The translations under genes and the position numbers were made by a program. 61,527 bases of DNA from Faecalibacterium prausnitzii (lineage in GTDB: Bacteria > Bacillota > Clostridia > Oscillospirales > Ruminococcaceae). The notes below the pieces were generated by a model that was not told the DNA's origin, did not search any database, and saw nothing but the letters and a program-made list of their open reading frames with translations. Shown piece by piece: positions 1 to 61,527 of the stretch. The stretch spans positions 1-61,527 of the forward strand of contig NZ_PRLE01000008.1 of NCBI RefSeq assembly GCF_003287495.1. The letters run 5' to 3'. Numbering within the stretch: the stretch's first letter is position 1; the number at the start of each line of letters is the position of its first letter.

Positions 1-74
1 ACACAGAAGTTAAGCTCACTCGTGCCCAAGATAGTTCGCTGGAAACGGCGCGTGAAAATAGGTAGTCGCCGACT
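1..74 (+). rRNA. rrf: 5S ribosomal RNA, 3' part
   Basis: The first 74 bases match the conserved second half of bacterial 5S rRNA: the ACAGAAGTTAAGCTC segment of loop B/helix III, then the GGTAGTCGCC 3' segment. The 5' part of the gene lies outside the window, so this is a partial copy at the window edge and not a pseudogene. The exact 3' end is uncertain by a few bases. It implies that an rRNA operon ends here. Confidence 0.9.
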
Positions 75-82
75 TAACAAAG

Positions 83-113
83 AGCTCTGAGATGAAAGTC
101 TCAGAGCTTTTTT
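83..113 (+). terminator. rRNA operon terminator
   Basis: A perfect 10-bp stem (AGCTCTGAGA / TCTCAGAGCT) with a 6-base loop is followed by six T residues, directly after the 5S gene. This is a textbook intrinsic terminator. Confidence 0.9.
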
Positions 114-176
114 GTTGCGTTTCGGGGCAGAAAGATGAAAGTCTCAGAGCTTTTTTGTTGCGTTTCGGGGCAGAAA
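91..176. repeat. 43-bp tandem duplication of terminator half
   Basis: Bases 91-133 and 134-176 are identical 43-mers in direct tandem. The unit covers the terminator loop, its 3' arm, the T-tract and about 20 bases downstream. The second copy has a 3' arm and T-tract but no 5' arm of its own, so it should not fold as a second terminator. It could only act by competing for the first 5' arm. Confidence 0.9.
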
Positions 177-256
177 ATAGTATCATAAAAGGCAGAACCT
201 TATACTTTCTACAGATTTTCCTGTTACACTGAATGCACAAGGAAAGGAGAGTCTGT

Positions 257-1120
257 ATGGACAAATTAACGAAAAAAGGGCTGGACGGTACTCAGCTCAA
301 GACCATTGCACTGGCGCTGATGGTACTGGACCACATTCATTATTTCTTCGAGTTCACCGGCTGCATCCCAACGGTGTTCAGTATGCTGGGGCGGCTCAGT
401 GCGCCGCTGTTTCTGTTCTGCACGGTGGAGGGCTTTGCCCACACCCATGACCGCAAGCGGTATTTTATCCGCATCTGGGCTATCGGCACAGCCATGGCAG
501 CGCTGGAATTCCTTATGATCTACGCCAAGGCCTTCCGGCGCGGGGATGGCTTCTATCCGCTGAATGCCATTTTTCAGGACCTGATGCTGCTGTGCATCGT
601 TTGGCAGGGCATCGACTGGCTGCGGGAGAAAAAGCTCGCAGAGGGCATTGCTGCCATTGCCGCCGTCTTGTGCTGGCCGTTTGCGGTGGTAGTATTTCTG
701 CAGCTCTTCCCGCAGGTGCAGGAGATGCCCATTGCTTCAACGATCGTGGCCTTTGTCATCACCAGCCCGCTGCCCATGTGGACGGCCATCACGGATGGCG
801 GATGGAGTTTTTTGCTGGGCGGTGTGCTGCTGTATGCCCTGCGGGGGCATCGCCGCGTACAGCTGACAGTATGGGCACTGGTGATTTTCCTGTGTGACTT
901 TGTGAGGCTCTTTGGAATGCTTTGCAGACAGGCGGATTTTGTGTGGACGCAGATGTTCACCGACTACTACGAGTGGTTCGGGGTGGCGGCGGTGTTGCTG
1001 ATGCTGCTGTACAACGGGCAGCGCGGTAGCGGACACAAGCAGCTGTTCTACTGGTTCTACCCCGCCCATGTGTATCTGCTGTATGGGGCATCCTGTCTGG
1101 TTTATAACGTGTTGAGGTGA
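257..1120 (+). CDS. TraX family membrane protein
   Basis: This 287-residue, very hydrophobic protein opens with DGTQLKTIALALMVLDHIHYF, the signature start of TraX-family proteins. The prototype is the F-plasmid pilin N-acetylase; chromosomal Firmicute members are multi-pass membrane acyltransferase-like proteins of unknown substrate. About eight membrane segments are visible. The start at 257 is chosen because AAAGGAGA lies 8 bases upstream; an in-frame ATG at 233 has no such site. Its stop overlaps the ribosome binding site of the response regulator that follows, suggesting one operon. Family call is secure; function is not. Confidence 0.85.
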   Translation: MDKLTKKGLDGTQLKTIALALMVLDHIHYFFEFTGCIPTVFSMLGRLSAPLFLFCTVEGFAHTHDRKRYFIRIWAIGTAMAALEFLMIYAKAFRRGDGFYPLNAIFQDLMLLCIVWQGIDWLREKKLAEGIAAIAAVLCWPFAVVVFLQLFPQVQEMPIASTIVAFVITSPLPMWTAITDGGWSFLLGGVLLYALRGHRRVQLTVWALVIFLCDFVRLFGMLCRQADFVWTQMFTDYYEWFGVAAVLLMLLYNGQRGSGHKQLFYWFYPAHVYLLYGASCLVYNVLR

Positions 1121-1124
1121 TCTT

Positions 1125-1805
1125 GTGGCGAATATTCTGGCCGTGGATGACAATCTGGAGCTCTGCAAACTGATCCGCACCACTTTGGAGCGGGACGGCC
1201 ACCGGGTAGAAACGCGGCAGGCGGGCAGAGATCTGACCGAGGCGCTCTGCCGCTGGGCAGACTGTATCCTGCTGGACGTGATGATGCCCGGGGAGGACGG
1301 CTTTGCGGTCTGTCGGCGCATCCGCAGCCTGACCGAAGTGCCCATCCTGTTTCTGAGTGCCCGCACCGACGAGGCCGCTGTGCTGGAGGGGCTGGGCATC
1401 GGGGCAGACGACTTTTTATCGAAGCCTTTCCGGGTGGCAGAGCTGCGGGCGCGGGTGGCGGCACATCTGCGGCGGCAGAGCCGCACCCCGGCGCACCGGA
1501 TGGTGCGCGGCGGCGTGGCCTTTGACCTGACCGCCCGGAGCGCGGCGGTGGAGGGGAAGGCACTGCCCTTGACCCGCTCGGAGTATGCCATCTGCGAGTA
1601 TCTGGCGCTGCACGCCGGGCAAACCTTTACCAAGGAGCAAATTTACGAAGCGGTTTTTGGCATTGACGGCACTGCGGACGACACTGCCGTGACACAGCAC
1701 ATCAAAAATATCCGGGCAAAGCTGCGGGCGGCGGGCGTGCCGGAGCCGGAAAAGCTGCTCAATACTGTATGGGGCGTGGGATACCGATGGAAAAGCGAAG
1801 ACTGA
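1125..1805 (+). CDS. OmpR/VanR-type response regulator
   Basis: This 226-residue DNA-binding response regulator has a receiver domain (1-115) with the acidic pair D8-D9, phosphoacceptor D51 in LLDVMMPGEDG, S78 and K100 in SKPF. A C-terminal winged helix follows (about 130-225) with the QHIKNIRAKL and VWGVGYRW signatures. Translation starts at GTG 1125, with GAGGTGA overlapping the TraX stop. The partner kinase begins inside its last codons. The receiver resembles VanR and lantibiotic-type regulators. The target is unknown; neighbouring traX is the obvious candidate, by position only. Confidence 0.93.
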   Translation: MANILAVDDNLELCKLIRTTLERDGHRVETRQAGRDLTEALCRWADCILLDVMMPGEDGFAVCRRIRSLTEVPILFLSARTDEAAVLEGLGIGADDFLSKPFRVAELRARVAAHLRRQSRTPAHRMVRGGVAFDLTARSAAVEGKALPLTRSEYAICEYLALHAGQTFTKEQIYEAVFGIDGTADDTAVTQHIKNIRAKLRAAGVPEPEKLLNTVWGVGYRWKSED

Positions 1806-2734
1806 CCTCTCTGCGCAGCGTGCTGCTGCAATATCTGGTGCGCACGGCGCTGGCCTGCCTGCTGGTCGCGGTGGGGTGGCTGCTGGTGCTGATGCTGTGG
1901 ATCCAGAACGGTGGGCCGTTTCTTCCCGCGAATCAAGCTGCACAGGCCTGTCAAAAAGCCGCACAGGACGTTTTGCCGGGCATGACCGCCGCCACCTTTG
2001 ACGAGACGCAGCTGGACTCCCTGTGCCGCTACGCTCTGTTTGCCGCGCCGGACAGCAGCGAGGTGCTGGCCACCAACATGGATGCCGGGCACTTGCAGCG
2101 GGCAATGGAGAACCGGCAGGGGAAAACCCGCTGGCATCTTGGCTACACGCAGTATTATATGACGTCAAAATTGCAGGATGGAACGGTCTGTCTGCTGCAA
2201 TTTGACTATGCCGTGCCCTACGCCGACCCTGCGCTGCGGGGTGTGCTGCCGGATATGCAGACCGTGCACTGCATTCTGGGCATTCTGCTGCTCGTGGGGG
2301 CGGTGGTGTGGAGCACCCACAGGACCGGGCGCTTCCTGACCCGGGAGACCGAAAAGCTGACCGCCGCAGCACAGGCGGTGGCGCGGAAGGATCTGGACAG
2401 CGCGGTATTTTCCGGCGCGAAGGTGCGGGAGTACGAGAGCGCTTTGCAGGCGTTGCAGACCATGGGTGACGCCCTGACCGGCAGCTTACAGAAACAGTGG
2501 GCCATGGAGCAGCGGCAGCGGGAGCAGATCATTCAGCTGTCCCACAAGCTGAAAACGCCGCTGACCATCATCGAGGGCAACGCGGAGCTGCTGGCAGAGG
2601 ATGACGGCCTGACCGCAGAACAGAAAGCGCAGGTGGAGTCTATTTTGCAGGGCGCAGAGCAGACCCGCACCTATCTTGGCAAGATCCGCGCCGAGGTGCA
2701 GACCCCGCTGCGGTATAAACGGAATGTGGAATGA
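1787..2734 (+). CDS. Histidine kinase lacking ATPase domain
   Basis: A 315-residue sensor: membrane segment about 20-38, extracellular loop about 40-160, second membrane segment about 162-178, HAMP-like linker, then a dimerisation domain with phosphoacceptor H253 in LSHKLKTPLT. The protein stops about 60 residues after H253, just where a HATPase_c domain with N, G1 and G2 boxes should begin; none is present in any frame downstream. It can dimerise and perhaps accept or remove phosphate but should not autophosphorylate. The start at 1787 overlaps the regulator by 19 bases; an ATG at 1769 is an alternative. It could be a decay product or a natural sensor-phosphatase form. Confidence 0.8.
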   Translation: MEKRRLTSLRSVLLQYLVRTALACLLVAVGWLLVLMLWIQNGGPFLPANQAAQACQKAAQDVLPGMTAATFDETQLDSLCRYALFAAPDSSEVLATNMDAGHLQRAMENRQGKTRWHLGYTQYYMTSKLQDGTVCLLQFDYAVPYADPALRGVLPDMQTVHCILGILLLVGAVVWSTHRTGRFLTRETEKLTAAAQAVARKDLDSAVFSGAKVREYESALQALQTMGDALTGSLQKQWAMEQRQREQIIQLSHKLKTPLTIIEGNAELLAEDDGLTAEQKAQVESILQGAEQTRTYLGKIRAEVQTPLRYKRNVE

Positions 2735-2771
2735 TGACGAAAGCGGAGGATATTTCTAATCGTCCAACGCG

Positions 2772-2816
2772 AAAGGGCTGCTGCACAAAACGTGCAGCAG
2801 CCCTTTGTTTGTTTTT
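2772..2816. terminator. Bidirectional terminator
   Basis: A perfect 15-bp stem (2772-2786 with 2792-2806) around a 5-base loop is flanked by T-rich sequence on the plus side. It lies between the kinase and the decayed hydrolase on the opposite strand. Confidence 0.85.
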
Positions 2817-3120
2817 ACTGTTTTGTCAGCTGTTTGTCCAGTCATGCGGCAATGTCCGCGAAAACCTCCAGCTTGTTGGTCTCCACCAGCAGCTCGTGGC
2901 GGGCACCGGGGTAGAAGATGCTTTCAATGTTCTGCACACCGGCGTCCTTCAGGCTCTGGATGGCGCGGCGCACGCCCTTGCCCTGCTCGCCCACAGGGTC
3001 GGCATCGCCGGAGAGGAAGAGCAGCGGCAGAATGACCGTGCGGTGATGGATGCTTACGGCTTTGTAAAGGGCACCGAAGCCCGAACCAGTGAAAGTGCCT
3101 GTGTGGCCGAACGGATGAAA
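2815..3120 (-). pseudogene. Alpha/beta hydrolase remnant (lysophospholipase-like)
   Basis: Reading the minus strand gives the C-terminal quarter of a serine aminopeptidase/monoacylglycerol lipase-type hydrolase: TFTGSGFGALYKAVS, then LFLSGDADPVGEQGKGVRR, which carries the acid residue, then IFYPGARHELLVE, which carries the catalytic His. The N-terminal half with the nucleophilic serine is absent. A TGA at 2842-2844 interrupts the frame where a Trp codon is expected; nine further codons and a TAA at 2815-2817 would complete the normal end. The gene is therefore broken twice. The plus-strand reading frame over the same bases is a shadow. Confidence 0.75.
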
Positions 3121-3149
3121 CTCTATCAGAAGCTGACCGAAACAAAATA

Positions 3150-3197
3150 AAAACCGGCCCCACAGTATGGAAACTTTTCCACACGGCGGGGCCGGTC
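3150..3197 (-). terminator. Terminator of degV1
   Basis: Nine-base arms (3153-3161 and 3188-3196, ACCGGCCCC / GGGGCCGGT) enclose a loop that pairs further. On the minus strand they are followed by TTTTTATTTTG. Confidence 0.8.
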
Positions 3198-3217
3198 CTG
3201 TTTAAAACTTTTCTGCT

Positions 3218-4063
3218 TTAATTCTTGGTGGCAAACACGATGCCGATGGTGCCCGGGCCGGAGTAGCCGCCAATGGTGGTGCCAATGTCCGTCTCGTAGA
3301 CCTGCTCAAATTTGCCGTATTTTTTCAGGCCGGCTTTCACGGCCTCCATGCAGCCGGGCTTGGGCTGGCAGGAGGAGATGAACACCATGCTGGTGTCGAT
3401 GTCGTCACGGCCGTCCAGCTGGTCGGTGATGTACTTGCCCACGCAGATGGGCAGGCTGCCGCGGTACTTTTTCATCACTTTCAGTTCACCGCCCACCACG
3501 GCCAAGCTGGGCTTGATGCCCAGAATGTTGGCGCCAAAGGCCAGCACGCCGGAGCAGCGGCCGCTCTTGGCCATATAGTCCAGCTGGTTGAGTACAAAGC
3601 TCAGCTGCACCCGCTTGGCGAGGTTCTGCAGCCGCATGGTGATATTGCGGGGCAGCAGGCCATCGGCGGCCCACTTGGCGGCCTGCAAGACCAGATAGCC
3701 CTGCCCGGTGCAGATGTTCTGGCTGTCAACAACGGAGACGTTTTCAAACTGCTGGGCGGCCAGGCAGGCGTTCTGGTAGCAGGACGAAAGCTTGGAGCTG
3801 ACCGAGATGTGAATGACAGCGTCATACTCTTTGGCAAAAGGGTCAAAAAAATCCGCATACTCCACCAGATTGGCGGCGGCGGATTTGGGCATTTTGCCGC
3901 CGTTCTGCACATGGGCAAATACATCGGCGGGGCGGATGCTCACACCGTCCAGATAGCTCTCCTCGCCCATGAGAATATGCATGGGCATGAGCGAAATGTT
4001 CCACTCCTGCAGCAGCGCCCCGGACAAATCACAGGTGCTGTCAGCGGTGATCTTAATATTCAA
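3218..4063 (-). CDS. DegV family protein (first copy)
   Basis: This 281-residue protein begins with the DegV hallmark ITADSTCDLS and contains GVSIRPADVF, HISVSSKLSSCYQNA and LDYMAKSGRCSGV, the ribosome-independent landmarks of the family. DegV proteins bind a fatty acid in a cleft; the related FakB proteins present fatty acids to the FakA kinase. No fakA is seen here. AGGAGA sits 8 bases upstream of the ATG. A second DegV protein lies at 28867-29766, so ligand specificities may be divided. Family certain, ligand unknown. Confidence 0.92.
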   Translation of the reverse strand: MNIKITADSTCDLSGALLQEWNISLMPMHILMGEESYLDGVSIRPADVFAHVQNGGKMPKSAAANLVEYADFFDPFAKEYDAVIHISVSSKLSSCYQNACLAAQQFENVSVVDSQNICTGQGYLVLQAAKWAADGLLPRNITMRLQNLAKRVQLSFVLNQLDYMAKSGRCSGVLAFGANILGIKPSLAVVGGELKVMKKYRGSLPICVGKYITDQLDGRDDIDTSMVFISSCQPKPGCMEAVKAGLKKYGKFEQVYETDIGTTIGGYSGPGTIGIVFATKN

Positions 4064-4379
4064 TGGGGTTCTCCTCTTTTCCGGCCGGGGCGCCGCCGCG
4101 GCAAAATAGCAAAATATCTTACCCTAGTATAGCACAGATTGCTCAGGATTGTTAGCTAATGAATGTAAATCTTTTATGAAGTGCCGGAAAAAACAGCCCG
4201 GTTTTGCGGTTTCTGTACAGTTATCACAAAAGAATGGCCGATTTTATGGTTCTTTCCGAAAATTCGCTCGGAAGTGTTTATTTTGTCTTCTAAAAATTAT
4301 ATAATATGGTATGTACCCTGAATATTAAGATGGATGCGGTCTGCCTTGCGGCCGTTTTATTTATTGGAGGTTGCCTTTT
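4064..4379. other. Divergent intergenic region degV1-murC
   Basis: This 316-base AT-rich spacer holds two promoter-like sites. For murC, TATAAT lies at 4300-4305 with a TTTATT-like -35 at 4277-4282. For degV on the minus strand, an extended TGCTATACT lies near 4125-4133. I see no reading frame, repeat or strong hairpin in the rest. Confidence 0.5.
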
Positions 4380-5759
4380 ATGTTCATTACCGATTACAAC
4401 CAGCACCTGCTGGACAATGTAAAAAAGATCCACTTCATCGGCTGCGGCGGCAGCGGCATGTACCCGCTGATCCAGATCCTGGCCGCCAAGGGCTATGAGA
4501 TCTCGGGCAGCGATGTGCTGGACGGCAGCATCATCCGCTCGGAGCGGGAGATGGGAGTCAAGGTCTCGCTGGGCCACAGTGCGGACAATGTGATCGGCGT
4601 GGATATGGTGGTGTACTCCGCCGCCATTGCAAAGGACAACGTGGAGCTGAACGCCGCTGCCTCCTACGGCATCCCCACCATTGAGCGCAGCGTGCTGCTG
4701 GGCTACGTGAGCCGCCTGTACAGGGAGAGCATCTGCGTTTCCGGTACCCACGGCAAGACCACGACCACTTCCATGATCACCACGGCGCTGGAGCTGGCGG
4801 GCAGGGATCCCTCCGCGGTCATCGGCGGCAAGCTGCCCCTCATCCACGGCTACGGCAAGGCCGGCAAGGGCGACAACATCGTCATTGAGGCCTGCGAGTT
4901 TGCAGAGACGTTCCTCAAGCTGACCCCCTACCTCTCTGTGGTGCTGAACATCGACAATGACCACCTGGATTATTACGGCAGCATGGGCGAGCTGAAGTTC
5001 GCGTTCAAACGCTTTGCCCTGATGACCCAGTTCATGATCTTCGCCAACGCGGACGACAAGAACACCATGGACGTCATGTACACGCTGGACCGCCGCGTGC
5101 GCACCTTTGGCATTGAGAACGATGGCGATTATCAGGCCATCAACGTGCAGGAATACAAGCCCGGCTTCTTTGAGTTCGACCTCAAGGAGTGGAGCAAGGT
5201 CACGGGCCATATCCGTCTGGGAGTGCCGGGCCGCCACAACATCTACAACGCGCTGGCCATGTGCGCCGTCTGCCGCTTTGCGGGCCTGACCGTGGAGCAG
5301 TGCGCCGAGGCTGCCGCCAGCTTCAAGGGCGCGGGCCGCCGCTTTGAGGTCTACGGCGAGTGCAACGGCGCGGTGGTTGTGGACGATTACGCACATCACC
5401 CCACCGAGCTCCGCGCGACCCTGAACACCGCCAAGGAGCTGGGCTACAAGCGGCTCATCGCCGTCCACCAGCCGTTTACATACAGCCGCACCAAGATGCT
5501 GTTCAACGACTTTGTGGATGTGCTCAAGATCCCCGATATCGCGGTCATCACCCCCATTATGGGCAGCCGCGAGCCCAACGACCCCACAATCACCAGCGCG
5601 AAGCTGGCGGCACAGATCCCCGGTTCCGTGCTGGTCAACAGCCTGGAAGAGGCTGCCGACTGGGTGAAGCAGAACGCCCGCGAGGGAGATCTGGTCATCA
5701 CGCTGGGCTGCGGTGATATCTATAAGGCCAGCAAGATGATGGTGGCCGGCAACCAGTAA
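4380..5759 (+). CDS. murC: UDP-N-acetylmuramate--L-alanine ligase
   Basis: MurC adds L-alanine to UDP-MurNAc in the cytoplasmic peptidoglycan pathway using ATP. The 459-residue product has the Rossmann start HFIGCGGSGM (18-27), the ATP-binding loop GTHGKTTTT (122-130), the central-domain NIDNDHLDYYG and the C-terminal DDYAHHPTE that defines Mur ligases. The start at ATG 4380 is set by GGAGG 9 bases upstream; the TTG at 4371 abuts that site and is unlikely. It is flanked by a degV gene and coaBC, outside a dcw cluster. MurC is preferred over Mpl because of the overall length and the N-terminal glycine loop. Confidence 0.92.
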   Translation: MFITDYNQHLLDNVKKIHFIGCGGSGMYPLIQILAAKGYEISGSDVLDGSIIRSEREMGVKVSLGHSADNVIGVDMVVYSAAIAKDNVELNAAASYGIPTIERSVLLGYVSRLYRESICVSGTHGKTTTTSMITTALELAGRDPSAVIGGKLPLIHGYGKAGKGDNIVIEACEFAETFLKLTPYLSVVLNIDNDHLDYYGSMGELKFAFKRFALMTQFMIFANADDKNTMDVMYTLDRRVRTFGIENDGDYQAINVQEYKPGFFEFDLKEWSKVTGHIRLGVPGRHNIYNALAMCAVCRFAGLTVEQCAEAAASFKGAGRRFEVYGECNGAVVVDDYAHHPTELRATLNTAKELGYKRLIAVHQPFTYSRTKMLFNDFVDVLKIPDIAVITPIMGSREPNDPTITSAKLAAQIPGSVLVNSLEEAADWVKQNAREGDLVITLGCGDIYKASKMMVAGNQ

Positions 5760-5769
5760 ACGGACATAA

Positions 5770-5808
5770 AAAAATACGTCTTGCAGACGCAAGGCGTATT
5801 TTTTTTTA
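5770..5808. terminator. Bidirectional terminator murC/coaBC
   Basis: ATACGTCTTGC pairs with GCAAGGCGTAT (5774-5799) around a 4-base loop, with A-rich and T-rich flanks that serve both converging genes. Confidence 0.9.
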
Positions 5809-5812
5809 TGTC

Positions 5813-7009
5813 TCAGTGGCCGCGGCGCTTTAAAATTTCGTCCAGGATGGCGTCTGCCACGTCGGCTTTGCTCATCAGGGGCAGCTCCCGGGTGCCGTCC
5901 GGTGTGATGAACGTGACCACGTTGGTGTCCACGCCGAACCCGGCACCGGAGACCTTGAGGTTGTTCGCCACCACCATGTCCAGATTCTTCTTTTTCAGCT
6001 TGGCGGCGGAATTCTCTACCATGTCACGGGTCTCCATGGAGAAGCCGCAGAGGAACTGCTTGGTCTTCCGGGGGCCGATGGTGCCCAGAATGTCGGCGGT
6101 GCGCTCCACGGGGATGGAGAGGTCGCCGTCCTTTTTCTTGATCTTATCGTCGGCCACGGTGGCGGGGCGGTAATCGGCCACGGCAGCGGCCATCACAAGG
6201 ATGTCCATGTCCGCAAAGCGGCTGGTGACAGCTTCATACATGTCCTGCGCCGTGGTGATGGGCACGTCCTCGGTGAACTTGACCGGGGGCAGGGCCGTGG
6301 GGCCGTGGATGAGGGTGACGTCCGCACCCCGCATGGCGGCGGCGCGGGCCACGGCATAGCCCATCTTGCCGGTGGAATGGTTGGTCAGGTAGCGCACGGG
6401 GTCCAGCGGCTCCTGGGTGGGGCCGGCGGTCACAGCAATGTGCAGGCCTGCCAGATCTTTGGGCTTGGCGATGGCGTGCAGGATGTGCTCAATGAGCACA
6501 TCCTCCTTGGGCAGGCGGCCGCTGCCCACATCCTTGCAGGCCAGCAGGCCGCTCTCGGAGGGGATGACCGCAAAGCCGTAGTGCTCCAGCGTCTTGAGGT
6601 TGTCCTGGGTGATGGGATTTTCCAGCATCCCGGTGTTCATGGCCGGGGAGACCAGCTTGGGGCACCTGGCGGCCAGCACCACGGTGGTGAGCATGTCGTC
6701 GGCAATGCCGTGGGCCATCTTGGCAATGACATTGGCCGTGGCAGGGGCCACGAGGATGACGTCGGCTTTCTTGGCCAGCGAGATGTGGGTGACTTCAAAC
6801 TTGAAATCGCGGTCAAAGGTGTCCACCATGCACTTGTGGCCCGTCAGGGTCTCAAAGGTGAGGGGCGTGATGAACTGGGTGGCGTTCCGGGTCATGATGA
6901 CTTCCACGTCGGCCCCCAGCTTTTTGAGTGCGCTGGCCACGTTTGCCATTTTATAGGCGGCAATGCCGCCGCTGACGCCCAAAAGGACGCATTTTCCGTG
7001 CAGATCCAT
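5813..7009 (-). CDS. coaBC: Phosphopantothenoylcysteine decarboxylase/synthase
   Basis: This bifunctional coenzyme A enzyme has 398 residues. The N-terminal CoaC flavoprotein half (1-175) shows GVSGGIAAYK, the APATANVIAKMAHGIADD active-site segment and SPAMN. The C-terminal CoaB half (about 180-398) shows AGPTQEPLDPVRYLTNHSTGKMG and a lysine-rich strand near KIKKKDGD. It couples cysteine to 4'-phosphopantothenate and decarboxylates the product. The start at 7009 is fixed by AGGAGG 8 bases before it; longer frames upstream have no ribosome site. It lies divergent to coaX, two steps apart in the same pathway. Confidence 0.95.
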   Translation of the reverse strand: MDLHGKCVLLGVSGGIAAYKMANVASALKKLGADVEVIMTRNATQFITPLTFETLTGHKCMVDTFDRDFKFEVTHISLAKKADVILVAPATANVIAKMAHGIADDMLTTVVLAARCPKLVSPAMNTGMLENPITQDNLKTLEHYGFAVIPSESGLLACKDVGSGRLPKEDVLIEHILHAIAKPKDLAGLHIAVTAGPTQEPLDPVRYLTNHSTGKMGYAVARAAAMRGADVTLIHGPTALPPVKFTEDVPITTAQDMYEAVTSRFADMDILVMAAAVADYRPATVADDKIKKKDGDLSIPVERTADILGTIGPRKTKQFLCGFSMETRDMVENSAAKLKKKNLDMVVANNLKVSGAGFGVDTNVVTFITPDGTRELPLMSKADVADAILDEILKRRGH

Positions 7010-7159
7010 CCAAAAAACCTCCTGTGTTTTGGGATTCCTCTCCTTAGTATAATGCAAAAGTTCCGCCAGCACAACAAAATCTTTGCATGGGCTTGTATCT
7101 TGCGGGAAAATGCGGTAAAATAACTTGAATTAAAAACCCTTGCTGAATGAGGTTTCAAT

Positions 7160-8038
7160 ATGATTCTTGCCATTGATATAGGCAACACCACCGTCGCCCT
7201 GGGGGGCATCAAGGACGGACGTGTATGCTTTGTGGCCCACATGGACACGGTACGCACCCGCACGGCGGCGGAGTACCGTGCCGAAATGGAGAAAGTGTTT
7301 TCCCACCGCCGCCACCCGGAGCGGCCCGTCCGGTTTGAGGGGGCCGTGCTGACCAGTGTCGTGCCCCAGATCACGGGGGCGCTGGCCGAGTGCGCCCGCC
7401 ACTACACGGGCAAAAAGCCCGTCATCGTCTCGCCGGAGATCCGCACCGGGCTGACCATGGGGGTGCCCGACCCCCACGCCGTGGGCAAGGACCGCATTGT
7501 GGACGCGGCCTACGCGGCGGCCAATTTCCCGCTGCCGGTGATCACTGTCGATCTGGGCACCGCCACCACCTTTAATGTGGTGGACGAGAACCGGGTGTTC
7601 CGGGGCGGCGTTATCTGCCCGGGGCTCTCCACGGGCCTGCGGGCACTGGGGGAGCGCTGCGCCCAGCTGCCGCAGGTGCATCTCTCCTCGCCCAAAAACG
7701 CCATCGGCACCAACACCGAGAGCTGTATGCTCTCCGGCTCGGTGCTGGGCACGGCGGTGCTGCTGGACGGCATTGCCGCCCGCATTGAGGAGGAGCTGGG
7801 CCGCCCGGCCACGCTGGTGGTCACCGGCGGGCTGGCAAAGTATGTCACCCCCCTCTGCCGCCACCCGCTGACCTATGACCCCGAGCTGCTGCTCAAGGGG
7901 CTGGCGCTGCTCTACCAGCTCAACGCGCCCCAGCAGCACCATCACCCCGCCGGAGGCCGCAAGCCTCACGGGCAGAACTTCCGCCGCCATCGGCCATTCC
8001 GCCGGGAGCGGCACGAGACGGAGGCCAAGGCGGGCTGA
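7160..8038 (+). CDS. coaX: Type III pantothenate kinase
   Basis: CoaX phosphorylates pantothenate, the first committed step to CoA. The ASKHA-fold landmarks are present: AIDIGNTTVALG at the N-terminus, PHAVGKDRIVDAAYAA, TVDLGTATTFNVV and RGGVICPGLSTGLRAL. At 292 residues it is about 35 longer than usual; the excess is a C-terminal tail after residue 255 rich in His, Arg and Pro, of no recognised domain. GAGG lies upstream of ATG 7160. It is transcribed with the oxidoreductase downstream, 30 bases apart. Function confident, tail unexplained. Confidence 0.93.
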   Translation: MILAIDIGNTTVALGGIKDGRVCFVAHMDTVRTRTAAEYRAEMEKVFSHRRHPERPVRFEGAVLTSVVPQITGALAECARHYTGKKPVIVSPEIRTGLTMGVPDPHAVGKDRIVDAAYAAANFPLPVITVDLGTATTFNVVDENRVFRGGVICPGLSTGLRALGERCAQLPQVHLSSPKNAIGTNTESCMLSGSVLGTAVLLDGIAARIEEELGRPATLVVTGGLAKYVTPLCRHPLTYDPELLLKGLALLYQLNAPQQHHHPAGGRKPHGQNFRRHRPFRRERHETEAKAG

Positions 8039-8068
8039 CACGAGCAAACAGGATAGGAACTAGGAAGA

Positions 8069-9064
8069 ATGGAACAGAAGATGAAGCTTGGCATCCTGGG
8101 CACCGGGATGATCGTCAAGGAGTTTTTGCCCTGGCTGGCCGGGGCGGACTCGCCGTTTCAGGTGCAGGCGCTGTGCAGCACCCAGCGGAGCGCGCCGCTG
8201 GCGGCGGAGCTCTGCGCCCGGTACCATGTGCCCCAGTGCACCACCAACTACCTGGAGCTGCTGCAGTGGGTGGATGTGGTCTATCTGGCCGTCCCCAATT
8301 TGCAGCACACCCGCTATGCCAAAGTGGCGCTGGAAGCGGGCAAGCATGTCATTGTGGAAAAGCCCATGGCCCCCACGGCGGCCCAGACCGAAGAGCTGGC
8401 CGCCCTCTCCCGCCACAAACGGGTCTTCCTCTTTGAGGCGCTGACCACCCAGTATCTGGAAAACTATCATAAGATCCGGGAGCTGCTGCCCCGCATTGGC
8501 ACGGTGAAGCTGGTGCAGTGCAATTTCAGCCAGTATTCCAGCCGGTACGATGCATTCTGCGCGGGGCAGGTGGCCCCGTCGTTTGATCCCAACTGCGCCG
8601 GCGGTGCCCTCATGGATCTGAATGTCTACAACATCAGCTACATCGTGGGCCTGTTCGGGGAACCCAACCGGGTGAACTACGCGGCCAACATCGACCACGG
8701 CATTGACACCAGCGGCATCCTGACCATGGATTACAGCGGCTTCAAGGCCGTGAGCATGGCGGCAAAAGACTGCGGGGCCCCGGCCCGGTATGTCATTCAG
8801 GGCACCAAGGGCTATCTGCTGCAGAAATCCACGGCCAACTACTGCGGCGGCCTGACGCTGCACCTTAACGACGGCAAAGAGGAACACTACAACCTCAACG
8901 GCGGCCGCCCCCGGCTGGCCGCGGAGTTTGAGGCCTTTGCCCGTGCCATTGAGGGCGGCGACCAGGAGCTGTGCAGCCGGATGCTGGATACCTCCATTGC
9001 CGTCAGCCGGGTGCTGACCGCCGCCCGCCGCTCGGCAGGCATCCGCTTCCCGTGTGATCAATAA
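8069..9064 (+). CDS. Gfo/Idh/MocA family oxidoreductase
   Basis: A 331-residue NAD(P)-dependent dehydrogenase. The Rossmann motif GILGTGMI (residues 8-15) and the family EKP triad in GKHVIVEKPMAPT (about residue 95) are clear; the C-terminal half is the alpha/beta sheet substrate domain with NCAGGALMDLNVYNI. Members oxidise sugars, inositols or pyrroles, and the substrate cannot be read from this sequence. It follows coaX closely and precedes an ECF S component, which may only be positional. AGGAAG lies upstream of the ATG. Confidence 0.88.
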   Translation: MEQKMKLGILGTGMIVKEFLPWLAGADSPFQVQALCSTQRSAPLAAELCARYHVPQCTTNYLELLQWVDVVYLAVPNLQHTRYAKVALEAGKHVIVEKPMAPTAAQTEELAALSRHKRVFLFEALTTQYLENYHKIRELLPRIGTVKLVQCNFSQYSSRYDAFCAGQVAPSFDPNCAGGALMDLNVYNISYIVGLFGEPNRVNYAANIDHGIDTSGILTMDYSGFKAVSMAAKDCGAPARYVIQGTKGYLLQKSTANYCGGLTLHLNDGKEEHYNLNGGRPRLAAEFEAFARAIEGGDQELCSRMLDTSIAVSRVLTAARRSAGIRFPCDQ

Positions 9065-9114
9065 GTTATCTCCCTTTGGAACGTTCCCTGACAAAGCATT
9101 CCAAAGTAAAATAG

Positions 9115-9197
9115 AAAAACGGCCCCGCACCTTTTGCGGGCAGGTTTGCGCCGTATCCGACATCTAGGGCGGAACGGCAGCAGGAGGAAATATTTTT
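9115..9197 (+). promoter_or_regulatory. Structured leader ahead of ECF S component
   Basis: About 80 bases before the S-component ATG contain a CCCGCA / TGCGGG hairpin and a second GCGCCGT / GGGCGG pairing, ending with GGAGG. There is no T-tract, so it is not a terminator. A weak promoter (TTCCCT, 17 bases, TAAAAT at about 9104-9109) precedes it. It matches no riboswitch class that I can recognise by eye; a translational control element is possible. Confidence 0.3.
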
Positions 9198-9800
9198 ATG
9201 AAAAAGAATAACGATCTTCGTACTCTCACCCGGCTGGCACTGCTGGTCGCCATTGAGCTGGTCATGAAAGCCGTCGGCCTGGGCAGCGTGCCCATGGGCC
9301 CGCTTTACATGAGCTTCCTGACGCTCCCCATCGCCGTGGGTGCCATCACCATGGGCCCGGCGGCTGGTGCCATCCTGGGCGGCGTGTTCGGCGCGGTGAG
9401 CTTCTATGACGCTGTCACCGGCGCTTCGGCCATGACGGGCGCCTTGTTCCAGGTGAGCCCTGTCAACACGTTCATCCTCTGCGTGGGGATGCGTGTGCTG
9501 ATGGGCCTGTGCGTGGGCCTCGTCTTCAACGGCCTCAAGCGGCTCGACAAGCCCGGCACCTGGAGCTACATCGTTTCCGCCATGTGCGCTCCCGGCCTCA
9601 ACACCCTGTTCTTTATGGGCTACATCGTGCTGGCATTCTACGGCTGCGATTACATCCAGAACATCGTGGCTGCCAAGGGCGCGGCCAACCCGTTCATGTT
9701 CGTGGTGCTGCTGGTCGGCGTGCAGGGTGTGATGGAGTTCCTCGTCTCCGGCATTCTGGGCGGCATCGTGGCCCGTGCGGTGGCAAAGTTCCTGAAGTAA
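9198..9800 (+). CDS. ECF transporter S component, probably pantothenate
   Basis: A 200-residue, six-segment membrane protein of the energy-coupling-factor substrate-binding type. It opens with a lysine-rich end and LTRLALLVAIELVM, and carries LTLPIAVGAITMGPAAGAILGGVFG, the characteristic loop of PanT/FolT-like S components. The later PVNTFILCVGMRVLMG and LNTLFFMGYIVL segments resemble PanT best. Being just downstream of coaX and near coaBC supports pantothenate as ligand, by inference. The shared EcfA/EcfT module is not in the window. GGAGG precedes the ATG. Confidence 0.75.
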   Translation: MKKNNDLRTLTRLALLVAIELVMKAVGLGSVPMGPLYMSFLTLPIAVGAITMGPAAGAILGGVFGAVSFYDAVTGASAMTGALFQVSPVNTFILCVGMRVLMGLCVGLVFNGLKRLDKPGTWSYIVSAMCAPGLNTLFFMGYIVLAFYGCDYIQNIVAAKGAANPFMFVVLLVGVQGVMEFLVSGILGGIVARAVAKFLK

Positions 9801-9865
9801 TCTCCCGGCGTGCGCACAGTCAGGGACGCCCCGAGAGATCAGATAAAAAACCCAATAAAATCGCA

Positions 9866-9898
9866 GGCTCCTCCGGCGTTTTGCCGGGGGAGCTTTTT
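9866..9898 (+). terminator. Terminator after ECF S component
   Basis: GCTCCTCCGGC pairs with GCCGGGGGAGC (one mismatch) around GTTTT, followed by TTTTT. The rest of 9801-10005 holds no gene or repeat that I can support. Confidence 0.85.
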
Positions 9899-10005
9899 GC
9901 GTGTGTCCGTGTGGAAAATGCCTTGGAGGCCCCGGGGCGAAACTGGTCATATCGCTGTTTTCTCACCGTACCGATTGGTAAAAATGATGAAAACGCAGTG
10001 AAATC

Positions 10006-10034
10006 TTGACAATTGCCACAAAAAGGGGTATGCT
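10006..10034 (+). promoter_or_regulatory. Consensus promoter of small lipoprotein
   Basis: TTGACA at 10006-10011, a 17-base spacer and TATGCT at 10029-10034 form a near-perfect housekeeping promoter about 75 bases before the lipoprotein ATG. Confidence 0.8.
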
Positions 10035-10108
10035 GAATTTAACATAGCAAACTGCCTGCACAAGGCGGGCCGTTGCTGGGGAACTATCTGATTACGGAGG
10101 ATACAACA

Positions 10109-10543
10109 ATGAAAGCATTTAAGAAACTGATGGCTGCTGCCCTCGTTTGCGTTATGGCTCTGACCATGCTGACTGGCTGTGCAGTGAGCGACAACCTGGT
10201 TGAGAAAGCTCTGGTCAACAAGCTGAACGCTGTCAGCGCTGTCTCTTACAAGCACAAGACCGATCTGGACGACGAGGCCAAGAAGGCTTGGGACGAGAAC
10301 AAGGATAAGAAGGAAAGCAGCGGCATCATCACTATTAGCAATGTCGTTTACAACTATGTGATCGTCAAGAAGCCCAGCGATGCAACCAAGGAAAACAGCT
10401 GGGGCGATAAGGCTAAGAAGGCTGATGGCGTTCTGGCTACCTCTGCGAAGAACAGCGACAAGAAGATTGAGATCGGTGTCAAGGTTGTTGGCGACGATTA
10501 TGTTGCTATTGTTGCTAAGGCAGCTACTAAGGCAGCAAAGTAA
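10109..10543 (+). CDS. Small secreted lipoprotein (first paralogue)
   Basis: A 144-residue lipoprotein of unknown function. The signal peptide MKAFKKLMAAALVCVMALTM ends in lipobox LTGC with lipidated C24. The mature part is short, Lys/Asp-rich and ends in an Ala/Lys run (KAATKAAK). The start at ATG 10109 has GGAGGA upstream; a TTG at 10073 is out of register with it. The signal peptide and gene layout (strong promoter, single gene, strong terminator) closely match the lipoprotein at 18767-19249, though the mature domains diverge. Codon use is rich in GCT/GTT compared with neighbours, as expected of a highly expressed gene. Confidence 0.85.
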   Translation: MKAFKKLMAAALVCVMALTMLTGCAVSDNLVEKALVNKLNAVSAVSYKHKTDLDDEAKKAWDENKDKKESSGIITISNVVYNYVIVKKPSDATKENSWGDKAKKADGVLATSAKNSDKKIEIGVKVVGDDYVAIVAKAATKAAK

Positions 10544-10568
10544 TCAATCCACCAAAAATTGCATATTT

Positions 10569-10608
10569 GCCCCGGAGTAAGCCTTGCGGCCCCGCTCCGG
10601 GGCTTTTT
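10569..10608 (+). terminator. Lipoprotein terminator
   Basis: GCCCCGGAG pairs with CTCCGGGGC (10569-10577 and 10595-10603), then TTTTT. Confidence 0.88.
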
Positions 10609-10678
10609 GTTTGCGTCCGTCACCCTCCTCCCTACCTGTGCATAGAATGGCGCAGGCTTTGGGGAGGAGGGCTTTTGG

Positions 10679-11473
10679 ATGGAACGACAAAAACGCTTTG
10701 CGGTGATCGGCAGCGATGCCCGGCAGCTGGCGGCAGGCCGGGCGCTGGCCCGGGCGGGGTATGCGGTGGAGGGGCCGGAAGAGATCGCGCTGGCAGACTA
10801 TATCCTGCTGCCGTTGCCGCTGGATGCGGCCCGCACCCCGCTGGCGGAGCTGCTGCGGGCGGCACGCCCCGGGGCGCTGGCGCTGGGCGGGATGCTCTCG
10901 GAAGAAGCAAAGGCCATTGCGGCGGAAGCCGGGGTGGAGCTGGTGGATTACTTTGCCCGGGAGGAGCTGGCCATCCGCAACGCCATCCCCACGGCGGAGG
11001 GGTGCATCGGCGTTTTGCTGGCCCAGCGCAAACGCACCCTGTGGGGCAGCGCGGTCCTGCTGCTGGGATTTGGCCCTGTGGGGCAGGCGGTTGGCACCCG
11101 GCTGGCGGCATTGGGGGCGCATGTGACAGTGGCAGCCCGCCGCCCGGCCCAGCGGGCACAGGCGGAAAGCCTGGGGATGCAGGGGGCAGAGCTGGCCCGG
11201 CTGGCCCGGCTGGCTCCGGCCTTTGACACGGTGGTGAATACCATCCCGGCGCAGGTGCTCACGGCCCCGGTGCTGGCCCGGCTGCGGCCCGGGAGCCTGA
11301 TCGTGGATCTGGCTTCCCGCCCCGGTGGGACGGATTTTGACGCCGCCGCCCGCTGCGGCCACAAGGCCATCCATGCATTGAGCCTGCCCGCTGCCTGCGC
11401 GCCGGAAACAGCCGGGGAGATCGTGGCCCGGACGGTGTGCGAGATGCTGCGCGAAAGGGAGGGAGCACGATGA
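10679..11473 (+). CDS. dpaA: Dipicolinate synthase subunit A
   Basis: SpoVFA/DpaA is the NAD(P)-binding subunit that makes dipicolinic acid from dihydrodipicolinate in the sporulating mother cell. Residues 6-16 (FAVIGSDARQL) match the family start. ELAIRNAIPTAEG, the Rossmann loop LLLGFGPVGQAVGTRLAALGA and DLASRPGGTDF are the strongest signatures. At 264 residues it is about 30 shorter than the Bacillus enzyme, mostly in the N-terminal third. Its stop overlaps the dpaB start in ATGA, implying translational coupling. Faecalibacterium is regarded as non-sporing, so the retained pair is notable if the host is Faecalibacterium. Confidence 0.88.
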   Translation: MERQKRFAVIGSDARQLAAGRALARAGYAVEGPEEIALADYILLPLPLDAARTPLAELLRAARPGALALGGMLSEEAKAIAAEAGVELVDYFAREELAIRNAIPTAEGCIGVLLAQRKRTLWGSAVLLLGFGPVGQAVGTRLAALGAHVTVAARRPAQRAQAESLGMQGAELARLARLAPAFDTVVNTIPAQVLTAPVLARLRPGSLIVDLASRPGGTDFDAAARCGHKAIHALSLPAACAPETAGEIVARTVCEMLREREGAR

Positions 11474-12096
11474 ACGAGAAACGACGCTGTGCCTTTGCGG
11501 TCTGCGGCAGCTTCTGCACGCTGGAGACCGCGCTGGAACAGGCACAGGAACTGACGGCCCGGGGCTGGGAGCTGCTGCCCGTCATGAGCAATACCGCCGC
11601 CCGGTGTGATACCCGGTTTGGCCGGGCCGGGAGCTGGCGGCAGCGGCTGGAAGCCCTGACCGGGCACCCGGTGCTGGACAGTTTGCAGGCCGTGGAGCCT
11701 CTGGGGCCCAAAAACATGGCCGAGGCGCTGGTGATCGCCCCCTGCACGGGCAGCACGCTGGCCCGGCTGGCGGCGGGCCTCTCGGACACGCCGGTGACGC
11801 TGGCGGCCAAGAGCCTGCTGCGGGTGGGGCGGCCGGTAGTCATCGCCGTCTCTACCAACGACGGGCTGGGGGCCTCGGGAGAAAACATTGCCCGGCTGTA
11901 CCAGCGCAAGCACTATTACTTTGTGCCCTACGGCCAGGATGACCCGCAGGCAAAGCCGCAGAGCCTGAAAGCCCGGTTCGCCCTGCTGCCCGCCGCACTG
12001 GACGCGGCGCTGGAGGGGCGGCAGCTGCAGCCCGTTCTTTGCCCCGCCGCCGGGCACGGAATGTCTTTTCAGCAAGGGAAAAGTGTGGTATACTGA
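11470..12096 (+). CDS. dpaB: Dipicolinate synthase subunit B
   Basis: SpoVFB/DpaB is the flavoprotein-like partner of DpaA. The 208-residue product shows FAVCGSFCTLETAL, DTRFGRAGSWRQRLEALTG, AEPLGPK-type AVEPLGPKNMAEALVIAPCTG and FVPYGQDDPQAKPQSL, all diagnostic. The ATG at 11470 overlaps the dpaA stop (ATGA) and has GGGAGGG upstream; a longer frame from 11437 lacks a site. Both subunits keep their motifs, so the enzyme looks intact. A D,D-carboxypeptidase gene follows after a repeat element. Confidence 0.9.
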   Translation: MNEKRRCAFAVCGSFCTLETALEQAQELTARGWELLPVMSNTAARCDTRFGRAGSWRQRLEALTGHPVLDSLQAVEPLGPKNMAEALVIAPCTGSTLARLAAGLSDTPVTLAAKSLLRVGRPVVIAVSTNDGLGASGENIARLYQRKHYYFVPYGQDDPQAKPQSLKARFALLPAALDAALEGRQLQPVLCPAAGHGMSFQQGKSVVY

Positions 12097-12122
12097 ACAA
12101 GATAATGTATGATAGCGTCCTA

Positions 12123-12305
12123 GCCCTCTCAGGCCGCTTCGCGTCCAGCTCTCCCAAAGGGAGAGCCATTGGCAAAGAGATGTACTTTGCGTGGACTGCC
12201 AAGGCCTCCCACTTTGGGAAAGATTCTCCCCGGTGCGGGGAGAAATGTCACCGTAGATGACAAAGTGGGGAACAGGTGGCATTGCGAAGCAATGACGGAG
12301 AGGGC
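12123..12305. repeat. Palindromic intergenic repeat, copy A
   Basis: A 183-base copy of a modular repeat bounded by GCCCTCTC (12123-12130) and GAGAGGGC (12298-12305). The left half has a CTCTCCC..GGGAGAG hairpin ending in TTGGCA. The right half begins TGCCAAGGC and ends ATTGCGAAGCAATGACGGAGAGG. Relative to copy C, the right half carries about 50 extra bases containing a second hairpin (CTCCCCGG..CGGGGAG) flanked by CACTTTG / CAAAGTG. Confidence 0.8.
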
Positions 12306-12352
12306 AAGCCCGTGAAAAGGATTATCTAAATCACCAATGGAGAAATGACCAG

Positions 12353-13660
12353 ATGAAAAAACAGATCGCCGTGCTTTGCACGGTGCTGCTCTGGGTCTGC
12401 GCGGTGTTTGCACCCATGGCGCGGGCCGCGGGCCCGGCGCTGTCGGCCACGGAGGCGTACTGCATCATCGACGCGGACACCGGCCTTGTGCTGGCCCAGC
12501 AGAATATGGACGAAGAGCTGCACCCGGCGTCCATCACCAAGGTGATGACGCTGGGCCTTGCCTGTGAGAAAGCCCAGGGCCAGTGGGACGGTGTGAGCCT
12601 GGAAGTGACCCACGAGGATGTCTATTCCCTCGCGGGGACGGATTCCAGCCACATTGCCCTGCAGGAGGGGGAGCATGTGCCCCTGACGGATGCCCTCTAT
12701 GCCACCATGATGGCCAGCGCCAACGATGGCGCCAACCTGCTGTCCGAATATTTCGGGGATGGCACCATTGCGGGCGGCGTGGCGGCCATGAACGCCCAGG
12801 TGGCGGAACTGGGCCTCAAGCACACCCACTTTGCCAACCCCCACGGCATCAGCGATACCGACCACTATACCAGCTGCTATGATATGGCGCAGATCCTGCG
12901 CTGGGCCCTGACCCAGCCGGGGTTTGAGACGCTGTTTACCCGCAACGAGATGTATCCCATGAAGCCCACGGACATCCAGCCCAAAGAGCGGTATTTCCAC
13001 CAGCAGGACAAAATGCGGGTGGGTTCCAGCCGGTATTACATCCCGGCCATTCAAGGCTCCAAGATCGGCTACACCAACATTGCCCGCTACAGCTATGTCT
13101 GCCTGGCGGAGCAGAACGGTGTCCGGCTCATCTGCGTCACCATGCAGAGCAACATCAAGACCGACAAGTACAACGATGTCCGCACCCTGCTGGATTACGC
13201 CTTTGCCCACTACACAAACTATACCGACATCCCGGCCCAGGGCCTGACCCGGGAGCTGACGGTGGCGGGAGGCGGTGCCCCGCTGGGCATGGTCACGGTG
13301 ACCGACCCCGGCACCCGGCTGCTGTTGGCTGACGGCCTGACGGCAGGGGATGTGTCCGTGACGCTGGAGCTGCCGGAACAGTATGTCTTGGGCACCAGCC
13401 CGGCGGTGTACGCCGTGTATACCGTCAACGGGCAGGACAAGCAGGAGTCCGCCAGCGTCCGGGTGCCGGCCACGATTACGGGACTGGAGGAGCTATTGGA
13501 GCGGAGCACCGGTGTCCAGCTGGGCAGCGGCACCCGCAGCCCCGGCAAGACCGCGGGCCTGCTCATCGGCATCTCGCTGGGGTGCACGGTGCTGGCGGCG
13601 GGAGTTGCATTTGTTGTGGTAAGGCTCCGCTCGAAAGCGAAGAAAAAATCGAGGCACTGA
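12353..13660 (+). CDS. D-alanyl-D-alanine carboxypeptidase (S11, DacF-like)
   Basis: A 435-residue PBP5-type enzyme that trims stem pentapeptides outside the membrane. It has a signal peptide (1-25), SITK (S60 nucleophile, K63) and SAN (S122-N124). The third motif reads KIG (237-239) in GSKIGYTN instead of the usual KTG. The C-terminus has a true membrane segment (about 400-423) followed by a basic tail, in place of the common amphipathic helix. GGAG lies 9 bases before the ATG. Its closeness to dpaAB recalls sporulation-linked DacF, but the repeat between them argues for a separate transcript. Confidence 0.88.
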   Translation: MKKQIAVLCTVLLWVCAVFAPMARAAGPALSATEAYCIIDADTGLVLAQQNMDEELHPASITKVMTLGLACEKAQGQWDGVSLEVTHEDVYSLAGTDSSHIALQEGEHVPLTDALYATMMASANDGANLLSEYFGDGTIAGGVAAMNAQVAELGLKHTHFANPHGISDTDHYTSCYDMAQILRWALTQPGFETLFTRNEMYPMKPTDIQPKERYFHQQDKMRVGSSRYYIPAIQGSKIGYTNIARYSYVCLAEQNGVRLICVTMQSNIKTDKYNDVRTLLDYAFAHYTNYTDIPAQGLTRELTVAGGGAPLGMVTVTDPGTRLLLADGLTAGDVSVTLELPEQYVLGTSPAVYAVYTVNGQDKQESASVRVPATITGLEELLERSTGVQLGSGTRSPGKTAGLLIGISLGCTVLAAGVAFVVVRLRSKAKKKSRH

Positions 13661-13666
13661 CCCTCT

Positions 13667-13807
13667 TTGCCAAGGGCTCCCCTACAAGGGGAGCTGTCGC
13701 GTAAGCGACTGAGAGGTTGTATGACATCCGGGACAAGGCGGTGCTCTGTCCAACCTCTCCGTCATTGCTTCGCAATGCCACCTCTCCTAGTAGGAGAGGC
13801 TTTGGCA
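13667..13807. repeat. Palindromic intergenic repeat, copy B (swapped halves)
   Basis: Both halves of the repeat are present, each reverse-complemented, but in an order that simple inversion does not give. 13667-13718 is the reverse of the left half (TTGCCAAGGGCTCCCCT through GCGACTGAGAGGTTG). 13752-13807 is the reverse of the right half (AACCTCTCCGTCATTGC through GGCTTTGGCA). About 33 unrelated bases separate them. Confidence 0.75.
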
Positions 13808-13914
13808 ATCCACGCAACGTCTTTTCTAACACTGCGCAAAAGCCATTCCGGCTTTTCCAAATAAAAAACAAAATGTCAAAAACAATAACGAAAAAACAGA
13901 GAGGAAAATGAAAA

Positions 13915-14481
13915 ATGGGTAAATTTACGTTTACGGAAACTGAGATCCCCGGTGTTGTGGTCATTGAGCCCCAGGTGTTTGGCGATGACCGCGGTTATTT
14001 TATGGAGACCTACCAGAAAGACCAGTTTGCTGCTGCCGGGATTGATAAGGAGTTTGTGCAGGACAACCAGAGCCGCTCTACCCGCGGCGTGCTGCGCGGC
14101 CTGCATTTCCAGAAGAACCACACCCAGGGCAAGCTGGTCCGCGTGACCAAGGGCGAAGTGTACGACGTGGCCGTGGACTGCCGCCCCCACAGCGCGACCT
14201 TTGGCAAGTGGGTGGGCGTGACCCTGAGTGAGGAGAACAAGAAGATGTTCTATATCCCGGAGGGCTTTGCCCACGGCTTCCTCGTGCTGAGCGACGTGGC
14301 GGAGTTCTGCTATAAGTGCACCGATGTCTACGACCCCACCAGCGAGGGCGGCATCCCCTACGACGACCCCACCGTCAACGTGCAGTGGCCGGACTGCGGC
14401 TGCGAGCACAAGACCAGCGCGAAGGACAAGCTGCATGAGTCCTTTGCCTCCCAGAAGTTTGAATTCTTTGAAAAGTGGTGA
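13915..14481 (+). CDS. rfbC: dTDP-4-dehydrorhamnose 3,5-epimerase
   Basis: RmlC/RfbC, 188 residues, epimerises dTDP-4-keto-6-deoxyglucose on the way to dTDP-L-rhamnose. The cupin hallmarks are FGDDRGYFMETY, RGVLRGLHFQ with catalytic H64, GEVYDVAVDCR and FYIPEGFAHGFLVLS. It starts an operon with a polysaccharide ABC exporter, a glycosyltransferase and a DUF5662 gene, so rhamnose is the likely sugar of the exported polymer. The other rml genes (A, B, D) are not in the window. AGAGGA precedes the ATG. Confidence 0.95.
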   Translation: MGKFTFTETEIPGVVVIEPQVFGDDRGYFMETYQKDQFAAAGIDKEFVQDNQSRSTRGVLRGLHFQKNHTQGKLVRVTKGEVYDVAVDCRPHSATFGKWVGVTLSEENKKMFYIPEGFAHGFLVLSDVAEFCYKCTDVYDPTSEGGIPYDDPTVNVQWPDCGCEHKTSAKDKLHESFASQKFEFFEKW

Positions 14482-14487
14482 TCGCCC

Positions 14488-15297
14488 GTGGCAAAAATCA
14501 AGGGAATGTTCAACGGCTTCTGGCGCTACCGCTATCTGCTGTGGAATCTGGTCAGCCGTGATTTTAAGCTCAAGTACCGCCGCAGCGTGCTGGGCGTGGT
14601 GTGGAGCGTGCTCAACCCGCTGCTCATGTGCCTGGTGTACTGGGCCGTGTTCAGCAGCCTGATGGATATGCGCGGCAGCGGCATCGACAACTTCCCCGTT
14701 TTCCTGATGTGCGGCCAGCTGCTCTTCAACTTCTTCAACGAGGCCACCTCCTCCAGCATGTCCAGCGTGCTGTCGGCGGCCCCGCTGCTCAAAAAGGTGT
14801 ATATCCCAAAGTATATCTTCCCGCTGGAAAAATGCTGCTTTGCCATGGTCAACTGCGTGTTCAGCTTTGTGGCGCTGGCACTGGTTATGGTGTTTACGGG
14901 CAGCCCCCTCCACTGGACCATTCTGGAGGTGCTTTACCCGCTGGTGACGCTCTTCTTCTTCAGCCTGGGCGTGGGCCTGTTCCTGGCGGCGGCCACCGTC
15001 TTCTTCCGGGATATCATGCACATCTGGAGCGTGTTCATCACGGCGCTGCTCTACTTCTCCGCCATCTTCTATGACCCCACCCAGATGACGTTCTCCATCG
15101 GCGGGTTCAATATGCAGCAGATCATCAAGCTCAACCCCATGTACTGGTATATCACGGGCTTCCGCCGCACCCTGATGTGGGGCATCCCACTGGATTTCAA
15201 CATGCTGGCGGTGTGCGGCGTGTGCGCGCTGCTTTCCATGCTGGTGGGCGTGCAGATGTTCCGCAAAACGCAGGACCGCTTTGTGCTGCACATTTAA
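14488..15297 (+). CDS. Polysaccharide ABC transporter permease (Wzm/TagG-like)
   Basis: A 269-residue ABC-2 permease with six predicted membrane helices. The opening YRYLLWNLVSRDFKLKYRRSVLGVVWSVLNPL is the classic start of Wzm/TagG/RgpC exporters that move undecaprenyl-linked polymers across the membrane. It pairs with the ATPase that follows 12 bases later. The proposed start is GTG 14488, 6 bases after rfbC; an ATG at 14506 is the alternative but would sit directly on its AAGGGA site. Confidence 0.92.
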   Translation: MAKIKGMFNGFWRYRYLLWNLVSRDFKLKYRRSVLGVVWSVLNPLLMCLVYWAVFSSLMDMRGSGIDNFPVFLMCGQLLFNFFNEATSSSMSSVLSAAPLLKKVYIPKYIFPLEKCCFAMVNCVFSFVALALVMVFTGSPLHWTILEVLYPLVTLFFFSLGVGLFLAAATVFFRDIMHIWSVFITALLYFSAIFYDPTQMTFSIGGFNMQQIIKLNPMYWYITGFRRTLMWGIPLDFNMLAVCGVCALLSMLVGVQMFRKTQDRFVLHI

Positions 15298-15309
15298 GGA
15301 GGGGAGAAA

Positions 15310-16053
15310 ATGGAACCAATTATTAAAGTGGACAATGTTTCCATGTGCTTCAACCTCTCCACCGAAAAGCACGAGAGCCTGAAAGAGTATCTTCTGGCCA
15401 TGGTGCAGGGGCGGCTGCAGTACGATGAATTTTATGCCCTGAAAGACGTCAGCCTGGACATCATGCCCGGCGATTTTTACGGCTTGGTGGGCCTGAACGG
15501 CTCGGGCAAATCCACCCTGCTCAAGACCATTGCCGGCGTGTACAAGCCCAGCAAGGGCAAAGTGACGGTCAACGGCACCATTGCCCCCCTCATTGAGCTG
15601 GGCGCGGGCTTTGATATGGACCTGACCGCCCGGGAGAACATCTACCTCAACGGTACGGTGCTGGGCTTCTCGCCCAAGTATCTGGACGAAAAGTTTGATG
15701 AGATTGTGGAGTTCAGCGAGCTGCAGAACTTTCTGGATGTGCCGCTCAAGAACTACTCCTCCGGCATGGTGGCCCGCATCGGCTTTGCCATTGCCACCAT
15801 CACCAAACCCGACATCCTGATCGCGGACGAGGTGCTCTCGGTGGGCGATTTCCTCTTCCAGCAGAAATGCGAGAAGCGGATGAAAGAGCTGATGGCCGGC
15901 GGCACCACCGTCATTCTGGTGTCCCACTCCATTGAGCAGATCGAGCGGATGTGCAGCAAGGTGGCATGGCTGAGCCACGGCCACCTCAAGATGAACGGCG
16001 ATACCATGACGGTCTGCAACGCGTACAAGGCCGTCCAGCGCGGCGAGGCATAA
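15310..16053 (+). CDS. Polysaccharide ABC transporter ATPase (Wzt/TagH-like)
   Basis: A 247-residue ATPase with Walker A GLNGSGKST (61-69), signature YSSGMVARIGFA, Walker B PDILIADEV and switch H in LVSHSIEQIERM. The insert LIELGAGFDMDLTARENIYLNG is typical of the Wzt/TagH/RgpD subfamily. It ends straight after the nucleotide-binding domain, lacking the C-terminal carbohydrate-recognition domain of O9a-type Wzt, so export probably does not depend on a chain-end modification. GGAGGGG lies before the ATG. Confidence 0.93.
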   Translation: MEPIIKVDNVSMCFNLSTEKHESLKEYLLAMVQGRLQYDEFYALKDVSLDIMPGDFYGLVGLNGSGKSTLLKTIAGVYKPSKGKVTVNGTIAPLIELGAGFDMDLTARENIYLNGTVLGFSPKYLDEKFDEIVEFSELQNFLDVPLKNYSSGMVARIGFAIATITKPDILIADEVLSVGDFLFQQKCEKRMKELMAGGTTVILVSHSIEQIERMCSKVAWLSHGHLKMNGDTMTVCNAYKAVQRGEA

Positions 16054-16056
16054 GGG

Positions 16057-17934
16057 ATGAATTTGCGACTGAAACGCGCCAAAGAGCTGGCGGGCTATGC
16101 TGTCCAGCTGACCCGGGACGAGGGCCTTGGCACCATGATGGCTCGGGGGGCGGGCTTTGTCAAGCGCCGGTTCTTCGGCAAAAAAGCCCGCTACCTGCCC
16201 GCCAAAAAGGTACTGGAAGCCCAGCGGGCCGAGATGGCCGGAAAAACGCTCGAGGACTGCGGGCTTCCGACCATTTCCGTCCTCACCCCGCTGTATAATA
16301 CCCCGGAAAATTACCTGCGGGAGTTTCTGGATTCGTTCGTGGACCAGACCGCCCCCAACGGGGAGCTCTGCCTTGCCGATGCTTCCGATGCCGCTCACAG
16401 CCGTGTCGGGGAGATCGTGCGGGAATATCAGGCAAAGAATCAACATATCGTATACAAAAAGATCGAAAACAAGGGCATTGCAGCCAATACCAACGCTGCT
16501 GCCGCCCTTGCCAGCGGGGAATATCTTGCTCTGGCTGACCACGACGACATCCTGGCTCCCCACGCCCTGTACGCCATGGGCAGGGCCATCCTGGACCTGA
16601 GGGCGCAGGGCAAACCGGACGGTTTTGTCTACAGCGACGAAGCTCTTTTCAACAAGAGCATCCAGCGGCCGCTGGTGGCCCACTTCAAGCCGGACTACGC
16701 GCCGGACTACCTGCTCTGCTGCAACTATATCTGCCATTTGGCCGTGTTCCGGCGGGCCTTATATGAGGAAGTGGGCGGCGAGCGCCCGGAGTGCGACGGC
16801 AGCCAGGACCACGATCTCTTCCTCCGCCTGATCGAAAAAGTGGGCGGCGCGGCCCATCTGCCCCAGGTGCTCTACTACTGGCGGGTCCATGCGGGCTCCA
16901 CCTCCGGCGGCACCGACGCCAAGCCCTATGTGGCCAAGGCGGCCAAAAAGGCGTTGGCCGACCACCTGACCCGCACGGGCCGGGTGGGCACCGTCACCGA
17001 TGGATTGTTCCCCAGCACCTACCGCGTCTTGTGGAAAATTGAGGGCGACCCGAAAGTCAGCATCCTCATCCCCAACAAGGACCACACCGACGACCTGGAA
17101 AAGTGCCTGCACAGCATCTGGAGCAAGACGGAGTGGGACAATTACGAGGTCATCGTCATTGAGAACAACTCCACTGACCCGGCCACCTTTGCCTACTATG
17201 AAGAAGCACGGAAGCGGTACGATGGCCTGAAAGTGGTCACCTACCCGGAAAAGGGCTTCAACTTCTCTGGCATCAACAACTTTGGCCGGAAAGCGGCCAG
17301 CGGGGACTACCTGCTGCTGCTGAACAACGACGTGGAGGTGCGCAACGGCGACTGGCTCACCGAGCTGCTGCGCCAATGTGCCCACCCCGGCGGGGCGGCC
17401 ATCTGCGGTGCCATGCTCTACTACCCGGACGAGACGCTCCAGCACGCGGGCGTGGTCACGGGGCTGGGCGGCTACGCGGGCCACAGCCACAAGTACAAGC
17501 AGGCGGGCGGCAGCGGCTATCTGTTCCGCGCCGCCACGGTGCAGGACTTCTCCGCCGTGACCGGTGCCTGCCTGCTGGTAAAAGCCAGTGTCTGGGACGA
17601 AGTCGGCGGGCTGGACGAAAAGTTCGCCGTGGCGTTCAACGATGTGGACTTCTGCCTGCGGGTGCGGGATGCGGGTTACCGCGTTGCCTGGACGCCCTAC
17701 GCCCGGCTGACCCATTATGAGAGTAAGAGCCGCGGCGGCGACGAGAAAGACCCGGCCAAGGCGGCCCGCTTTGCCTCGGAGCAGCAGCGGCTGTATGCCA
17801 TCCACGGCAAAGAGAAGATTCTGGACGACCCCTACTACAACCCCAGCCTCACCCGTGACCGGGAAGATTTCTCGGAGAGCGATGACCTGCGGAAGCTGAA
17901 AGAGGGGAGCCTGACCGTACGGTGGAGGGAGTGA
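16057..17934 (+). CDS. Two-domain family 2 glycosyltransferase
   Basis: A 625-residue cytoplasmic protein with two GT-A domains. Domain 1 (from about 71) starts ISVLTPLYN and has the DHDD metal-site motif. Domain 2 (from about 333) starts KVSILIPNKDH and has LLNNDVEV plus the acceptor-side VAFNDVDFCLRVRDAG. Such tandem enzymes build rhamnan or mixed cell-wall polysaccharides, so it could add two linkages of one repeat. It starts 3 bases after the ATPase gene. Domain assignment is firm; donor and acceptor are unknown, with rhamnose suggested by rfbC. Confidence 0.9.
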   Translation: MNLRLKRAKELAGYAVQLTRDEGLGTMMARGAGFVKRRFFGKKARYLPAKKVLEAQRAEMAGKTLEDCGLPTISVLTPLYNTPENYLREFLDSFVDQTAPNGELCLADASDAAHSRVGEIVREYQAKNQHIVYKKIENKGIAANTNAAAALASGEYLALADHDDILAPHALYAMGRAILDLRAQGKPDGFVYSDEALFNKSIQRPLVAHFKPDYAPDYLLCCNYICHLAVFRRALYEEVGGERPECDGSQDHDLFLRLIEKVGGAAHLPQVLYYWRVHAGSTSGGTDAKPYVAKAAKKALADHLTRTGRVGTVTDGLFPSTYRVLWKIEGDPKVSILIPNKDHTDDLEKCLHSIWSKTEWDNYEVIVIENNSTDPATFAYYEEARKRYDGLKVVTYPEKGFNFSGINNFGRKAASGDYLLLLNNDVEVRNGDWLTELLRQCAHPGGAAICGAMLYYPDETLQHAGVVTGLGGYAGHSHKYKQAGGSGYLFRAATVQDFSAVTGACLLVKASVWDEVGGLDEKFAVAFNDVDFCLRVRDAGYRVAWTPYARLTHYESKSRGGDEKDPAKAARFASEQQRLYAIHGKEKILDDPYYNPSLTRDREDFSESDDLRKLKEGSLTVRWRE

Positions 17935-17938
17935 GACC

Positions 17939-18475
17939 ATGAACATCAAGGGGCATTTTGAGACCATTACCCGGCATAAGCTGCTGGTGATGAAATACTG
18001 CTTCGCCTGCGGGCTCTATGAGCAGGGCCTTGCCCACGACTTGAGCAAGTACAGCCCCACCGAGTTCATCCCGGGGTGCATCTACTATCAGGGCGACCAC
18101 AGCCCCAACGAGGCGGAGCGGGAGGCCAGGGGCTACACCTCGGCCTGGCTCCACCACAAGGGCCGCAACAAGCATCATCTGGAATACTGGATCGACTACA
18201 GCACCACCAAGACCGGCCTGACCGGGATGAAGATCCCTCTCCGGTACGTCTGCGAGATGGTCTGCGACCGGGTGGCCGCCAGCCAGATCTATCTGGGCGA
18301 CAAGTACACCGATGCCGCCGCCTGGAACTACTACGAGCACAGCAAGGACCACTACCTGCTCCACCCGGAGACCCGGGCCCTGCTGGAAAAGCTGCTCAAG
18401 ATGGTGCGGGACATCGGACAGGAGCGGACCTTTGCGTATATGAAGTACCTGCTGGGGTGCGAAAAGGACTATTAA
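17939..18475 (+). CDS. DUF5662 family protein
   Basis: A 178-residue, His- and Tyr-rich soluble protein. The segments HDLSKYSPTEF and WLHHKGRNKHHLEYW carry clustered His/Asp residues reminiscent of HD-domain metal sites, and match what I know as DUF5662. No function is established. It is the last gene of the polysaccharide operon, 4 bases after the glycosyltransferase, with GGAGGGAG before its ATG. Its stop codon overlaps the first base of repeat copy C. Confidence 0.75.
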   Translation: MNIKGHFETITRHKLLVMKYCFACGLYEQGLAHDLSKYSPTEFIPGCIYYQGDHSPNEAEREARGYTSAWLHHKGRNKHHLEYWIDYSTTKTGLTGMKIPLRYVCEMVCDRVAASQIYLGDKYTDAAAWNYYEHSKDHYLLHPETRALLEKLLKMVRDIGQERTFAYMKYLLGCEKDY

Positions 18476-18608
18476 ACCTCTCAGTCTCGCATTCGCTCGA
18501 CAGCTCCCCTGTCAGGGGAGCCTTTGGCAAATAGAAAAAGCTTCAATCGACTGCCAAGGCCTCCCCTGCTAGGGGAGGTGGCATCGCGCCAGCGATGACG
18601 GAGAGGTT
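18475..18608. repeat. Palindromic intergenic repeat, copy C (best copy)
   Basis: A 134-base element bounded by AACCTCTC (18475-18482) and GAGAGGTT (18601-18608). Its left half has GACAGCTCCCCT..AGGGGAGC and CTTTGGCA. Its right half has TGCCAAGGC, CTCCCCT..AGGGGAGG, TGGCATCGC..GCGATGACGGAGAGG. Each half is itself a hairpin, and the ends are inverted repeats, so the whole can fold as one cruciform. Confidence 0.85.
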
Positions 18609-18645
18609 TTCAAAAAGTTTCACCAAAATTTGTGCACACTCCCCA

Positions 18646-18674
18646 TTGACAGGGACGGGGTGCACCGGTATCCT
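18646..18674 (+). promoter_or_regulatory. Consensus promoter of second lipoprotein
   Basis: TTGACA (18646-18651), a 17-base spacer and TATCCT (18669-18674) lie about 93 bases before the lipoprotein start. Layout mirrors the promoter at 10006-10034. Confidence 0.8.
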
Positions 18675-18766
18675 TAAAGTGGCTTGGAAGCTCTCGGAGC
18701 TTTGTGAAAAAGAAAAACAACGGAACCGAATCAGGCTTTTTTAACTTTGTTTTAAGGAGGACAGAA

Positions 18767-19249
18767 ATGATGAAACTGTTCAAAAAACTGCTGGCCGTCG
18801 CCATGGTGGCCGTGCTGGCACTGACGGTGCTGACCGGCTGCGATACAGGGACAACTGACCCGGATGCTGTTTACCCCGATGATGAGACAGAAAGTGTTGT
18901 TTATGCACTGAACAATGGTGCGGCAGCGGCAAATCAGCCCCAGTTGACCTACAGTGTGAAGTACAGCAAGATTACAAAGGAACTGCTGGATAATTACCTA
19001 GATAACTACGGCAATATCTCGAAGTACAATGAAGAATATAAACGTATCACCGATGAGCTGGATAAGAACGTAAAAATCATCGTTGACGTGATTCCTAGTA
19101 CAAACCCGGCGAAAAAGAGCGGCTTTAAATACACGGAGCTGTATAAAGTGACCAACTATCACCTTGCGGAAAAAGTTGGCGTGGCGTTCAAGGATTCTTC
19201 CTCTGGCACCCGCTATTTGCTCATCTGCACGTTTGATGTGGAAGAGTAA
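18767..19249 (+). CDS. Small secreted lipoprotein (second paralogue)
   Basis: A 160-residue lipoprotein with signal peptide MMKLFKKLLAVAMVAVLALT and lipobox LTGC (C25), nearly the same leader as the protein at 10109-10543. The mature part is unrelated by eye apart from being short, charged and rich in Tyr/Asn/Lys; no domain is recognised. AAGGAGG lies 6 bases before ATG 18767; the next codon is also ATG and could serve. It is a single gene between a consensus promoter and a strong terminator. Confidence 0.85.
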   Translation: MMKLFKKLLAVAMVAVLALTVLTGCDTGTTDPDAVYPDDETESVVYALNNGAAAANQPQLTYSVKYSKITKELLDNYLDNYGNISKYNEEYKRITDELDKNVKIIVDVIPSTNPAKKSGFKYTELYKVTNYHLAEKVGVAFKDSSSGTRYLLICTFDVEE

Positions 19250-19270
19250 GATCTAAAATCGCAAATCAAA

Positions 19271-19306
19271 AAGCCCCGGGACGGCAGATGCCGCTCCGGG
19301 GCTTTT
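19271..19306. terminator. Bidirectional terminator
   Basis: AGCCCCGG pairs with CCGGGGCT, with an inner ACGGCAGATGCCGCT fold, and TTTT on the plus side and TTTTTGATTT on the minus side. It serves the lipoprotein gene and the small gene at 19324-19449. Confidence 0.85.
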
Positions 19307-19323
19307 GCTGTGTGTGTTGTGGG

Positions 19324-19449
19324 TTACTGCTCGTTGGTGTAGATCTGGATATAGCGCGGGGCGCTCTTGTCCTGTACGAACAGCAGAGCACCCGTCAGAG
19401 CGACGGCTAAGAACGTGAAAATGGCGAGCAGCGCTTTCAGAAATTTCAT
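19324..19449 (-). CDS. 41-residue single-pass membrane protein
   Basis: A complete small gene on the minus strand. The product starts MKFLKALLAIFTFLAVALTG, runs through a hydrophobic helix (residues 4-25) and ends in a polar tail, QDKSAPRYIQIYTNEQ. GGAGG lies 8 bases before the ATG. A good promoter lies upstream (TTGCCT, 17 bases, TATACT, plus-strand 19515-19543), and a shared terminator lies 18 bases past the stop. Promoter, ribosome site, frame and terminator together support a real gene. No homologue is recognised. It could be an anchored micropeptide or an uncleaved signal-anchor protein. Confidence 0.7.
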   Translation of the reverse strand: MKFLKALLAIFTFLAVALTGALLFVQDKSAPRYIQIYTNEQ

Positions 19450-19514
19450 CGTTTCAGATCCTCCTTGGTGGATGAGTGGCGGAGCGGGGGACGTTCCGCG
19501 GGATGGTTTCCTTT

Positions 19515-19543
19515 AGTATAGCATATTCCGCACCGAAAGGCAA
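19515..19543 (-). promoter_or_regulatory. Promoter of the 41-residue membrane protein
   Basis: On the minus strand, TTGCCT (plus 19538-19543), a 17-base spacer and TATACT (plus 19515-19520). Confidence 0.7.
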
Positions 19544-19655
19544 ACTTGGCGATTCTTGTGGGTTTGTACCGAAAAAATCGGAGGTTAGCCATAACTAATC
19601 GTCAAAAACATCAAAGAAAATTAAGGAATTCGCATTATTTTGGGGGGAGTTATCG

Positions 19656-19683
19656 TTGACTTCCGACGCCAAAATGATACAAT
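19656..19683 (+). promoter_or_regulatory. rnf operon promoter
   Basis: TTGACT (19656-19661), a 16-base spacer and TACAAT (19678-19683), about 88 bases before rnfC. I saw no clear Rex-type palindrome near it. Confidence 0.7.
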
Positions 19684-19770
19684 AGGTGTGTTAAGCAGCT
19701 GCTGTCCCTGTACCAGTGCGCCTGCATGGGCGTGGGGATGGCAATTCAAGCAGAATGGGGGATTTATTCC

Positions 19771-21093
19771 ATGTTGAACAAGCTGAAACGTGCGGCGCTT
19801 GGCGCGCATACGCCGCATGACAAGGCAACCGCTGCAAGCAAGCCTGTCCCGATGCCTCTGCCCGCGCAGGTACGCATCCTCATGAGCCAGCACATTGGTG
19901 CTCCGGCAAAGGCTCTGGTAAAAAAGGGTGACGAAGTGTTTGTGGGCACCAAGATCGGTGAGGCAGGCGGCTTTGTCTCTGCCAATATCCACTCCAGTGT
20001 CTCCGGCACCGTTGCTGCCGTGGAGCCGTACCGCCTGAGCAATGGCCGTATGTGCGACTCGGTGGTCATCAAGACGGATGGCAAGCAGACTGTTGACCCG
20101 GCCGTCCAGGCACCGGAAGTGACCGATAAGGCCAGCTTCCTGGCTGCTGTGCGGGAGTGCGGTCTGGTTGGTCTGGGCGGCGCTGGCTTCCCGACCGACG
20201 TCAAGCTGCAGCCCAAAGACCCGGTGGACACCCTGCTGATCAACGCTTCCGAGTGCGAAGTGTGGCTGACCAGTGATACCCAGGAGATGTTGCTGTGTGC
20301 CGACGATATCATCCGCGGCATCCAGGCTGTCCTGAAGTATGTCGGCATCCCGAAGTGCGTCATCGGCATTGAGAACAACAAGCCTGAGTGCATCGACCTG
20401 CTGTGCCAGAAGACCAAGGACACGCCCGAGATCGAAGTCAAGCCTCTGCCCAGTGTCTATGGCACCGGTGCGGAGCTGATCCTGATCGAGAAGTGCCTGG
20501 GCCGCGAGGTGCCGCACGGCGGCCTGCCCGCGGCTGCTGGTGCCATCGTCATGAACGTGACCAGTGTGTCCAGCCTGGGCAAGTATCTGGCTACCGGTAT
20601 GCCGGTGGTCAGCCGCTGCATCACCGTGGACGGCGATGCCTGCGCAAACCCGCAGAACCTGATCGTTCCGGTTGGTACTTCTTATGAAGACGTGCTGAAC
20701 GCCGCCGGCCTCAAGCCCGGCGTGACGCTGGGCAAGGTGGTTGCCGGCGGTGCCATGATGGGCCCCGCTGTCAAGGACCTGAGCTACCCCACCACCAAGA
20801 CCACTTCCGGCCTCATCATGCTGAGCGACGTGGCCGCACAGCCCCCGCAGGTCAACCCCTGCATCCGCTGCGGCCGCTGCGTGGAGTACTGCCCCATGGG
20901 TCTGGAGCCCGTGGAGGTCAACCAGGCTTACGCTGCCCGTGATGTCCAGACGCTGGGCAAGCTGCATGTGGATTACTGCTTCAACTGCGGTTCCTGCACG
21001 TTTGTCTGCCCGGCCAAGCGCCCCTGCACCCAGATGATGGGCCTGGCAAAGGCATTCTACCTTGGTGAAATCAAAAAAGGAGGCAATAAGTAA
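19771..21093 (+). CDS. rnfC: Rnf complex subunit C (NADH-side, Fe-S)
   Basis: RnfC is the soluble NADH dehydrogenase-like subunit of the ion-pumping ferredoxin:NAD oxidoreductase. The 440-residue protein has the NADH/FMN-binding GLGGAGFPTDVKL region and two 4Fe-4S motifs, CIRCGRCVEYCP (from 364) and CFNCGSCTFVCP (from 403). The ATG at 19771 is chosen with a G-rich site about 10 bases upstream; the frame extends back to 19726 without a better site. It heads the six-gene order C-D-G-E-A-B typical of clostridia. The operon links reduced ferredoxin from fermentation to ion gradient and NADH. Confidence 0.95.
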   Translation: MLNKLKRAALGAHTPHDKATAASKPVPMPLPAQVRILMSQHIGAPAKALVKKGDEVFVGTKIGEAGGFVSANIHSSVSGTVAAVEPYRLSNGRMCDSVVIKTDGKQTVDPAVQAPEVTDKASFLAAVRECGLVGLGGAGFPTDVKLQPKDPVDTLLINASECEVWLTSDTQEMLLCADDIIRGIQAVLKYVGIPKCVIGIENNKPECIDLLCQKTKDTPEIEVKPLPSVYGTGAELILIEKCLGREVPHGGLPAAAGAIVMNVTSVSSLGKYLATGMPVVSRCITVDGDACANPQNLIVPVGTSYEDVLNAAGLKPGVTLGKVVAGGAMMGPAVKDLSYPTTKTTSGLIMLSDVAAQPPQVNPCIRCGRCVEYCPMGLEPVEVNQAYAARDVQTLGKLHVDYCFNCGSCTFVCPAKRPCTQMMGLAKAFYLGEIKKGGNK

Positions 21094-22052
21094 TGGATAC
21101 GAAGCTTATTGTTTCGGCCTCCCCGCACCTGCGCTCCGAGGAGACGACCACCGGCCTGATGGCCAACGTGATCGTCGCTCTGGTGCCCTGCGTGGTGGCC
21201 TCTGCGATCATTTTTGGTCTGCGTGCTCTGCTGGTCACGGCCGTGTCCGTGGTTGCCAGCGTGGCCTTTGAGTGGCTGTACTGCAAGCTGCTCAAGAAGC
21301 CCAATCCCGTGGGCGATCTGTCCGCTGTGGTCACGGGCATCATCCTTGCCCTGAACGTCCCCGTGGGGATGCCCATTGGCGAGCTCATCGTGGGCGATTT
21401 CGTCGCCATCATCGTGGTCAAGCAGCTGTTCGGCGGCATCGGCATGAACTTTGCCAACCCCGCTCTGGTGGGCCGTATCTTCCTGTTCATCAGCTTTGCC
21501 GGCGAGATGAACACCTGGGTCTACCCGGATGCAGCCGTGGATCAGCTCTCCAGCGCTACCCCGCTGAAAGTGGCTGACCCCTCCAAGCTGAGCCTGCTGG
21601 ATCTGTTCATGGGCGTGCACGGCGGTGTTCTGGGCGAGACCTGCGCTCTGGCCATCGTGCTGGGCCTGATCTACCTGGTGGCCACCAAGACCATTAGCGC
21701 TGCCATCCCCGCTTCTTACATCGGCAGCATGTTCATTTTCTACCTGATCTCTACCCGCAGCCTGCACGGCGCGCTGGTCGGCGTTCTGTCCGGCGGCCTG
21801 CTGTTTGGTGCTGTGTACATGGCAACCGACTACGTTACCAGCCCGTTCACCCTCAAGGGCAAGCTGGTCTATGGCGTGGCGCTGGGCATTGTCACCTTTG
21901 CGATCCGTGAGTGGGGCAGCTACGCCGAGGGCGTGTCTTTCGCGCTGCTGTTCATGAACCTGTGGGTCCCGTACATCAATGACCTGACCCGTCAGACTCC
22001 GTATGGCTATATCAAACCCGCAAAACCTGCAAAGGAGGCTGCTGGCAAATGA
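21093..22052 (+). CDS. rnfD: Rnf complex subunit D
   Basis: A 319-residue membrane subunit with about nine helices that carries a covalent FMN in characterised homologues. The attachment threonine is probably T156 in SSATPLK. SPHLRSEETT at the start and FANPALVGRIFLF are family signatures. Its ATG shares a base with the rnfC stop (TAATG), so the two are likely translationally coupled. Confidence 0.94.
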   Translation: MDTKLIVSASPHLRSEETTTGLMANVIVALVPCVVASAIIFGLRALLVTAVSVVASVAFEWLYCKLLKKPNPVGDLSAVVTGIILALNVPVGMPIGELIVGDFVAIIVVKQLFGGIGMNFANPALVGRIFLFISFAGEMNTWVYPDAAVDQLSSATPLKVADPSKLSLLDLFMGVHGGVLGETCALAIVLGLIYLVATKTISAAIPASYIGSMFIFYLISTRSLHGALVGVLSGGLLFGAVYMATDYVTSPFTLKGKLVYGVALGIVTFAIREWGSYAEGVSFALLFMNLWVPYINDLTRQTPYGYIKPAKPAKEAAGK

Positions 22053-22594
22053 ATAAGACTACTTGGGAGAGCACGGTAAAGCCCATTGTTGTGCTGAGCG
22101 TGATCTCGTTGGTCGTCAGCCTGCTGCTGGCGGTCGTTAACTCCATGACCGCTCCGGTCATCGCGGAAAACGAGCGTGCAACCACCCTGGCTGCTTACGT
22201 TGACGTGATGCCCTCTGTTTCCGACGCAAGCACCCTGGAAGAGATGAGCGGCTACACCACCGCAAACGTCTCCGGTGCTGTCAAGGCTGAGGATGGCAGC
22301 ATGGCCATCAAGGCCGGCGAGTCCGGTTTCGACGGCGGCGTCCTGACCGTTATCATGGGCTTTGATGCCGAAGGCAAGGTCACCGGTATCTGGGTGGATG
22401 CTTCCACGCAGACCAGCGGCATTGGCTCCAACGTGGCCAAGGCCGACTATCTGGCTCAGTTCAACGGCATGGACGGTACCCAGAATATCGTCATGAACCA
22501 GGACTTTGACGCCTACAGCGGCGCTACCATTTCGTCCACGGCTCTGTTTGCAGCCATCAACGACTGCATCAGCTGCTACAATGAGCTGGCATAA
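22049..22594 (+). CDS. rnfG: Rnf complex subunit G (FMN-binding)
   Basis: A 181-residue periplasm-side subunit with an N-terminal anchor (about 12-32). The FMN-binding domain ends in SGATISS, where T160 is the expected covalent FMN attachment residue. The start overlaps the rnfD stop as ATGA. Length is normal for the clostridial form. Confidence 0.94.
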   Translation: MNKTTWESTVKPIVVLSVISLVVSLLLAVVNSMTAPVIAENERATTLAAYVDVMPSVSDASTLEEMSGYTTANVSGAVKAEDGSMAIKAGESGFDGGVLTVIMGFDAEGKVTGIWVDASTQTSGIGSNVAKADYLAQFNGMDGTQNIVMNQDFDAYSGATISSTALFAAINDCISCYNELA

Positions 22595-22610
22595 AGGAGG
22601 TTGGTAAGAA

Positions 22611-23276
22611 ATGGCATCTGAAAAGAATTCCAAGGTAAGCATCCTTACCAACGGTATCATCAAAGAAAACCCCGTTCTGCGTCTGGTTCTGGGCACCTGC
22701 TCCTGCCTGGCTGTTACCACGGCAGTTTCCAGCGCGCTGGGCATGGGTGCAGCTTTCACGTTCGTGCTGGTCTGCGCCAATATCCTGATCTCGCTGCTGC
22801 GCAACGTGATCCCCGCAAAAGTCCATCTGCCCTGCTACATCGTCATCATCGCAGGCTTCGTGACCATCGTCCAGATGTTCATGCACGCCTACATGGTCAG
22901 CCTGTACAATGCACTGGGCGTCTTCCTGCCCCTGATCGTTGTCAACTGCATCATCCTGGGCCGTGCCGAGATGTTCGCCTGCAAGAACAATGTGGTCGAT
23001 TCCGCACTGGACGGCATTGGCATGGGCATCGGCTACACCCTGACCGTCGTGCTGATGGCTACGTTCCGTGAGGTTCTGGGCAGCGGCACCTGGCTGGGCT
23101 TCCAGATCCTGCCCGAGTCTTTCGCCAAGATCAGCATTATGACCCAGGCTCCCGGCGCGTTCTTCTGCTACGGCGTCCTGATGGCCGGCTGTGTCTGGCT
23201 GGAGGGCAAGCTGGATGCACGGATCGAGCGCAAGAGCTGCTGTGACATCGACAACCTGAAGAAGGAGGCGGAATAA
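22611..23276 (+). CDS. rnfE: Rnf complex subunit E
   Basis: A 221-residue, six-helix membrane protein of the RnfA/RnfE/NqrD/NqrE type. NGIIKENPVLRLVLGTCSCLAVT and the VNCIILGRAEMFA segment are diagnostic; the conserved Cys residues are thought to hold a membrane Fe-S centre with RnfA. AAAGGAGG lies before the ATG. Confidence 0.94.
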   Translation: MASEKNSKVSILTNGIIKENPVLRLVLGTCSCLAVTTAVSSALGMGAAFTFVLVCANILISLLRNVIPAKVHLPCYIVIIAGFVTIVQMFMHAYMVSLYNALGVFLPLIVVNCIILGRAEMFACKNNVVDSALDGIGMGIGYTLTVVLMATFREVLGSGTWLGFQILPESFAKISIMTQAPGAFFCYGVLMAGCVWLEGKLDARIERKSCCDIDNLKKEAE

Positions 23277-23277
23277 G

Positions 23278-23910
23278 ATGCTCGTCAAACTCGCTGCAAT
23301 CTTCTTCAGCATGATCCTTGTCAACAACTACGTGCTGGTGAAGTTCTATGGTATCTGCCCGTTCCTGGGCGTTTCCAAGAAGCTGGACTCCGCCGTTGGT
23401 ATGTCCGGCGCTGTTATCTTCGTCATGTTCATGGCTACCGCCGTGACGTTCCCCATCCAGATCTTCGTTCTGGACCCGGCTGGCCTGAGCTACCTGCAGA
23501 CCATCGTCTTCATCCTGGTCATCGCGGTTCTGGTCCAGTTCATTGAGATCTTCCTCAAGAAGTACATTGTGGCCCTGTACAACTCCCTGGGCGTTTACCT
23601 GCCCCTGATCACCACCAACTGCTGCGTGCTGGCTGTCACCATTCTGGTCGTCGGCGATTACGGCGCGGATGTGGAGAGCCTGGGCTTTGGCATCGCTTAC
23701 ATCGAGGCCCTGATCTGCGCCATCGGTGCAGGCGTCGGCTTCATGCTGGCCATGGTCATGTTCAGCGGCGTGCGCAAGCGCGTGGAAGCCTGCGATCCCC
23801 CGGCTCCCTTTAAGGGCCTGCCCATCACCCTGCTGGCTGCCGCAATCACCAGCCTGTCTTTCATGGGTTTCGGCGGCCTCGTCGAGAACCTGTTTAATGT
23901 GACGCTGTAA
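23278..23910 (+). CDS. rnfA: Rnf complex subunit A
   Basis: A 210-residue, six-helix partner of RnfE. The start MLVKLAAIFFSMILVNNYVL, FYGICPFLGVSKK and LITTNCCVLAV are classic RnfA. It begins 1 base after the rnfE stop, with AAGGAGG inside the end of rnfE. Confidence 0.95.
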   Translation: MLVKLAAIFFSMILVNNYVLVKFYGICPFLGVSKKLDSAVGMSGAVIFVMFMATAVTFPIQIFVLDPAGLSYLQTIVFILVIAVLVQFIEIFLKKYIVALYNSLGVYLPLITTNCCVLAVTILVVGDYGADVESLGFGIAYIEALICAIGAGVGFMLAMVMFSGVRKRVEACDPPAPFKGLPITLLAAAITSLSFMGFGGLVENLFNVTL

Positions 23911-23926
23911 GGGAGGAGACAGAACT

Positions 23927-24838
23927 ATGAATATTGCATCGGCTGTTATCCTCTGTACCATCGTGGGCGCCGTTGGCGCGATCATTCTGGTCGCGGCGGC
24001 CAAGTTCATGGCGGTTGAGGAAGATCCTCGTATTGAAGAAGTTGCCGCCTGCCTGGCAGGCGCAAACTGCGGCGGCTGCGGTTACGCAGGCTGCTCTGAT
24101 TACGCAAAGGCTGTCGTCATGGACGGCGTTGCCTGCGACAAGTGCGCACCCGGCGGCCCCAAGGCTGCTGCTGCCATTGCCAAGATCATGGGCGGCGAGG
24201 CAAGCGCTGTGGAGAAAAAGGCTGTGGTCCAGTGCCAGGGCAACTCCGAGCACTGCAAGCCCGCTTATGATTACACCGGCATCCAGACCTGCGCGGCTGC
24301 CGCCAACCTGTACGGCGGCCCCAAGACCTGCACGTTCGCCTGCATCGGCCTGGGCGACTGCACCAAGGTCTGTAAGTTTGACGCCATCCACATTGTGGAC
24401 GGCGTGGCCAAGGTGGATAAGGACAAGTGCACCGGCTGCGGTGCCTGCGCCAACATCTGCCCCAAGCATGTTATTATGATCGACGCTGGCGGCCCCCGCA
24501 AGCCTGTGGTCATGTGCTCCAACCAGGATAAGGGCCCTGTGGCCATGAAAGCCTGCACGACCTCCTGCATTGCCTGCGGCATGTGCGAGCGTACCTGCAA
24601 GTTTGATGCCATCCACGTTGTGGACGGTGTGGCCCGTGTGGATTATGACAAGTGCAAGGGCTGCGGTATGTGTGCCCAGAAGTGCCCGAAGAAGATCATC
24701 CTCTTCCCGCTGAAGGACAATCCGTATCCCCCGGAGCCCAAGAAGCCCGCTGCACCCGCGGCAAAACCCGCCGCTGCTCCTGCAGCAGCTCCCGCTCCCA
24801 AGGCTGAGGAGAAGCCCGCTGCTGAAAAGGCAGAATAA
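23927..24838 (+). CDS. rnfB: Rnf complex subunit B (ferredoxin-side)
   Basis: A 303-residue electron-input subunit: N-terminal anchor (about 5-28), the CLAGANCGGCGYAGCSDYA Fe-S domain, and further ferredoxin-like clusters around CTGCGACANICPKH, CIACGMCERTC and CKGCGMCAQKCP. It accepts electrons from reduced ferredoxin. The last 35 or so residues are a low-complexity Ala/Pro/Lys/Glu tail, probably a flexible linker with no partner domain. It closes the operon and is followed by a strong terminator. Confidence 0.95.
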   Translation: MNIASAVILCTIVGAVGAIILVAAAKFMAVEEDPRIEEVAACLAGANCGGCGYAGCSDYAKAVVMDGVACDKCAPGGPKAAAAIAKIMGGEASAVEKKAVVQCQGNSEHCKPAYDYTGIQTCAAAANLYGGPKTCTFACIGLGDCTKVCKFDAIHIVDGVAKVDKDKCTGCGACANICPKHVIMIDAGGPRKPVVMCSNQDKGPVAMKACTTSCIACGMCERTCKFDAIHVVDGVARVDYDKCKGCGMCAQKCPKKIILFPLKDNPYPPEPKKPAAPAAKPAAAPAAAPAPKAEEKPAAEKAE

Positions 24839-24850
24839 GCAAACCAGAAA

Positions 24851-24889
24851 AAAGAGGGACGAACCCTGTAGGGTTCGCCCCTCTTTTTT
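24851..24889 (+). terminator. rnf operon terminator
   Basis: AAAGAGGG-CGAACCC pairs with GGGTTCG-CCCTCTTT around TGTA, followed by a T-tract. The spacer from 24890 to 25040 shows nothing further. Confidence 0.92.
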
Positions 24890-25059
24890 GCGCCTGTTTT
24901 GGCGGGGTGCGTTCCGCGTGGGATCTCTCTTCAACGAGTCGCGTCCTGCGGCAAATTTCCTGCAGGAACACCTATCAATTCAAAAAGCGGATTGCATTTG
25001 CCCAAAACTGTGGTTAAATAAAAAAAGAGTAACAAAAACAGGACGAGGAGCAAACGGCC

Positions 25060-26211
25060 ATGGAACAGCAACCCCAAAACACCCGCCTGCGCAATGCGGG
25101 CTTCCTCACATTCTTTTTCAGCGGGATCTGCGCCATTTCCAGCGGTGTGGTGGTCAGCCTGTTGCAGGAGAAATACGGCTTTGCCTATGGCATGACGGGC
25201 ACTCTGCTCTCCCTGATGAGCATTGGCAACCTGCTGGCGGGTTTCCTGACCGGCGTGCTGCCCGGGGTGCTGGGCTTCAAGCCCAGTGTCCTGCTGCTGA
25301 CCACGGGCTATGCGCTGGGCTATGGGATGATGGGCCTCTCCGGCGCGGAGCTGCTGTTGAGTGTCTCGTTCTTCCTGGTGGGCATCGCCAAGGGCAGCGT
25401 CATGAACGCCTGCACCATTCTGGTCAGCGGCAACTCCGCCGACCGCACCCGGGGCATGAACCTGATGCACAGCTGCTACGCCTGCGGCGCGCTGCTCTGC
25501 CCGTTCCTCATTGCAGCGGCGGGCCGGGTGAGCACCGGGCTGGCCCTGCTGGTGCTGGCGGCGCTGGGCGTCATCGTCTGGCTCATCTATCTCACCACCC
25601 CCATGGGCGGGCAGGGGAGCACCAAAAGCAAAACCGGCAAGGAGAAGATCGACTGGAGTTTTCTGCACTCTGTGCAGTTCTGGCTGCTGACAGGCCTGCT
25701 CTTCTGCCAGAACGCGGCCGAGCAGAGCGTCACGGGCTGGATGGTCACCTACTTCAAGGGCAGCGGCATCATTACCGGTGCGCTGGCGGCCTATACCGTC
25801 ACGGTCATGTGGGGTGCCACTCTGGTGGCCCGGCTCCTCATCGCGTTTGTCTTCCCGTTCAAACAGCCCCGCAAGGCCATGGTGGTCATGGGAGTGGGCT
25901 GCACCATCTTTTATTTCTGCCTCATGCAGGCCCACACGCAGGGGGCAGCCATCCTGCTGCTGTTCGCCTTTGCCTTTGCCATGGCGGGCATGAACCCAAC
26001 GGCTGTGGCCAGCGCCGGTAAGATGACCAGCGTGACCAGCATGGGCATCATGCTCCCGGCGGCGTCCAGCGGCGCCATCCTCATGCCCTGGATCATTGGC
26101 CGGGTGGCAGAGCGCGCGGGCCTCGCCGTGGGCATGGCCTGTAACATCGTGCCCTGCATCGGCCTTGTCATCTTTGCCATTCTGGTGGCACGGATGCCGG
26201 AAGAAAACTAA
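25060..26211 (+). CDS. MFS transporter
   Basis: A 383-residue, 12-helix major facilitator. The N-half has an SSGVVVSLLQEKYG loop, the middle has a polar linker (about 185-200: GQGSTKSKTGKEK) and the C-half has QNAAEQSVTGWMVTYF. The pattern is closest to the fucose-permease/glucose-mannitol type (FucP/NagP-like), but substrate residues cannot be assigned. GAGGAG lies before the ATG. It is a single gene between terminators. Confidence 0.85.
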   Translation: MEQQPQNTRLRNAGFLTFFFSGICAISSGVVVSLLQEKYGFAYGMTGTLLSLMSIGNLLAGFLTGVLPGVLGFKPSVLLLTTGYALGYGMMGLSGAELLLSVSFFLVGIAKGSVMNACTILVSGNSADRTRGMNLMHSCYACGALLCPFLIAAAGRVSTGLALLVLAALGVIVWLIYLTTPMGGQGSTKSKTGKEKIDWSFLHSVQFWLLTGLLFCQNAAEQSVTGWMVTYFKGSGIITGALAAYTVTVMWGATLVARLLIAFVFPFKQPRKAMVVMGVGCTIFYFCLMQAHTQGAAILLLFAFAFAMAGMNPTAVASAGKMTSVTSMGIMLPAASSGAILMPWIIGRVAERAGLAVGMACNIVPCIGLVIFAILVARMPEEN

Positions 26212-26222
26212 GGCGGCAAAAC

Positions 26223-26254
26223 AAAAACGTCCATCCGTCAGGGTGGACGTTTTT
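26223..26254. terminator. Bidirectional terminator MFS/queH
   Basis: AAAAACGTCCA pairs with TGGACGTTTTT around a 10-base loop, giving T-tracts on both strands. Confidence 0.92.
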
Positions 26255-26255
26255 G

Positions 26256-26870
26256 TTATAGCCCGCGGGCCCGGGCGCTGAACTCACACCCGCAGTAATC
26301 CTGCCGGTAGAGGCCGTATTCCTCCGAGAGCTGCAAACTGCGCAGGTAGCCGTTGTGCTTTTTGAAATCCGAGGGCAGGTGCTTTACACCGAACTCTTCT
26401 TCCAGCTGCTGGCCGATCTCGTTGATCCGCTTGGCGTCCTTATGGGGGCTGATGGAGAGGGTGGTGGTGAACCAGTCGAACCCGTGCTCGGCGGCATACT
26501 GGGCCGCCCGGCGCATCCGCAGCCGGTAACAGACGGTGCACCGGCTGCCCCGCTCGGGCTCCTGTTCCAGCCCCTGCACGGCGGTGTAGAACTCCTGCGG
26601 GTCGTAGTGGTCTTCCACCACCGTTACCCCCAGCGGGTGGGCGGCGGCCACGAACTTTTTCAGCTCCTCGCCCCGGCGGTAGTATTCCTCCGCGGGCCAG
26701 GTGTTGGGGTTATAGTAGAGGACAGTGATCTCAAAATACTGGCACAGCTGTTCCAGCACGGCGCTGGAGCAGGGCCCGCAGCAGGCGTGGAGCAGAAGCT
26801 TTGGCCGGGCGGGGGCCAATGTTTTCAACACTTCGTCCATCTGCTGTGCAAAATTCAACTGCTTTGACAT
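26256..26870 (-). CDS. queH: Epoxyqueuosine reductase QueH
   Basis: QueH (former DUF208) performs the last step of queuosine synthesis in tRNA, reducing epoxyqueuosine; it replaces QueG in many anaerobes. The 204-residue protein has the adjacent-cysteine motif HACCGPC (C30, C31, C34), CTVCYRLRM and a terminal YCGC, expected to bind a 4Fe-4S cluster and a second metal. The start at 26870 is placed because AAAGGA is 8 bases upstream; the ATG at 26879 lies too close to it. Divergent from the DUF896 gene with repeat copy D between. Confidence 0.92.
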
Positions 26871-26898
26871 GGGTTTCATCCTTTGGTATACTGGATTA

Positions 26899-26934
26899 AA
26901 CCTCTCCGTCACCCAGCAAAGCGCCTGAGAGGCT
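26899..26934. repeat. Palindromic intergenic repeat, copy D (minimal)
   Basis: A 36-base remnant with the AACCTCTCCGTCAC end and GCGCCTGAGAGGCT end but none of the internal CTCCCCT hairpins. It sits between the divergent queH and DUF896 starts. Confidence 0.55.
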
Positions 26935-26978
26935 ATGCTAATTATATCACACTTTCCGATAAAATACAGGAGTACACC

Positions 26979-27182
26979 ATGACGAATGAGAAAATTGCCC
27001 GCATCAACGAGCTGGCACACAAAAGCAAGACCACGGGCCTGACGGAGGCCGAAAAAGCCGAGCAGCAGGCCCTGCGCCGGGAGTACCTGGACGACATCAA
27101 GGCCAGCCTCCGTGCCCAGCTGAACAACACCTCCATCCAGGAGCCGGACGGCACCATCCATAAGCTGGCAAAGAAAGATTGA
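26979..27182 (+). CDS. DUF896 protein (YnzC family)
   Basis: A 67-residue, charged, alpha-helical protein. [32 protein letters not shown] splits into [10 protein letters not shown] and the [13 protein letters not shown] heptads that identify DUF896. The Bacillus relative YnzC is linked to the SOS yneA operon, but the function is unknown. The ATG at 26979 has CAGGAG upstream; the frame extends back to 26883 without a better start. Confidence 0.88.
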
Positions 27183-27192
27183 TTTCCGCTAT

Positions 27193-27294
27193 TTGGCTCC
27201 CCTGATAGGAATGACTCCCTCCGGCCGGAGGGAGATGTCGCGCTAGCGACAAAGGGAGGACGGCTGGACGCGCCAGAGCGCGGCCTGAGAGGTT
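27193..27294. repeat. Palindromic intergenic repeat, copy E (degenerate)
   Basis: A 102-base copy in reverse orientation: TTGGCTCCCCT at one end, GATGTCGCGCTAGCGAC in the middle and CTGAGAGGTT at the other. About 35 extra bases (AAAGGGAGGACGG through GCGCGGC) interrupt it before the last segment. Confidence 0.65.
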
Positions 27295-27340
27295 GAATTT
27301 CTGATAAAATCAGGTACTACCCAGACAAAAGGGGGTGCAG

Positions 27341-27380
27341 AGAGGGAAAAGTCGTACAAAAGCGGTTTTCCCTCTTTTTT
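27341..27380 (+). terminator. Terminator before purA
   Basis: AGAGGGAAAA (27341-27350) pairs with TTTTCCCTCT (27366-27375), then TTTTTT. It would stop DUF896 transcripts just ahead of the purA promoter. Confidence 0.85.
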
Positions 27381-27394
27381 CGGTTGCGCAATCG

Positions 27395-27403
27395 TGCTAT
27401 AAT
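27395..27403 (+). promoter_or_regulatory. Extended -10 promoter of purA
   Basis: TGC followed by a perfect TATAAT (27398-27403), 128 bases before purA. No good -35 is seen; the extended -10 may compensate. Confidence 0.55.
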
Positions 27404-27530
27404 ATACTTGAGCTGTTGCGGTCTGCCGGGCGCAGGCGGCGCGGCCAAATGTTGTTTCCAAGGTGGCGTATCCCGGGCAAGGTGCACGGAAAAGGCTGTC
27501 TTTTGAAAAATTACAAAGAGGTCATTTATT

Positions 27531-28826
27531 ATGCTTACTGCAATTACGGGTATCAACTGGGGCGATGAGGGCAAGGGCCGCATGGTCGACCTGATCAGCC
27601 AGGAGTACGACATTGTCGCGCGCTATCAGGGCGGCAACAACGCCGGCCATACCGTGAAGAACGAGCGCGGTAAATTTGTGCTGAATCTGCTGCCTTCCGG
27701 CATTCTCCGCCCCAACGTCGTCTGCGTTATGGGCAACGGCATGGTCATCGACCCGCACCATCTGGCGGGCGAGATCGAGAACCTGCGCAAGCAGGGTGTC
27801 GAGATCAGCCCCGCCAACCTGAAGATCTCCGACCGTGCGACCATCACAATGCCCTACCATGTGGAGCAGGATGGTCTGGAAGAGGCACGCCTGTCCAAGA
27901 CCGGCGCGCAGTTCGGCTCCACCAAGCGCGGCATTGCTTACGCTTACGGCGATAAGTACATGAAGAAGACCCTCCGCATGGGCGACCTGCTCCATCTGGA
28001 CGACTCTGTCAAGAAGCGCCTGGTTACCATGGTGGATTCCAAGAACCTGGTGATGGAGGGCAGCTACAACGCCGCTCCCATCAGCGTGGATGAGATGTGG
28101 GCATGGCTAGAGCAGTATGCAGCCATCTTCAAGGATTATATCTGCGATGTGGGCCAGTACCTGGCTGATGCAGACGCCGCCGGCAAGAAAGTGCTGTTTG
28201 AAGCACAGCTGGGCGCTCTGCGTGACATCGACTTCGGCATCTACCCCTACACCACCTCCTCCAACGTCATCGGCGCTTACGCACCCATCGGTGCCGGCAT
28301 CCCGGGCCACAAGCTGAACAACTCCATCGGCGTGATGAAAGCTTACTCCTCCTGCGTCGGCGACGGCCCCTTTACCGCGGAGCTGGCGATGACCGAGGAA
28401 GAGAAGCACGCCCTGCGTGAGGCTGGCCACGAGTATGGCGCTGCCACCGGCCGTCCCCGCCGCGTGGGCCCCATCGACCTGGTGGCAAGCCGCTACGGCG
28501 TCTTCTGCCAGGGCTGCGATGAAGTGGCTCTGACCCTGCTGGACGTGCTGGACTACATGGAGAAGATCCCCATGGTCACCGCTTACAAGCTGAGCGATGG
28601 TACTACCACCACCCGTTTCCCCATGGGCGAGGCACTGGATACCGCACAGCCCGTGGTGGAGTATCTGCCCGGCTGGCACTGCGATATCACCGCAGCCCGC
28701 AAGTGGGAGGACCTGCCCCAGGAGGCCCGTGACTATGTGGAGCGCCTGGAAAAGGCTGTGGGCTGCAAGATCACCTATATCTCGGTCGGCGCGGAGCGTG
28801 AGGCTTATATCCACCACGTGGTCTGA
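27531..28826 (+). CDS. purA: Adenylosuccinate synthetase
   Basis: PurA condenses IMP and aspartate with GTP in AMP synthesis. The 431-residue protein has the N-terminal GDEGKGR loop (11-17), GGNNAGHTV, the ATGRPRRVGPIDL loop and a normal length. AAAGAGG precedes ATG 27531. The long leader (about 120 bases) has no recognised purine riboswitch. It is followed 40 bases later by a second DegV gene, probably co-transcribed. Confidence 0.96.
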   Translation: MLTAITGINWGDEGKGRMVDLISQEYDIVARYQGGNNAGHTVKNERGKFVLNLLPSGILRPNVVCVMGNGMVIDPHHLAGEIENLRKQGVEISPANLKISDRATITMPYHVEQDGLEEARLSKTGAQFGSTKRGIAYAYGDKYMKKTLRMGDLLHLDDSVKKRLVTMVDSKNLVMEGSYNAAPISVDEMWAWLEQYAAIFKDYICDVGQYLADADAAGKKVLFEAQLGALRDIDFGIYPYTTSSNVIGAYAPIGAGIPGHKLNNSIGVMKAYSSCVGDGPFTAELAMTEEEKHALREAGHEYGAATGRPRRVGPIDLVASRYGVFCQGCDEVALTLLDVLDYMEKIPMVTAYKLSDGTTTTRFPMGEALDTAQPVVEYLPGWHCDITAARKWEDLPQEARDYVERLEKAVGCKITYISVGAEREAYIHHVV

Positions 28827-28866
28827 GCCACTGGGCGTTTATCCGGAACAAAGGAAGCGTGCGTTT

Positions 28867-29766
28867 ATGTTTGATATCATTACCGACAGTGCCTGTGACT
28901 GGACCCCGGAAAAGGCAAAGCAGTACAATGTAGAAGTTGTGCCGTTCTATGTCTCGCTGGATGGCGAGCATTACCGCAAGGAGGGCAAGGAGATCGCGGT
29001 GCGGGATTTCTACCAGTTTATGGTAGATAACCCCTCCGCTTACCCCAAGACCAGCCTGCCCTCGCTGGAGGACTTTGAGCAGATCTTCCGCCGCCAGGCC
29101 GAAGCAGGCCGCCCCACCCTCTGCCTGTGCTTTACCAGCAAGATGAGCGGCTGTGTGGGCAGCGCCCGCAACGCCCGGGAGCTGGTGCTGGAGGATTACC
29201 CCGATGCAAAGATCGAGGTGATGGACTCCACGGCGGCCACCGTGACGGAATCGGAAATGGTGGAAAACGCGGTGGCCATGCGGGACGCAGGCTGCACGCT
29301 GGAAGAGGCTGTGGTCTGGCTGAGCGCCGAGCGCGTCACCAACCAGATCTTCTTCACCGTGGGCAACCTGGATTATCTCATCAAGGGCGGCCGCATCGGC
29401 AAGGTGACGGGCCGCGCGGCCAATATCCTGGGCATCAAGCCCATGATCCTCTTCAAAGAGGGCGAGATCTTCTCCGGCGGCATGGCACGCGGCCGCCAGA
29501 AGAGCTTTGAAAAGGCGCTGGAGCAGCTGATGGCTTATCTCGACAGCAACAACGCGAACCCGGACGACTACTGTGTCACCGTGGGTTATGGCTACGATGA
29601 GGAAGAGGGCAAGCGGCTCTGGATGCAGACCCGCGCCGCCCTGCTGGCCAGGTACCCGGGCAGCGCCTGTGAGGTAGAGCTGCTGCAGATCGGCTGCACC
29701 ATCGCGGTGCACACCGGCCCTTATGCACTGGGCATGGGCGTTATGCGCCGTTGGAAAAAGCAGTAA
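28867..29766 (+). CDS. DegV family protein (second copy)
   Basis: A 299-residue fatty-acid-binding DegV protein: FDIITDSACDW at the start, YPKTSLPSLEDFEQIF, CFTSKMSGCVGSA and LDYLIKGGRIGKVTG. It is clearly distinct from the copy at 3218-4063. ATG 28867 has AAAGGAA upstream. It lies 40 bases after purA and ends in its own terminator. Confidence 0.92.
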   Translation: MFDIITDSACDWTPEKAKQYNVEVVPFYVSLDGEHYRKEGKEIAVRDFYQFMVDNPSAYPKTSLPSLEDFEQIFRRQAEAGRPTLCLCFTSKMSGCVGSARNARELVLEDYPDAKIEVMDSTAATVTESEMVENAVAMRDAGCTLEEAVVWLSAERVTNQIFFTVGNLDYLIKGGRIGKVTGRAANILGIKPMILFKEGEIFSGGMARGRQKSFEKALEQLMAYLDSNNANPDDYCVTVGYGYDEEEGKRLWMQTRAALLARYPGSACEVELLQIGCTIAVHTGPYALGMGVMRRWKKQ

Positions 29767-29790
29767 CCGTTTCCAACGCAATAGAACACA

Positions 29791-29826
29791 AAACCCCTGA
29801 GACGCAGCCGCGTCTCAGGGGTTTTT
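29791..29826. terminator. Bidirectional terminator degV2/CorC-like gene
   Basis: A perfect 15-bp stem (29791-29805 with 29810-29824), loop AGCC, T-rich on both strands. Confidence 0.92.
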
Positions 29827-29828
29827 GC

Positions 29829-31145
29829 TTAATTGTGGTTTTGCAGGTGGCGGGAGGGTAACCATTTTTCCCGGTCATGGTCGTCCTCTTTTTCCGCCGG
29901 GGCGGGGATGGGGGTGAACCGCACCTCGGTCACGCGGCGCTTGGCCGTGCGGGTGACCACGCCGTTGAAATTGTCCAGCGTGAAATGGTCGCCCACCTTG
30001 GGCAGGTGGCAGGTCTTTTCCTGCACCAGACCGTTGACGGTGTTGGAATCAATGTCCTCGTCCTCGGGCAGGCCCAGCGTCTCGTAGAGGTCATCCACGC
30101 TGGCAGAGCCGGACACCAGCCAGCTGCCGTCCGACTGCTGGCGGAAGTCCTCGGTCACCTCGTCGTGCTCATCCCAGATCTCGCCCACCAGCTCCTCGAG
30201 GATGTCTTCCAGGGTGATGATGCCCTCGGTGCCGCCGTACTCGTCCACGACGACCGCCATGTGGTGGTGCTGCTCCCGCAGGGTGCGCAGCAGCTGGGAG
30301 ATCTGGGTGGAACCCGTGGTATACAGGGTGGGTGCGATGAGGTCTTCCACGGTGGTGGCTTTTTTGAGCCGGGCCAGGTAGAAGTCCTTTTCATGTACCA
30401 CGCCAATGATGTTGTCGATGGTATCATGATAGACGGGCAGGCGGGAATAACCGGATTCCGCAAAGGTCTGGGCCAGCTCTTCCAGCGAGATGTTGTCCTC
30501 CACGGCCACCACGTCCACGCGGGGGGTCAGAATCTCTTCCACCTCCACGTCGTCGAACTCAATGGCGCTGCGGATGAGCTGGCTCTCGCGGTCGGTCAAC
30601 TCGCCGTCGTTTTCGGCCTCGCTCACCATGGTCATGAGCTCACCCTCGGTGATGGTATCTTCCTCACGGCTGTGGATGAACTTGCCCAGCAGCTTTTTCC
30701 ACTGGGTAAACAGCCAGGTCAGCGGGGTAAAGAGGAGCATCAGCAGGTTGAGCACCGGGGACACTGCCGTGGCAATGGTCTCCGGCATCTCCTTGGCCAG
30801 GCTCTTGGGCGTTACCTCGCCAAAGATCAGCACCACGATGGTGAGCACGATGGTGGAGACTGTCGCGCCCCGCTCCTGCCCCAGCATCTGGGTAAACAGG
30901 ATGGTGCCGATGGAAGCGGCGGCAATGTTGACGATATTGTTGCCGATGAGGATGGTGGAGAGCAGCTTGTCGTATTTTTCCGACATGGCCAGCACCCGGG
31001 CGGCGGACGTGTCGCCGTCCTCCGCGCGGCTTTTCAGACGGATCTGGTTCAGGGAAGAGAATGCGGTCTCGGAGGCGGAGAAAAAGGCGGAGAATGCCAC
31101 CAGGATCACCAGCGCCACCAAGAGCGTAATACTGCCATCGTCCAT
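29829..31145 (-). CDS. CNNM/CorC (HlyC-type) transporter
   Basis: A 438-residue membrane protein: CNNM/DUF21 domain with three to four helices (1-195, [35 protein letters not shown]), two CBS domains (about 205-325, [15 protein letters not shown]) and a C-terminal CorC_HlyC domain (about 345-425). Relatives export Mg2+ or other divalent ions; older labels call it hemolysin. No purine-rich ribosome site is visible before ATG 31145, which is odd because nearly every gene here has one. It has its own promoter and a 170-base structured leader. Confidence 0.9.
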
Positions 31146-31204
31146 AATAAAGGGAAATCACACTCAACTTTCTGTTTGATATTTTCTGGCCCAAACGGGC
31201 ACGC

Positions 31205-31312
31205 AGCGGATGACGGGGCAGTTTCCCCGCCGGCGGCGGGAAAACTGCTTCCAGGCTGCTGATACTAAAAATGTGCTTCCCACCGTGACTGTTTCGCGAT
31301 GAAAAGCACATG
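31205..31312 (-). promoter_or_regulatory. Structured 5' leader of CorC-like gene
   Basis: In the minus-strand transcript, an ATGTGCTT / AAGCACAT stem (31266-31310 region) is followed by TTTT. A strong GCAGTTTTCCCGCC / GGCGGGGAAACTGC hairpin (31217-31250 region) comes next. The first resembles an attenuator and may also stop clpB read-through. I cannot match it to the M-box, yybP-ykoY or other known metal riboswitches. Confidence 0.45.
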
Positions 31313-31322
31313 TTCAAAGACT

Positions 31323-31351
31323 ATAATATCATATTCAGTCCCCCGGTGCAA
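31323..31351 (-). promoter_or_regulatory. Promoter of CorC-like gene
   Basis: On the minus strand, TTGCAC (plus 31346-31351), a 17-base spacer and TATTAT (plus 31323-31328). Confidence 0.65.
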
Positions 31352-31401
31352 GCGTTACCACCTGTCCGTGGGAACAAAACGGGTAAAATCTAAGGGGAAT
31401 T

Positions 31402-34014
<2,613 letters not shown>

Positions 34015-34093
34015 AGAATCGACCTCCATTCATACCGGAAGTTGGTTTTTAAATGAGATTTATCAAACAAGATTGAACTTTGCTAATTCTGCA

Positions 34094-34120
34094 TTAGCAC
34101 TCTATCTGTTTGACTGCTAA
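34094..34120. promoter_or_regulatory. CIRCE operator (HrcA site) of clpB
   Basis: TTAGCACTC, nine bases, then GACTGCTAA: the CIRCE consensus with one mismatch in the second arm. It lies immediately downstream of the clpB -10, the usual place for HrcA repression. Confidence 0.88.
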
Positions 34121-34121
34121 A

Positions 34122-34150
34122 AATATACTCCAAACAACCCACTTTGTCAA
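34122..34150 (-). promoter_or_regulatory. clpB promoter
   Basis: On the minus strand, TTGACA (plus 34145-34150), a 17-base spacer and TATATT (plus 34122-34127), abutting CIRCE. Confidence 0.85.
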
Positions 34151-34194
34151 TAGGGCGGAAGAAGCTGAGCGGAGAATTCACAAAAAGTTTGCAA

Positions 34195-34225
34195 ATAAAA
34201 ACACTCTCCCGGCAGCGGGAGAGTG
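34195..34225 (-). terminator. Terminator of trigger-factor-like gene
   Basis: CACTCTCCC / GGGAGAGTG stem with 6-base loop, followed on the minus strand by TTTTTAT. Confidence 0.85.
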
Positions 34226-34253
34226 CGGAATGCTGGAAAAGAACGCGGGAAAA

Positions 34254-35396
34254 TTATTTTACCTGCGCGCCGGTAGTCAGGGCGTCGGTCACGGTATCCA
34301 TCAGGGCGATCATGGTGCAGTAGTTGGCGCCATAGGCCTCGGTGTAAGCCGAGTAGGTGTCGATCTGCTCCTGGGTGGGGGCCAGATCCATGGCCTCGGC
34401 CACAGCCTGGTAGAGCAGGGCCTCTTTTGCGTAGGACGCAATGCTGTTGGCCATGGCGGCCAGCATGGCATCGGCACTGTCATAGCCCAGCATGGACTGG
34501 ACGAACGTGTCCAGATCGTAGCCATAGTACTGGGCCATCTTATAATAATAGTTGAGGCACTGGGTCACCTGGTAATCGGTCACGGCCTTGGGCACCTCGC
34601 GGAACGTGGCGTTGTCCATCAGGTAATCCATGACGGCGGTGTTGAGGTTGGAGGTGTAGAGCTGCTGCTGGCAGAACGCCCGCAGGGCCTCCACACTGTG
34701 CAGGTCATCGCTGGTGCCGTAGTTCTCGTCCACCCAGGCGTCGGTCAGCTCGGGCAGGACCTCCTCCTCAATGGAGTTCAGGGTGACAGAGAAGACCGCC
34801 TGCTTGCCGCTGAGCACCAGCGCGTTGCCGTCGGCATCGGTGGAGTCGCGGTAGCCGTCCGGGAACGTGACGGTCACGTCAAAGGTCTCGCCGGGCTTGT
34901 GGCCAACGATCTGGTCCTCAAAGCCGTCGATGAAAGAGCCGCTGCCCAGCGTCAGGCTGTAGCCCGTGTAGGTGCCGCCGGTAAAGGCCACGCCGTCCAC
35001 GGTGCCGGCGTAATCAATGTTGACGGTGTCGCCGTTGGCCGCGGCACGGTCGGTCACGTCCTGGGTGGTGGAGTTCTGGCTGAGCAGGCTGTCGATCTGG
35101 GCCTGCACGTCCTCGCTGGTGGGCTCTACGTCGGCACGCTGGACCGGGATGGAAGCGTAATCCTCCGGCAGGGTGACATAATCCAGTGCCCGGATGCCCT
35201 CCCAGTAGCCGTTTTCATCCAGACCATCGCTGTAAGTGAAGTTCTGGTAATCGTAATCCGCCGCGGAGCCCAGAACACTGCTGGCGGCCTCGCTGGAAGC
35301 GGAAGAAGAGCTGTCGGACTTGCTGCAGCCTGCCGCGCCCAGAGCCAGAGCTCCGGCGCAGACCAGACAGAGCGCCTTGGTGATGCTACGTTTCAA
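34254..35396 (-). CDS. Trigger-factor-like peptidyl-prolyl isomerase lipoprotein
   Basis: A 380-residue exported lipoprotein: signal MKRSITKALCLVCAGALALG with lipobox GAAGC (C24), a Ser-rich linker, and an FKBP-type domain (about 120-215: GDTVNIDYAGTVDGVAFTGG, LGSGSFIDGFEDQIVGHKPGETFDV). A helical trigger-factor C-terminal-like region (about 225-370) follows. It lacks the ribosome-binding TF N-domain, so it should fold secreted proteins outside the membrane. The start is TTG 35396, chosen because AGGAGG is 7 bases upstream and no ATG is suitably placed. Confidence 0.87.
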   Translation of the reverse strand: MKRSITKALCLVCAGALALGAAGCSKSDSSSSASSEAASSVLGSAADYDYQNFTYSDGLDENGYWEGIRALDYVTLPEDYASIPVQRADVEPTSEDVQAQIDSLLSQNSTTQDVTDRAAANGDTVNIDYAGTVDGVAFTGGTYTGYSLTLGSGSFIDGFEDQIVGHKPGETFDVTVTFPDGYRDSTDADGNALVLSGKQAVFSVTLNSIEEEVLPELTDAWVDENYGTSDDLHSVEALRAFCQQQLYTSNLNTAVMDYLMDNATFREVPKAVTDYQVTQCLNYYYKMAQYYGYDLDTFVQSMLGYDSADAMLAAMANSIASYAKEALLYQAVAEAMDLAPTQEQIDTYSAYTEAYGANYCTMIALMDTVTDALTTGAQVK

Positions 35397-35635
35397 AAGA
35401 ATACCTCCTGTTGGAATGCCGGGGAGCCCCGGCGGTGCGCAAATCAAACATGCTCTATTATAAGGGGTAAAAATGAAAAAGAAAAGTTTTTTGCAAAATT
35501 TCCACAAATAAACGTTCGACTTTGTCGGACTTTTGCGGGAACCCGGGCGGAAAACTGGGAAAAGCGGTGGAAATGCCCACCGGGTTTTGTTATTATAAAA
35601 AGCAGGAGCTAATACAAAAACAGGAGGAACGCCCC

Positions 35636-36808
35636 ATGGATTACAACAAAGCTGCTCTCGAAATGCACGAGAGCCATCACGGGAAAGTCGGCATCGTCAG
35701 CAAGGTGGAAGTGAAGACCCGCGACGACCTTTCCACGGCCTACACCCCCGGCGTGGCAGAGCCCTGCCGCAAGATCAAGGAGAACCCGGAGGACGTGTAC
35801 AAGTACACCTTCAAGAGCAACATGGTGGCAGTCGTCTCCAACGGCACCGCTGTGCTGGGCCTGGGCGACATCGGCCCCGAGGCCGGTCTGCCGGTCATGG
35901 AGGGCAAGGCCGTGCTCTTTAAGGAATTTGGCGGGGTGGACGCATTCCCCATCTGCATCGACGCCCACGACGCGGCCAGCGTCATTGCGGCCTGCAAGGC
36001 CATTGCGCCCACGTTCGGCGGCATCAATCTGGAGGATATCAAGAGCCCCGAGTGCTTTGAGATCGAGGAGACACTGGAAAAAGAGCTGGATATCCCGGTC
36101 TTCCACGATGACCAGCACGGCACCGCCATTGTCGTGACCGCCGCCCTCATCAACGCCCTCCGTGTGGTGGGCAAGAAGATGGAGGATGTGCATATCGTCC
36201 TGAACGGCCCCGGCGCGGCCGGCACGGCCATCATCAAGATGCTGATGACCGCCGGTGCAAAGGACATCATTGCAGTGGATCAGTTCGGCACCCTGTACAA
36301 GGGCTGCAACAGCGCGGAGGCCCACAAGAACTGGCTGGGCGAGGTGACCAACCCCCGTCAGATCAAGGGCGGCCTGAAAGAGGCGCTGGCCGGGGCCGAT
36401 GTTTTCATCGGCGTGTCCAAGCCCGGCATCCTGACCACCGAGCTGTGCAGGACCATGAATCAGGATGCGATCGTCTTTGCCATGGCCAACCCCACGCCCG
36501 AGATCATGCCCGACGAGGCCAAGGCGGGCGGTGTCCGCGTGATGGCCACCGGCCGCAGCGATTTCCCCAACCAGGTCAATAACGTGCTCTGCTTCCCGGG
36601 TCTGTTCAAGGGTGCCCTGAGCGTCCGTGCCCGGGACATCAACAACGAGATGAAGCTGGCCGCCGCTTACGCCATCGCCGACCTCATCACCGACGCAGAC
36701 CGCAGCGAGGAGAACATCATCCCCGGTGCCTTTGACCCCCGCGTGGCCGAGGCTGTGGCCAACGCCGTGGCAAAGGCTGCCCGGGAAACGGGCGTCGCCC
36801 GCCTGTAA
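35636..36808 (+). CDS. Malic enzyme (NAD-type, short form)
   Basis: A 390-residue cytoplasmic malate dehydrogenase (decarboxylating) making pyruvate and CO2. The signatures are LSTAYTPGVAEPC, the metal-site FHDDQHGTAIV, the Rossmann NGPGAAGTAI and FAMANPTPEI. It lacks the C-terminal phosphotransacetylase-like domain of MaeB. ATG 35636 has AGGAGG upstream; the frame is open back to 35522 with no better start. It leads an operon with both fumarase subunits, so the unit interconverts fumarate, malate and pyruvate. Confidence 0.93.
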   Translation: MDYNKAALEMHESHHGKVGIVSKVEVKTRDDLSTAYTPGVAEPCRKIKENPEDVYKYTFKSNMVAVVSNGTAVLGLGDIGPEAGLPVMEGKAVLFKEFGGVDAFPICIDAHDAASVIAACKAIAPTFGGINLEDIKSPECFEIEETLEKELDIPVFHDDQHGTAIVVTAALINALRVVGKKMEDVHIVLNGPGAAGTAIIKMLMTAGAKDIIAVDQFGTLYKGCNSAEAHKNWLGEVTNPRQIKGGLKEALAGADVFIGVSKPGILTTELCRTMNQDAIVFAMANPTPEIMPDEAKAGGVRVMATGRSDFPNQVNNVLCFPGLFKGALSVRARDINNEMKLAAAYAIADLITDADRSEENIIPGAFDPRVAEAVANAVAKAARETGVARL

Positions 36809-36823
36809 GAGGGAGGCGTTGAG

Positions 36824-37663
36824 ATGAGAACCATTTCGGCACAGGCCATCACCGATACCGTGGCCCGGCTCTGCATCGAGGCCAACACCCGCCTGCCCAA
36901 AGATGTGGAGGCAGCGCTGGCCAAAGCCCGGGCAGAAGAGCCCTGGCCGCTGGCGAAAAACACCCTCGACCTGCTCTGGTCCAACCTCTCCGCCGCCAAA
37001 GAAGAGAACCTGCCCATCTGCCAGGACACCGGCATGGCCTGCGTCTTTGTGGAGCTGGGCACCGATGTTCACATTGACGGGCATTTTGAGGAGGCCATCC
37101 ACGAGGGCGTCCGCCGGGGCTATACCGACGGCTACCTGCGCAAAAGCATCGTGGCCGACCCGCTCCGCCGCGGCAACACCGGCGATAACACCCCGGCGGC
37201 CATCACCGTGCATCTGGTGGACGGTGACGGCTGCACCATCACGGTGGCCCCCAAGGGATTTGGCAGCGAGAATATGAGCCGCATCCAGATGCTCAAGCCC
37301 GCCGATGGTGTGGAGGGCTTTCGAAAGTTCGTGCTGGACACCGTGCGGCAGGCAGGTTCCAACCCCTGCCCGCCCATCGTGCTGGGCATTGGCGTGGGCG
37401 GCAGCTTTGATAAGGTGGCGTATCTGGCCAAGAAAGCCCTCCTCCGCCCGCTGGATGTCCCCAACCCGGACCCCTATTACGCGGCATTGGAGCAGGAGCT
37501 GCTGGCGGCCATCAACGAGCTGGGCATCGGGCCTCAGGGCTTTGGCGGCAAGACCACCTGCCTGGGCCTTGCCATTGAGCAGATGCCCACCCATGTGGCG
37601 GGCCTCCCCGTAGCCGTCAATGTCTCCTGCCATGTCACCCGGCGGGCCAGTGCACAGCTGTAA
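36824..37663 (+). CDS. Class I fumarate hydratase, alpha subunit
   Basis: The Fe-S subunit of two-component fumarase, 279 residues. ICQDTGMACVFVELG carries the first cluster Cys; PAAITVHLVDGD and LGIGVGGSFDKVAYLAKKALLRPLD are strongly conserved, and GFGGKTTCLGLAIEQ carries a later Cys. The related tartrate dehydratase TtdA is an alternative, but linkage to malic enzyme favours fumarase. Begins 15 bases after malic enzyme. Confidence 0.9.
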   Translation: MRTISAQAITDTVARLCIEANTRLPKDVEAALAKARAEEPWPLAKNTLDLLWSNLSAAKEENLPICQDTGMACVFVELGTDVHIDGHFEEAIHEGVRRGYTDGYLRKSIVADPLRRGNTGDNTPAAITVHLVDGDGCTITVAPKGFGSENMSRIQMLKPADGVEGFRKFVLDTVRQAGSNPCPPIVLGIGVGGSFDKVAYLAKKALLRPLDVPNPDPYYAALEQELLAAINELGIGPQGFGGKTTCLGLAIEQMPTHVAGLPVAVNVSCHVTRRASAQL

Positions 37664-37676
37664 GGAGGAAACGACC

Positions 37677-38237
37677 ATGCAATACAAACTCACAACTCCC
37701 TGCACGGCGGAAGATCTGGCTCCTCTCAAAGCAGGCGACACCGTGCTGCTGTCCGGTGTGGTGTATACCGCCCGTGACCAGGCCCACAAGCGGATGCTGG
37801 AGGCACTGGACAAGGGCGAGAAGCTCCCCTTTGATCTGGAGGGCAGTGCCATTTATTATGTTGGCCCCACCCCGGAGCGCCCGGGCGAGATCATTGGCTC
37901 GGCAGGGCCCACCACCAGCGGCCGGATGGACGCCATGAGCCCCCGTCTGCTGGACCTGGGCAACAAAATCATGATCGGCAAGGGCAAGCGGGACGCGGCG
38001 GTCAAGGAAGCGGTCGTCCGCAACGGGGCAGTCTATCTGGCGGCGCTGGGCGGAGCCGGTGCCCTGATGGCCCAGAGTGTCAAAACGCTGGAAGTCATCG
38101 CCTGGCCGGACCTCGGCTGTGAGGCTGTCCGCCGCCTGACCGTGGAGGAGATGCCCCTGACGGTGATTCTGGATGCCCACGGCGGAGACTTATATTTATC
38201 TGGGCCAGAAGCTTACCGGGAAGCACAGGTGAAATAA
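37677..38237 (+). CDS. Class I fumarate hydratase, beta subunit
   Basis: The 186-residue partner of the alpha subunit. AGDTVLLSGVVYTARDQAHKRM, the GPTTSGRMD substrate loop and MIGKGKRD are family signatures. AAGGAGG precedes ATG 37677, 13 bases after the alpha subunit. Together they would hydrate fumarate to malate for the upstream enzyme. Confidence 0.9.
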   Translation: MQYKLTTPCTAEDLAPLKAGDTVLLSGVVYTARDQAHKRMLEALDKGEKLPFDLEGSAIYYVGPTPERPGEIIGSAGPTTSGRMDAMSPRLLDLGNKIMIGKGKRDAAVKEAVVRNGAVYLAALGGAGALMAQSVKTLEVIAWPDLGCEAVRRLTVEEMPLTVILDAHGGDLYLSGPEAYREAQVK

Positions 38238-38260
38238 CACAAAATCGAAGAATGATTTTA

Positions 38261-38276
38261 GTTTGTTTATACAAAC
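38261..38276. promoter_or_regulatory. Candidate operator upstream of DtxR-type gene
   Basis: GTTTGT-TTAT-ACAAAC, a perfect 6-bp inverted repeat (extended imperfectly to TAG / CTA), about 15 bases upstream of the -35. Its identity as an operator is inference. Confidence 0.45.
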
Positions 38277-38290
38277 CTACTGGGAACGGC

Positions 38291-38319
38291 TTGCAACATC
38301 CTGCCGAATGTGATATCCT
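38291..38319 (+). promoter_or_regulatory. Promoter of DtxR-type gene
   Basis: TTGCAA, 17-base spacer, TATCCT (38314-38319). The leader then holds a small CCGGGC / GCCCGG hairpin (38332-38349). Confidence 0.65.
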
Positions 38320-38393
38320 ATTATATACTAACCGGGCTGTTATGCCCGGCGAACAAATTCCCTGCGGGGAAAAGGCAGGAGGCCGAACAAACC

Positions 38394-38786
38394 ATGCAGA
38401 TCCACCAATCCGCGGAAGATTACCTTGAAACTATCCTGATGCTGACCCAGCGGATGGGCCGGGTGCGCTCCATTGACGTGGTCAATGAGCTGGGCTATAC
38501 CAAAGCCAGCGTCAGCATTGCCATGAAAAAACTGCGGGAAAACGGCTATATCGCGGTGGACGGCGAGGGCAACCTGACCCTGCTGGATCCGGGCCGTGAG
38601 ATCGCGGAACGCATTTACAGCCGCCACCGTCTGCTGACCCACTTCTTTATGCAGCTGGGCGTGGACGAGAAGATCGCTGCCGAGGACGCCTGCAAGGCAG
38701 AGCATATCCTCAGCGAGGAAACGCTGGCCAAGATCCGCGAGCAAGCGCTGCTCCACGATGCAGAGGAATCCGCCAAGAACGGGTAA
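38394..38786 (+). CDS. DtxR/MntR-type metal-dependent regulator
   Basis: A 130-residue regulator with an N-terminal winged helix (IHQSAEDYLETILMLTQR, then YTKASVSIAMKKLRENGY) and a metal-binding dimerisation domain (SRHRLLTHFFMQLGVDEKIAAEDACKAEHILSEET). It lacks the SH3-like third domain, like MntR. His, Glu, Cys and Asp ligands are present, but whether Mn or Fe is sensed is not clear. ATG 38394 has AGGAGG upstream; the frame reaches back to 38310. No metal transporter gene is adjacent. Confidence 0.9.
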   Translation: MQIHQSAEDYLETILMLTQRMGRVRSIDVVNELGYTKASVSIAMKKLRENGYIAVDGEGNLTLLDPGREIAERIYSRHRLLTHFFMQLGVDEKIAAEDACKAEHILSEETLAKIREQALLHDAEESAKNG

Positions 38787-38810
38787 ACAGAAGATCTTCC
38801 ACAAAACAAC

Positions 38811-38851
38811 AAATGCCGCCCTCATCCAGACCGGATGGGAGCGGCATTTTT
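38811..38851. terminator. Bidirectional terminator regulator/mazF
   Basis: AAATGCCGC pairs with GCGGCATTT, with CATCC / GGATG inside, and T-tracts on both strands. Confidence 0.88.
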
Positions 38852-38873
38852 GTGCCTTTTTCGTCTGTTGTTT

Positions 38874-39224
38874 TTAATAGGAATCCAGCCCCAGGCTGAC
38901 ATCCAGTGCCTGATTGACCCGCCGCTGGTCCTCCGGGGTGATCTGCCCGGCCCGCTCCCGCAGGCGGTGTTTGTCCAGCGTGCGGATCTGCTCCAGCAGC
39001 ACCACGCTGTCCTTGGCAAGGCCTGTGTCCTCTGCCCGGATATTGATGTGGGTGGGCAGGCGGGCTTTGTCCAGCCGGGATGTAATGGCGGCCGCAATGA
39101 CGGTGGGGCTGTGGCGGTTGCCGATCTCGTTTTGCACGATGAGCACCGGGCGGATGCCGCCCTGCTCTGAGCCGACCACGGGCGAGAGGTCGGCGTAGAA
39201 AACTTCTCCTCTGTGTACCTCCAT
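38874..39224 (-). CDS. mazF: MazF/NdoA-type endoribonuclease toxin
   Basis: A 116-residue PemK/MazF-fold mRNA interferase: VHRGEVFYADLSPVVGSEQGG, RPVLIVQNEIGN, HSPTVIAAAITS and LLEQIRTLDK. GGAGGGAG precedes the ATG. No MazE/EndoAI antitoxin reading frame lies upstream; the 136 bases to acpS hold only a GGAGGC..GCCTCC hairpin, and downstream is a terminator. In Firmicutes the usual neighbours are alr and the antitoxin; only acpS is kept here. The antitoxin may be elsewhere or absent. Confidence 0.92.
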   Translation of the reverse strand: MEVHRGEVFYADLSPVVGSEQGGIRPVLIVQNEIGNRHSPTVIAAAITSRLDKARLPTHINIRAEDTGLAKDSVVLLEQIRTLDKHRLRERAGQITPEDQRRVNQALDVSLGLDSY

Positions 39225-39360
39225 GGAATCTCCCTCCTTGCAGTTGGGGAGGCAGCGCCGCTATGTGGTGCGCAGGCCTCCCTGCTGCCCTTAGTATGGG
39301 CGGGGGAGAGGGCCGCTATGCACGCGGCGCGGTTTATTCCATTGTATGCACCAGGTGCGG

Positions 39361-39789
39361 TCAGGTTTCCGGGGGCAGCTGTTCCAGCGTGCAGAACGCC
39401 AGTGCCATGCCGCCGTCGTGGCTGAGAGAGAGCTTTGCGGTCAGGCGGCGCGCCGCCACCCACTCCGCCGTTTTGCCGGAGAAACGATAGTTCGGGGCCC
39501 CGGAGGGCAGGCGGACGGCTTCGATCTCACACAGGGAGAACGGCGCGGCAAGCCCTGTGCCTGCCGCCTTGAGGAATGCCTCTTTGGCGGCAAAATCAGC
39601 CGCCGCACTGGCAGCCTTATGGGCGGAAGCCCGCCCGGCGGGCCAGGGCTCCGCCTCTGCACCAAGGCCCAGCGCGGCCTGCTCTGCCGGGCCGAACACC
39701 CGCCGAACAAAGGCCGGGCCATGGGCCCCGGAGAGGCTTTTTTCCATCCGGGCGACCTCACACAGGTCGCACCCAATGCCATACAGCAT
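39361..39789 (-). CDS. acpS: Holo-[acyl-carrier-protein] synthase
   Basis: AcpS transfers phosphopantetheine from CoA to acyl carrier protein. The 142-residue product has [15 protein letters not shown] (D8 metal ligand) and [17 protein letters not shown], the two family blocks. It is about 15-20 residues longer than typical through an Ala-rich insert (about 50-70). AAAGGAG lies before ATG 39789; the frame opens further to 39816 without a site. It sits upstream of mazF on the same strand. Confidence 0.92.
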
Positions 39790-39880
39790 AAAACGCTCCT
39801 TTCGGTGGAAAACCACCCGCCAAATTGCATGGAATTGTCAGAAAATTTTGAGCAAAATGTGCAAATACGGCCCCGGAATC

Positions 39881-39909
39881 TTGAAGTTTTGCCGCATTTC
39901 GTGTACAAT
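39881..39909 (+). promoter_or_regulatory. ireB promoter
   Basis: TTGAAG (39881-39886), 17-base spacer, TACAAT (39904-39909), about 32 bases before the GTG start. Confidence 0.75.
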
Positions 39910-39940
39910 AAATCATAGTTTATCGAAGGGGGTGTCTTGC

Positions 39941-40186
39941 GTGGGTGACGCAACTGCTATTTTCTCGATCCACGATCAAAAGGACGATGAGATCCACGAA
40001 GTCGTGCAGCAGGTGTACGACGCACTGAAAGAAAAAGGGTATAACCCGGTCAACCAGCTGGTGGGCTATATCCTCTCCGAAGATCCGACTTACATTACGA
40101 CGTACAAGGGCGCGCGTTCGCTGATCCGCAAGGTGGACCGCGATGACCTGCTGCAGGCACTGCTGCGCAGCTATCTGAACGTCTGA
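39941..40186 (+). CDS. ireB: IreB family regulatory protein (DUF965)
   Basis: An 81-residue protein matching IreB, the small phosphoprotein substrate of the IreK Ser/Thr kinase in Enterococcus, tied there to cephalosporin tolerance. [42 protein letters not shown] and [19 protein letters not shown] are near the family consensus. The start is GTG 39941 with AAGGGGGTG upstream. Clostridial genomes often place it before alaS and a Holliday resolvase; here it stands alone. Confidence 0.9.
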
Positions 40187-40204
40187 GCTTCCATCTGTCC
40201 TTTC

Positions 40205-40236
40205 AAGTCCGCTGTCTGTATGGCAGCGGACTTTTT
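40205..40236. terminator. Bidirectional terminator ireB/dus
   Basis: AAGTCCGCTG pairs with CAGCGGACTT around a 9-base loop, then TTTT. Its last base is the first of the dus stop codon. Confidence 0.9.
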
Positions 40237-41177
40237 TAAATAAGCGGCAAAGTAAAAATCTGATTCACGACCGTCTCATACTCCCAGGGCTCCCGCAGCT
40301 TTTTCAGCTGCTTTTCCAACTTTTCAGAGTCGGCAAAGCAGTGGACGAGATAGAACCAGTGGCCTTTCATCCGGCTGATGGCACACCCGGCGCTGCCGAA
40401 GAGCTCGGTATAGCCGTGGTAGAGGTCGTCCAGATAGCCCCGCAGCTCGGCTTTGGTGGCAGCAGGGCCGCCCAGTGCCTTGCGGAAGAGAGCCGGGTCT
40501 GCAATGATGCCCCGGCCGATCATGATGCCGGAAAGGGTGGGAAATTCCGCTTCCAGCCCATGGAGCTGCCCTGTGGTGGTGATATCACCGTTGTAGCAGA
40601 CCGGCGGCTTGCACTGGGGCAGGGCGGCGGCAAAGGCCTCCTGGTCAGCCTGCCCGCGGTAGAGCTGGCGCATGACACGGGGGTGAATGGTCAGTTCAGA
40701 GATAGGGTAGCGGTTGTAGATGGTAAGGATGGCCGCAAATTCCTCCGGTTTCTCCACGCCCAGCCGGGTCTTGACCGAGATGGGGCCCTCTGCATGAGAG
40801 AAAACAGCCTCCAGAAAGGCGTCCAGTTTGGCCGGGTCCCGCAGCATTCCGGAACCCTTGCCCTTGGCGGTAACCGTTCCGGCGGGGCAGCCGAAGTTCA
40901 GATTGACCTCGGTATAGCCCAGCTTCCGCAGCTCGCCGATCATCCAGGCAGCCAGCTCGCCATCCTTGGCCAGCAGCTGCGGGATAACGGGCACGCCGGG
41001 GTTGGCCTCCGGGGCCAGTTCCGCCATCTTCTTTTTGATGAGAACGCGGTTTTCCGGCGGGGACAAAAAGGGCGCGTAATAGCGGGCCGGGCCTCCTGCC
41101 CAGCCGAACCATTTCTGGTGGGCCTGCCGCCACACCCGGTCGGTGAGCCCCTCCATGGGGGCAACGTAGTAGTTCAT
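40236..41177 (-). CDS. dus: tRNA-dihydrouridine synthase
   Basis: A 313-residue flavoenzyme reducing uridines in tRNA. MNYYVAPMEGLTDRVWRQAH opens the TIM barrel; EVNLNFGCPAG carries the catalytic Cys; SVKTRLGV, LTIHPR, CYNGDI and MIGRGIIADP are the FMN and tRNA landmarks. It is shorter at the C-terminus than classical DusB and fits the DusC-like/anaerobe form. The start at 41177 has GGAG 8 bases upstream; the frame opens to 41261. It follows a leader with a full terminator. Confidence 0.92.
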   Translation of the reverse strand: MNYYVAPMEGLTDRVWRQAHQKWFGWAGGPARYYAPFLSPPENRVLIKKKMAELAPEANPGVPVIPQLLAKDGELAAWMIGELRKLGYTEVNLNFGCPAGTVTAKGKGSGMLRDPAKLDAFLEAVFSHAEGPISVKTRLGVEKPEEFAAILTIYNRYPISELTIHPRVMRQLYRGQADQEAFAAALPQCKPPVCYNGDITTTGQLHGLEAEFPTLSGIMIGRGIIADPALFRKALGGPAATKAELRGYLDDLYHGYTELFGSAGCAISRMKGHWFYLVHCFADSEKLEKQLKKLREPWEYETVVNQIFTLPLI

Positions 41178-41230
41178 GTCATACGCTCCAATTGGATTGT
41201 AAATGGACTGTTTCTCATAGCGATAAAGAC

Positions 41231-41279
41231 AAGAAAAAATGACCGCCTCAAAGTTCCCCAACCCAGAGCGGTCATTTTT
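41231..41279. terminator. Terminator inside the dus leader
   Basis: AAAAATGACCGC (41235-41246) pairs perfectly with GCGGTCATTTTT (41268-41279), T-rich on both strands. On the minus strand it lies about 55 bases after the dus promoter and 54 before the ATG, so it could attenuate dus. Confidence 0.8.
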
Positions 41280-41337
41280 CTTGACTTTGTAATGGTAAGG
41301 AGCTAGCCGTTTGCGAACCAGCGCCTTTTCTAATGTT

Positions 41338-41378
41338 ATTATACGACAGCTCTCACATTTTTGTCAAGGGTGAGAGCT
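41338..41378 (-). promoter_or_regulatory. dus promoter overlapped by inverted repeat
   Basis: On the minus strand, TTGACA (plus 41362-41367), an 18-base spacer and TATAAT (plus 41338-41343). A perfect 9-bp inverted repeat, AGCTCTCAC (41348-41356) and GTGAGAGCT (41370-41378), spans the -35 and spacer: a candidate operator. On the plus strand the same repeat is followed by TTTTTC. Confidence 0.65.
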
Positions 41379-41383
41379 TTTTC

Positions 41384-42316
41384 TTATTCCGCAAACAGCG
41401 GGGTGGAGAGGTAACGGTCGCCGGTATCGGGCAGCAGGACCACAATGTTCTTGCCCTTGTTCTCCGGGCGCTTTGCCAGCTCGATGGCAGCCCAGACGGC
41501 TGCACCGGAGGAGATGCCCACCAGCACGCCCTCTTTGTGGCCGATGAGGCGGCCCGTTGCAAAGGCGTCCTCGTTGGTCACGGCGATGATTTCATCGTAG
41601 ACCTTGGTGTCCAGCACAGCGGGGACAAAGCCTGCGCCGATGCCCTGGATCTTGTGTGCACCGGCAGTGCCCTTGCTCAGGACAGGGGAGGAGGCGGGCT
41701 CCACAGCCACGACCTTGACATTCGGGTTCTGGCTCTTCAGGTACTGGCCAACACCGGTCACAGTGCCACCGGTGCCGACGCCTGCCACAAAGAGATCGAC
41801 CTTGCCGTCGGTGTCATCCCAGATCTCGGGGCCGGTGGTGGCAACATGAGCCTTGGGGTTGGCGGGGTTGACGAACTGGCCGGGGATGAATGCGTTGGGA
41901 ATCTCCTTTGCCAGCTCATCGGCCTTGGCAATGGCACCTTTCATGCCCTTGGCACCCTCGCTCAGGACCAGCTCCGCGCCATAGGCTTTCATCAGCTGGC
42001 GGCGCTCCACGCTCATAGTCTCAGGCATGACAATGATGATGCGGTAGCCCTTGGCAGCCGCCACGGCAGCCAGGCCGATGCCGGTGTTGCCGGAGGTGGG
42101 CTCAATGATGACGGAACCCGGTTTGAGCTTGCCGGAAGCCTCGGCGTCGTCGATCATGGCCTTGGCAATGCGGTCCTTGACGGAACCGGCCGGGTTGAAA
42201 TACTCCAGTTTGGCCAGGATCTTGGCAGGCAGGTTTTCCTGTGCTTCAATGTGGGTCAGCTCCAGCAGCGGAGTGTGGCCGATCAGCTGATCCGCGGAAG
42301 TATAAATCTTGCTCAT
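41384..42316 (-). CDS. cysK: Cysteine synthase A
   Basis: O-acetylserine sulfhydrylase, 310 residues, PLP-dependent. The PLP lysine is K47 in [10 protein letters not shown]; the [12 protein letters not shown] substrate loop and the [12 protein letters not shown] phosphate loop are intact. The [11 protein letters not shown] segment completes the site. GGAGGACAAAG precedes the ATG. It is transcribed divergently from an Rrf2 regulator, with consensus promoters on both sides and palindromic AAACC/GGTTT sites, which suggests control by that regulator. Confidence 0.96.
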
Positions 42317-42390
42317 AATACTTTGTCCTCCCTATGTGGGCGCTTGGCCCTGCTGTTCCGGGGCGGCCCCGGCTGTTCACACAACTCTAT

Positions 42391-42405
42391 AAACCAATAT
42401 GGTTT
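42391..42405. promoter_or_regulatory. Candidate Rrf2 operator in cysK leader
   Basis: AAACCA-ATA-TGGTTT, a perfect 6-bp inverted repeat, lies about 15 bases after the cysK -10. A looser AAACC..GGTTT pair (42484-42506 region) overlaps the promoter of the regulator itself. Binding is inference. Confidence 0.5.
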
Positions 42406-42419
42406 GTGGGTTTGATAGC

Positions 42420-42448
42420 ATTATACGCTTGTGCCCTGCCCTTGTCAA
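42420..42448 (-). promoter_or_regulatory. cysK promoter
   Basis: On the minus strand, TTGACA (plus 42443-42448), a 17-base spacer and TATAAT (plus 42420-42425): a perfect consensus. Confidence 0.88.
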
Positions 42449-42471
42449 TGGAAAAATGCGAAAAAATCGGA

Positions 42472-42500
42472 TTGAAAAGTTACAAACCCTGTTGTATAAT
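42472..42500 (+). promoter_or_regulatory. Rrf2 regulator promoter
   Basis: TTGAAA (42472-42477), a 17-base spacer and TATAAT (42495-42500). Confidence 0.85.
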
Positions 42501-42552
42501 AGGTTTAAAATCAAAAACGGTAAATCACTTTGCAATCAAAGGAGAAAAACGG

Positions 42553-42984
42553 ATGATTGTTTCAACCAAAGGGCGTTATGCGCTGCGTGTGATGATCGAT
42601 CTGGCCGAACACCAGTCAGATAAATATGTCCCCCTGAAAGAAGTAGCCGCCCGGCAGGAGATCTCGGAGAAATATCTGGAGAACATCCTCAAGGTGCTGG
42701 TGCAGAACGGGTTTCTGGAGGGCCTGCGCGGCAAGGGCGGCGGCTACCGCCTGACCCGCAGCCCGGAGCAGTACACGGTGGAGGAGATCCTGAACCTGAC
42801 GGAGGGCAATCTGGCAACGGTGAGCTGCCTGACTCCCGGAGCACCCACCTGCCATCGGATGGCCGAATGCCGCACCTATAACATGTGGAAAGGCCTGGAC
42901 GAAATGATCTCGGATTACTTCCGCAAGATCACCCTCGCAGACCTGGCAGCCCCGGAAGAAGCCGGAAACGATTATGTGATTTAA
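42553..42984 (+). CDS. Rrf2 family regulator (CymR/IscR-like)
   Basis: A 143-residue winged-helix regulator: MIVSTKGRYALRVMIDLAEH, ISEKYLENILKVLVQNGFLEG and the RGKGGGYRLTRSP wing are unmistakable Rrf2. Three cysteines in CLTPGAPTCHRMAEC match the spacing region that binds Fe-S in IscR; CymR lacks them. No isc/suf genes are adjacent; divergence from cysK suggests cysteine or sulfur control. AAAGGAG precedes ATG 42553. Family certain, CymR versus IscR role undecided. Confidence 0.92.
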   Translation: MIVSTKGRYALRVMIDLAEHQSDKYVPLKEVAARQEISEKYLENILKVLVQNGFLEGLRGKGGGYRLTRSPEQYTVEEILNLTEGNLATVSCLTPGAPTCHRMAECRTYNMWKGLDEMISDYFRKITLADLAAPEEAGNDYVI

Positions 42985-42986
42985 AT

Positions 42987-43031
42987 AAAAAATCTCCCGC
43001 GGATGCCTGTGCACACCGCGGGAGATTTTTT
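42987..43031. terminator. Bidirectional terminator
   Basis: AAAAAATCTCCCGCGG pairs with CCGCGGGAGATTTTTT around 12 bases; serves the Rrf2 gene and the aldose epimerase. Confidence 0.93.
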
Positions 43032-43057
43032 GTTCAGATGTTCAGGAAAGCGGATTT

Positions 43058-43939
43058 TCAGACTTTCTCAATGGTGATGCTCCACTCGCTGGTCATGGCC
43101 TCATCAGGCTCCAGCACCTCGTGCTTGCCCTCTTCGTTGACGCTGTTGGCCCAGCCGTTCCAGGGCTCCATGCAGACGAAGCTCTCGGCATCCTGCTGCC
43201 AGAGCACGCCGTTGGTGAAAGTCTCGTCGGCGTCCACAGTCACCTTGTGGCCGTTGCCCTTGTCGGTAAAGCTCATGGGGAACTCCACGCCGGTCAGCAG
43301 GCGGATGGAGTTGTCGGCACCCTCCTTGCGGGTCAGGGTGATCTTCTCCGGGGCAGCGGGCTGCTCGCCCTTGGCGTTCTCAGAGCAGGTAGCGCACTGG
43401 ATGTTGAAGTCCACGTTCTCCAGGGCAGAGGCGTTGAAGTAGGGGTGGTAGCCAAAGCTGAACGGCATCGGCTTGTCGCCCTCGTTGATGACGGTCATGC
43501 TGATGGTGGCCTTGCTGCCCTCCAGATTGTAGTTCACCAGCAGGGTGAAATCAAACGGGTAGAGGAACTTGGTCAGCGGGGTGGACTCCAGCACAAGGCT
43601 CACGCCGTCCGGGCCGACGCTCTCCACTTCCCAGGCGCAGAGGTCTGCAAAGCCGTGGCACTCCATAGGGTAGGCCTTGCCGTCAAAGAGATGCACGCCG
43701 TTGTCCGGGTTGCCGCAGCTGGGGAAGAGCACGGGCACGCCAAAGCGGGGGCGGTTGCACTCGCTGAAGTTGGGGCGGCGGGTCCAGATGTACTCCTCGC
43801 CGTCCAGCGTGAAGCCGGTGATCATGCCGCCGCGCTCGGGGGTGATGGTCAGGGCCGTCTTGGCGGCGGGGTCGGTGATGACGTACTGCTCGTAGCAGGC
43901 ACCGTTCTCCGTGACGTACTGGGTAGTGATCTGATTCAT
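43058..43939 (-). CDS. Aldose 1-epimerase family protein
   Basis: A 293-residue galactose-mutarotase-fold protein: ERGGMITGFTLDGEEYIWTRRP at the N-terminus, FGVPVLFPSCG, the catalytic-His block FSFGYHPYFN, and FVCMEPWNGWANS with the acid residue near the end. It resembles the YeaD/YihR-like aldose or glucose-6-phosphate epimerases. Its place downstream of the uronate genes suggests anomer conversion of a sugar from the same polymer. AGGAGG precedes the ATG. Confidence 0.88.
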   Translation of the reverse strand: MNQITTQYVTENGACYEQYVITDPAAKTALTITPERGGMITGFTLDGEEYIWTRRPNFSECNRPRFGVPVLFPSCGNPDNGVHLFDGKAYPMECHGFADLCAWEVESVGPDGVSLVLESTPLTKFLYPFDFTLLVNYNLEGSKATISMTVINEGDKPMPFSFGYHPYFNASALENVDFNIQCATCSENAKGEQPAAPEKITLTRKEGADNSIRLLTGVEFPMSFTDKGNGHKVTVDADETFTNGVLWQQDAESFVCMEPWNGWANSVNEEGKHEVLEPDEAMTSEWSITIEKV

Positions 43940-43999
43940 AAAGTTTGTCCTCCTGTTTTTTTGCCCGCGTTCCGCGGGTCGAAATTAAGAATCAATGCA

Positions 44000-44039
44000 C
44001 AAAAAGGCCGCCGTGCACCACAGGGCACACAGCAGCCTC
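44000..44039 (-). terminator. uxaA terminator
   Basis: AGGCTGCTGTGTGC-type arm pairs with GTGCACGGCGGCCT (plus 44005-44038), followed on the minus strand by TTTTTG. Confidence 0.8.
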
Positions 44040-44046
44040 TGATCCA

Positions 44047-45537
44047 TTACAGAACAACGCCGTCCTTGAAGATGGAGATCTCGCGGAAGCCGTGCTTTTC
44101 GGCCTTGGTCTGCTCACCGCTGGCAACGCGGATGACCAGATCCAGCAGGTCGTGCGCGGCCTCGTCGATGGTCTTCTCTCCATCCGCGATGACACCGGTG
44201 TTGAAGTCGATCCAGCCGGACTTCTTCTGGGCCAGCGGGGTGTTGGTGGAGATCTTCAGGGTGGGGGCCGGGGCCGAGAACGGCGTGCCGCGGCCGGTGG
44301 AGAAGAGGATGAGGTGCGCGCCGGCTGCTGTCATGGCCGTGGCGGAGACCAGGTCATTGCCGGGGCCGTAGAGCATATTCAGGCCCTTGGTCACCACGGG
44401 GTCGCCGTAGCCGATGACGTCCATGATGGGGGCGGTGCCGCCTTTCTGGACACAGCCGCAGCTCTTGTCCTCCAGGGTGGTGATGCCGCCCTGCTTGTTG
44501 CCCGGGGAGGGGTTGTCGTAAACCACCTCGTTGTGGCTGATGAAGTACTCCTTGAAGCCGTTGATCATCTTCTCAGCCTTGACGAAGACGTCGTGGTTGA
44601 TGCAGCGATCCATCAGGAAGCCCTCGGCACCGAACATCTCGGGCACCTCGGTCAGGACGGTGGAACCGCCGCGCTGGCCCATCATATCGGAGAAGCGGCC
44701 GATGGTGGGGTTGGCGGTGATGCCGGACAGGCCATCCGAGCCGCCGCACTTCATGCCGACCACCAGCTCACTGACGGGAATGGGTTCGCGCTGGAACTGA
44801 CCGGCATAAGCAGCCAGCTCCTTGAGGATCTCGCGGGCCGCGGTGAACTCGTCGTCCACGTCCTGGCAGGTCAGGAACTTGACCCGGTCGTGGTCGTACT
44901 CGCCCAGCTCTTCCACGAACTGGTCATGCTGGAGGTTCTCACAGCCCAGATGCAGCACCAGAACGGCAGCGGCATTGGGGTGGCGGACCAGAGCCGCCAG
45001 CAGCTTGCGGGTCTGTGCATGATCATGGCCGGTCTGGCTGCAGCCAAACGGATGGGTAAAGGTATACAGGCCCTCGATGCTGCCGGTGACCAGATCCTGG
45101 TTGTCGGCCACCATCTTCTTGGCGATATCGTTGACACAGCCGACGGTGGGAATGATCCAGATCTCGTTGCGGATGGCGGCGCGGCCATCCTTGCGGCGGA
45201 AGCCCATAAAGGTCTCCGGAGCCGCCTTGGGCAGGGGAGCCAGATCGGGGGCGGGATTGTAGCTGTACTCCACCTCACCGGAAAGGTTGGTGTGGACATT
45301 GTGGGTGTGCATCCAGGTGCCCGGCTCGGCATCGGCGGTGGCATGGCCGATGGGGAAGCCGTATTTGATGACGTTCTCGCCGTTCTTGATGGGCTTCACG
45401 GCCATTTTATGGCCCTGGGGAATATCCTCCAGCGCGGTGACGGAAAGGCCGTCTACCTCCACCAGAGTGCCCTTGGCGATGGGATGCAGCGCGACAACGA
45501 CGTTGTCGATGGGGCTGATGTGAATTGCCTGCGGCAT
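44047..45537 (-). CDS. uxaA: Altronate dehydratase
   Basis: UxaA dehydrates D-altronate to 2-keto-3-deoxygluconate in galacturonate breakdown. The 496-residue enzyme has the SAF-like N-domain (1-75) and a large catalytic domain with Fe/metal-site sequences HPFGCSQTGHDH, KCGGSDGLSGITANP and KSCGCVQKGG. UxaA is preferred over mannonate-specific enzymes and GarD because of the SAF domain and the uxaB partner. It lies 88 bases after uxaB, past a hairpin that may lower its expression. AAGGAGAG precedes the ATG. Confidence 0.95.
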   Translation of the reverse strand: MPQAIHISPIDNVVVALHPIAKGTLVEVDGLSVTALEDIPQGHKMAVKPIKNGENVIKYGFPIGHATADAEPGTWMHTHNVHTNLSGEVEYSYNPAPDLAPLPKAAPETFMGFRRKDGRAAIRNEIWIIPTVGCVNDIAKKMVADNQDLVTGSIEGLYTFTHPFGCSQTGHDHAQTRKLLAALVRHPNAAAVLVLHLGCENLQHDQFVEELGEYDHDRVKFLTCQDVDDEFTAAREILKELAAYAGQFQREPIPVSELVVGMKCGGSDGLSGITANPTIGRFSDMMGQRGGSTVLTEVPEMFGAEGFLMDRCINHDVFVKAEKMINGFKEYFISHNEVVYDNPSPGNKQGGITTLEDKSCGCVQKGGTAPIMDVIGYGDPVVTKGLNMLYGPGNDLVSATAMTAAGAHLILFSTGRGTPFSAPAPTLKISTNTPLAQKKSGWIDFNTGVIADGEKTIDEAAHDLLDLVIRVASGEQTKAEKHGFREISIFKDGVVL

Positions 45538-45565
45538 AGTTTCTCTCCTTGTACTCTCAAAAGCA

Positions 45566-45599
45566 CAAAAGGGCTGCTGCCCAAAGCAGCAGCCCTTTG
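45566..45599 (-). terminator. Hairpin between uxaB and uxaA
   Basis: A perfect 13-bp stem (AAAGGGCTGCTGC / GCAGCAGCCCTTT) around 5 bases, with only a short TTTTG tail on the minus strand. Likely a partial terminator or mRNA-stabilising hairpin within the operon. Confidence 0.7.
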
Positions 45600-45625
45600 A
45601 TGTGCGGGGAAAATATTCTGTCGAA

Positions 45626-47140
45626 TTACAGGCAGCTCTTGTAAGCAGCCTCAGCGCCCTGAGAGCGGATCAGCTCCAGATCAGCCAGGACAGCGGCCTC
45701 GAGGCCCTCGATCTTGGTCAGATCCTGATCCCACATCTGGGTGTTGGACAGGACAGCGTGCACCAGCTGAGCGGCGGTGTCGTCCTTGTGTGCATAGTAG
45801 AAGTCCAGAGCCCATGCGTCATCCTGGATCTTATAGGTGTTGCCGGCCGGGCGCTTGCAGATCAGGCCGTCGGCGGCGCGCTCCTGGATGTCGTTGGAAT
45901 AGAATGCGATATAGGCTGCCAGAGACATGGTCAGGCACTTGGGCAGCTGCTTCTGCTCCTCGATATAAGCCAGGAAAGAGGGCATGTTGCGGGCTTTCCA
46001 CTTGGAGGTGGAGTTCAGGGAAATGCTCATCAGCTCGTGGTTGACGAACGGGTTGTTGAAGCGGTCTTCCACAGCGGAAGCAAAATCTTCCAGGTCTTTC
46101 TTGTCCAGAGGCAGGGTGGGGATGATCTCCTCGTGCAGCATCTTGTTCATGAAGCCGCGGACGGTATCGTTGTGCATGCAGTCACGGACGATATCAAAGC
46201 CAGCCAGGTAAGCGCCCAGAACAAAACCGGTGTGGGCACCGTTCAGGATGCGGACCTTGCGCTTCTTATAAGGAGTGACATCGGGCACGACCATGACGTT
46301 GACGCCGGCTTTCTTGAACGGGAGCTTGTCCTCCAGGCCCGCGGGGCCCTCGATGACCCAGACGCCGAACACTTCGCCGACATCCAGCACCTGATCGTGG
46401 TAGCCGTTGGCCTCTTCCAGGGCAGCCAGTTCTTTCGGGTCACGAATGCGGCCCGGGACGATGCGGTCCACCAGAGTGGAGCAGAACGTGTTGGCGTTGT
46501 TCATCCAGTCGAGGAAAGCAGCGTCCAGGTTCCAGTCCTTGGCGTAGTTGTTGCAGCACTTCTTCAGCTCTTTGCCGTTGTTGTCGATCAGCTCGCAGGA
46601 GAGGATGACCAGGCCCTTGTCGGCAGCGCCGTTGTATGCCTTGTAGCGCTCATACAGCACGCGGGTCAGCTTTGCGGGGAAGCTGTTGGGGGGCACCTGA
46701 TCGAACTCGCTGTCGCCCTGGGTGTAAGCGATGCCGGCCTCGGTGGTGTTGGAGACGATGATCTCCAGATCCTCGGAGCGAGCCAGCTCCAGCACCTCAG
46801 CCCACTTGCCATCCTGATAAGGGCAGACACAGTCGGACACGCAGGAGATCACGCGCTTGGCGTCCACTTTCTGGCCTTTCTCACTGCCGCGCAGGTACAG
46901 GGTGTACAGGCCCTCCTGCTCGTTGATCCAGTCAGCCATCTGGGGGAAGTTGGCAATGGGCTGCACCAGCTTGACCTTGCCGTTGAAGCCGGCTTTCTCG
47001 TTGGCGATATCAATAAAGTAATCCACGAACGCGCGGAGGAAGTTGCCCTCACCGAACTGCATCACCTTGACCGGGGCATCCTTGAGGACGTAGCCGTTGT
47101 AACCAGTCTCTGCCAAAACCTTGTAATTCAAAGTTTCCAT
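45626..47140 (-). CDS. uxaB: Tagaturonate reductase
   Basis: UxaB reduces D-tagaturonate to D-altronate with NADH. The 504-residue protein belongs to the mannitol dehydrogenase family: VMQFGEGNFLRAFVDYFID (the NAD loop), SNTTEAGI, the catalytic-Lys region RVRILNGAHTGFVLGAYLAG-like KVRILNGAHTG, and MHNDTVRGFMNKML. UxuB (fructuronate reductase) is the main alternative; the adjacent uxaA supports UxaB. AAAGGAG precedes the ATG. Its promoter spacer contains a palindromic operator. Confidence 0.93.
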   Translation of the reverse strand: METLNYKVLAETGYNGYVLKDAPVKVMQFGEGNFLRAFVDYFIDIANEKAGFNGKVKLVQPIANFPQMADWINEQEGLYTLYLRGSEKGQKVDAKRVISCVSDCVCPYQDGKWAEVLELARSEDLEIIVSNTTEAGIAYTQGDSEFDQVPPNSFPAKLTRVLYERYKAYNGAADKGLVILSCELIDNNGKELKKCCNNYAKDWNLDAAFLDWMNNANTFCSTLVDRIVPGRIRDPKELAALEEANGYHDQVLDVGEVFGVWVIEGPAGLEDKLPFKKAGVNVMVVPDVTPYKKRKVRILNGAHTGFVLGAYLAGFDIVRDCMHNDTVRGFMNKMLHEEIIPTLPLDKKDLEDFASAVEDRFNNPFVNHELMSISLNSTSKWKARNMPSFLAYIEEQKQLPKCLTMSLAAYIAFYSNDIQERAADGLICKRPAGNTYKIQDDAWALDFYYAHKDDTAAQLVHAVLSNTQMWDQDLTKIEGLEAAVLADLELIRSQGAEAAYKSCL

Positions 47141-47212
47141 TTTGCTGTTCTCCTTTTTATGTTGCTTTGCTCAAAACCGGAGCCGCCACGGTGCGGCCCC
47201 CGACTACCCCTA

Positions 47213-47241
47213 TTTTATGCTGTTGTATACAAATAAGTCAA
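47213..47241 (-). promoter_or_regulatory. uxaB promoter with internal operator
   Basis: On the minus strand, TTGACT (plus 47236-47241), a 17-base spacer and ATAAAA (plus 47213-47218). The spacer contains the perfect palindrome TTGTATACAA (47223-47232). Confidence 0.7.
47223..47232. promoter_or_regulatory. Uronate-regulator operator 1
   Basis: TTGTATACAA, a perfect 10-base palindrome of the kind bound by GntR/FadR-type regulators, set between the -35 and -10 of uxaB. The regulator gene is not in the window. Confidence 0.65.
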
Positions 47242-47336
47242 GGGGGTAAGGATGGGTTTTTGCCCCAAAATAGGCCATTTTCATAAATTCCAGCGGTTTT
47301 CACAAGGAATGCTTTAAAAATTCGTCAAATTTTCAG

Positions 47337-47365
47337 TTGTATACATGCGTGATTTTCGGTATACT
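47337..47365 (+). promoter_or_regulatory. uxaC promoter with operator at -35
   Basis: TTGTAT (47337-47342), a 17-base spacer and TATACT (47360-47365). The -35 is the first part of TTGTATACAT (47337-47346), one base off operator 1, so one repressor could close both divergent promoters. The remaining spacer (47242-47336) is AT-rich with no gene. Confidence 0.72.
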
Positions 47366-47460
47366 AAGGATGTATCCGCTCCCACTGGGATCCTGTGGGG
47401 GCAGGAAAGCACATTTTTTGTATGATTTCACCTTGAATACAAGAAAAGGAGAACTCGATC

Positions 47461-48894
47461 ATGAAAGCATTTATGGATAAGGAGTTCATGCTCCAGAACC
47501 CCACCGCTCAGCACCTGTACCATACTTATGCTGAGGATATGCCCATCTGCGATTACCACTGCCATATCCCTCCCCGCGAGATCTATGAGAACCGCCGCTT
47601 TGAGAATATCACTCAGGTGTGGCTGGGCGGCCGCAACCCGGACGGCAGCTACTTTGGCGACCATTATAAGTGGCGCGTGATGCGCTCCAGTGGCGTGCCT
47701 GAGGAGTACATTACCGGCGATAAGCCCGACCGCGAGCGCTTCCAGAAGTTTGCAGAGGCTCTGCCCATGGCCATCGGCAACCCGATGTACCACTGGTGTA
47801 ACCTGGAGCTGCACCGCTTCTTCGGCTATGACGGCGTGCTGAACGGCGACACCGCTGAGGAAGTGTGGAACCTGTGCAACGACAAGCTGCAGCACGACCC
47901 CAAGCTGACCGTCCGCGGCCTGATCGAGCAGAGCAACGTGGCATTCATCGGCACCACCGATGACCCCATCGACAGCCTGGAGTGGCACAAGAAGATCAAG
48001 GAAGACCCCACCATCAAGTTCACCGTGGCTCCGTCTTTCCGTCCTGACAAGGCCCTCAACATCCAGAAGCCCGGCTTTGCAGAGTACATGGCGCAGCTGG
48101 CTGCTGTTGTGGGCAAGGAGAAGCTGGCCTGCATCAACTGCGTGACCGACGCTCTGACCAAGCGCATTGAGTTCTTCGTGGAGATGGGCTGCCGCGCTTC
48201 TGACCACGGCCTGGACTATGTGCCTTACCGTGAAGCTTCCAAGGAAGAGGTCAACGCCATCTACCAGAAAGTCATGGCTGGCGAGGCCTGCACGGCCGAA
48301 GAGGCTGAGAAGTACCAGACCTACATCCTCATCCACCTGGGCAAGCAGTATCACCGCCTGAACGTTGCCATGCAGATCCACTACAACTGCCTGCGCGGCG
48401 TCAACCGCAAGATGAACGCTCTGCTGGGACCCGACACCGGCTTTGATATGATCAACACCGCAAGCTGCGGCGGCCAGATCGCTTCTCTGCTGAGCGCTCT
48501 GAACGACACCGACGAGTGCCCCAAGACCATCATCTACAGCCTGAACCCGTACGACAACGAGCAGATCGGCACCATTCTGGGCTGCTTCCAGAACGATGAG
48601 ATCCCCGGCAAGATCCAGCACGGTTCCGGCTGGTGGTTCAACGACCAGAAGATCGGCATGGAGAACCAGATGAAGAGCCTGGCAAACCTGGGCCTGCTGG
48701 GCAACTTTGTTGGGATGCTGACCGACAGCCGCAGCTTCCTGAGCTACACCCGCCACGACTACTTCCGCCGCATCCTGTGCAACCTGATCGGCGAGTGGGT
48801 CGAGAACGGCGAGTATCCCAACGACGAGAAGGCTCTGGAGAAGATCGTCAAGGGCATCTGCTTCGACAACGCAAAGCGTTACTTCGCTCTGTAA
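47461..48894 (+). CDS. uxaC: Uronate isomerase
   Basis: UxaC isomerises glucuronate to fructuronate and galacturonate to tagaturonate. The 477-residue metal-dependent hydrolase-fold protein has the family start KEFMLQNPTAQHLYH, the metal-site CDYHCHIPP-type CDYHCH sequence, GTTDDPID and the C-terminal LTDSRSFLSYTRHDYFRRI. AAAGGAG precedes ATG 47461. Divergent from uxaB/uxaA, so the three genes convert galacturonate to 2-keto-3-deoxygluconate; KDG kinase and aldolase are not in view. Confidence 0.96.
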   Translation: MKAFMDKEFMLQNPTAQHLYHTYAEDMPICDYHCHIPPREIYENRRFENITQVWLGGRNPDGSYFGDHYKWRVMRSSGVPEEYITGDKPDRERFQKFAEALPMAIGNPMYHWCNLELHRFFGYDGVLNGDTAEEVWNLCNDKLQHDPKLTVRGLIEQSNVAFIGTTDDPIDSLEWHKKIKEDPTIKFTVAPSFRPDKALNIQKPGFAEYMAQLAAVVGKEKLACINCVTDALTKRIEFFVEMGCRASDHGLDYVPYREASKEEVNAIYQKVMAGEACTAEEAEKYQTYILIHLGKQYHRLNVAMQIHYNCLRGVNRKMNALLGPDTGFDMINTASCGGQIASLLSALNDTDECPKTIIYSLNPYDNEQIGTILGCFQNDEIPGKIQHGSGWWFNDQKIGMENQMKSLANLGLLGNFVGMLTDSRSFLSYTRHDYFRRILCNLIGEWVENGEYPNDEKALEKIVKGICFDNAKRYFAL

Positions 48895-48935
48895 GCTTTG
48901 CGGGAAGCGTTTCCTGTTCAGTACCTGAATGCATA

Positions 48936-48975
48936 AAAACACCCGGCACCGTGAACTGCGGTGCCGGGTGTTTTT
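48936..48975. terminator. Bidirectional terminator uxaC/eno
   Basis: AAAACACCCGGCACCG pairs with CGGTGCCGGGTGTTTT around 7 bases, T-rich both ways. Confidence 0.93.
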
Positions 48976-49039
48976 TTGCCAGGGGGTTGGATTTATGGGT
49001 TTCACTGGGAAAGAAAGGAAAAAATGAATGGCTTGTGTT

Positions 49040-50751
<1,712 letters not shown>

Positions 50752-51975
50752 ATGAAAAAGATGATCTCTCGCCGTAGCTTTCTGGCTGCCGCTGGTGTTT
50801 CCGCTGCTGCTTTGGCCCTGACCGCCTGCGGCGGCTCTTCCAGCAGCACCGCTGCTTCCACCGCTGCAAGCACTGCTGGCTCCACTGCCGCTGCTTCCGG
50901 TGATACCATCAAGGTTGGCGTTATGGGCCCCATGACCGGCGATGTTTCCGTTTACGGTCTGGCTGTTACCAACGGCGCGAACCTGTATCTGGATCAGGTC
51001 AACGCCAACGGCGGCATCAATGGCAAGATGATCGAGTCCATCACCATGGACGAGCAGGGCGACGCGACTCAGGCTGTCCAGTGCTTCACCAAGATGGTGG
51101 ATGAGGGGATCGTTGGTCTGATCGGCGACGTGACCACCACCCCGACTCTGGCCGTTGCCGCTGAGAGCCAGGACTACAACATGCCCATGGTCACTGCTTC
51201 CGCTACCGCTGAGGCTGTTACCTACGATGCTGAGACCGACACCGTGTATGAGAATGTCTTCCGTGCCACCTTTACCGACCCGTTCCAGGGCATCAAGATG
51301 GCGGACTACGCTTACCAGAAGCTGGGCTACACCAAGGCAGCCGTCATCTACAAGAAAGGCGCTGACTACAACGAGGGCCTGGCTGAGAACTTCGTCAACG
51401 AGTTCGAGGCTCTGGGCGGCACCATCGTCGATGAGGAGAGCTACTCCGACGGCGACGTGGATTACAAGACGCAGCTGACCACCATTCTGGGCAAGGGCCC
51501 CGAGACCGTCTTCTGCCCCAACTACTATCAGGAAGTGGGCCAGATCCTGTCTCAGGCCGAGAGCGTCGGCCTGACCGTTCCGTTCCTGGGCGGCGACGGC
51601 TGGGACGGCCTGGAGGGCTACGCCACCAACGACCAGCTGAAGGATACCTACTTCTGCGCCAACTACGCAAAGGGCTCCAACCCCGACTTTGAGAACGCGT
51701 ACAAGGAGAAGTACGGCGAGGACTACCCCAACGGCTTCTCTCCTCTGGGCTACGATGCGGCCGTTACCCTGTGCTACGGCATTCAGGCTGCTGAGGACGC
51801 TGGTCTGGAAGCAGGCACCGATGAGTACAAGCAGGCTGTGATTGATGGCATCAAGAATGGCACCATCGAGGGCATCACCGGTACCTTTACCTTTGATGAG
51901 CACAACAACCCCGTCAAGAGCACCGCGATCCTGACCTATGTCGATGGCGCGCCGGTTCTGAAAGAGATGTTCTAA
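50752..51975 (+). CDS. livK: Branched-chain amino acid binding lipoprotein
   Basis: The extracellular substrate-binding protein of a HAAT-type ABC importer, 407 residues. The leader contains SRRSFLAAAG and a lipobox LTAC (C26), followed by a Ser/Ala/Thr linker (27-50). The type I periplasmic fold begins IKVGVMGPMTGDVSVYG and includes the ligand loop VTASATAEAV. The paired arginines resemble a twin-arginine motif, but one is common by chance. AAGGAGG precedes the ATG. A terminator between livK and livH should leave the binding protein in excess over the transporter. Confidence 0.94.
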   Translation: MKKMISRRSFLAAAGVSAAALALTACGGSSSSTAASTAASTAGSTAAASGDTIKVGVMGPMTGDVSVYGLAVTNGANLYLDQVNANGGINGKMIESITMDEQGDATQAVQCFTKMVDEGIVGLIGDVTTTPTLAVAAESQDYNMPMVTASATAEAVTYDAETDTVYENVFRATFTDPFQGIKMADYAYQKLGYTKAAVIYKKGADYNEGLAENFVNEFEALGGTIVDEESYSDGDVDYKTQLTTILGKGPETVFCPNYYQEVGQILSQAESVGLTVPFLGGDGWDGLEGYATNDQLKDTYFCANYAKGSNPDFENAYKEKYGEDYPNGFSPLGYDAAVTLCYGIQAAEDAGLEAGTDEYKQAVIDGIKNGTIEGITGTFTFDEHNNPVKSTAILTYVDGAPVLKEMF

Positions 51976-52025
51976 GCTGCTTCGGGCCGCGGCCCGGAAA
52001 GCTGCAAAGTTTTCAATGATCCACT

Positions 52026-52072
52026 TGCGGAGACCGTCGGTAGAGGTTTGCTTCGACCGTCTCCGCATTTTT
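52026..52072 (+). terminator. Intra-operon terminator livK/livH
   Basis: TGCGGAGACCGTCG pairs with CGACCGTCTCCGCA (one mismatch) around 14 bases, then ATTTTT. Partial termination would set the livK:livHMGF ratio. Confidence 0.82.
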
Positions 52073-52113
52073 GTATTATTTCTATCCGGATCAAGAAAGG
52101 AAGGAATCAAACC

Positions 52114-52992
52114 ATGACAGTGTTTTTTAGTCAGCTGATCAACGGTCTTTCCCTGGGCAGCATCTATGCACTGATCGCACTGGGCTACAGCATGGTGTAC
52201 GGCATCATCCTGCTGCTGAACTTTGCCCATGGCGATGTCATTATGGTGGGCGCTTACATGTCCTGGTTCGTCATGAACCAGCTGGGCCTCGGCCCTGTCA
52301 CCGCCGTGTGCGCCACCATCGTCACCTGCACGCTGCTGGGCGTCGTGATCGAGAAAGTTGCCTACACCCCGCTGCGCGGCGCACCCCGCATCTCGCTGCT
52401 GATCACCGCCATCGGCGTCTCCTTTTTCCTGGAGTACACCGCGGAACTGATCATGGGCTCCGGCGCAAAGGTCATCCCGTCTTACTATGCCGCCAAGACC
52501 TTTATGATCGGCAAGGTGCCGCTGGGCCTGACCTCCATCATCACGCTGGTGGTCACCGTGCTGTCCATGCTGGTCCTGACGTTCCTGGTCCAGAAGACCA
52601 AGCTTGGCAAGGCCATGCGTGCCGTCTCTGAGGATATGGATGCTGCCCGCCTCATGGGCATCAACGTCAACAGCACCATCTCGTTCACGTTTGCCGTCGG
52701 CTCCGCACTGGCCGGCATCGGTGCGGTGCTGTACTGCTGCTCCTACCCGCAGGCTACTCCCACCATGGGTTCCATGCTGGGCCTGAAAGCATTCGTCGCC
52801 GCCGTGTTGGGCGGCATCGGCTCCATCCCTGGCGCCATGATCGGTGGTATCGCCATCGGCCTGTGTGAATGCTTCGTCTCCGCCATCGGCCTCTCTGCCT
52901 GGAAAGACGCCGTCACGTTTGCCATCCTGATCGTTGTGCTGCTGGTCAAGCCCACCGGCTTCCTCGGCCGTCAGGTGCAGGAAAAGGTGTAA
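52114..52992 (+). CDS. livH: Branched-chain amino acid ABC permease LivH
   Basis: A 292-residue membrane permease with about eight helices. FFSQLINGLSLGSIYALIALGYSMVYGII, LLNFAHGDVIMVGAY and AVLGGIGSIPGAMIGG (the coupling loop) are diagnostic. ATG 52114 has AAGGAAGG upstream; the frame opens to 52048, inside the terminator hairpin, so the shorter form is chosen. Confidence 0.95.
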   Translation: MTVFFSQLINGLSLGSIYALIALGYSMVYGIILLLNFAHGDVIMVGAYMSWFVMNQLGLGPVTAVCATIVTCTLLGVVIEKVAYTPLRGAPRISLLITAIGVSFFLEYTAELIMGSGAKVIPSYYAAKTFMIGKVPLGLTSIITLVVTVLSMLVLTFLVQKTKLGKAMRAVSEDMDAARLMGINVNSTISFTFAVGSALAGIGAVLYCCSYPQATPTMGSMLGLKAFVAAVLGGIGSIPGAMIGGIAIGLCECFVSAIGLSAWKDAVTFAILIVVLLVKPTGFLGRQVQEKV

Positions 52993-53007
52993 GGAGGGAA
53001 TAGAAAG

Positions 53008-54033
53008 ATGAATAAGAATCGCAAAACCCTCAAAATGCCCGTGCGTTACCTCATGAACGCCGTGCTGGTGGTGCTCTTGTTCCTGGCCCTCTCCTACATG
53101 ACCGGGAACATGCTCTCTACCTACCAGAACAAAGTGCTGATGACCGTGGGCATCAACATCATTCTGGCCGTGTCCCTGAACGTTGCCACCGGTTACCTGG
53201 GCCAGCTGCCGCTGGGCCATGCCGGTTTTATGGCCGTGGGTGCTTACACCTGCGCCCTGTTCACCAAGTACTGCCCGCTGCCCGGCCCCGTCTCCTTTGT
53301 GCTGGGCCTGGTGCTGGCCTGCGTGATGGCTGGCCTGTTCGGTGTCCTCATCGGCATCCCGGCTCTGCGCCTGACCGGCGACTATCTGGCGATCCTGACA
53401 CTGGGCTTTGGTGAGATCATCCGCATCACCCTGAACAACATCGACGATGTGCTGGGATTCAAGCTGTTCTACGGTGCCAAGGGCCTGAAAAACATCCCCA
53501 AGTACTCCAATTTCACGAATGTCTTCCTCTGCGTGGTCATCACCTGCTTCCTCATCCATGCGATGATGAAGTCCCGCCATGGCCGTGCGGTCCTCGCCAT
53601 CCGCGATAACGAGATCGCCGCTGAGAGCTGCGGCATCCAGACCACCTATTACAAGGTCATGGCCTTTGCGTTCTCCGCCGCTTTTGCAGGCCTGGCGGGC
53701 GGCCTGTACGCCTGCTATCTGGGCGTTCTGGACCCCTCCACGTTCGGCTTTATGAAATCCATCGAGATCCTGGTCATGGTGGTTCTGGGCGGCATGGGCT
53801 CCATGCTGGGCTCCATCCTCTCCGCTACCGTGCTGACCATCCTGCCCGAGGCGACCCGCAGCTTTGAGAGCTACCGCATGGTGGTCTACTCTTTGGTGCT
53901 GATCCTCATGATGATCTTCCGTCCGGGCGGCCTGCTGGGCAGCTACGATTTCTCCATGAGCCGCGTTGTGGAGAAAGCAATGAACGGCGAGCTGTTCCGC
54001 AAGAAAGAAAAGGAGGGTGCAGACCATGAGTGA
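53008..54033 (+). CDS. livM: Branched-chain amino acid ABC permease LivM
   Basis: The second permease, 341 residues with nine to ten helices. NIILAVSLNVATGYLGQLPLGHAGFMAVGAY, LRLTGDYLAILTLGFGEIIR and VVLGGMGSMLGSILSA (coupling loop) are family marks. AGGAGG precedes the ATG, 15 bases after livH. Confidence 0.95.
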   Translation: MNKNRKTLKMPVRYLMNAVLVVLLFLALSYMTGNMLSTYQNKVLMTVGINIILAVSLNVATGYLGQLPLGHAGFMAVGAYTCALFTKYCPLPGPVSFVLGLVLACVMAGLFGVLIGIPALRLTGDYLAILTLGFGEIIRITLNNIDDVLGFKLFYGAKGLKNIPKYSNFTNVFLCVVITCFLIHAMMKSRHGRAVLAIRDNEIAAESCGIQTTYYKVMAFAFSAAFAGLAGGLYACYLGVLDPSTFGFMKSIEILVMVVLGGMGSMLGSILSATVLTILPEATRSFESYRMVVYSLVLILMMIFRPGGLLGSYDFSMSRVVEKAMNGELFRKKEKEGADHE

Positions 54034-54865
54034 GTTTCAGACCAAGTTACACAGTGTGCCCTCCGGCGGCTTCCTGACCGACCGCGATAAGGACAAAAAA
54101 CCCATTCTGGACGTCCGTGAGCTGGGCATCGATTTTGGCGGCCTGACCGCCGTGGACGGCTTCAACCTGATGATCGGCCGCAACGAGATCACCGGCCTGA
54201 TCGGCCCCAACGGCGCGGGCAAGACCACCGTTTTCAACCTGCTCACCAACGTTTACCAGCCCACCCGCGGCTCCATCCTGATCGATGGAATGCCCACGGC
54301 CGGCAAAAAGACCTATCAGGTCAACCGGATGGGCGTGGCCCGCACGTTCCAGAACATCCGCCTGTTCAAAGAGCTGTCGGTCATCGACAACATCAAGGTG
54401 GGCCTGCATGAGTCCATGAAGTACGATCTGGCTTCCTCCCTCATCCGCCTGCCCAACTACTGGAAAGAGGAAAAACACTGCACCGAGCGTGCCTTTGAGC
54501 TGCTGGATATCTTCCACATGGCAGACCTGGCCGATACCCTGGCCGGCAGCCTGCCCTACGGCGCGCAGCGCCGGTTGGAGATCATGCGTGCACTGGCTAC
54601 CAGCCCGAAGCTGCTGCTGCTGGATGAGCCCGCTGCCGGTATGAACCCCTCTGAGACGGCCGAGCTGACCGAGACCATCCGCCGCATCCGCGACGAGTTC
54701 AACATTGCCGTGCTGCTGATCGAGCACGACATGAGCCTGGTTATGGGCATCTGCGAGGGCATCGCCGTGCTGAACTTTGGCCGCGTCATCGCCAAGGGCA
54801 CCCCGGACGAGATCCGCAACAACCCGCAGGTCATTGAGGCCTACCTGGGCAAAAAGGAGGGCTGA
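54026..54865 (+). CDS. livG: Branched-chain amino acid ABC ATPase LivG
   Basis: A 279-residue ATPase: Walker A GPNGAGKTT, the LivG-specific NRMGVARTFQNIRLF segment, signature LPYGAQRRLEI, Walker B LLLLDEPAAGMNP and switch IEHDMSLVM. The ATG at 54026 overlaps the end of livM by 8 bases and has GGAGG 10 bases upstream. The first 30 residues before the ABC fold are a polar extension of unknown role. Confidence 0.95.
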   Translation: MSEFQTKLHSVPSGGFLTDRDKDKKPILDVRELGIDFGGLTAVDGFNLMIGRNEITGLIGPNGAGKTTVFNLLTNVYQPTRGSILIDGMPTAGKKTYQVNRMGVARTFQNIRLFKELSVIDNIKVGLHESMKYDLASSLIRLPNYWKEEKHCTERAFELLDIFHMADLADTLAGSLPYGAQRRLEIMRALATSPKLLLLDEPAAGMNPSETAELTETIRRIRDEFNIAVLLIEHDMSLVMGICEGIAVLNFGRVIAKGTPDEIRNNPQVIEAYLGKKEG

Positions 54866-54868
54866 ACA

Positions 54869-55582
54869 ATGGCACAGACGATGCTGAAAGTAGACAATAT
54901 CAATGTGTATTACGGCAACATCCACGCCGTGAAGAACGTCTCGTTCGAGGTCAACGAGGGCGAGATCGTCACCCTGATCGGTGCCAACGGTGCAGGAAAA
55001 TCCACCACCCTGAAGACCATCTCCGGTCTGCTGCACCCCAAAACGGGTGATGTGCTGTACAAGGGCAAGAGCATCAAGGGCGTCCGCGCGCACAAGATCG
55101 TGGAGCAGGGCCTGGCCCATGTGCCGGAAGGCCGCCATGTGTTCCTGCACATGACCGTGGAGGAAAACCTGGATATGGGCGGCTATACGCAGCCCGCCTC
55201 CACCATCGGCCCCAACAAAGAGAAAGTCTTTGAGCTGTTCCCCCGCCTGAAAGAGCGCCGGAAGCAGCTGGCCGGTACCATGTCCGGCGGCGAGCAGCAG
55301 ATGCTGGCCATGGGCCGCGCCCTGATGAGCAATGCCTCCATGCTGATGCTGGACGAGCCCTCCATGGGTCTTTCGCCCCTGCTGGTGCAGGAGATCTTCG
55401 ATATCATCCAGAACATCCACAAGGAGGGCATGACCATCCTGCTGGTGGAGCAGAACGCACAGATGGCTCTTTCCGTGGCCGACCGTGCCTATGTTCTGGA
55501 GACGGGCCGTGTCGTCATGGACGGCACCGGTGCCGAGCTGCTGACCAACGAGCGGGTCCGCAGCGCATACCTGGGCGGCTGA
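54869..55582 (+). CDS. livF: Branched-chain amino acid ABC ATPase LivF
   Basis: A 237-residue ATPase: Walker A GANGAGKST, GLAHVPEGRHVF, signature MSGGEQQMLAMGRAL and Walker B LMLDEPSMGLSP. It begins 3 bases after livG with AAGGAGGG overlapping the livG end. With LivG it forms the heterodimeric motor; the operon K-H-M-G-F is complete. Confidence 0.96.
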   Translation: MAQTMLKVDNINVYYGNIHAVKNVSFEVNEGEIVTLIGANGAGKSTTLKTISGLLHPKTGDVLYKGKSIKGVRAHKIVEQGLAHVPEGRHVFLHMTVEENLDMGGYTQPASTIGPNKEKVFELFPRLKERRKQLAGTMSGGEQQMLAMGRALMSNASMLMLDEPSMGLSPLLVQEIFDIIQNIHKEGMTILLVEQNAQMALSVADRAYVLETGRVVMDGTGAELLTNERVRSAYLGG

Positions 55583-55610
55583 GACGCCCCGCTGGATAGC
55601 ACAAGCTGCA

Positions 55611-55647
55611 AAAATTCCCCCAGCGCGTCCGCGCTGAGGGAATTTTT
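55611..55647 (+). terminator. liv operon terminator
   Basis: AAAATTCCC-CAGCGCG pairs with CGCGCTG-GGGAATTTT around TC, then TTTT. Confidence 0.9.
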
Positions 55648-55700
55648 CAGGCAGGATAGTTTATTACCAAACAATCTGTTTCAAACCTTTGGGAGGAATC

Positions 55701-55735
55701 AAAAAACGCCTCGTGCACTGCACGGGGCGTTTTTG
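55701..55735 (-). terminator. Terminator of YhgE-like gene
   Basis: AACGCCTCGTGCA pairs with TGCACGGGGCGTT (one wobble) and is followed on the minus strand by TTTTTT. Confidence 0.83.
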
Positions 55736-55759
55736 CATGTTGAGAAAGATTGGGGAAAA

Positions 55760-57628
55760 TCAGAACTGGAACAGAGCGATAAACTTTTTCCAGAGCCGGA
55801 CGAAGAAGTTGTCGGCCTCGGCAGGGGCAGCCTGCTGGACCACAGAGGCTGCGGGTTCCACGTTCTCGGCAGTCTTGTAGAGGAACTTCATGCTGGAAAC
55901 AGCGCCCTCCGGAGCGCCGGAGAAACTGGTGTACTCCTCCATGCGGCCCATCATCGCATCCAGCACTGTTTTCAGGGCGTGGAGCTGGTCGGTATCCAGC
56001 GCGCCGGTCAGCTGGGAGATGCCCTCCTCATTGAACTGGTTCAGGCCGCTGTGGAGCTGGTGGGTGCCGTCCACCAGCCGGTTGGCACCGTTGAGCAGGG
56101 CCTGTGCCCCGGCAACCAGCTGAGTGCTGCCGTCCTTGGCGGCGTGGGCACCATCCGCCGCGGCGGCCACACCGTCAGCGTACTGGCCCACGCTGGACAC
56201 AAAGAACTGGATCTGCGCCAGATTGTCTTTCAGGGCACGGACATCGGCAATGTCCTGGCTCTGGGCGGTCTGGAGCACCAGCTCGTCGTGGATGACCTGC
56301 CGGGCGTCCGGGTCGGTGGCTTTCTGGAACATGGCCACGAACATGGAGGGGCTGTAGCTCTGCATCAGCCGGAGCGCGGCTTCCAGATCACTGTCCGTTT
56401 TGGTGGCGGAGAGGTAGAGGGCCAGGTCCAGCTGGCTGGCCTTGAACTGTGGGGCCTGCTCCCAGATGGTGCGCACCATCTTTTTGCGGCCGGCCTCCAG
56501 CGTTTTATCGTTCAGGGTCAGAATTTCATCAATGACAGCGGCGTAATTGTCCCAGGTGAGGGGCGTGTCGATGAGGCCGCCCTCCATCAGGGTCTTGCTG
56601 GCGGAATCCAGAACCCCGTCGGCCACCTGCTGGGCACCGGCGGTCAGGGCCGCGTTGTTGGAAGTCAGGGTATCCAGGCCCTCGGTCAGCTGGTCCAGAC
56701 CACTGTTCAGCTGGCTGGTACCATCCAGCAGTGCCGCCGCGCCACTGTCCAGCTGGGCCACGCCGTCCACCAGCTGGGAAGCACCGCTCAGCAGCTGCTG
56801 TATGGCGTCGTTGAGCTGGCTGATGCCGTCGGTCAGGGAATTGATGCTGCTCAGGTCAAATACGTTGTCCTGCCCCAGCGCCTCAGCACTGGCGGCACTG
56901 GCCAGCAAAATCTGCGGGGCGGACAGGTTTTCCACATCGGCTTCCACGGTCACGCTGTCCTGCAAGTAGTCCTCTGCGGCGGAGAAGCTGTCCGGAAGCA
57001 GGCCGCTCAGGGCACCACGGACGCCGGGCAGGGTGACAAAGGCGGCGACCGTGGATTTGGCGGCACTTTCCAGCAGGCCGTGCTCCAGCGTCACATTGGA
57101 GGCGTCTTCCCCCAGCACCACACCCACGGCGGTGATAAACGGCGTGACAACGGTGCGCTCGGCCCCGTTGACCGTCACGGTGCCGGTTTCGTTGTTGGTC
57201 AGGTCGATGCGGATGGTCAGGTGGCCGCTCTTGCCCAGCAGGTTTTCCAGCGGGGCGGTTTCACCGTCCAGGGTGTAGGTCACAGTGGCGGAAACCGGCA
57301 GGGCACGGCTGGTGTTGCCCTTATAGTAGACATCGGTGTCGGTGGTGTCCCAGGTCAGGCTGTCGCCGTTCTGGGTGAACGCGGCGTCGCTCTCGGTATT
57401 GACGATATCGGTCAGGGTGGAGCGGTCGGTGACGCCGGAGAGGCCGGCCGCGTTGTAGAGGTGGGCGCTGACCGTGGTACTGGTGACAGAGCCGTCCGGG
57501 GCCATGACGGCGTACACCGTCTCGTCTTTGGAGAAGCTGGGCTTGGTGGCGGCAAAGGCGGGCAGGGCCATCCCGGCAGCCAGCGCCAGCGTCAGGGCCG
57601 CGCTGGTAAAGCGAAGTGTTTTTTTCAT
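55760..57628 (-). CDS. Secreted YhgE/Pip-like heptad-repeat protein
   Basis: A 622-residue protein with a cleavable signal peptide ending AFAATK and a long beta-rich N-terminal region. Then come stretches of the LxxGxxQLxxG heptad (about 275-345 and 505-560: QLNDAIQQLLSGASQLVDG, TQLVAGAQALLNGANRLVDG) typical of YhgE/Pip and related MMPL partners. Unlike YhgE, no multi-pass membrane domain is present; the C-terminus is an aromatic/basic amphipathic end (RLWKKFIALFQF). It starts 7 bases after the MMPL stop, so the two probably form one export complex. Cargo unknown. Confidence 0.78.
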   Translation of the reverse strand: MKKTLRFTSAALTLALAAGMALPAFAATKPSFSKDETVYAVMAPDGSVTSTTVSAHLYNAAGLSGVTDRSTLTDIVNTESDAAFTQNGDSLTWDTTDTDVYYKGNTSRALPVSATVTYTLDGETAPLENLLGKSGHLTIRIDLTNNETGTVTVNGAERTVVTPFITAVGVVLGEDASNVTLEHGLLESAAKSTVAAFVTLPGVRGALSGLLPDSFSAAEDYLQDSVTVEADVENLSAPQILLASAASAEALGQDNVFDLSSINSLTDGISQLNDAIQQLLSGASQLVDGVAQLDSGAAALLDGTSQLNSGLDQLTEGLDTLTSNNAALTAGAQQVADGVLDSASKTLMEGGLIDTPLTWDNYAAVIDEILTLNDKTLEAGRKKMVRTIWEQAPQFKASQLDLALYLSATKTDSDLEAALRLMQSYSPSMFVAMFQKATDPDARQVIHDELVLQTAQSQDIADVRALKDNLAQIQFFVSSVGQYADGVAAAADGAHAAKDGSTQLVAGAQALLNGANRLVDGTHQLHSGLNQFNEEGISQLTGALDTDQLHALKTVLDAMMGRMEEYTSFSGAPEGAVSSMKFLYKTAENVEPAASVVQQAAPAEADNFFVRLWKKFIALFQF

Positions 57629-57635
57629 GGCAGGT

Positions 57636-59729
57636 TTACTCCTTTTCAGACATCTGAGGGGCAGCGGACGGGAGCCAGCCCAGGGTGGTGCGGCGGATGA
57701 GGCCGTCCAGCAGCATCAGGGCGGCAGGCAGCACCACAAGGATGACCACCGTGCTGATGAGCGCGCCCCGGGAGATGAGCAGGCAGATGCTCCGCATCAG
57801 CTCGATCTGGCTGATGACAGCCACGCCGAATGTGGCGGCAAAGAACGTCAGGCCGCTGGTGAGGATGCTCTGGCTGCAGTGTTCCAGTGCCTGCTGGGCG
57901 GCCTCCCGCGGGGTGCGGCCCAGGGCGCGCTCCTCCCGGTAACGGGTGGTCATGAGGATGGAGTAGTCCACCGTGGCACCCAGCTGGATGGTGCCCAGGA
58001 TGATGCTGGCGATGAACGGAAGCGAAGCCCCGGTAAAGTAGGGGATGCCAAGATTGATGGCAATGGCGGCCTCAATGCTGGCCACCAGAATGACCGGGAT
58101 GGACAGGCTGCGGAACGAGATGAGGATGATGACAAGCACGGCCAGGATGGACCAGACGTTGACATTGGCAAAATCGTTGTCCGCAATTTCCACCAGGTCT
58201 TTCGTCATGGCGCTCTCACCGGTGACGAGGCCCTCCGGGTCCGCCGCCTTGACGAGGGCGATCATCTGCTCCACCTGCGCGTTCACGGCGTCGGAGCCGG
58301 CCTTGTAGGCACCGTTGGCCAGGATCAGCTTGTAACCGGCGTTCTGCAAAATTTCCAGAATGCCGTCCGGCAGAATCTCGGTGGGGAAGCCCGGGCCGGT
58401 GATGGCGTCCAGACTGACCACCTGGGTGATGCCGTCCAGCTCGCCGATGTCATCGCACAGGGCGCTGACCTTGGAGGCGGGCAGGTCGTCGTGGACAAGG
58501 ATGAAGTGGTTGGTCACCATACCGAAATCCTCGCCCAGCTTGCTCACGCCCACAATGCCGGGCATATCCTGCGGCAGGGCATCAAACAGGGCGTAGTAGA
58601 CAGAAGTCCTGCCCTGGGCCAGCGCAAAGGGAATGATAATGGCAATGGACGCGATCAGCACCCCCACCGGGTGGCCCGAAACAAAGTAGCTCAGGCGGGT
58701 GAGCTTGGGGATGAATGTGCGATGACGGTATTTTTCCACCCACTTGTCAAAAAAGAGGATGAGGGCCGGCAGGATGACGATGGTGCAGACCACGCCCAGC
58801 GCCACGCCCTTGGCCATGACCACGCCGATGTCCCGGCCCAGCGTCAGCTGCATGGCGCACAGGGCCAGGAAGCCCGCAATGGTGGTCAGGCTGGAAGCGG
58901 AGATGGAGGTGGTCGTCTTGCAGATGGCGTTGACCATGGCTTCCTCGTTGGAGGAGGCCAGCTCTTTTTCCTCTTCATAGCGGTGGAGCAGGAAGATGGA
59001 AAAATCCATCGTCACGCCCAGCTGCAGCACGGCGGCCAGCGCCTCGGTAATGAAGCAGACATCCTTGAGGAAGAAGTTGGTGCCAAAGTTGTACACCAGC
59101 GGGAAGAGCAGCCCCAGCATAAACAGAAGGGGTGTGATGGTGCTCTCCAACGCCAGGAACAGAATGAGCAGGCAGGCACCGCCGCCAAACAGTAAGTAGA
59201 GGGGCATTTCCTGGGTGACCAGCGCCTTGGTATCATAGAAAATGACGCTGATGCCGCCAAAGAAGCAGTCCCGCCGCAGCACCTTTTTGATCTGCGCCAC
59301 GGCCTCCATGGTCTCCTCGCTCACGCTGGAACCACCCAGCCGGACGATGAGGATGGTGGAATCGTTTTTGCCAAACAGGAATTTCTGCACATCGGCGGGC
59401 AGCATCTCCACCGGGATGGCCGGGTCTACCACGTCGCTGAGCCAGAACGTCTGCAATACGCCCGGGATGGCGTCGATGTCCTGCTTCATGGCCAGCAGCT
59501 CATGGGTGGGCAGGCCCTCCACGGTGATCATGCTGGTGGAAGCGAGTTGATAGTCGTCTTCCAGAATGAGCTGGCCCACCCGGGAGTCCAGCTCCGGCGG
59601 CAGGTAGGAGAGGATGTCGTAGTTGATGCGGGTGGCAATGGCTCCTACCGCCGAGGGGATCAGGAGCAGAACTGCGAGGATCAGGATCATTTTCCGCAGC
59701 CGGACAATGGCCTGCGCGATTTTTTTCAT
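57636..59729 (-). CDS. MMPL family RND-type transporter
   Basis: A 697-residue, 12-helix transporter made of two repeats, each with a large outside loop. The proton-relay motifs TMDFSIFLLHRYEEE and TVDYSILMTTRYREE, and the repeat-end VLPALILFFD / VLPAALMLLDG, identify MMPL (YdfJ/MmpL-like). Members move lipids or hydrophobic compounds outward. Start at ATG 59729 with GGGAGG upstream. It is followed immediately by the secreted heptad-repeat protein. Confidence 0.9.
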   Translation of the reverse strand: MKKIAQAIVRLRKMILILAVLLLIPSAVGAIATRINYDILSYLPPELDSRVGQLILEDDYQLASTSMITVEGLPTHELLAMKQDIDAIPGVLQTFWLSDVVDPAIPVEMLPADVQKFLFGKNDSTILIVRLGGSSVSEETMEAVAQIKKVLRRDCFFGGISVIFYDTKALVTQEMPLYLLFGGGACLLILFLALESTITPLLFMLGLLFPLVYNFGTNFFLKDVCFITEALAAVLQLGVTMDFSIFLLHRYEEEKELASSNEEAMVNAICKTTTSISASSLTTIAGFLALCAMQLTLGRDIGVVMAKGVALGVVCTIVILPALILFFDKWVEKYRHRTFIPKLTRLSYFVSGHPVGVLIASIAIIIPFALAQGRTSVYYALFDALPQDMPGIVGVSKLGEDFGMVTNHFILVHDDLPASKVSALCDDIGELDGITQVVSLDAITGPGFPTEILPDGILEILQNAGYKLILANGAYKAGSDAVNAQVEQMIALVKAADPEGLVTGESAMTKDLVEIADNDFANVNVWSILAVLVIILISFRSLSIPVILVASIEAAIAINLGIPYFTGASLPFIASIILGTIQLGATVDYSILMTTRYREERALGRTPREAAQQALEHCSQSILTSGLTFFAATFGVAVISQIELMRSICLLISRGALISTVVILVVLPAALMLLDGLIRRTTLGWLPSAAPQMSEKE

Positions 59730-59811
59730 GAAAAGCCTCCCATTTTGAAAAATTGACGTTTTGCGGAGAATACAAAAGCGTCCTTTGTCGTTTTTGGCAA
59801 TGTACTTTATT

Positions 59812-59840
59812 ATAATAGCCGCATTCAAAACAGGCGTCAA
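59812..59840 (-). promoter_or_regulatory. MMPL operon promoter
   Basis: On the minus strand, TTGACG (plus 59835-59840), a 17-base spacer and TATTAT (plus 59812-59817). I see nothing further between 59841 and the tRNA except A-rich sequence. Confidence 0.7.
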
Positions 59841-59953
59841 GGAGAAAACCCCGCCGGTTTGTCCATCAAAAAATAAAAAATGATGGAATTTTCAAAAAAG
59901 GGCTTGCATTTTGCAAAAACCTGTGGTAATATATCCAAGTCGATACGACATCT

Positions 59954-60029
59954 GGACGGTTAGCTCAGCTGGTAGAGCATCTGCTTGACGTGCAGGAGGT
60001 CACAGGTTCGAGTCCTGTACCGTCCACCA
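59954..60029 (+). tRNA. tRNA-Val (GAC)
   Basis: A complete 76-base tRNA with encoded CCA. The acceptor GGACGGT pairs with ACCGTCC; D arm GCTC/GAGC; anticodon stem TCTGC/GCAGG with loop TTGACGT, anticodon GAC (reads GUC/GUU); T arm ACAGG TTCGAGT CCTGT. It stands alone, immediately before the putative mobile-element edge. Confidence 0.96.
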
Positions 60030-60040
60030 TACAGTTCGTA

Positions 60041-60085
60041 CTCGAACCCGATTCTTTACGAAAAAGGGTTCGGGTACGTTTTTTG
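60041..60085 (+). terminator. tRNA-Val terminator
   Basis: GTACTCGAACCC pairs with GGGTTCGGGTAC (one wobble) around a 16-base loop, then GTTTTTTG. Confidence 0.85.
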
Positions 60086-60131
60086 TTTATCGGAGGTTCT
60101 GCGGAAGGACTACTCGGAACGGTAAACGAGC

Positions 60132-60176
60132 AAAGGCAGGGTATCACTATGATAGTGGTATCCTGCCTTTTGTTTT
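60132..60176 (+). terminator. Second terminator-like hairpin after tRNA-Val
   Basis: A long stem (AAAGGCAGG-TA-CAC with GTG-TA-CCTGCCTTT, 60132-60170) with little loop, then TGTTTT. It has no gene ahead of it on the plus strand and so may mark an element edge or insulate it. Confidence 0.7.
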
Positions 60177-60240
60177 GCGGAATCAAGTTCGCTTTGTGCG
60201 AACTTGGTCGTCACCCTATATGACGCATTGGGGGCAATCG

Positions 60241-60372
60241 CTGCGTACGTGCGTACCGGGAGAGCGTGTACACCTCTGGCAAGGTGTAACACACTAGACT
60301 TTGTCCCAAAGTCCGTGTGCTAAGGGGTCAAGCCCCTTAGAATCCCTGCGGATCGTGTACGCACGTACGCAG
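60241..60372. repeat. 16-bp inverted-repeat cassette with three hairpins
   Basis: Perfect 16-base inverted repeats (60241-60256, 60357-60372) enclose three perfect hairpins. These are TACACCT/AGGTGTA (60269-60288), GACTTTG/CAAAGTC (60297-60313, with outer CACAC/GTGTG) and CTAAGGGG/CCCCTTAG (60320-60340). There is no reading frame. The layout resembles a DNA-processing site (oriT, single-strand origin or recombination site) more than a gene; the function is not known. Confidence 0.8.
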
Positions 60373-60469
60373 AAAAATGGCAAAATTTCACTATATCGGG
60401 GTGTTCTTTCATGGTGGAGTGTGGTATACTCGGCTTAGCCCAGTAAATCGGAAGTTATGGAGGTACTTT

Positions 60470-60889
60470 ATGAACGAGAGAGAAAAAATTATCCGATTAT
60501 GGTTTGATATGTGGATTAAGAAAGCAGATTTAGGAATTGACAATATTTTTACAGATGATGTTGTATATACTGAGAGTTGGAGTCCTAAATATGAAAACCG
60601 CAAAACGGTAAAGCACTGGTTTGACGAATGGAATACACGCGGAAGTGTTCTTGTCTGGGAGATTAAGCAATTTTTTCATCAAGGCAATCAAACAATCGTG
60701 GAGTGGTATTTTAAAAGCAAAATGAATAATGGAAATGTTGAAGAATTTGACGGAATATCTTTAATTGTATGGACACAGGATAACAAAATAAAATCATTAA
60801 AAGAGTTTGGTTGCAATCTTCATAATTACAATCCATATCGAGATAGTGATATTCCCGTATTTCGAGAAGAAAAAGCAAATTGGTTTTGA
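60470..60889 (+). CDS. SnoaL/NTF2-like protein
   Basis: A 139-residue protein of the NTF2-like (SnoaL) cone fold: REKIIRLWFDMWIKKADLG, FTDDVVYTESW, VKHWFDEWN and IVEWYFKSKM follow the helix-helix-strand pattern of the family, whose members include small isomerases and binding proteins. The ATG at 60470 has GGAGG 8 bases upstream; the frame opens to 60377. Its composition is strikingly AT-rich against the GC-rich neighbours, which signals recent transfer. It sits between the hairpin cassette and the recombinase, so it is probably cargo. Confidence 0.75.
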   Translation: MNEREKIIRLWFDMWIKKADLGIDNIFTDDVVYTESWSPKYENRKTVKHWFDEWNTRGSVLVWEIKQFFHQGNQTIVEWYFKSKMNNGNVEEFDGISLIVWTQDNKIKSLKEFGCNLHNYNPYRDSDIPVFREEKANWF

Positions 60890-61142
60890 GAGGACTATAA
60901 ATTCCAGTTTGCCGTACTCGTTCCAGCAGGGTTTGGGGCAGGCACGCCCCAACAAGAAGCTGTCCCAAAGTGGCAAGAATTTTCAAGAATTGAAAATTTG
61001 TGGCCACGGGACGATTCTTGCTCTCCCCTTTTTCGCTGCGTTTCGCAATTTTCACATTTCAATCTGCTCGCAGATTGTTGACAAGCTGCGCTTGACCCGA
61101 TACTATAAAGGCAAGTCGAATACGCGCCAAGGAGGTGCAACC
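60890..61142. other. Intergenic region before recombinase
   Basis: These 253 bases hold a TTTTCAA/TTGAAAA palindrome (60983-60999 region) and the recombinase promoter at 61078-61106 (TTGACA, 17-base spacer, TACTAT). No gene is supported on either strand. Confidence 0.6.
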
Positions 61143-61527
61143 ATGACCGCCGTGATCTACGCCCGCTATTCATCCGACAGCCAGCGTGAAGCGTCCATTG
61201 AAGGGCAGCTGCGCGACTGCAAGGACTACGCCGAGAAGAACGGTATCACCGTGGTCGGCACCTACATTGACCGTGCCTATTCTGCCAAGACGGATGACCG
61301 CCCGGACTTCCAGCGGATGATAAAGGACAGCGCGAAGAAAATCTTCGATGTGGTTCTGGTCTGGAAGCTCGACCGCTTTGCACGGAATCGGTTCGATGCC
61401 GTGAACTACAAGTACCAGCTGGAAAAGAACGGTGTCCATCTGGTGTCTGTCATGGAACCCATCTCGCAGGGGCCTGAAGGCATTATGGTGGAGAGTATGC
61501 TGATTGGCATGGCGGAATACTATTCCG
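61143..61527 (+). CDS. Large serine recombinase (partial, runs off window)
   Basis: The first 128 residues of a resolvase/invertase-type site-specific recombinase. VIYARYSSDSQREASIEGQ carries the catalytic serine (S10 or S11). YIDRAYSAKTDDRPDFQRM, VVLVWKLDRFARNR and the MVESMLIGMAEYYS helix complete the catalytic domain. The frame is open to the window end, so the zinc-ribbon DNA-binding part is outside. AAGGAGG precedes the ATG. Such enzymes move integrative elements; with the tRNA and hairpin cassette upstream, this looks like the left end of one. Confidence 0.92.
   Translation, partial: MTAVIYARYSSDSQREASIEGQLRDCKDYAEKNGITVVGTYIDRAYSAKTDDRPDFQRMIKDSAKKIFDVVLVWKLDRFARNRFDAVNYKYQLEKNGVHLVSVMEPISQGPEGIMVESMLIGMAEYYS

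Follow-up and report, generated by a model that had tools for sequence, protein, structure and literature searches.

A relaxase-less integrative element of Faecalibacterium with a probable cis-acting transfer region: a MOBV-type oriT core nested in an inverted repeat

Introduction

Genomic islands without a relaxase gene of their own can be mobilised in trans, and passages of a 2017 review name the MGIs of SXT, MTnSag1 and tISCpe8 as examples (PMC5704250). According to these passages, the SXT MGIs measure 18-33 kb and carry a tyrosine integrase, MTnSag1 and tISCpe8 have a size of 1.7-2.0 kb and carry a DDE transposase; between the oriT of MTnSag1 and that of Tn916 there is probably no relationship. 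Relaxase-less mobilizable elements are regarded as common, and the same source states that comprehensive searches for them had never been carried out. For transfer origins of the MOBV type, the reference used here is the oriT of plasmid pMV158, which is given in a passage of PMC5863519 as GCACACACTTTATGAATATAAAGTATAGTGTG/TTATACTTTAC, the slash marking the nick, whose position is also stated in a passage of PMC5090054.

In this report, we describe a 132-bp cassette of Faecalibacterium prausnitzii and the integrative element to which it belongs. The window, i.e. the whole stretch of DNA that was analysed (61,527 nucleotides), is a complete contig (NZ_PRLE01000008.1 of assembly GCF_003287495.1) and ends inside a recombinase gene. 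From the letters of the window, the original prediction had described two perfect 16-base inverted repeats bounding three perfect hairpins beside a tRNA-Val gene, and had proposed a conjugative origin of transfer, a single-strand initiation site or a recombinase site.

The cassette and its surroundings

The features of the locus are collected in Table 1. The predicted architecture was confirmed: the two outer arms are 100% complementary at a spacing of 100 nt, and the three inner stems are perfect, the middle one being lengthened by CACAC (60290-60294) and GTGTG (60315-60319). The minus strand of the cassette, folded as DNA, was more stable than all of 200 shuffles (z -8.80). The cassette begins 211 bp past the tRNA gene and precedes a SnoaL-like gene and a serine recombinase gene; the neighbours named in the original prediction (tRNA-Val, a foreign-looking gene and a serine recombinase) were thereby identified as tRNA-Val(gac), a gene with a SnoaL_2 match and the N-terminal part of a resolvase-type protein. 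The stated absence of a T-tract is correct for the cassette itself and does not extend to the sequence just upstream, where a terminator-like hairpin is followed by a T-rich tail. The possible promoter of the cargo gene was not among the results of a promoter scan; its spacing was also seen in locus L006. The hairpin CAAGTTCGC..GCGAACTTG in the leader (60184-60206) recurs downstream of two primase genes of the same genome (loci L153 on contig C16 and L158 on contig C8).

Table 1 Features of the window around the cassette, in order of position, and loci of the type B elements
Feature	Position	Strand	Basis or remark
tRNA-Val(gac), host gene	59954..60029	+	ARAGORN; 3' CCACCA (60024-60029) is the insertion junction
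Element left end, 34 codons (stop included) in the recombinase frame	60024..60125	+	Frame comparison of copies
Terminator-like hairpin with T-rich tail	60132..60170	+	18 pairs; directly past the stop of the left-end 34-codon frame
132-bp cassette, MOBV-type oriT nested in an inverted repeat	60241..60372	-	Inverted-repeat search, oriT pattern and alignment, DNA fold
Outer arm, GTACGCA-repeat side	60241..60256	.	Minus-strand flank CGATTG; resembles the sequence after DUF5906-type primase genes
Inner hairpin ACACCT/AGGTGT	60270..60287	.	Perfect stem; helix 4 in the covariation test
oriT core CTTTGGGACAAAGTCTAGTGTGTTA	60287..60311	-	Sole pattern match in the window; alignment to the pMV158 oriT
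Middle inner stem GACTTTG/CAAAGTC	60297-60313		Perfect stem
Inner hairpin CTAAGGGG/CCCCTTAG	60320..60340	.	Helix 2; perfect stem TAAGGGG/CCCCTTA at 60321-60339
Outer arm, other side	60357..60372	.	Identical in 27/27 type A copies
Possible promoter TGTTCT-17-TATACT of the cargo gene	60402..60430	+	Read by eye
Variable cargo gene, SnoaL-like	60470..60889	+	SnoaL_2 PF12680, 38.4 bits (cut-off 27)
Large serine recombinase, N-terminal part	61143..61527	+	Resolvase PF00239, 107 bits; runs past the contig end
Type B loci	L038, L081-L085, L189-L191, L193, L194, L198, L210-L215		DUF4368-type serine recombinase

An integrative element at tRNA genes

The cassette is part of an element, designated type A, which is composed of the tRNA CCACCA junction, a leader, the cassette, variable cargo and a large serine recombinase gene, in this order. 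It was found in 27 copies with the same left boundary, and 12 copies with both ends visible have a length of 2.4-3.1 kb. The window's own genome (2.68 Mb in 19 contigs) contains three full cassette copies and four partial matches. Among 100 genomes searched (own included), 23 had a cassette match, and matches longer than about 140 nt were confined to Faecalibacterium. A plasmid search gave no match, a phage search gave two short partial matches, both in unannotated faecal contigs, and a scan of viral_contigs for one arm matched four contigs.

In the first 20 loci examined, 17 contained the full cassette. An intact tRNA gene is present at the left junction in 14 of these 17 (Val in ten, Met in two, Ala in two), the type A recombinase follows the cassette in 15 (it is absent in L050 and L054 and cut by the contig end in L036), and the right end lies inside the recombinase gene at ..CTCCACCA in 12; in L052 the similarity ends two bases before this point. 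The element in L041, L048 and L049 is preceded by the 3' part of a tRNA only, which suggests tandem insertion beside the attachment remnant of another element. Taking all 27 type A copies together, the recombinase was detected in 21, and three of the six misses (L202, L203, L206) reach contig ends; in L041, its product comprises a Resolvase, a Recombinase and a Zn-ribbon domain. The cargo is a SnoaL-like protein, a DUF1706 protein, a peptidase S51, a PCC-domain protein or a protein of no clear family, or there is no ORF of 45 codons. Partial repeats of the spacer and leader flank extra genes in L036, L037, L047 and L049 (in L037, for example, a GNAT acetyltransferase gene), a pattern that would fit an accumulation of short gene cassettes.

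A relaxase was not seen in the element copies: tblastn of the 27 type A stretches gave no match to MOBV relaxases, and the ORFs of complete copies (the window copy being cut by the contig end) are accounted for by cargo and recombinase. No excision factor was identified for the element either. It has the integrase of its own and the defined ends of a relaxase-less mobilizable element, and lacks the self-encoded relaxase of a canonical IME.

Twelve sites could be read at the orthologous tRNA-Val locus (L223 and L224, which the pattern could not read, and weak matches elsewhere were left out), and nine had the element leader at the junction, G022 with a short piece only. Precise empty sites, at which CCACCA is directly joined to the sequence that otherwise follows the element, were found in three relatives, with the flank taken from G030 for G025, from G009 and G015 for G028, and from G003 for G029. 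As read from these junctions and empty sites, the element is inserted where tRNA genes end in CCACCA. A typical copy carries a large serine recombinase gene of its own together with a single variable cargo gene.

Insertion has a consequence for the recombinase gene itself. The right end of the element cuts this gene in frame at ..N(A/S)PP (17 right ends in 16 loci), and the left end keeps the recombinase frame with the same stop and without a frameshift in all 27 type A copies; 15 of the 27 variable columns of these 34 codons are third codon positions. Since the left end continues the recombinase frame, an excised circle would encode a tail that is missing from the integrated form, and the 34 codons are predicted to be the recombinase C-terminus in that circle. 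The recombinase gene broken at position 61527 has close copies elsewhere in the same genome. A contig break in such a gene means that assembly gaps may hide elements of this kind.

A MOBV-type oriT core in the middle hairpin

The minus strand of the cassette has the sequence GCACACGGACTTTGGGACAAAGTCTAGTGTG/TTACACC, and by analogy with the pMV158 cleavage site TAGTGTG/TTA the nick is predicted between G60290 and T60289. An ACTTT/AAAGT stem precedes the nick sequence, which is the arrangement of a MOBV oriT. In local alignment with the pMV158 oriT as printed in PMC5863519, the cassette scored 20.5, a value reached by none of 1000 dinucleotide shuffles (maximum 12.5), and the runner-up among 1862 window tiles scored 13.0. 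The pattern CTTTN{2,12}AAAGTNTAGTGYGTTA has a single match in the 61.5-kb window, with 0.00 expected. When applied to 14 genomes of the genus, which we picked from 31 as complete or copy-rich ones, it retrieved 78 cores, compared with none for the reversed control pattern; genome G029 had no core. With respect to the three overlapping and mutually exclusive inverted repeats expected of such an oriT, the CACAC/ACTTT hairpin is present, the repeat spanning the nick in pMV158 (AAGTATA/TATACTT) is degraded, and the fold centroid contains an alternative pairing. The core is among the most conserved parts of the cassette. On these comparisons, the minus-strand sequence of the middle hairpin represents a MOBV (pMV158-type) oriT core, an identity for which sequence and synteny together make a strong case.

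The synteny concerns relaxase genes elsewhere in the genus. Strong relaxases, defined as Mob_Pre matches of at least 120 bits, number 23 in the 14 genomes, and an oriT core lies within 10 kb of 19 of them, always upstream and on the same strand; three of the other four have no core on their contig (one contig being longer than 379 kb), and one has internal stops. Weaker Mob_Pre matches above the cut-off have a core within 10 kb in only 6 of 48 cases (upstream and on the same strand in three), which links the core to the strong MOBV type. Most cores with a length of 26-29 nt are relaxase-linked: 19 of 26 lie near a strong relaxase, and two of the remaining seven are found 3.9 kb upstream of a Mob_Pre relaxase scoring 95 bits. 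The 25-nt form, to which the core of the window belongs, has 52 copies, none of which is located within 10 kb of a strong relaxase; weaker Mob_Pre relaxases were found within 5 kb of none and within 10 kb of two. The conjugative oriT at the edge of a mobile element that had been proposed is thus supported by a MOBV-type core, by its same-strand synteny with relaxases and by the empty sites of a serine-recombinase element.

The 52 short-form cores, whose association with recombinases was counted on individually fetched loci, comprise 27 in type A elements, 21 in type B elements and four in neither. The idea that copies always accompany a recombinase is contradicted in small part by the last four, for which the stretch read contained no exact outer arms and no recombinase of type A or B. 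Type B, about 3.3 kb long, is a second element with a serine recombinase, in which the outer hairpin lies 259-288 nt from the core. Its recombinase was found within 2 kb of the core in 17 of the 21 copies; among the misses, L204 and L205 reach contig ends and the rest do not. The A and B recombinases are 25% identical, and the flanks of the two element types differ. In most full type B copies, sharp ends are located near positions -190 and +3105 relative to the core, and genome G011 has six type B copies.

The outer arms and DUF5906-type primase genes

The outer arms also occur as a bare hairpin with a loop of 19-20 nt, which is found between a gene for a DUF5906/D5-like helicase-primase and a relaxase gene. 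In five of the loci read, this relaxase matches Mob_Pre only weakly, whereas in L079 (genome G025) the Mob_Pre match scores 95 bits. The motif GTACGCACGTACGCAGCGATTG or a variant of it is located 4-118 nt past the primase stop in 13 of 13 homologues with at least 72% identity, one of which (L129) is the locus of the exact hairpin in the window's own genome, and for each of these 13 sites at most two of 200 shuffles reached the score. It is likewise located in 3 of 16 more distant homologues, for some of which the primase, assigned to the longest frame that contained a P-loop pattern, may have been wrongly identified. The test comprised 30 loci, L149 not being scorable, and variants match 14-22 of the 22 positions over repeat runs, with at least 15 in the primase tests. 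An arm-like site after the primase gene occurs in other families as well, in other genera commonly without a full partner, and a similar sequence was thus found adjoining DUF5906/P4-type primase genes across lineages. Its presence beside primase homologues and its absence from most homologues of the weak relaxases indicate that the outer site follows the primase. By this association, the outer arms are a candidate replication site of a helper element.

Helper elements

Fourteen primase loci, picked among the primase homologues, were read over 11-15 kb. A strong MOBV relaxase is encoded downstream of the primase in seven of them, and in every one of these an oriT core lies upstream of the primase on the same strand, at a distance of 2.0-3.1 kb, three of these cores satisfying a looser pattern only; the other seven loci have neither a strong MOBV relaxase nor a core. 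Two of the positive loci are from G013 (same genus) and five from other genera. The same gene order is present in L101 and L102, which were chosen by their core. As every primase locus with such a relaxase has a core, one kind of helper carries both sites several kb apart, in the order oriT - primase - GTACG site - relaxase, whereas the element in the window packs both into 132 bp, with an oriT related to that of the helper.

In the window's own genome, the MOBV helper on contig C15 (L039, 1-4000) has a relaxase gene cut by the contig end, with a score of 24 bits that is below the cut-off, and primase matches in two frames; the primase loci on C16 and C8, which are without a core, have a 92-bit Mob_Pre relaxase. 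The exact outer arms in Faecalibacterium were seen beside either the type C relaxase, which is characterised by HLDESTPHIH and a weak Mob_Pre match, or the 95-bit Mob_Pre relaxase of G025, and not the strong MOBV type. The two sites of the cassette may therefore come from two helpers.

Proposed mode of transfer and alternative readings

Judging from sequence and gene order, the cassette probably serves as cis-acting transfer region for a small integrative element of Faecalibacterium that has no relaxase gene and uses the MOBV relaxase of larger helper elements. The recombinase would excise the element as a circle, in which its gene would be completed by the 34-codon tail. The MOBV relaxase of a co-resident element would then nick at TAGTGTG/TTA, and the nicked strand would exit through the secretion system of an ICE. 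A primase-helicase of the helper could bind the outer arms, by which the circle would be replicated or re-primed, and the recombinase would finally insert the circle at a CCACCA site in the recipient. A more far-reaching version, whose chances we regard as evenly balanced, is that of a minimal conjugative satellite, in which a relaxase oriT is nested in a primase replication site and both transfer and replication of the helper are parasitised. Types A and B would share both sites, nested or neighbouring, and the full recombinase C-terminus, available in the circle only, would serve as a sensor of the integration state.

The alternatives mainly concern the outer arms. It is conceivable, if rather unlikely, that these are a single-strand initiation signal, i.e. 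a hairpin on the transferred strand that is primed by the helper primase or the host RNA polymerase. This would fit the pronounced fold of the cassette, the DUF5906/D5-like protein encoded beside the bare hairpin and the presence of an sso in ICEBs1 (PMC4595007). A loss of pairing in homologues had been named as refuting the original prediction, and it was seen to a small extent: 16 of the 27 type A copies and 16 of the 21 copies of type B have arms that can pair perfectly, but in 11 of the 27 type A copies the arm at 60241..60256 varies without compensating change, one or two Watson-Crick pairs being lost and some converted to G-T wobbles on the nicked strand. Arm-like motifs lacking a full partner in other genera also speak against a hairpin signal. 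Covariation, which was considered as support for the hairpins, contributes slightly at most. Across 16 distinct cassettes, 97.9% of the cells pair, both-sided change occurs in 1 of 44 pairs (183 of 500 shuffles were as high), and the covariation score was matched by 34 of 500 shuffles; the one pair changed on both sides is in helix 2, where 93.8% of the cells are paired, and six of the eight pairs of helix 4 are invariant. One arm being invariant and the other drifting without compensation, together with the slight covariation, points to recognition of the arms as sequence more than to hairpin formation; what is conserved in them would seem to be the sequence and not the hairpin.

We regard it as improbable that the outer inverted repeat is an oriT for the type C relaxase, in which case the cassette would consist of two nested oriTs for two relaxase families. 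The arms do lie a few hundred bp upstream of a type C relaxase gene, in the same orientation, in L040, L077, L078, L080 and L086. However, when loci were taken by their type C relaxase, arms were present within 700 nt upstream in only one of seven (L122, the same place as L040); a copy in the window's own genome with 89% identity (L127) is without arms, as are L123-L126 and L128, and most of the arm-less loci share other hairpins near the gene, as seen by eye. In L079, moreover, the primase gene and the exact hairpin are followed by a different relaxase. The outer arms track the primase and not the type C relaxase. As a separate observation, the relaxases of L122-L128 (HLDESTPHIH or similar, weak Mob_Pre) have GC-rich hairpins of their own just upstream, again read by eye, which are possibly another type of oriT.

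Very little speaks for a recombination site (att or resolution) of the serine recombinase, which was among the original proposals: the cassette occurs mostly in elements with a serine recombinase (found in 21 of the 27 copies of type A and in 17 of the 21 of type B), but junctions and empty sites put recombination at CCACCA, about 210 bp away, parts of the cassette are common to elements with recombinases as dissimilar as A and B, and in six of six loci with the bare hairpin beside the primase gene, no serine recombinase was detected nearby by a simple motif scan. A structured RNA or a terminator/insulator block is just as implausible, since the strong RNA fold (z -5.27 for the plus strand of 60200-60420, with 0 of 200 shuffles equally stable) and the adjoining terminator-like hairpin are opposed by the missing T-tract, by an Rfam search over 59700-61527 in which only the tRNA reached the gathering score and the cassette had no match, and by the slight stem covariation in a cassette whose best-conserved parts include the oriT core, a DNA site for a relaxase.

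Comparison with known systems

In the literature searched, which comprised titles, passages and the beginnings of abstracts outside subscription papers, no description of this element was found. Islands with an oriT only are already known from the review passages cited above (PMC5704250); the version with a serine recombinase, a tRNA target and a MOBV oriT nested with a primase site was not seen in the texts searched. The element represents a concrete, multi-copy relaxase-less family in a human gut genus, and it may explain some of the many recombinases and mobile genes in F. prausnitzii genomes mentioned in a passage of PMC6295017. Its short signature makes such elements searchable, and the candidate nick site makes hitchhiking testable. 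If the outer arms are a helper replication site, the element would be the conjugative counterpart of defective interfering genomes.

Several described systems come close to the element described here. Tn4451 encodes a relaxase of its own, TnpZ, which is of the Mob/Pre kind, whereas the Faecalibacterium element is without one. SGI1, a large island, brings replication genes of its own, whereas only candidate cis sites are present in the Faecalibacterium element. The oriT mimics of staphylococcal plasmids belong to a different oriT type from the MOBV core of the cassette. On the side of the likenesses, the Tn4451 group consists, like the present case, of clostridial elements with a serine recombinase (passage of PMC5704250). 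SGI1 with its IncC helper is an integrated island whose transfer depends on the helper and which replicates when the helper is present (PMC7826253, PMC7433901). The staphylococcal mimics are likewise DNA without mobilization genes that imitates the oriT of a helper, but they are located on plasmids, and the Faecalibacterium unit is an integrative element (PMC8136818).

The SXT MGIs, MTnSag1 and tISCpe8 likewise combine a recombination enzyme of their own with an oriT and have no relaxase, as far as described in the passages of PMC5704250; the Faecalibacterium element differs from them by its large serine recombinase, the tRNA CCACCA target, the MOBV oriT and a second, candidate replication site. 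The closest counterpart of the core itself is the oriT of pMV158, the site of the MOBV1 relaxase MobM: both have the order GCACAC..ACTTT-loop-AAAGTnTAGTGTG/TTA, a stem adjoining the nick and the same core (passages of PMC5863519 and PMC5090054), and compared with this oriT the core of the cassette has no relaxase of its own, a shorter loop and a position inside another inverted repeat.
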